From positions 1 through 21,595 of the IMG/VR virus record IMGVR_UViG_3300021375_000195: a stretch of DNA of 21,595 nucleotides, one strand, 5' to 3'. This document shows positions 1 through 21,595 of the stretch, piece after piece. The DNA comes from a virus. The translations under genes were made by a program, and so were the position numbers. The first letter of the stretch is position 1. Each line of letters starts with the position of its first letter. The notes under the pieces are model-generated. The model had not been told where the DNA came from, made no database searches, and saw only the letters and a list, made by a program, of their open reading frames with translations.

Positions 1-747
1 ATCACCTTCAAAGTCTAATGTTTCTGATAGTAAAGCGACTGCGTCTGAACCAGAATCACCAATAATATTTAATGTTGTGGCTAATGCTGCAGTCCCGGCT
101 GCAGTTAAACGACCTTGTTGATCGACAGTAAATGTTGGAATTTGAGTAGTTGAACCGTATGACCCAGCAGTAACTGCAGTATCATCCAAATCAATTTCAA
201 TTGTATTTCCTGAACCAGTTGTTGTAATACCTGTATCACCTGAAATAGTAAGTGTTTCAGAATCAAGATCAATACTTAATGCACCACCAACATCGCCTTG
301 GAAGTCTAAGTCTTGGGCAGTAACAACACTGTCAATATACGTCTTAGCGGCTAATGCTGTAACTAACTGAGTGTTAGAAGCGCCAGCTAAACTTGTTGAA
401 GTTGAAATACTTGTTACAACTTGGCCTGAACCTCCAGAAGCTTCTAGAGCAAGAGATCCAATATTTAATTCTGTTACGTGTTTCTGAGCATCTACGATTA
501 GCGCAGAACTTGCTGTTGTAGTACCATGTACGTGATCAAGTAGGCCAGTAAAATACTTACCACCGATTAGATCGACACTAGAAGCAACCCCACCAGATTC
601 TGTTCCAGTACCAATGTATAATCTATCACCGTTATTTGCTTGTGTACCAGCTACGTAGGAGTATGCTAATTCACCTGTTTTAATATTACTAGGTGCGCTG
701 GTGGTTGCGCCCGTAGTTAAGATTTTTATTCTTGTTAAATTAGCCAC
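1..747 (-). CDS. Second long tail fibre protein, N-terminal part (runs off left edge)
   Basis: The frame is open for exactly 249 codons from a GTG start at 747 to the window edge, so only the N-terminus is seen. The product is rich in Gly, Ser, Thr and Ala and has the look of a beta-structured, trimeric phage fibre. Residues 23-75 hold a head module ([32 protein letters not shown]) that I associate with tail fibres of marine T4-like phages. From about residue 150 a module begins ([21 protein letters not shown]) that seems to restart at about residue 230 ([20 protein letters not shown]), a tandem repeat of about 79 residues. The start is supported by GGAGG nine bases upstream and by the absence of any Met codon in the 249 codons. 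It overlaps the preceding stop by one base (TAGTG). The likely role is host recognition at the baseplate periphery; the receptor is unknown. Confidence 0.8.
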
Positions 748-761
748 TAGTATGTGCCTCC
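745..761 (-). promoter_or_regulatory. Ribosome binding site and GTG start, one-base overlap with upstream stop
   Basis: On the minus strand GGAGG lies at 761-757, followed by nine bases and then GTG at 747-745. The stop TAG of the 81-residue gene (749-747) shares its last base with the GTG. This Shine-Dalgarno match decides the start of the partial fibre gene, because no ATG exists in that frame in the window. Confidence 0.8.
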
Positions 762-992
762 TATTATATTCAGATTTTCATTTTCAATCTGAGTTGTAAC
801 TTTATATTCTCCAGCGGTGCCATCATACATCATCATAACACCATCACTCTGCCCCGATGTATTTACATCAGCAAGATCGCCTAGGCTTAATTCGCCTGCT
901 TGGATCTTCATAGTAGTAGCTACAATTTCTTGTTGTGCGTTAGCCTTACCTTTTAATTTTCCTGTATTTCTAACTTTAGCTTTTATACCCAT
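747..992 (-). CDS. Small structural protein, 81 aa, between the two fibre genes
   Basis: I do not recognise a named family. The first 20 or so residues are basic ([20 protein letters not shown]). The middle ([26 protein letters not shown]) resembles the 'L.DLxDVxTSGxxDGxxLxYD' segment often found near fibre and baseplate proteins of marine phages, and the C-terminus ([19 protein letters not shown]) looks like a beta strand. That pattern suggests a small virion-associated or fibre-attachment protein, but this is inference. Its ATG overlaps the TAA of the 113-residue gene by one base (TAATG), and its own TAG overlaps the GTG of the next fibre gene, so the three genes look translationally coupled. 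AAGGG lies seven bases before the start. Confidence 0.7.
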
Positions 993-1333
993 TAGTTTGC
1001 CCTTGTCACTCCTGGTCTAACCTCTAATTGTCCTTCGATAATTCTTGTTATTTCTGATGTTGATGTTTTCGTAATCTCAACATCATACACGTATCTTCCA
1101 GCTTTTAATGCATTCGTAGTTGTGGCATTTAAAGATATCTTTACAATCCCGCCAGAAGCACTAAATACAGATGAAGTAAAAGCAGTTGAAGTTGTGGACG
1201 TATAAGTCTTTCTTAACTGCCCGGCAACCGTATACCCAGTAAGATCTAATGGATCACCATTAGAATCTGTTACATCAATTTCAGCACCAAAAGTACTTCC
1301 TTGATCAACTGATAAATTAGAATATATCGCCAT
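992..1333 (-). CDS. Small beta-sandwich-like virion protein, 113 aa
   Basis: Residues 8-40 (DQGSTFGAEI, then VTDSNGDPLDLTGYTVAGQL) and the end (YVYDVEITKT, RIIEGQLEVRPGVTR) form a pattern I know from small Ig-like or BppU-N-like phage baseplate proteins: 'G.d....v.d..G.p.dLtG.tv..qir...' then 'Y.ydV.i.....v.ri.eG...v.p.vTr'. It has no signal peptide or membrane segment. AAAGGA lies eight bases before the ATG, and a TATAAATA late promoter octamer lies 17 bases before the start. It follows the giant fibre gene by 12 bases and overlaps the 81-residue gene by one. A role in fibre attachment or as a baseplate decoration is inferred from position; the fold assignment is pattern-based only. Confidence 0.7.
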   Translation of the reverse strand: MAIYSNLSVDQGSTFGAEIDVTDSNGDPLDLTGYTVAGQLRKTYTSTTSTAFTSSVFSASGGIVKISLNATTTNALKAGRYVYDVEITKTSTSEITRIIEGQLEVRPGVTRAN

Positions 1334-1345
1334 TCCGTATTTCCT

Positions 1346-4300
1346 TTAACTATTTATATCTTTTAAGCTTTCAATCTCAGCTCTAAGTAATTTATTTTCT
1401 TCTTTTAATTCTTTTATTGCTTCAACTATAAGTGCTGTTACTTGTGAATGCTCAATTACTTTATATTTTTCACCATCATCATGTGTTAATGATAATTCCT
1501 TTTCTTTTACAGCAGTTGGTAATACTTTTTCAACATCTTGTGCTATTAAACCAGCAGAAGGTGTACCATTCTCTTTCCAATCAAAAGTAACACCTTTTAA
1601 TTGAGATACTTTCTCTAATGCACCAGCAACAACTTGAATATTTTCTTTTAATCTTTCATCTGATGGTGTTACAGAATACGCAACTATATCACCAGTGGCA
1701 TGGAAATCTCCGTCAGATTCCATTTTAAATCTATCGGCAGCATTTGTTCTGAAACTAATATAACCATTATCGGTACTAATAGTATTAGAACTATTATATC
1801 CTATATGTTGTACTATTCCTCTTAGATCACTTTCAATATCTACACTACTGGAATTACTACTAGCGGATCCATATGCAGTAGTAATAAGACCATTTCTAAA
1901 GTTTAGTCCAAAGTCATCGCCAGCATTAGCTGCATTGTGTGTTTGTGCAGTAGTACCACTATTAAAAGTTTTAAATGTGGCAAAGGCATTTTGGTTAACT
2001 TCCGCCGTTGTCGCGATAGTCATATCATCGCCACTAGGTGTTAAGGTGATATTGGTACCAGCTACATATTGTAGATCATGAGCAACCGACGGACTGCTCT
2101 GCTGTAATCTGTGAATTACGTTATTACCATTATCCACAAACGAATGATCATAAGTTGAATTAGTATCAGTATTAGTATCCGTTGATGAAATATTAAATAC
2201 TCCAGCGGATGGTTCACTAATTGTTACATTAGTACCACTCTGGAGTGTGAGATCGCCTGATCTATAAGTACCGCTATCTTCTCTAATACGAGTAATTGTA
2301 TTATCATTCGCTGAAGTAAACGTGACTTTCTGATTAGTGGCATCAAATGATACAGATGTAGCCCCAGATCCTGCAAATCTTAATTTCTCGTTTTCTGTTA
2401 CTATAAACTTAGTTTCACCACCATCATTGGTAACTTTAAATCCGTCGCCCATATCAATCGTGTCAGTATTTGTATTAGTATCTGTAGAACTAATAGTAAA
2501 TTTATTTGCATTAGTTCTTGTTACTGTTGTTGCTCCACTTCCTACAAATTCAATATCGTGGGTAGTATTTCCGTCATGACCCGAACCAGTCAATCTAGCT
2601 TTTGTAGTTGAAGCTGGAATAGCTAGTGAATATTGGTTTTGAGTGTTTGTATCTGTATTTGTATCTGTATCTGACCAAGGCACGTTAACTACCATTTGAT
2701 TAGATGAATTAAGTTGTACACCGTATGTTCTACCTGCAGTTGATGATACACTATTAGCAGCAGTTGGGTTATCAGTATTGCTAAATAATTTAACAAGACC
2801 TAGTGTTGTACTAGTTGCAACCCCGTAGGTTGGAAATGTTGGTAAAGTAAATGGCTTTGTAGTAACTCCAGTTACGTGGCCCTGACTATTGACCGCAACA
2901 CCAGACACTACACTAAACGCTGCGCCATTAGCTAGAGTTGTATTTGACGAAGTGGTAGATGTACTAGTTACATCTGAGTGACTAATTTCTAATCTATCGC
3001 TTTCGCCAGTGTTCACTGTAATAAAATTAGTACCTATTGCAGTTCCACCGTCGATAGCTAATACTTCATCTTTAGTTATTGTCGCTACGCTGTTGCTGTC
3101 ATCTCTTACATAAAAGCGAGTTACGTCAGATTCACTAGGCTTCGGAATAGGATATGCAGTACCATTGCTATCGCCAGTAAAGTACCATCGGTCGTTTGCT
3201 TCACTCCAATAAATTTCTGCATTTGTTAGCGATCCTCTATTAACAATCAGACCAGCATCTTCAGTTGGAGTAGAAGTAGCATTTGAGTTAAGCTCAATTT
3301 TATTATCTTCAGTAGTAACAGTCTCAGTATTCATTATAGTCTGAGTACCTTCAACTCTTAGATTACCTCTGATTCTTAGATCTAGATCGTTGCCGCTGTC
3401 TCCAATATAAACAACACCTTGAGCTGGATTTAATCCTGCGAGCCTTGCTCTTAAGTTAGCATCGTTAACATTAACGTCTGTATTTGTATCTGCGGCATGA
3501 ATAGTTATTGTATCTGCAGATTCACTACCAGTAGTAGTAACAATTCCACTACCAATGATTCGGACATTAGTTGATCCACCATCATTTAATCTAACATATG
3601 GATTACTACCATTCCCGTTAACATCCAATGTAGCCGTTCTTTGTGACGTTAAGTAACCAGGATCTACAAAGTTAACAGTAACCTGATTTGCGCTTCTTAC
3701 AGTACTAATATGGTTTCCACCAGCAATATCAACTGTTGCATTAGAAGTAATAGACGCTGTGCCACCTGAATCAGCAGTTAGATTCCAATTGTTATACTTA
3801 TCATATCTACCAGTAAAGTCTTCAGAAGTAACACCAGTTAAATGCCCTCGAGTATCAACTGTTATAGATTTAATATAAACGCCGTTTTCTGCGCCAGAGT
3901 TACCGTATGTTCCATTTAAAGCAGAAAGCGGGTGACCGACAGTCATCTGATTGTTACTAGTGTTATAAACCTGCGTTAGGAATCCATCATCGTTCCAAGT
4001 AATTGTTTGCCCTGTACCACCAACTGTTTCTGAATTTGTTCCATCACTAATAGCCCATGCAGACCAACTTAGATCTGCAAGTGTAAGGTTACGTGTATTA
4101 GCATAAGCATGCGTAACGTGACCAAGTGTATTAGTGAAAACTTCTAAGTGATCTACAACTTGTGCACCGGATGTATCTAGGTCAATATCATCACCGTCAT
4201 ATGTTGGAATATTAGAAATTCTTTCGTATCGATTATCTAAATTATATTGTGTTCCACTAACACCAGTAACATGACCAAATGTATCTACATCAACATCGAA

Positions 4301-7300
4301 ACCAGTTATAACAGTACCTGTAGCGCTTCCTGTACTAATTGATGGTACACTATTATATGATGATGTATCTTCATGTGAGATTGTTAAATCATTACCGTCC
4401 CAAGATAAATCAATTCCAGTCCCTTCATCAAATCCGACTCTTTCACCTGAAGTAATAGCATCTTGTGAAGTGCCATTTACATATAGTTGCCATGAAACAT
4501 AATTATCCAATGTTGGCTTACCTGTTACATTATTCCATGCAAGGTTACCGTTAAATGTTCCAGCTGTTAGTGTATGTGTTAATGGATTATAAAGGAAGTG
4601 TGCATTATCAGAATCAATGTAAGGTCTTTGATATCCAGTTCCGTTATTTGCGCTGAACAATACCTGATAGTTTACGTTATCATTCTTCTCATCAACATTG
4701 ACATTATCAGCATTGGATACTGTAGTAACAGTTCCGGTAGAAGCTGTTGCTCCGGTTACGTGACCAAAAGTATCAAACGTCAAGGCAAGATCTTGGATAA
4801 ACGTATTGCCGGAATTATTTTGACTTAAGTTACCAACACTTGAAGTATCTGCGTGAGCAATAGAAATAGCACTTGTATCAACACCAGCTGATGTAGTCTT
4901 TGCTCCACCAACAAGAATACCACTACCTGATGTGAAGTTTACAATATCAGTATTACCTACTTGATCAACTTCTGTTCCATCTTCTTGTAATACCCAATAT
5001 GGGTTTGTCGCTTGATATCGAGTATCAAACTGACCAGAGGTTACCCCAGTTACGTGGCCTCGAGCATTAGTAATAATTGACTTAATATATTGACCGTTTT
5101 GCGTACCTGTAACACCATATGTTCCTGCAGTACCATTATTATCGTGACTAATTACAACACTATCTCCAGAGATCGAAGTTGTAAGATCGTCTCCTGTTAC
5201 TGTAGTAAATGCAAGTGAATCAGTATTTGAGTTTGCCACGACACTACCAGTATCAGCAGTAATAGTTTTCCATATATGTTGTGATGAACCTCTATCAGTG
5301 TTAATATAATTAGTAACAATAGTAGCGCCTGTTTTTACAGAAGTTTCGCTAAGACCAGCTCCTGCGCTAAATGTTAGGTTATCGTTTGGTCCAAAATCTG
5401 TGCCTTCAACTTGAGGAGTTGCGAGTGTGGCAGAAGATAGAATCAAAGATCCATCAGCTTCCCATCGGCCATAAGTACCATCGCCGTTATTGTGACCATA
5501 GTTATATACAATACTGTGAGCACCAGTTACTCCAGCAGCAACACCGCTTGGACTTGTGATTGGACCAACCTCAAAACCAAAACCACCCGTTGATGGTTCT
5601 GATGAAAGGTTATTACCTGCAAGAACTAATGTATCTTCGACTGTTAGAGTTTCAGTATTTAATGTTACACTATCACCTTCGACATATAGATCACCAGCGA
5701 CATATAAATCCTCACCAATACCTACACCACCAGCAACAGTTAAAGCACCGGTTGTCGTTGATGAAGAAGCTGTAGTATTTGTTATTGAAGTAATACCTTG
5801 AATATTTACTGTGCTTCTTAATGTTGAACCAAGAGCAACATCTAATGTTCCGTCTATATCAACATTACCAGAAATATCTAATGAGCCTGCATCTAATTCG
5901 CCGGTAAGTGTAATATTTCTAAATCCTGTAACATCTTTATTTGCATTAACAGTAACAACCTTACTAGCTGTTACTGTACCGATTGTTAATCCATCAATTC
6001 TTTCTAATTCTGTTTCATTAATAGCAGCCGATCCGATAGTAAATGATGTTCCAGTAATTGCTCCACCCGATATAGAACCAGATGTAGTAATAGTAGATGT
6101 GCCAATATTAATATTACCAAATCCTGAAGTAATGCTACCAGCATTTAGTGCACCAACAGTTGTAACATTTGGCAATGTATCTAATGCAGATTCAAAGTAG
6201 GTTTCAAAGTTCTGAAGACCAACTTGCTTCATCGTTCCATTATCATTTACGACTAATCTATCAGCATCTACAAGAGTTGTAGAAGTAGCAGATGTTCCAC
6301 CATCCATTACATTTAATTCTGTAGCAGTAGCAGTAACCGTTGTTCCATTAATTGATAATCCATCGGTTTCGATTGAACCGTTAACATCAACATTACCTTC
6401 GATATCGACATCATTATTTACGATTAAATTATTTGTGACTGTTAAGTTATTGGCAAAGGTTGCATTGGCACCATTACCTGTGAGCATTGTTGTAGTACCA
6501 GATTTAATAATTAGATTAGTACCAGAACTAGTTAATGCACCATATTGACTAGCACCAGGACCATCATTTAATTTTATATCACCACCATCAGCATCTAATG
6601 TAATATCACCATCTGAATTAATTGTAAATGCACCAGATGTAACATTAAATGCATTTGACCCTGCACTAATCTCATACGTTGATGCATCGAAGACACCTTC
6701 GATTTCATTAATCGCACCTACTAAATGGGATGCTGATGTGCCTAGGGTAACAGATCCGCTTGTATGAATATCATCATAGATTTCATTAATAGCATCTAGA
6801 ATAGAAGTTTTATCTGCAGTTTTAAGATCAGACATTTCTCTTCTAGATCCGCCAGATCCAGCATTACCAGCATTAAATAGATCAGCTTCGATTTCGTTAA
6901 TCGCACCTTGAATAAATTTGTTTGTTGTATTAAGAGTTGTAAGTGATCCTGAAACTAAAATATCATCTTGTGTATTTTTAATAGCAGTTGTAAGGTCAGC
7001 TCCTGTATAACTTGTATCACCGATTTCAGCATCAAGAACTCTGACTGCTCCAGAAAGATCAGTAGAGTTGGCAGCATCGACAGGACCACCAGTTCCAAAC
7101 ACCATGTTACCAATCTGTGATTCGTGTTCGTTAATAGCATCTCTAACGTTTTGCGCTGTAGTGTTTAATGTATAATTAGAATTTGCACCTCTTAGAACAG
7201 TTTCAAATTCATTAATTGCTTGAATAACGTTATTGGCATTTGTACCCATAACGTAACCAGTTCTTTGAGTTGTATCATCTCTTAGAACATTTTCTAATTC

Positions 7301-8905
7301 ATTAATTGCTGCAACAAGATCGGCTGTTGTATTTGTATCTAAATCATCTACATCACCGATATCACCTTGAATTTCTTTAATACCACCGACTGCAGTTGTA
7401 GCAGAATATCCAGTGGCATCATCAATTTCCAAATGATTACCAAGTTCAACTCTTAATTCTCTTACAGCTGCTGATAAATCACTTGCACTTAATCCTGTAA
7501 GTGACATATTACCAATGTCTGCTTCGTGTTCATTAATCGCCGCTGTTAAATCAGTAGCAGTTGTATTTAAACTTAATGAACCAACTTCTGTATGTAATTG
7601 ATTTAGTGCGCCAGTGATTGTATTAGAGCCAGCATCGATAGAAGTAATATTCTCATTACCAATTTGGTCTTCATGTTCTCTTACTGCCGCTGTTAGGTTT
7701 GATGCTGCTGTTCCTAAGTTACTTTGTGTTACGTCACCAATTTCATCGTGCATTTGGTCGAGTGCACCAGTAATGGTATTATTACTAGAAGCAATGGTGT
7801 TAATATTAACGTTACCAATTTGATCCTCATGCTCTCTAATAGCAGTACTTACAGTTGAAGCTGATGTTCCCATTGCTCCGGATGTAATTGTACCAAGTTC
7901 AGCATCATGTTCATTAATTGCTAGAACTAGGTCATTAGCAGCAGTTGTTAAACTCTCAACCGTACCAATGTCATCTTGTAATTCGTTAATTGCAGCTACA
8001 ACATCTAATGAGAAAACTTTAATTGCATTTCCCGAAGCAGCCGGAGTATTTAGTTCGATGTAAGAACCGTAGGTAGAATCAACTGGAACTAAAGCTCCGT
8101 GATTAGTACCAGTAATAGTATCAGTAGATCCTAATGCTCTTATTAATGTACCGGCATTAAATGATCCGTTATATGTTTTTACTCTAATTACTCCACCAGA
8201 AACAGAATGTAGAGTACCATACCAAGTTGCATTAGCCTCAACAAGTGCCTGTGTGGCTTGAGAATCGCCTTGATAAATTGTAACACCTTCAGTATAATTA
8301 GTAAGAGTTGGCGAACCGGATTGAGTAATAGTTGCTCTAATATTTGCTACGTGGAATCCGTTAGCAGTCATATCTTGAGTTAGTTCACTATTATTCTTAT
8401 ATACTCTTACAATACCTACAGGATAAGATTCAGTGACGATTCGAATAACTTTAGCGTGAGCGATAGTATCTGGAGAACTTGTGCCTACTTTTAAATCTGC
8501 AGATGTGCTAAATGTTCCTGAAGAATCTCTTACTAAAATTTTACCAATAGAAGCTGATATAATAGTTCCAGACCAAGAAGGCGATCCAGTTGTTCCTTGA
8601 TAAATAATAGCACCGGAAATATAAGAAGATGCAATTGATGAAACACCTTCTAAAATAATGTATCCGCCAGTATTATCTACTGTATGCGCCGGACTTACTT
8701 CAAATCTTGAGGTCTTAGCCGGAGAAGAAGTATCAGGACCAGCAAATAATGTATCACCAGCACCAGCCGAGTACAGATAAGTTTTATCGGCCATGAGAGC
8801 ATTGAGTTGCTCATTATCACCTAGATGCAGAGAAATCTCGTTAGACTTTTGCCTAAGAGATTCTAAGGTATCTGTTTTATAAATTCTAGTTTCTTTGTTA
8901 GCCAT
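1346..8905 (-). CDS. Giant tail fibre with AINE repeats and C-terminal S74 chaperone (2519 aa)
   Basis: This is the longest gene of the window and very probably a trimeric host-recognition fibre. Residues 5-45 (ETRIYKTDTLESLRQK, then SLHLGDNEQLNAL) form an N-terminal head that I associate with fibres of marine T4-like phages. Residues 302-740 hold 17 AINEHEADIG-like repeats spaced 22-37 residues apart, likely short coiled-coil steps. The shaft from about 740 to 2300 is Gly/Thr/Asn/Asp-rich beta sequence with six GHVTG-type repeats and DTNTDTN runs. The C-terminal domain starts near residue 2405 and carries SDERLKENI with Ser2415 and Lys2420, the self-cleavage pair of Peptidase_S74 intramolecular chaperones, followed by a Glu/Lys/Leu-rich helix. 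It would be released after trimerisation, leaving about 2414 residues in the virion. The ATG overlaps the stop of the 76-residue gene (TAATG). Confidence 0.9.
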   Translation of the reverse strand: MANKETRIYKTDTLESLRQKSNEISLHLGDNEQLNALMADKTYLYSAGAGDTLFAGPDTSSPAKTSRFEVSPAHTVDNTGGYIILEGVSSIASSYISGAIIYQGTTGSPSWSGTIISASIGKILVRDSSGTFSTSADLKVGTSSPDTIAHAKVIRIVTESYPVGIVRVYKNNSELTQDMTANGFHVANIRATITQSGSPTLTNYTEGVTIYQGDSQATQALVEANATWYGTLHSVSGGVIRVKTYNGSFNAGTLIRALGSTDTITGTNHGALVPVDSTYGSYIELNTPAASGNAIKVFSLDVVAAINELQDDIGTVESLTTAANDLVLAINEHDAELGTITSGAMGTSASTVSTAIREHEDQIGNVNINTIASSNNTITGALDQMHDEIGDVTQSNLGTAASNLTAAVREHEDQIGNENITSIDAGSNTITGALNQLHTEVGSLSLNTTATDLTAAINEHEADIGNMSLTGLSASDLSAAVRELRVELGNHLEIDDATGYSATTAVGGIKEIQGDIGDVDDLDTNTTADLVAAINELENVLRDDTTQRTGYVMGTNANNVIQAINEFETVLRGANSNYTLNTTAQNVRDAINEHESQIGNMVFGTGGPVDAANSTDLSGAVRVLDAEIGDTSYTGADLTTAIKNTQDDILVSGSLTTLNTTNKFIQGAINEIEADLFNAGNAGSGGSRREMSDLKTADKTSILDAINEIYDDIHTSGSVTLGTSASHLVGAINEIEGVFDASTYEISAGSNAFNVTSGAFTINSDGDITLDADGGDIKLNDGPGASQYGALTSSGTNLIIKSGTTTMLTGNGANATFANNLTVTNNLIVNNDVDIEGNVDVNGSIETDGLSINGTTVTATATELNVMDGGTSATSTTLVDADRLVVNDNGTMKQVGLQNFETYFESALDTLPNVTTVGALNAGSITSGFGNINIGTSTITTSGSISGGAITGTSFTIGSAAINETELERIDGLTIGTVTASKVVTVNANKDVTGFRNITLTGELDAGSLDISGNVDIDGTLDVALGSTLRSTVNIQGITSITNTTASSSTTTGALTVAGGVGIGEDLYVAGDLYVEGDSVTLNTETLTVEDTLVLAGNNLSSEPSTGGFGFEVGPITSPSGVAAGVTGAHSIVYNYGHNNGDGTYGRWEADGSLILSSATLATPQVEGTDFGPNDNLTFSAGAGLSETSVKTGATIVTNYINTDRGSSQHIWKTITADTGSVVANSNTDSLAFTTVTGDDLTTSISGDSVVISHDNNGTAGTYGVTGTQNGQYIKSIITNARGHVTGVTSGQFDTRYQATNPYWVLQEDGTEVDQVGNTDIVNFTSGSGILVGGAKTTSAGVDTSAISIAHADTSSVGNLSQNNSGNTFIQDLALTFDTFGHVTGATASTGTVTTVSNADNVNVDEKNDNVNYQVLFSANNGTGYQRPYIDSDNAHFLYNPLTHTLTAGTFNGNLAWNNVTGKPTLDNYVSWQLYVNGTSQDAITSGERVGFDEGTGIDLSWDGNDLTISHEDTSSYNSVPSISTGSATGTVITGFDVDVDTFGHVTGVSGTQYNLDNRYERISNIPTYDGDDIDLDTSGAQVVDHLEVFTNTLGHVTHAYANTRNLTLADLSWSAWAISDGTNSETVGGTGQTITWNDDGFLTQVYNTSNNQMTVGHPLSALNGTYGNSGAENGVYIKSITVDTRGHLTGVTSEDFTGRYDKYNNWNLTADSGGTASITSNATVDIAGGNHISTVRSANQVTVNFVDPGYLTSQRTATLDVNGNGSNPYVRLNDGGSTNVRIIGSGIVTTTGSESADTITIHAADTNTDVNVNDANLRARLAGLNPAQGVVYIGDSGNDLDLRIRGNLRVEGTQTIMNTETVTTEDNKIELNSNATSTPTEDAGLIVNRGSLTNAEIYWSEANDRWYFTGDSNGTAYPIPKPSESDVTRFYVRDDSNSVATITKDEVLAIDGGTAIGTNFITVNTGESDRLEISHSDVTSTSTTSSNTTLANGAAFSVVSGVAVNSQGHVTGVTTKPFTLPTFPTYGVATSTTLGLVKLFSNTDNPTAANSVSSTAGRTYGVQLNSSNQMVVNVPWSDTDTNTDTNTQNQYSLAIPASTTKARLTGSGHDGNTTHDIEFVGSGATTVTRTNANKFTISSTDTNTNTDTIDMGDGFKVTNDGGETKFIVTENEKLRFAGSGATSVSFDATNQKVTFTSANDNTITRIREDSGTYRSGDLTLQSGTNVTISEPSAGVFNISSTDTNTDTNSTYDHSFVDNGNNVIHRLQQSSPSVAHDLQYVAGTNITLTPSGDDMTIATTAEVNQNAFATFKTFNSGTTAQTHNAANAGDDFGLNFRNGLITTAYGSASSNSSSVDIESDLRGIVQHIGYNSSNTISTDNGYISFRTNAADRFKMESDGDFHATGDIVAYSVTPSDERLKENIQVVAGALEKVSQLKGVTFDWKENGTPSAGLIAQDVEKVLPTAVKEKELSLTHDDGEKYKVIEHSQVTALIVEAIKELKEENKLLRAEIESLKDINS
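1349..1678 (-). other. Peptidase_S74 intramolecular chaperone domain of the giant fibre
   Basis: Residues from about 2410 to 2519 match the S74 pattern: SDERLKENI (Ser codon at 1663-1661, Lys codon at 1648-1646), then GVTFDWKENG, AGLIAQDVEKVLP and YKVIEHSQVTALIVEAIKEL, and a terminal Leu/Glu/Lys-rich helix. In the family, the domain folds as a trimer, guides folding of the upstream fibre and is cut off next to the conserved Ser by a Ser-Lys dyad. Both residues are present, so self-cleavage is expected. Confidence 0.9.
1351..1358 (-). promoter_or_regulatory. T4-type late promoter octamer TATAAATA before the 113-aa gene
   Basis: An exact TATAAATA on the coding strand lies in the last codons of the giant fibre gene and ends 17 bases before the ATG at 1333. 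In T4 this octamer alone directs late transcription with the gp55 sigma factor. With initiation a few bases downstream, the AAAGGA ribosome site would sit near the very 5' end of the transcript, so the leader would be short. Confidence 0.5.
2640..2673 (+). repeat. Period-6 tandem repeat encoding (DTNTDTN)
   Basis: The plus strand reads gtatct/gtattt hexamers in tandem here, encoding SDTDTNTDTNTQ on the minus strand. Similar short runs occur at about 2164-2185, 2461-2488 and 3479-3495, giving STDTNTDTN, STDTNTNTDT and ADTNTDVN. Hexamer gain or loss keeps frame, so copy number could vary between relatives. Confidence 0.7.
2848..5100 (-). repeat. Six dispersed GHVTG-type repeats in the fibre shaft
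   Basis: The shaft contains NARGHVTGVTS, DTFGHVTGATAS, DTFGHVTGVSG, NTLGHVTHAYA, DTRGHLTGVTS and NSQGHVTGVTT between about residues 1280 and 2020. Several copies are preceded by GTYG..G..NGxYIKSI and followed by a DxRY motif (FDTRYQ, LDNRYE, FTGRYD), giving a larger module of roughly 40 residues. The left-hand partial fibre has a related [12 protein letters not shown]. Confidence 0.7.
6686..8002 (-). repeat. Seventeen AINExE-IG protein repeats in the fibre N-terminal part
   Basis: Residues 302-740 of the fibre contain 17 degenerate copies of a block such as AINEHEADIG, AIREHEDQIG, ALDQMHDEIG or AVRELRVELG, spaced 22-37 residues apart with Ser/Thr/Asn-rich linkers (for example LNTTATDLT, LGTSASTVS). 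At DNA level the cognate 'ttcattaatngc' string recurs on the plus strand. The Ala-Ile-Asn-Glu blocks suit short amphipathic helices of a trimeric coiled coil broken by loops. Confidence 0.8.
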
Positions 8906-9135
8906 TATTTTCCACCAGTTAGTTTCTGTAACATTTTCTTGATTTCAGCAACATCGCTCTTAAGGTTATTTATATCCTCAGTCTGCTGCTCATCAAGTAT
9001 TCGTTTATTTTCTGTCGCTTTAATTTGTATTCTTCGTGCGTTATACGCATCGTTGTTAGTATTTATAATCGCAGAGTTGGCAGTATCTCTGACTAAACTC
9101 GGATTATTCTCAACTTTTTGTTTCTTAGCAGGCAT
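8905..9135 (-). CDS. Small coiled-coil protein, 76 aa, coupled to the giant fibre
   Basis: No named family is recognised. The N-terminus is basic (MPAKKQKVE). The C-terminal half forms a clean heptad pattern with Ile55, Leu58, Val62, Ile65, Leu69 and Leu72 in a/d positions (3-4-3-4-3 spacing), so it should self-associate or pair with another coiled coil. It starts with GGAG seven bases before the ATG, 12 bases after the stop of the DUF4815 gene, and its TAA overlaps the ATG of the fibre gene (TAATG). That coupling suggests it is made in step with the fibre and may be an adaptor or assembly factor for it; this is inference from position. Two TATAAATA octamers fall inside it. Confidence 0.75.
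   Translation of the reverse strand: MPAKKQKVENNPSLVRDTANSAIINTNNDAYNARRIQIKATENKRILDEQQTEDINNLKSDVAEIKKMLQKLTGGK
8967..8974 (-). promoter_or_regulatory. T4-type late promoter octamer before the giant fibre
   Basis: An exact TATAAATA lies inside the 76-residue gene, 61 bases before the fibre ATG at 8905. The spacing would give a leader of about 50-55 bases. A second exact octamer at 9060-9067 lies 154 bases before the same start and is a weaker candidate. Confidence 0.5.
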
Positions 9136-9147
9136 TCATATTCTCCA

Positions 9148-12100
9148 TTAAGTAGCCGCGATAGCCCTAAAGTCTTTTACAGTAGGAGGCGTTGCAGAGT
9201 TTTTAGATTTTAAAATAATTTTAAAGGCCATTGATCCAAAACTACCAGTAGGATCAATAGCATATTTACTTTCTGCATATACGCTATTATCATCATTAGT
9301 TGGCAATACGTCAGCTGGAGTCGCTGCAATCCAGGCCAGTGAATTGAAGTCAACATCCGATCCAGATGGTAATGTCTTATAATAAAAATCAATAGTTGAA
9401 CCAGAAGGCCTGTTTGCTGAAAGATAAACATCTATTACGTCAGCTTCTTCTTGTAAATCAATTTTCTTTGTGATATACTTACACAACTCAGAACCACCGT
9501 ATGCATTGGTTTCTGCAGTAGTATTATTATGACCGATTCTATTTTGAACAGTAGTTACTGATAATCTATTAGCATCTATCGTTGGAGACAAGTGACTCTT
9601 AGTCGAAGATAAAACGGCTTTTAATGTAAACGTTTTAGCGCCTCCGCTTTCGTTCGCAGAAGATGATATCACTTTAGGAGTATCGAAGAACTGATTCATA
9701 TTAGGTAATATCTCAATTATATTATTTGTTGCATATGGAGTTTCTGCTCCGTTAATAGACTTTTGAGAAGTCGAAGTAAGATAAAATCTAATATCAGTAT
9801 TAGGAACAGTTGTAATTCCAGCAACCAAATGACATAAATCATAGTGCCTATTTTCAGTAGCGGTTATTGATGAACCGCCGCCTGCTCCAGTTGAGCTTGC
9901 GGTATCACTATTTTTTGCTGTAATAGTATAACTGTCATGTGTGATATTTGCTATGGTATGTGTTCCATTAATATTAGCTGCGGTAATACCGTTAAACGCA
10001 GCCGCACCAGCTATAATAACACTAGAGCCGGTTCCGTGCATTCCGTGATTTCGATGTCTAACAGTCATAACTCCAGAGTTATTAACAGTTGAAATACTAT
10101 CTGGAAGCAAAGTTTTTACTGGTATAATATCATTCACAAAAGTTACTTCTTTATCTGCAGTACCAAACTCAGCTCTCTTAAGAGTAAACTTAAGATCTTT
10201 ACTTTGATCTGGAGTCCAAGTTGAAGCATTCTGAGAAGTAAAGAACGAACCACCATGTGGCTGTTTATTAATTCTATGAGCTGTATTAGTAACATCAAAC
10301 CCACCCATTTCAGCGACCCATGCCACATACTCATCGCAATCCGATTGGATAACAATCGCATATTCTTGGTCTTGCATTAGATATACTGGATTTTCAAATG
10401 TAAAGGTTGTCGCACTAGCAGCTGTTGCCGAAACGTTAACACTTCCTGGATATAATTCAACCTCAGTTCCAGGAACAACGTTTTGAGTAGGAGTTCCGTT
10501 TTCAGTAGTAACAATACTCACTGCGACTGGAATTTCTATATCATCAGAACCACCTTCGGTTTTAATCTGATATTTAGATTGGAAATATAAATCAATACCA
10601 GTTGCAAATATACCACCAGACTTTTCAATCAAAATGGTTTGTGCTAATGGATCTGACCAAGTAGTGGATTCTCTTCTAAACGTTTCACTAATAACTCGAG
10701 CATCGTTTAATCGAGTTGTGTCTAGTCTTGGAACTTTAGTACTAATAATAGTTCTTTCAGTAGATTCAATTGAACCTTGTGCATGAAACATCGTTTCTGC
10801 AGATGTGATTTCTGTTTGTGTATCATTTGTAGTAGAATCTGAAAGCCTAAACTCTTTAGTTCCACTTTTAAATTTAACTGAATCGTTCCTAGGAATAATA
10901 AATTCACCAGTAATCTGTCCCTTATTATTTGTAGATAATGTACCACCACCGCCTGGGTGAGATGTAATACCAGGGTATTCAACAACAGCAGTTTGATCTG
11001 ACCATTCTACGTAATTAGCTTCTTTACAATAAGCAGTAACATTAACGTCATTAAAGAATGCATACACTTTAGTATTAGGTTTCATTCTACTTGCTTTAAA
11101 GTAAATTTTTCTTGATCTCATGAAAGGTATAAAGTTAACTTCTACAATTCTGTTTCCGGTTTCACGCGTTACAGTGTCAAAGGCAACATCGGTTCTTAAG
11201 CCGGTTCTTGATTGGTTTGAAGTTACTGTAGTAGTAGTCAGAGTTGTTTGTCTAGCTCTTCTTGGTTCTATACCTCTCCACCATCTTCCGAACCTATCAC
11301 CAAATACACTATTTCTTCCAGCTCCTCTATTAGTGATCTCAGTTTCTACTTGTCTTCCTGACCAGTTAGTTTCCCACTCGTTCCATACCGTACCTAAAAT
11401 TCCTTCTTCTCTTGCTCTAGTTACAAACTGATCATACTGTCCATCGTCGTCTATAACAACATCTGGTCTTACATCAGTTTCTTTCCACTCGTCAGACTCT
11501 GGAGATAACTGGACTCGTCCTCCCCAGCTAAATACGTTATATGGATTTACGTTAATCGCAACTGAAGCATAAGGCTGAACTGTGTGATCAACGTGTGTAT
11601 ATGGCATTGTCCACAATGATGCTGTCTTTGTAGCAGTATTAGTTACACCTGAAGTTTTAGTTATTAGGTTAACATTTTTAGCCGGACATTCTGGTCTTAA
11701 TAACCCGTTCTCTTTATCGATTGATTCACTACATTCTTCATGGGCCATATCAGCAACTTGCTGATCTTTAAACGAATCTACTAAAATTCCGTTTTTAAAT
11801 CTTGTAAGACCCGCACCGTCTACCATATGAACATCAGCTGCTGATTGCTCTAGTAAAGACAGCGAAGTATAGTATTCTAAATTTTTAATTCTTTTATCAA
11901 GCTTGCCAATATCTTTCATTGTATATCTTCTGTTATCCTGTATTTCTGGGATAACGTCAGCCAATGTAAATACATATGGTTTAAGTTTTAACTGATACAG
12001 TGTTAAACCGTCTTCTCTATCAGCAGGTGGTTGTGGATATTCTGAAGGAACACCTTTAATAATTTCAAACTCACCATCTCTTTTCATTATTAGCTTATCA

Positions 12101-14418
12101 ACTCTAGGCAAATAGTAATTGATGTCTGCAGTTAATGCATGACCCGGCTTAGGAGCTCCACACAAACTTGCACCAGTACTTGTAAAGTCATTTGCAACAT
12201 CAGACTTTCTAGATCTAAAATCAATACAGTCTCTTAATTGTAGGTTACCGCTAGTTGCTGAAAATGTAGGAATTTGTGCATAATCTGAAGTAGGATATGA
12301 ATCGACGCAGAAATAATCTCCCGCACCGTGATCATAATACTTAAATGTTACTACCATATTTCCAGTAGGTAAAGTCGCAGTACCTGCATTCTTAATTATT
12401 TTTCCTTCATCATAAAAATTATCACGCTGTCCGTTATCTAATGTAAAGCTATCTTTATGATCTACTGAAGCACTATCCACTATAGAAACAATTTCTATGA
12501 TATCTGCTTTATCTAAATCATACGAAGCTGCATCTCCATTTGTGACATTTATAGTTTTAGCTAAAGTTGTATTTGTTTTTGTTTTTGGCGCAATAGTCTT
12601 TTTAATTGTAGCAATCACATTACATGCAACATTATTACCAACACCAATTCCATTAGAGAATGTAACACCAGTTGTACCATTACCGCCGGCAGTTATATTA
12701 CCGCTTACATTTGTTTTAACGTCGGCCCCTGTAGGAGCAATAATGATATCAGATACATCTTCAAACAATCCGACAGCAGTTGTTATAGCCAACGTTCCAG
12801 TTCCACTCGTACTTGCCTGAAAAATCCTTTTAATTAAATATGTAGTATCTCTACTTGGATCGGCTAATGTTTTAATAGCAGATTGTGGAAGTTCGAAAAC
12901 GCTCGTGTTATTACCAACAGCAAATCTAGTACCATCGTTTGCTGGAACAAAGTTACCAACAAAACCATACGTGGACTGAGCTACGTTATCAACAGCGCTG
13001 AAGTTTCCGGAAGTCATAACGATATCAAAAAGGTATAATCTGACATGATCAGAAAATGATTCCATGCCACGAACTCTTGCGGTACCAACTGAAGCACCTA
13101 CGGCTTTCAAAGTAATTGGAGTAAAGTTTTCTAAATCTGGAACTCCTCTTAATCCTGTCTTTGATAACTTAACATAGTTACCAATATTAATTTGCGTATT
13201 AGATTCGTTTATAAAACCTGTAGCATCAGCACCTCGAGGCTTATCTACTTCAACATATGTTGTTCCAACTTTATGATTTCTATAACCTTGAACATATGCT
13301 GTTGATGGCTCAATACCTAGTGCGATTTTATCTGCGCTACCGCCATCTGATTGTGCATACTTACCAAAGTTATTGTTAGCATTTAAGTGTTCTAAGATTT
13401 CTAACTCAAAAGGCTTAACTACGTAATCACCAGATTCGTCATGGGTTCTTTGAGCAAGTCTTAAAGTAAGACCAGTATCTGCAGTCTTATCTGTTTTATC
13501 TACAGTAATTTCACCATTGCTTATTGTAACTAAAGTGATATAATCATCAACAGTTCTATTTGCAATATCAATAGGTTCCTTAATTAAGGTTGTTGATATT
13601 TGATATCTATTTGCGCCAGGAGCCGAAGTGTTTGGAACACCTTGAGCATTATCAACTAATGTTCCGTCGGTCGAAGAAGTCACTATATTCTCAGCGACTT
13701 GTAAACCAATTATATAAGAAGGGTTGTTCGTATACTTATCAAGTATAAGCGTTGAAGCACCAACATACACAAAACATCCAGCAATAAAATATACACCTTC
13801 AGCAATAGATACTGCAGATCCCGTTCCTACTGCATTTGAAATGGTTGAAGCGGTATTCGCGCCATCGGTGTTTGTACCACCACCAACCATACCGAATTTT
13901 GGAGTATCGGCATTAGAGCTAAATGCTTCTCCTGCAACAAATTTATCGACCGAGTTGGTTGATCCACCAGACTTTTGATATTTAATATAAAGAGTATCTG
14001 CATCAGAGCCAGCCGCTGCAACTACATCTAGAACCAAAGCAGTAACCTGATTACCAGTATTTCCAGTTCCTGTGATTATTTTACCTTTAAAATTTGCTAA
14101 TCCTGAAGTTGCGCTTGTATAAGACGTACCGCTATAGTTAAATGATGGCTCTAACTTTATATAATCATACTCAACGTTAAGCGACAATTCTCCATTTACA
14201 ACTCGTGATCCATCTTTAAAAGCATATTGACCATGTCTATCAATCTGAGCCTGCAACATAGTTTGCATTTGAGTAAGCTCTCTTGCCTGTACCGCATACC
14301 CTGGACGAAATAAAATCCTATGATAGTTTTTAGTTTCAACTGTTTCACCACTATAATCTCTAAAGTAGTCATCAAAGTATGGCGTTTCGTTATAAGCTTT
14401 TATATTGGTAGTTGTCAT
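9148..14418 (-). CDS. DUF4815-type baseplate/tail structural protein (1756 aa)
   Basis: Residues 31-75 (NYHRILFRPGYAVQARELTQ, then MLQAQIDRHGQYAFKDGS) carry the N-terminal signature I know as DUF4815, a family of long virion proteins in marine T4-like phages. Mid-protein stretches also look typical: VDHTVQPYASVAINVNPYNV, an Arg/Trp-rich block (GTVWNEWETNW, RFGRWWRGIEPRRARQ) and DPLAQTILIEKSGGIFATGI. Nearer the C-terminus an RHRNHGMHGTGSSV...NGTHTIANI...YTI insert resembles a small beta domain seen in other phage tail proteins. There is no membrane segment. It follows gp8 and precedes the fibre, where T4 has genes 9-12, so it may do part of the work of the T4 fibre-connector or tail-pin proteins; that is positional inference. 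The start follows GAGAG and a TATAAATA octamer 20 bases upstream. Confidence 0.85.
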   Translation of the reverse strand: MTTTNIKAYNETPYFDDYFRDYSGETVETKNYHRILFRPGYAVQARELTQMQTMLQAQIDRHGQYAFKDGSRVVNGELSLNVEYDYIKLEPSFNYSGTSYTSATSGLANFKGKIITGTGNTGNQVTALVLDVVAAAGSDADTLYIKYQKSGGSTNSVDKFVAGEAFSSNADTPKFGMVGGGTNTDGANTASTISNAVGTGSAVSIAEGVYFIAGCFVYVGASTLILDKYTNNPSYIIGLQVAENIVTSSTDGTLVDNAQGVPNTSAPGANRYQISTTLIKEPIDIANRTVDDYITLVTISNGEITVDKTDKTADTGLTLRLAQRTHDESGDYVVKPFELEILEHLNANNNFGKYAQSDGGSADKIALGIEPSTAYVQGYRNHKVGTTYVEVDKPRGADATGFINESNTQINIGNYVKLSKTGLRGVPDLENFTPITLKAVGASVGTARVRGMESFSDHVRLYLFDIVMTSGNFSAVDNVAQSTYGFVGNFVPANDGTRFAVGNNTSVFELPQSAIKTLADPSRDTTYLIKRIFQASTSGTGTLAITTAVGLFEDVSDIIIAPTGADVKTNVSGNITAGGNGTTGVTFSNGIGVGNNVACNVIATIKKTIAPKTKTNTTLAKTINVTNGDAASYDLDKADIIEIVSIVDSASVDHKDSFTLDNGQRDNFYDEGKIIKNAGTATLPTGNMVVTFKYYDHGAGDYFCVDSYPTSDYAQIPTFSATSGNLQLRDCIDFRSRKSDVANDFTSTGASLCGAPKPGHALTADINYYLPRVDKLIMKRDGEFEIIKGVPSEYPQPPADREDGLTLYQLKLKPYVFTLADVIPEIQDNRRYTMKDIGKLDKRIKNLEYYTSLSLLEQSAADVHMVDGAGLTRFKNGILVDSFKDQQVADMAHEECSESIDKENGLLRPECPAKNVNLITKTSGVTNTATKTASLWTMPYTHVDHTVQPYASVAINVNPYNVFSWGGRVQLSPESDEWKETDVRPDVVIDDDGQYDQFVTRAREEGILGTVWNEWETNWSGRQVETEITNRGAGRNSVFGDRFGRWWRGIEPRRARQTTLTTTTVTSNQSRTGLRTDVAFDTVTRETGNRIVEVNFIPFMRSRKIYFKASRMKPNTKVYAFFNDVNVTAYCKEANYVEWSDQTAVVEYPGITSHPGGGGTLSTNNKGQITGEFIIPRNDSVKFKSGTKEFRLSDSTTNDTQTEITSAETMFHAQGSIESTERTIISTKVPRLDTTRLNDARVISETFRRESTTWSDPLAQTILIEKSGGIFATGIDLYFQSKYQIKTEGGSDDIEIPVAVSIVTTENGTPTQNVVPGTEVELYPGSVNVSATAASATTFTFENPVYLMQDQEYAIVIQSDCDEYVAWVAEMGGFDVTNTAHRINKQPHGGSFFTSQNASTWTPDQSKDLKFTLKRAEFGTADKEVTFVNDIIPVKTLLPDSISTVNNSGVMTVRHRNHGMHGTGSSVIIAGAAAFNGITAANINGTHTIANITHDSYTITAKNSDTASSTGAGGGSSITATENRHYDLCHLVAGITTVPNTDIRFYLTSTSQKSINGAETPYATNNIIEILPNMNQFFDTPKVISSSANESGGAKTFTLKAVLSSTKSHLSPTIDANRLSVTTVQNRIGHNNTTAETNAYGGSELCKYITKKIDLQEEADVIDVYLSANRPSGSTIDFYYKTLPSGSDVDFNSLAWIAATPADVLPTNDDNSVYAESKYAIDPTGSFGSMAFKIILKSKNSATPPTVKDFRAIAAT

Positions 14419-14438
14419 ATGTTCTCTCTTTTAACTAA

Positions 14439-14446
14439 TATTTATA
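14439..14446 (-). promoter_or_regulatory. T4-type late promoter octamer before the DUF4815 gene
   Basis: An exact TATAAATA lies in the 28-base gap between the gp8 stop and the ATG at 14418, ending 20 bases before the ATG. It is embedded in a 7-bp AT-rich inverted repeat (14435-14441 and 14444-14450). This is one of the best-placed of the six octamers because it lies between genes rather than within one. Confidence 0.65.
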
Positions 14447-15832
14447 TTAGAATTCAATAATAATTTTTATGTCTTCAATCTGTGATGCTGTTCTGTCAAT
14501 AGGATTTCTGTTTTCTAGGAAGATAACATCTCCACTATGGATATCAACTTCTGGGTTAATTAAGAATTGTGAACTAGAAGACTTAGGAGTACCTTGTGCT
14601 CCAGATGTTGCACCAGCCACAGCAGTTCCAGTAACAAAGTTTCCATAACCTGTTTTTGAATTTTGGTTGTAATACACATAACCGGTTCCTGCATCAATCT
14701 CAACAATAAATGCTTGAGCGAGGCTAGCGCCTGTTCCTTGTGTAATTAGTTCATCAACTTGGAAAGCCGATGTAGTTGATTGGAAGCTTAAAGCTCCTGT
14801 TGCTTTTAACGTTGTTGCTGTAGAAACCGTAGATGTACCAAAGTTAAATGGATTTTTAACAAGCGTAATTTGTCTAAAGTCATTACCAACTGTTAAGTCA
14901 CCACCGCCAGTACCATCTAGTAATGTATTAACTGCAGAAAAGAAACCACCTAGTTCTTTTACTGGGTCAGTCCCATGCCCATTTTCTGGAGAAATAACTG
15001 CTCGAGCTGTGGCATCAGAACCACCTCCACCAGTTATTACAACGTGTGCTGTTGAATAATCTGTACCCTTAGCAGTAACGGTAAGACCGGTCACAACTGT
15101 ACCGGTTCTCACTGCAGTAGCAGTAGCTCCAGTTCCAGCACCAGTAATAAACACTGTTGGGTTAGAACTATATCCAGTACCACCAGCCGTTACTTCGAAT
15201 CTTTCAATACCTGCAGCTGTACCAGAATCCCTAGAAGCTTTTTGGTTTAGATACTGTGCATAGTCACCTTCAGATAAAGCAGTCTCAGCAGCGTCATCAT
15301 CAGCAAAGGATTCAACATTAATAGTTTTAACAGGCATGTATGAAGTTGTAAGGAATTTTTCTGCATCAGCGACGGCAACCGTGTACATATATTTCCAAAT
15401 ATAAAGATCAGACTCTGCTGTTGGAGCAGTTAATGTTTGTGTTGGCTCTTGAGTTGAACCAGTTCCAGGAGTGTATATACATTTATATACCTTAAACTCT
15501 GAAGTAATAACATAAAAAGCTTTATCAAAGATATCCGGATCGTTAGAATCCCACGCAACATAACTTGTACCAGTTGTCCAAGTATGTCTAGGAATAACAT
15601 GCGATACATCTCCAGCAGCTAGCTTCTTCAGTGCAAAGATATTTTCTCTAGCTTCAACTAAAGAATCAATTGTATCGTATGGGGTGAATGGAGTTGTGTC
15701 TGTTGTGTCAGAAGTTGAATTAGACCAAGCGTCAGATTTACCGATCGCTACAAACACGCTTGCGCTTGCTATGTCTTCTTTGAAATTTTCTGCATTCAAC
15801 GTTCTGAATTTAGAAGTTACTATTGCCGTCAT
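14447..15832 (-). CDS. gp8: Baseplate wedge protein gp8 with GxGY-repeat insertion (461 aa)
   Basis: Both ends align by eye with T4 gp8 (334 residues). Residues 3-11 AIVTSKFRT are identical to T4; VIPRHTW (79-85) matches VIPRRDW, DLYIWKYMY (142-150) matches YVWEYLF, DFRQITLVKNPF (318-329) matches GFRQISIITNPL, and the end (SGDVIFLENRNPI, QIEDIKIIIEF) matches the T4 C-terminus. In T4 gp8 is a dimeric wedge subunit that binds gp7, gp10 and gp6. The extra length includes an insertion at about 208-280 with two GTGYSSNP/GTDYSTAH repeats ending in ITGGGGSDATA, and more sequence at 330-420. AGGA lies nearby upstream of the ATG, and a late promoter octamer lies 47 bases upstream. Confidence 0.95.
   Translation of the reverse strand: MTAIVTSKFRTLNAENFKEDIASASVFVAIGKSDAWSNSTSDTTDTTPFTPYDTIDSLVEARENIFALKKLAAGDVSHVIPRHTWTTGTSYVAWDSNDPDIFDKAFYVITSEFKVYKCIYTPGTGSTQEPTQTLTAPTAESDLYIWKYMYTVAVADAEKFLTTSYMPVKTINVESFADDDAAETALSEGDYAQYLNQKASRDSGTAAGIERFEVTAGGTGYSSNPTVFITGAGTGATATAVRTGTVVTGLTVTAKGTDYSTAHVVITGGGGSDATARAVISPENGHGTDPVKELGGFFSAVNTLLDGTGGGDLTVGNDFRQITLVKNPFNFGTSTVSTATTLKATGALSFQSTTSAFQVDELITQGTGASLAQAFIVEIDAGTGYVYYNQNSKTGYGNFVTGTAVAGATSGAQGTPKSSSSQFLINPEVDIHSGDVIFLENRNPIDRTASQIEDIKIIIEF
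14993..15211 (-). repeat. GxGYxxxP repeat pair inserted in gp8
   Basis: Residues 208-280 hold two copies of a unit of about 36 residues: IERFEVTAGGTGYSSNPTVF with ITGAGTGATATA, and LTVTAKGTDYSTAHVVI with TGGGGSDATARA. The unit is the same type as the array in gp7 and has no counterpart in T4 gp8. Confidence 0.8.
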
Positions 15833-15844
15833 TTTTATTTCCTA

Positions 15845-18274
15845 TTAATTTGTGTGAATAAAAGAATTCACGTTATATTTATTTATATCACTTATAGAAG
15901 TACTTTGTAATTCTACACTACCTAATATCTCTAAAGTTTCGTTAAAATCGTAAAGCATATTATTTTCTAATATGTTAGTTTTTTGACTATAGTAGTCATT
16001 TGATTGAATAGTCCTATATCCTGCAGGAACTACTGTTACATCATAACCTCCCATAGCTTTATCACTGGCCGGAGTAGTCTCGGATATAGTCCAATTTTGT
16101 CCAGAAGTTAATACACCTTTCTGTAAAAGATTACCATTATATAATTGTCTTCCTCTTACAGATTTGTTGGTTTGTACTGGATTTGTTACTTTATTAAATA
16201 CTGGATTTACGTCAGTATGGTTTAACTCTAATATTCTAGTAATTTTATCTGACTTAACCCTAGCTTCATTTTTAGCCCTAGAAGCAATATACACTTGAGG
16301 TATTATCACATATCCAAAACCTGGATTAGTGATTGAAGCTGATGCAATTTCTGATGGAACTAACTGAACTCTTGCGGTTGCATTACCAACAATTGCTATA
16401 TTAGGAACCTCAGTAAATCCAGATCCAGGATTAACAACATCTATATGTGACACTTTACCGTGTTCAATATAAGATATTGCTGTAGCATTAGAACCGCCAC
16501 CCCCAGTTATTGATACTGCAGGTGGAGATGTATATCCGGATCCGCTATTGATAACTTCAATACGATGTACTGAAGTAGCTTGAAGAATATATTTACCGGT
16601 TGCAGTAACATTAGTAGATAAAGGTACACCAAGATTATCAACTGAAGTAGGAGCATCAAAGCTAATTAACGGAGGCGTTGAATATTTCTTAGTAGTGTCT
16701 GGTGTAACTGTAATATTCGCAATCTTAGATAAGTTTGGATTTGCAGTTACATTGGCAAAGGCTGATGAATAGTTTGCGCCAGTAGCAGTAACAGTTGCAC
16801 TATTAATTTTTCCATCTGAATCTATAGTACAAGTGACAGTGGCTTGAGTTATTGTTTGACCTGTAGTAGCAACACCGTTAACCACAACTGTTGGTGCAGA
16901 TGCATACCCGAACCCAGCCTCAGCAATTTCAACTGCAGTAACTTTACCAGCATTACTTCCAGATTGTGGAACAGTTAAAGATAATCTTCCAGATTTATGG
17001 ACATTAACGCTAGTAGCCGGTAAAAACAATGAAGCGAACATTTCAACAATTAAAGGAATATCCTCAAGTCCAATAACACCAGGCTGTAAATCTGGCATAG
17101 ACGAATATGTAAATCTGTTTGTTCTTCCATAACCAAAGAAACTTTCTCCAGTTAATTGATTGTGCTTAGGCCCACCGACGTATCTTAGTTCTCTTAGAAG
17201 TTTTTGATCATCTCCTAACTCATCACGAGTTAAGAACAATTGTATTAGGATCTCAGCAAAATATTTAAATCCAGCTGGATGTACAAGTCTATTATAGAAA
17301 TAATCCCATGATGACAAGTTTTGACCTGTACGTATTAAATACGAAAACTTTTGATATCTTAAACTGTCTTGAACTTTAATTGTATCTGATAAGAAACCTT
17401 TTTTATCTAAATAGATACCTCCTTTAGGAAGAGCTGAATTTGGTTCCCAGTTTCCGGAAGAAGGAATGAGTGTGCTATCCCACGGATATTCAACCTCAAC
17501 TTCGTCATCAAATAATAACCTAAAAAATACTTCAATAGAATCTGACGAACCACGGATTTTATAATAATCTGTAATTGCTTTATACAAGTTTCTTTTATTA
17601 ACTTGGATAGAACGTGGAACAACAGCCGCAATTTCTTTTTGGATTAATTCCAAATAAGCTGCGGCTGTGCTATCGATATCCATAGACTCTTCAATTGTAT
17701 TAAGAGCATATGAAGCACCAGGGCCAGCCCAATATTTTATTGGGGTAGTAAGAGTTGCTGTCTGTGTATTGTAATTAACATAACCACTACTAGTCGGATG
17801 TCCGAAACTAATAGTAAAAGTTTTACCAATATCAGATGTTGATTGCGATAGAGAACCAGGCAAATTATTGCCATTAGTTATATTAACATTAGATGCAGTA
17901 AGCACATATGTTACAATATCTCCATCACTATCAGTTAAAGTTAGTGTGGAGTTAGCTCCATCATCATCTGTAAAAAAGTGATCGTTTTCATTTCTTGGAT
18001 CACTAACTCTGAAAACTGCTTTATTATCTAATACAACATCAGTGTATGTTTCTGTCTGTTGATATACGAACTCTTCTAAGTTCATAAATTTGTAATAAGC
18101 TTCTAATAATAATTGTAATCCACCCGAGTTTTCTAATATCTCAGATGGAATTAGTTCTTCTGTTCTTAGATTTTCTTTGGTCTTACTTTTAGAAGACGCA
18201 ACAGATTGAATATATCCAGGTGAGGATATATCTGAAGAGAAGAGTGTATTATTTGTTTTATGAGTTCCAGCCAT
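15845..18274 (-). CDS. gp7: Baseplate wedge protein gp7, compact form with C-terminal repeat array (809 aa)
   Basis: The gene sits between 6 and 8 as in T4. Two blocks align by eye with the C-terminal part of T4 gp7 (1032 residues): residues 227-263 (KRNLYKAITDYYKIRGSSDS, then FFRLLFDDEVEVEYPWD) match the T4 'RSYDFYSTKGIEASYKFLFK..LYNEEVEIE' segment, and 306-347 (RYQKFSYLIRTGQNLSSWDY, then RLVHPAGFKYFAEIL) match 'SYYVMKI...RW...IRFVHPVGF'. T4 gp7 is the central wedge subunit that bundles with gp6. The long N-terminal part of T4 gp7 has no visible equivalent here; residues 1-225 are short and unlike it. Residues 446-672 carry an array of GFGYASAP/GSGYTSPP/GSGFTEVP/GFGYVIIP repeats. One base separates the gp6 stop from the ATG. 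Confidence 0.88.
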   Translation of the reverse strand: MAGTHKTNNTLFSSDISSPGYIQSVASSKSKTKENLRTEELIPSEILENSGGLQLLLEAYYKFMNLEEFVYQQTETYTDVVLDNKAVFRVSDPRNENDHFFTDDDGANSTLTLTDSDGDIVTYVLTASNVNITNGNNLPGSLSQSTSDIGKTFTISFGHPTSSGYVNYNTQTATLTTPIKYWAGPGASYALNTIEESMDIDSTAAAYLELIQKEIAAVVPRSIQVNKRNLYKAITDYYKIRGSSDSIEVFFRLLFDDEVEVEYPWDSTLIPSSGNWEPNSALPKGGIYLDKKGFLSDTIKVQDSLRYQKFSYLIRTGQNLSSWDYFYNRLVHPAGFKYFAEILIQLFLTRDELGDDQKLLRELRYVGGPKHNQLTGESFFGYGRTNRFTYSSMPDLQPGVIGLEDIPLIVEMFASLFLPATSVNVHKSGRLSLTVPQSGSNAGKVTAVEIAEAGFGYASAPTVVVNGVATTGQTITQATVTCTIDSDGKINSATVTATGANYSSAFANVTANPNLSKIANITVTPDTTKKYSTPPLISFDAPTSVDNLGVPLSTNVTATGKYILQATSVHRIEVINSGSGYTSPPAVSITGGGGSNATAISYIEHGKVSHIDVVNPGSGFTEVPNIAIVGNATARVQLVPSEIASASITNPGFGYVIIPQVYIASRAKNEARVKSDKITRILELNHTDVNPVFNKVTNPVQTNKSVRGRQLYNGNLLQKGVLTSGQNWTISETTPASDKAMGGYDVTVVPAGYRTIQSNDYYSQKTNILENNMLYDFNETLEILGSVELQSTSISDINKYNVNSFIHTN
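15880..15887 (-). promoter_or_regulatory. T4-type late promoter octamer before gp8
   Basis: An exact TATAAATA lies in the 3' end of the gp7 gene, 47 bases before the gp8 ATG at 15832. The distance leaves a normal leader containing the AGGA ribosome site. Confidence 0.6.
16259..16939 (-). repeat. GxGYxxxP repeat array in gp7
   Basis: Residues 446-672 contain at least four clear copies, VEIAEAGFGYASAPTVVV, IEVINSGSGYTSPPAVSI, IDVVNPGSGFTEVPNIAI and ASITNPGFGYVIIPQVYI, plus a weaker one near 491-508 (TVTATGANYSSAF). Several continue into G(G)GGSNATA or GNATARV. The pattern predicts a series of small beta modules. Confidence 0.85.
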
Positions 18275-18275
18275 C

Positions 18276-20144
18276 TTATCTTAGCCTTGCGGTCGTTGAA
18301 TAATCTATTGTACCAGAAGATCCTGCCACTGATATTGTATCAATGCTTGGAGTAATCTGAACTCTTAAAGGATCAATTGCAATAAGCTGATCTCTCTTTG
18401 GAGCAAGGTCTAATGAGTTAGGTACAACTGTAATTCTAATTGTATCTACAGAATCATTATCAGGTATAAAGTTATTTAATGAGATCGTTCCTTTCTGAAC
18501 GTCAATAATTCCAGCGTTATTAATCACTGTAACATTTTCTCCATTCACGACTTTATAAGCCATAACCTGTCTATTAGTAGATCCTGTAATTGGAATATCA
18601 CCAAAGTAAACTTCTTCTCCACCGTACTTCCACATTGTTGAAGAAATAATAAAGTTAGTAGAAGAACCTGAACTAAAGAATGGTGATGTAAATTGTAAAT
18701 CAAAGTTATTGTCTTTATTTGATGCGGCCTTGTTAGGAGTAATCGTCATGAACATATATGGACGTACGTTACTATTCTGTATAGAAGGATCTGCGTTATC
18801 AATCGCTTTAAGTAATTGTGAGTGTCTAAATACACCATCAAATTTATTAAGCTCGTTGAAATTGTAATCTGAAACTGTGTCTCTTACAACGGCGGTTAAT
18901 TCGACCGGAGATCTATCAGTTAAGTTAGGATTATATTTAAATGATACATCAAGATCAAGATACGTAAAGTTGGGATCTACAATCACTGGAGTAATAGATA
19001 CAACGCTTTTACCTTTTAATATAGTATTCATAATCTCTGTTTTTTCTGTTGTAGTTAAAGTATCATTTACAAGAGGTTTAATAGAAATATAAATTGAACC
19101 ATAATCAGGCGGATCATTATCTTCACCACCCCAGGTTGAGATCGAATTGATATTAGTAAATTCTTTTTGAATAATTGCTCTATAGTCATCAGACGTTACT
19201 GCTCTATTTTGAGAAGTAAAAGTAAGAGGCGCGTTAAAACGAATTGATTCATTTGTTTCTTTGACTGTACCACCATCAGACTTTGCCAAAGTAGTAATAG
19301 CGATATTGCTATAACCGCCAATATTATCTACCATAGTAAATAAGTTTGCACCATTTGAATCAGGACCATTAGTAAATAGATAGTCAAGTGTGACAATATT
19401 ATTGTTCAATGGTTTCTTACCAGTTACACCATCTCCAAAATATACTTCAAAATATTCATTTGAATTTTCTTGTAGATAATATACACGGCTAGATGAATTA
19501 ACACTAATTAATGATTCAAACTTTGTATAGTTATCGTATGACGTAGATGATTCATTTGCCTGAACAAGAACTCTTAATGTAGAAGTGTCAGCATCATCAT
19601 CTGATATCTGATACTTCTGATTTTCTATATCGTTGTCTACTCTGTATAAAAGCTTCTTCCTTGTTCCTTCGGCAATTACTACATTGGGAAATATATATTT
19701 GTTTGCAACAGTTTCTCCAAGTACAGCAGACTGTTCATTAAGTACGATATATCTATAGTTTCTTCCGTCAACTTGCGTGGTTAGTTTCGTGCCTCGAGTA
19801 AGAGTCAACGAAGCCGGTTTATTGCCCTGCTCATTAGTGACGTCAACTGTGATTGTGACTTGGGCTCTTGGCGCTAAGACTGATCTTGGTATATAACCTA
19901 GCAACTTTGCACGGGTCACAATGTTACCACGGATTTGTGCTGAATCTAAGAATGCTTCATTAAGGGCAAAGTGAGCAGCCATCGCATTATAGTGTGTATT
20001 ATATGCAAGCACATCCAAGAGTGAAGATAAACCTGATCCTTCAAAATCGTGACTACTAAACTCTGTCTGAGTTTTTAAATAGTTCTTTAGATTCTTTTTG
20101 ATCTGATCGAAATCAAGTTCGGTTACATTTAAATTAGTTGCCAT
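18276..20144 (-). CDS. gp6: Baseplate wedge protein gp6 (622 aa)
   Basis: Residues 13-87 (DQIKKNLKNYLKTQTEFSSH, DFEGSGLSSLLDVLAYNTHY, IRGNIVTRAKLLGYIP) align by eye with T4 gp6 (660 residues: FAEIKQNLIEWL, YDFEGSRLNVLCDLLAYNT, LRSSVVQAAQDNGYLP). Residues 230-270 (EYFEVYFGDGVTGKKPLNNN, then VTLDYLFTNGPDSNGANLF) carry the 'FGdG..G..p..g..v...Y..TnG..aNG' motif common to gp6 and the Baseplate_J family. In T4, gp6 dimers join neighbouring wedges into the ring around the hub and, with gp7, control the change of the baseplate to its star form. The start lies six bases after the gp25 stop with AAGG upstream; its own stop is one base from the gp7 ATG, so 25-6-7 form a tight unit. Confidence 0.96.
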   Translation of the reverse strand: MATNLNVTELDFDQIKKNLKNYLKTQTEFSSHDFEGSGLSSLLDVLAYNTHYNAMAAHFALNEAFLDSAQIRGNIVTRAKLLGYIPRSVLAPRAQVTITVDVTNEQGNKPASLTLTRGTKLTTQVDGRNYRYIVLNEQSAVLGETVANKYIFPNVVIAEGTRKKLLYRVDNDIENQKYQISDDDADTSTLRVLVQANESSTSYDNYTKFESLISVNSSSRVYYLQENSNEYFEVYFGDGVTGKKPLNNNIVTLDYLFTNGPDSNGANLFTMVDNIGGYSNIAITTLAKSDGGTVKETNESIRFNAPLTFTSQNRAVTSDDYRAIIQKEFTNINSISTWGGEDNDPPDYGSIYISIKPLVNDTLTTTEKTEIMNTILKGKSVVSITPVIVDPNFTYLDLDVSFKYNPNLTDRSPVELTAVVRDTVSDYNFNELNKFDGVFRHSQLLKAIDNADPSIQNSNVRPYMFMTITPNKAASNKDNNFDLQFTSPFFSSGSSTNFIISSTMWKYGGEEVYFGDIPITGSTNRQVMAYKVVNGENVTVINNAGIIDVQKGTISLNNFIPDNDSVDTIRITVVPNSLDLAPKRDQLIAIDPLRVQITPSIDTISVAGSSGTIDYSTTARLR

Positions 20145-20150
20145 AGTATT

Positions 20151-20600
20151 TTACCTTAAACGCCTTAATACGATTTCTACGTCATCTGTAGTATCGAATT
20201 CTTTTATTCTAAATTTTACAAGTATTCTATAAGAGTTATTATCTGGTTCATCTACTATATTGACAAAGACGATATCAACTCTTTGTTCACCAGCCTTTAT
20301 GGCTCTTATAATATTCTTGCGTAATGTTTGTTTTGTAATCGCATCTGCCGGTTCAAACAGCAATGCCCTTAGATTTGCCCCAACTCCTAAGTTAAATGGC
20401 TTCTCATAAAAATTAGTTACGAGTAAATTACGTACTGCATATCTTATTGCCTGATCATCTTTAAGAGGAATAATATCTTTACGAATTGGATGCAGTGCTA
20501 GATTTAAATCAAGGTCAGTCCATTGCTTGAGACGCGATGATGTAGAAGCCTTTCTAGTATCTCCTATAACTGATTTATCTGATTGAATTATTGTAGACAT
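20151..20600 (-). CDS. gp25: Baseplate wedge protein gp25 (149 aa)
   Basis: Length and pattern fit the GPW/gp25 family (T4 gp25, 132 residues; TssE in type VI secretion). After an N-terminal extension of about 27 residues, the conserved core runs through DLDLNLALHP, the basic helix AIRYAVRNLLVT, the turn KPFNLGVGANLRALLFEP (T4: RPFDPEFGCDLSDQLFEN), the TLRKNIIRAI helix, VDIVFVNIVDEPDNNSYRIL and KFRIKEFDTTDD. The family's EPR motif appears as EQR at 105-107. In T4, gp25 holds the gp6-gp7 core bundle and touches the first sheath ring. AAAGGAG lies 13 bases upstream of the ATG, a long spacing, with TATAAATA between them. Confidence 0.95.
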   Translation of the reverse strand: MSTIIQSDKSVIGDTRKASTSSRLKQWTDLDLNLALHPIRKDIIPLKDDQAIRYAVRNLLVTNFYEKPFNLGVGANLRALLFEPADAITKQTLRKNIIRAIKAGEQRVDIVFVNIVDEPDNNSYRILVKFRIKEFDTTDDVEIVLRRLR

Positions 20601-20605
20601 ACTAT

Positions 20606-20613
20606 TATTTATA
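20606..20613 (-). promoter_or_regulatory. TATAAATA octamer abutting the gp25 start
   Basis: An exact TATAAATA lies only five bases before the gp25 ATG, between the AAAGGAG ribosome site and the start. If it is a late promoter, transcription would begin at or beyond the ATG and give a leaderless or start-less transcript for gp25. It could instead serve gene 6 downstream, or be a chance match in an AT-rich spacer. Confidence 0.35.
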
Positions 20614-20633
20614 CTCCTTTTCTAGGAAGTTTG

Positions 20634-20936
20634 TTATCCGGCAAAAACATTACTTGAACCATCAGCTACCGATGTGCAGTCGGCTACTTCATCATTCTTT
20701 CGACCTATACCTTTACCATTTACAAATACTTTAGTAGAACCAACGGCAATAGCTGCACTGTGCGGAGTACAAGGTCCATGCGGGGGTTTTAAATGTATAC
20801 TATTCTTATCTCCTTGACGCGAGACTGGTATACCATTACAAAAAACATTAGAACTACCCATGGCTCTTACTGGCCCACTACAATGAGTCTGATCCGGATC
20901 TCCAACTCGTGCTACTTTTTGTGAATCACTTGCCAT
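20634..20936 (-). CDS. PAAR-repeat spike-tip protein (100 aa)
   Basis: This is a typical small PAAR protein, the sharpened zinc-binding cone at the end of a contractile tail spike (T4 gp5.4, 97 residues). Seen in the sequence: ARVGDPDQTHCSGPV (9-23), GSSNVFCNGIPVSRQGDK (27-44), HLKPPHGPCTPHS (48-60), GSTKVFVNGKGIGRKND (66-82) and a final DGSSNVFAG. The 'GSxxVFxNG' strand motif therefore occurs about three times, and the His and Cys residues at 18-19, 48, 53, 56 and 59 are candidates for the metal site. The start has AAGGAG six bases upstream and lies 10 bases after the protease stop. In T4 gene 5.4 also lies just before gene 6; here gene 25 is interposed. Confidence 0.95.
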   Translation of the reverse strand: MASDSQKVARVGDPDQTHCSGPVRAMGSSNVFCNGIPVSRQGDKNSIHLKPPHGPCTPHSAAIAVGSTKVFVNGKGIGRKNDEVADCTSVADGSSNVFAG

Positions 20937-20946
20937 TATTTTCTCC

Positions 20947-21595
20947 TTATGATATGCCAGCTAGCTTAGTATTTATTTGACTGACTGTAAAGTTTATTTT
21001 ATTACTTGCCGAAACAGTTTGAGTGGAAGTAATAGTGGTATTTGATATTGTACTGGGATTAAAAGAAAGGCTAGGATCTAAGTATGCAATCTTACCAGAG
21101 TAACCTCTCAATCCAAGCGGATCACCATAATACGGGGCATCACCTGACGGCGATGAGGGCATTGGCCGAGTCCCGCTATCGTATAGTGTATCCGTTCCGA
21201 CAGCGTTTTCTCTAAAGTATTTTCTTAATTGTGCTGGCGTTGTAGTAGGATACTTTCCTAATACACATGCAGCCATTCCTCCAATATTTGGAGAAGCAAA
21301 AGATGTTCCAGTTGCTTCATACTCACCATTAACATGTAGATTCATATAGATATTATCACCAGCTGCACATGCGTCAATACGATCACCTCGATTACTAAAT
21401 GATGCAAGTGTTTCTTTATTGCTTAATCCAGAATCAACACTAAATTGTGAACCTAATGCTGCGCACACTATAGTATCACCAGCCAAATGTAAATCGTCTC
21501 TGCATAATGGAACAAACATATAAGGCTGAGGGGCAGATCCGTCATTGCTACCCACCAATATAGACATATGTGATAAAGCCCCATTGTTAAAATCT
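20947..21595 (-). CDS. Subtilisin-like (S8) serine protease, C-terminal part (runs off right edge)
   Basis: The frame is open to the window edge. An internal ATG at 21567 exists, but the upstream codons (ending DFNNGALSH) continue without a stop, so this is the tail of a larger protein. Numbering from that Met, GSNDGS (6-11) fits the oxyanion Asn region of subtilases, LASFSNRGDRIDACAAG (54-70) matches the 'ASFSs.G...dv.APG' block, and GTSFASPNIGGMAACVLG (87-104) is the catalytic Ser signature with Ser89. The Asp and His of the triad would lie to the right of the window. After the protease core comes a Ser/Thr-rich C-terminal tail of about 50 residues. It lies directly upstream of the PAAR gene, where T4 has its hub-lysozyme gene 5 region. 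It may be a virion-associated or processing protease; which is not shown. Confidence 0.88.
   Translation of the reverse strand, partial: DFNNGALSHMSILVGSNDGSAPQPYMFVPLCRDDLHLAGDTIVCAALGSQFSVDSGLSNKETLASFSNRGDRIDACAAGDNIYMNLHVNGEYEATGTSFASPNIGGMAACVLGKYPTTTPAQLRKYFRENAVGTDTLYDSGTRPMPSSPSGDAPYYGDPLGLRGYSGKIAYLDPSLSFNPSTISNTTITSTQTVSASNKINFTVSQINTKLAGIS
20970..20977 (-). promoter_or_regulatory. Possible weak late promoter (AATAAATA) before the PAAR gene
   Basis: AATAAATA matches seven of eight bases of the late octamer and lies 33 bases before the PAAR ATG, inside the 3' end of the protease gene. The spacing is suitable, but a single 7/8 match in AT-rich DNA is weak evidence. Confidence 0.25.

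Follow-up and report, generated by a model that had tools for sequence, protein, structure and literature searches.

The locus and its gene order

Why does an uncultured marine phage encode a subtilisin-type protein directly beside the gene for its spike tip (PAAR)? The window, as the whole analysed stretch of 21,595 nucleotides (IMG/VR record IMGVR_UViG_3300021375_000195) is called here, holds only part of the gene in question, a minus-strand frame of 215 amino acids (aa) at 20947-21594 that is open to the right edge. This frame matches Peptidase_S8 (PF00082; E 2.4e-10 and 40.6 bits, the cut-off being 21.8; the search of the record gave E 1.7e-12) and contains GTSFASP, the motif of the nucleophile Ser476 (21289..21309, minus strand), whose GTS is invariant in the group of proteins described below. 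Its stop codon reaches 20947, and PAAR begins at 20936; both the profile match and the coordinates therefore confirm the initial annotation, which had described a subtilase C-terminus with an intact GTSFASP motif lying 10 bases before PAAR. The genes that follow, all on the minus strand, encode the PAAR spike-tip protein of 100 aa (20634..20936; PF05488, E 4.3e-12, phrog_281), a gp25-like baseplate wedge or sheath initiator protein (20151..20600; PF04965, phrog_261), and a gp6-like baseplate wedge protein (18276..20144; phrog_219, E 1.3e-165), for which the nearest isolates, about 40% identical, are SAR11 and OM43 phages.

The missing N-terminal half was taken from contig L002, which overlaps the window over 2,321 bp with 1 mismatch and adds 3.5 kb to it; L041, a third contig, shows 9 mismatches to L002 in 3,527 bp and reaches further. 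The full-length subtilase-fold protein, P0001 (L002:2397-4178), has 593 aa, of which the window covers residues 379-593, and is made up of a prodomain-like N-terminus, a subtilase core and a C-terminal tag, with a score of 51.5 bits against PF00082, above the curated cut-off of 21.8. The tag, SNKINFTVSQINTKLAGIS (20950..21006, minus strand), is common to the C-terminus of the protein encoded upstream, P375, in L002 and L041. No signal peptide was seen on inspection of the P0001 N-terminus, MTKLYNIILNPGYDQTD.

Read together, L002, L041 and the window give the gene order phrog_350 tail protein, gp5-like protein, P375, P0001, PAAR, gp25 and gp6. The subtilase-fold gene is thus real and stands in the hub/spike block, between the gp5-like side and PAAR. 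A fusion to the gp5 hub, which had also been suggested, is contradicted by a separate gp5-like gene two genes upstream of P0001, which encodes 226 aa with Gp5_OB and a trimerisation domain. No lysozyme domain was found in this 226-aa protein, and this is nothing special, because, according to Pfam, the SAR11 phages HTVC008M and Mosig likewise have Gp5 proteins without one.

Loss of the catalytic aspartate

At the Asp motif, P0001 reads GDGVDIILQIASVLDPSDPEF where its cyanophage relatives read GKNVDVVIMDTGVRWNHPEF; the alignment is free of gaps, Ile136 occupies the position of the catalytic Asp, and there is no D[TS]G motif. His187 (HAEAV), Asn367 (AAGN) and Ser476 (GTS) are all present. The initial annotation had proposed to look for the Asp and His motifs in the N-terminal half, and in L002 the two part ways: the His motif is found and the Asp motif is not. 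Ile in place of the catalytic Asp is one of the outcomes that the annotation itself had named as refuting, and it speaks against the canonical protease that had been placed on the spike.

Scans of viral contigs seeded with PAAR, P0001 and alignments returned about 100 loci, overlaps included, and 56 distinct matching stretches among them. A tree built from 47 related proteins of phages puts the 28 long sequences without Asp in a single clade (support 100/100), although the root is not known and a statement that Asp was lost once presumes that it was ancestral, as in S8 generally. Where the motif is covered, which is so in 30 Asp-less sequences, the residue at this position is never acidic (I 13, L 10, T 4, V 1, A 1, G 1), and Asp is kept in 19 of 19 Asp-keeping relatives. 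Sequencing error or a pseudogene was rejected as an explanation, as many independent contigs carry the Asp-less motif in open frames. Moreover, dN/dS of 0.12-0.18 for pairs among L002, L005 and L006 indicates an open frame under purifying selection, the comparison value for part of gp6 being 0.025; the subtilase-fold gene is under constraint, yet evolves faster than the gp6 wedge. For the near-identical pair L016/L018, dN/dS exceeds 1, but synonymous changes are very few there and the value was left uninterpreted. A scan of genome contigs found no cellular relative, and no description of this Asp-less clade was found in the literature on subtilases in phage tails. Two Asp-less subtilase-fold paralogues, both with the tag, are encoded on one contig, L079 (1044-2918 and 4995-6737).

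Of 494 columns aligned across the 28 Asp-less proteins, 52 are invariant, and these include H187, N367 and S476. The context of the invariant His is HAE or HSE and not HG[TS], and Glu stands at His+2 in 27 of the 28, as against 0 of 19 Asp-keeping relatives. It is unlikely that this Glu has to stand in for the lost acid, because L060 has Lys there and still retains His, Asn and Ser. Among other candidates, D248 (PTIVVDA), beside the Asp32 strand, was rejected, since the rest of the Asp-less proteins have A, S, T, N or C at its place; the clade-specific acids D530 and D551 both follow the Ser motif, close to where the core ends or past it. An alternative acid could be brought in by the fold. 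AlphaFold2, run on 8 close sequences, returned a model with a mean pLDDT of 36.9 in which only residues 1-60 are confident, and because the model is poor no active-site geometry was taken from it. The substrate strand also differs, being of NGSWG type in the Asp-keeping relatives and of VDAIQ type in the Asp-less clade.

Known phage S8 proteins (PHROG 3677 'protease', PHROG 9158; cyanophages P-SSM2, S-SCSM1, S-CREM1 and S-T4) have the same profile fold and the same His, oxyanion Asn and Ser motifs, and the cyanophage members also sit among tail genes. They are, however, about 21-25% identical to P0001, keep DTG or DSG (DAH in S-CREM1) and HG[ST], which P0001 does not, carry no C-terminal tag, and are not beside PAAR in the stretches compared. 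In S-SCSM1, one distant relative that keeps Asp bears a virion-protein annotation; the virion proteome of this phage was measured by mass spectrometry, and the available portion of that account does not name the S8 relative (PMC9602691).

Outside phages, sedolisins (S53) resemble P0001 in belonging to the subtilisin-like superfamily with no acid at the Asp32 place, but they use a Glu base, an Asp acid at base+4 on the same helix, and an Asp in the oxyanion hole (PMC11593635), where P0001 has His187, Val191 (+4) and Asn367. The pseudoproteases CspC and CspA likewise combine a subtilase fold and a prodomain with an incomplete triad; CspC of Clostridioides difficile, however, retains Asp but has lost His and Ser (PMC6636752), whereas both His and Ser are kept in all members of the Asp-less clade. 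With Val at +4 and His and Asn retained, P0001 thus fits neither the sedolisin nor the CspC pattern.

A pure pseudoprotease, in which the fold would be a peptide- or surface-binding (receptor-binding) domain of an appendage and Ser, His and Asn would be kept for shape, is a serious possibility, if a somewhat doubtful one. It agrees with the clade-wide loss of the acid with no obligatory substitute, with the altered substrate strand, and with the ligand sensing of known subtilase pseudoproteases (CspC, PMC6636752); the invariance of GTS and AAGN may likewise reflect structure instead of catalysis. On the other hand, the losses in CspC are the opposite ones, and His, Asn and Ser do not vary at all even where identity falls to about 32%, which exceeds what would be expected from binding alone.

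The prodomain-like N-terminus

Residues 1-60, the confident part of the otherwise poor model, form a beta-alpha-beta-beta-alpha-beta unit, which is the layout of the I9 prodomain. A Pfam scan of this part gave no I9 match. One subclade encodes the prodomain-like N-terminus as a small open reading frame of its own (L061:5995-6204, and also in L062, L063, L064 and L065), whose stop and the start of the subtilase frame overlap in L061 and L063 (TGATG and TAATG, respectively).

Such a unit would suit a one-shot processing factor that makes a single cut during assembly, in its own prodomain or in the tags of the pair, and is structural afterwards, as in subtilases that cut only themselves. A single turnover demands little activity, and a tagged neighbour is encoded directly upstream. 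This reading is nonetheless improbable: Pfam I9 is unmatched, the subtilase-fold protein itself bears the tag, and a self-cut is unnecessary in L061-L065 because the prodomain-like part is there a separate, coupled frame.

A C-terminal tag common to adjacent proteins

A tag of roughly 14 residues (INFTxxQINTKL) is found at the C-terminus of most of the Asp-less clade and also on the protein encoded directly upstream. P375 and P0001 are unrelated apart from their C-terminal stretches, which are identical at 12 of 18 positions (L002), a level reached by 0 of 1000 shuffles. A tag profile made from the S8 side, with the same locus left out, was used to score partner C-termini against unrelated controls at 17 loci, and the upstream partner scored above all unrelated controls in 13 of them; one control that scored above a partner is a partner homologue from L018. 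L050 passed only narrowly, and L060, L090, L086 and L087 failed. By the single-pair shuffle test, the similarity is not significant in L023, L050, L055, L056 and L090, and the partner lacks the tag in L086/L087, as does the S8 protein in L061-L065. In records of up to 39 kb the tag was detected only in these gene pairs, and a tblastn search with the tag alone against phages gave no match.

The upstream tagged protein is the most constant partner of the subtilase-fold gene, and it differs in kind between phages, though the tag is common to the pair. It is a Mu gp48-like wedge protein in L056 (phrog_203) and carries a T7 fibre N-terminal domain in L079 (PF03906), a Collar domain in L083 (PF07484), cadherin repeats in L057, and a weakly matching Ig-like domain in the window lineage (P375, 375 aa). 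In the T4-like set of L090, the protein encoded between gp5 and the subtilase-fold gene (L090:2552-4993) combines glycosyl hydrolase family 10 (E 4e-49) with Ig-like domains, and its tag is doubtful. As for candidate domains for attachment to the virion, the L079 partner has the T7 fibre N-terminal domain and the L056 partner is Mu gp48-like, and none was identified in P375.

The tag is short and absent at some loci, as might be expected of a recombination remnant with no docking role, left by an S8-like gene that moves as cargo between tail gene sets; yet it is retained on both C-termini of the pair, however much the partner otherwise varies, and was not found elsewhere in the searched records, which makes this very improbable.

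Linkage to PAAR

PAAR directly follows the subtilase-fold gene in L023, in L090 and in the window lineage. Adjacency of S8 and PAAR genes, for which the initial annotation had proposed a search in other myoviruses, therefore exists elsewhere but is not general: in L049-L055 the gene pair is kept with no PAAR between it and gp25, and the records of L050 and L055, in which PAAR was not found, are fragments, so that missing there does not mean missing from the phage. Relatives also occur in Mu-like and T7-like tail gene sets, none with a detected PAAR, and PAAR was not found in the fragmentary records of L056, L057, L058, L060, L061, L080, L083 and L087. The adjacency is limited to T4-like contigs and is missing in some of those. 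In L016, about 540 bases (5686-6227) separate PAAR from the gp25 frame, compared with 33 in the window.

The T4 gp5/gp5.4 spike and type VI PAAR-linked effectors have the gene block of gp5-like protein, PAAR, gp25 and gp6 in common with this locus; unlike in those systems, PAAR is here a stand-alone protein of 100 aa and the subtilase a separate gene, and neither the fusion nor the consistent linkage that marks PAAR-linked spike cargo was found. That the protein is a working subtilisin-type protease borne by the PAAR spike, or one that acts in maturation, as was put forward initially, is hardly credible despite the adjacency in the window lineage, L023 and L090, given the missing Asp, the sets in which PAAR does not intervene before gp25 or was not found (L049-L055 and the non-T4-like relatives, respectively), and a most constant neighbour that is the tagged protein and not PAAR.

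Proposed role of the tagged pair

The lost Asp, together with a tag held in common with the neighbour, makes the gene product look like an interchangeable tail part and not a normal protease. The explanation that we prefer, tentatively, is an exchangeable subunit of a tail appendage, docked through its tag, with an acid-less Ser/His site that would be weakly active or binding only. Such a subunit would act at the host surface; the matching tags would hold the two proteins together on the tail, with the upstream protein as the putative virion anchor and the subtilase-fold protein as the outer, host-facing part. The acid-less site may turn over slowly or just once, perhaps with help from the Glu at His+2, and its target would be a surface protein of the host or the appendage itself. 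In the T4-like lineage of the window, attachment near the spike is possible because the two genes lie between those for the gp5-like spike and PAAR. We infer virion location, docking and any activity from sequence.

Such docking would resemble anchor-branch receptor-binding systems (Klebsiella phage KP32, G7C, K1-5), which pair an anchor protein with a second protein attached via a short conserved peptide (PMC6872550) and are likewise encoded by next-door genes. Their peptide is N-terminal on the second protein, which is a depolymerase, whereas here the same C-terminal tag stands on both proteins and the second has a subtilase fold.

It is also conceivable, though rather unlikely, that these proteins represent a third active-site layout in the subtilisin superfamily, namely a Ser-His site with neither an Asp32-type nor a sedolisin acid, perhaps with Glu at His+2, in a tag-docked appendage swapped among T4-like, Mu-like and T7-like phages. 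A natural family with one triad member missing and two kept can be used to test whether a subtilisin site works without its acid; moreover, a short C-terminal tag may let one host-facing protein fit tails of differing build.

Other tail proteins of the window

Two further observations concern tail genes elsewhere in the window. The minus-strand gene at 1346-8905 encodes a 2519-aa protein with a C-terminal endosialidase-chaperone domain (PF13884), probably a long tail fibre. At 14447-18274 (minus strand), the gp7-like and gp8-like wedge proteins have a glycine-rich repeat in common, of the type SGYTSPPAVSITGGGGSNATA; the repeat region matches head-closure PHROGs, and such annotations may mislead.
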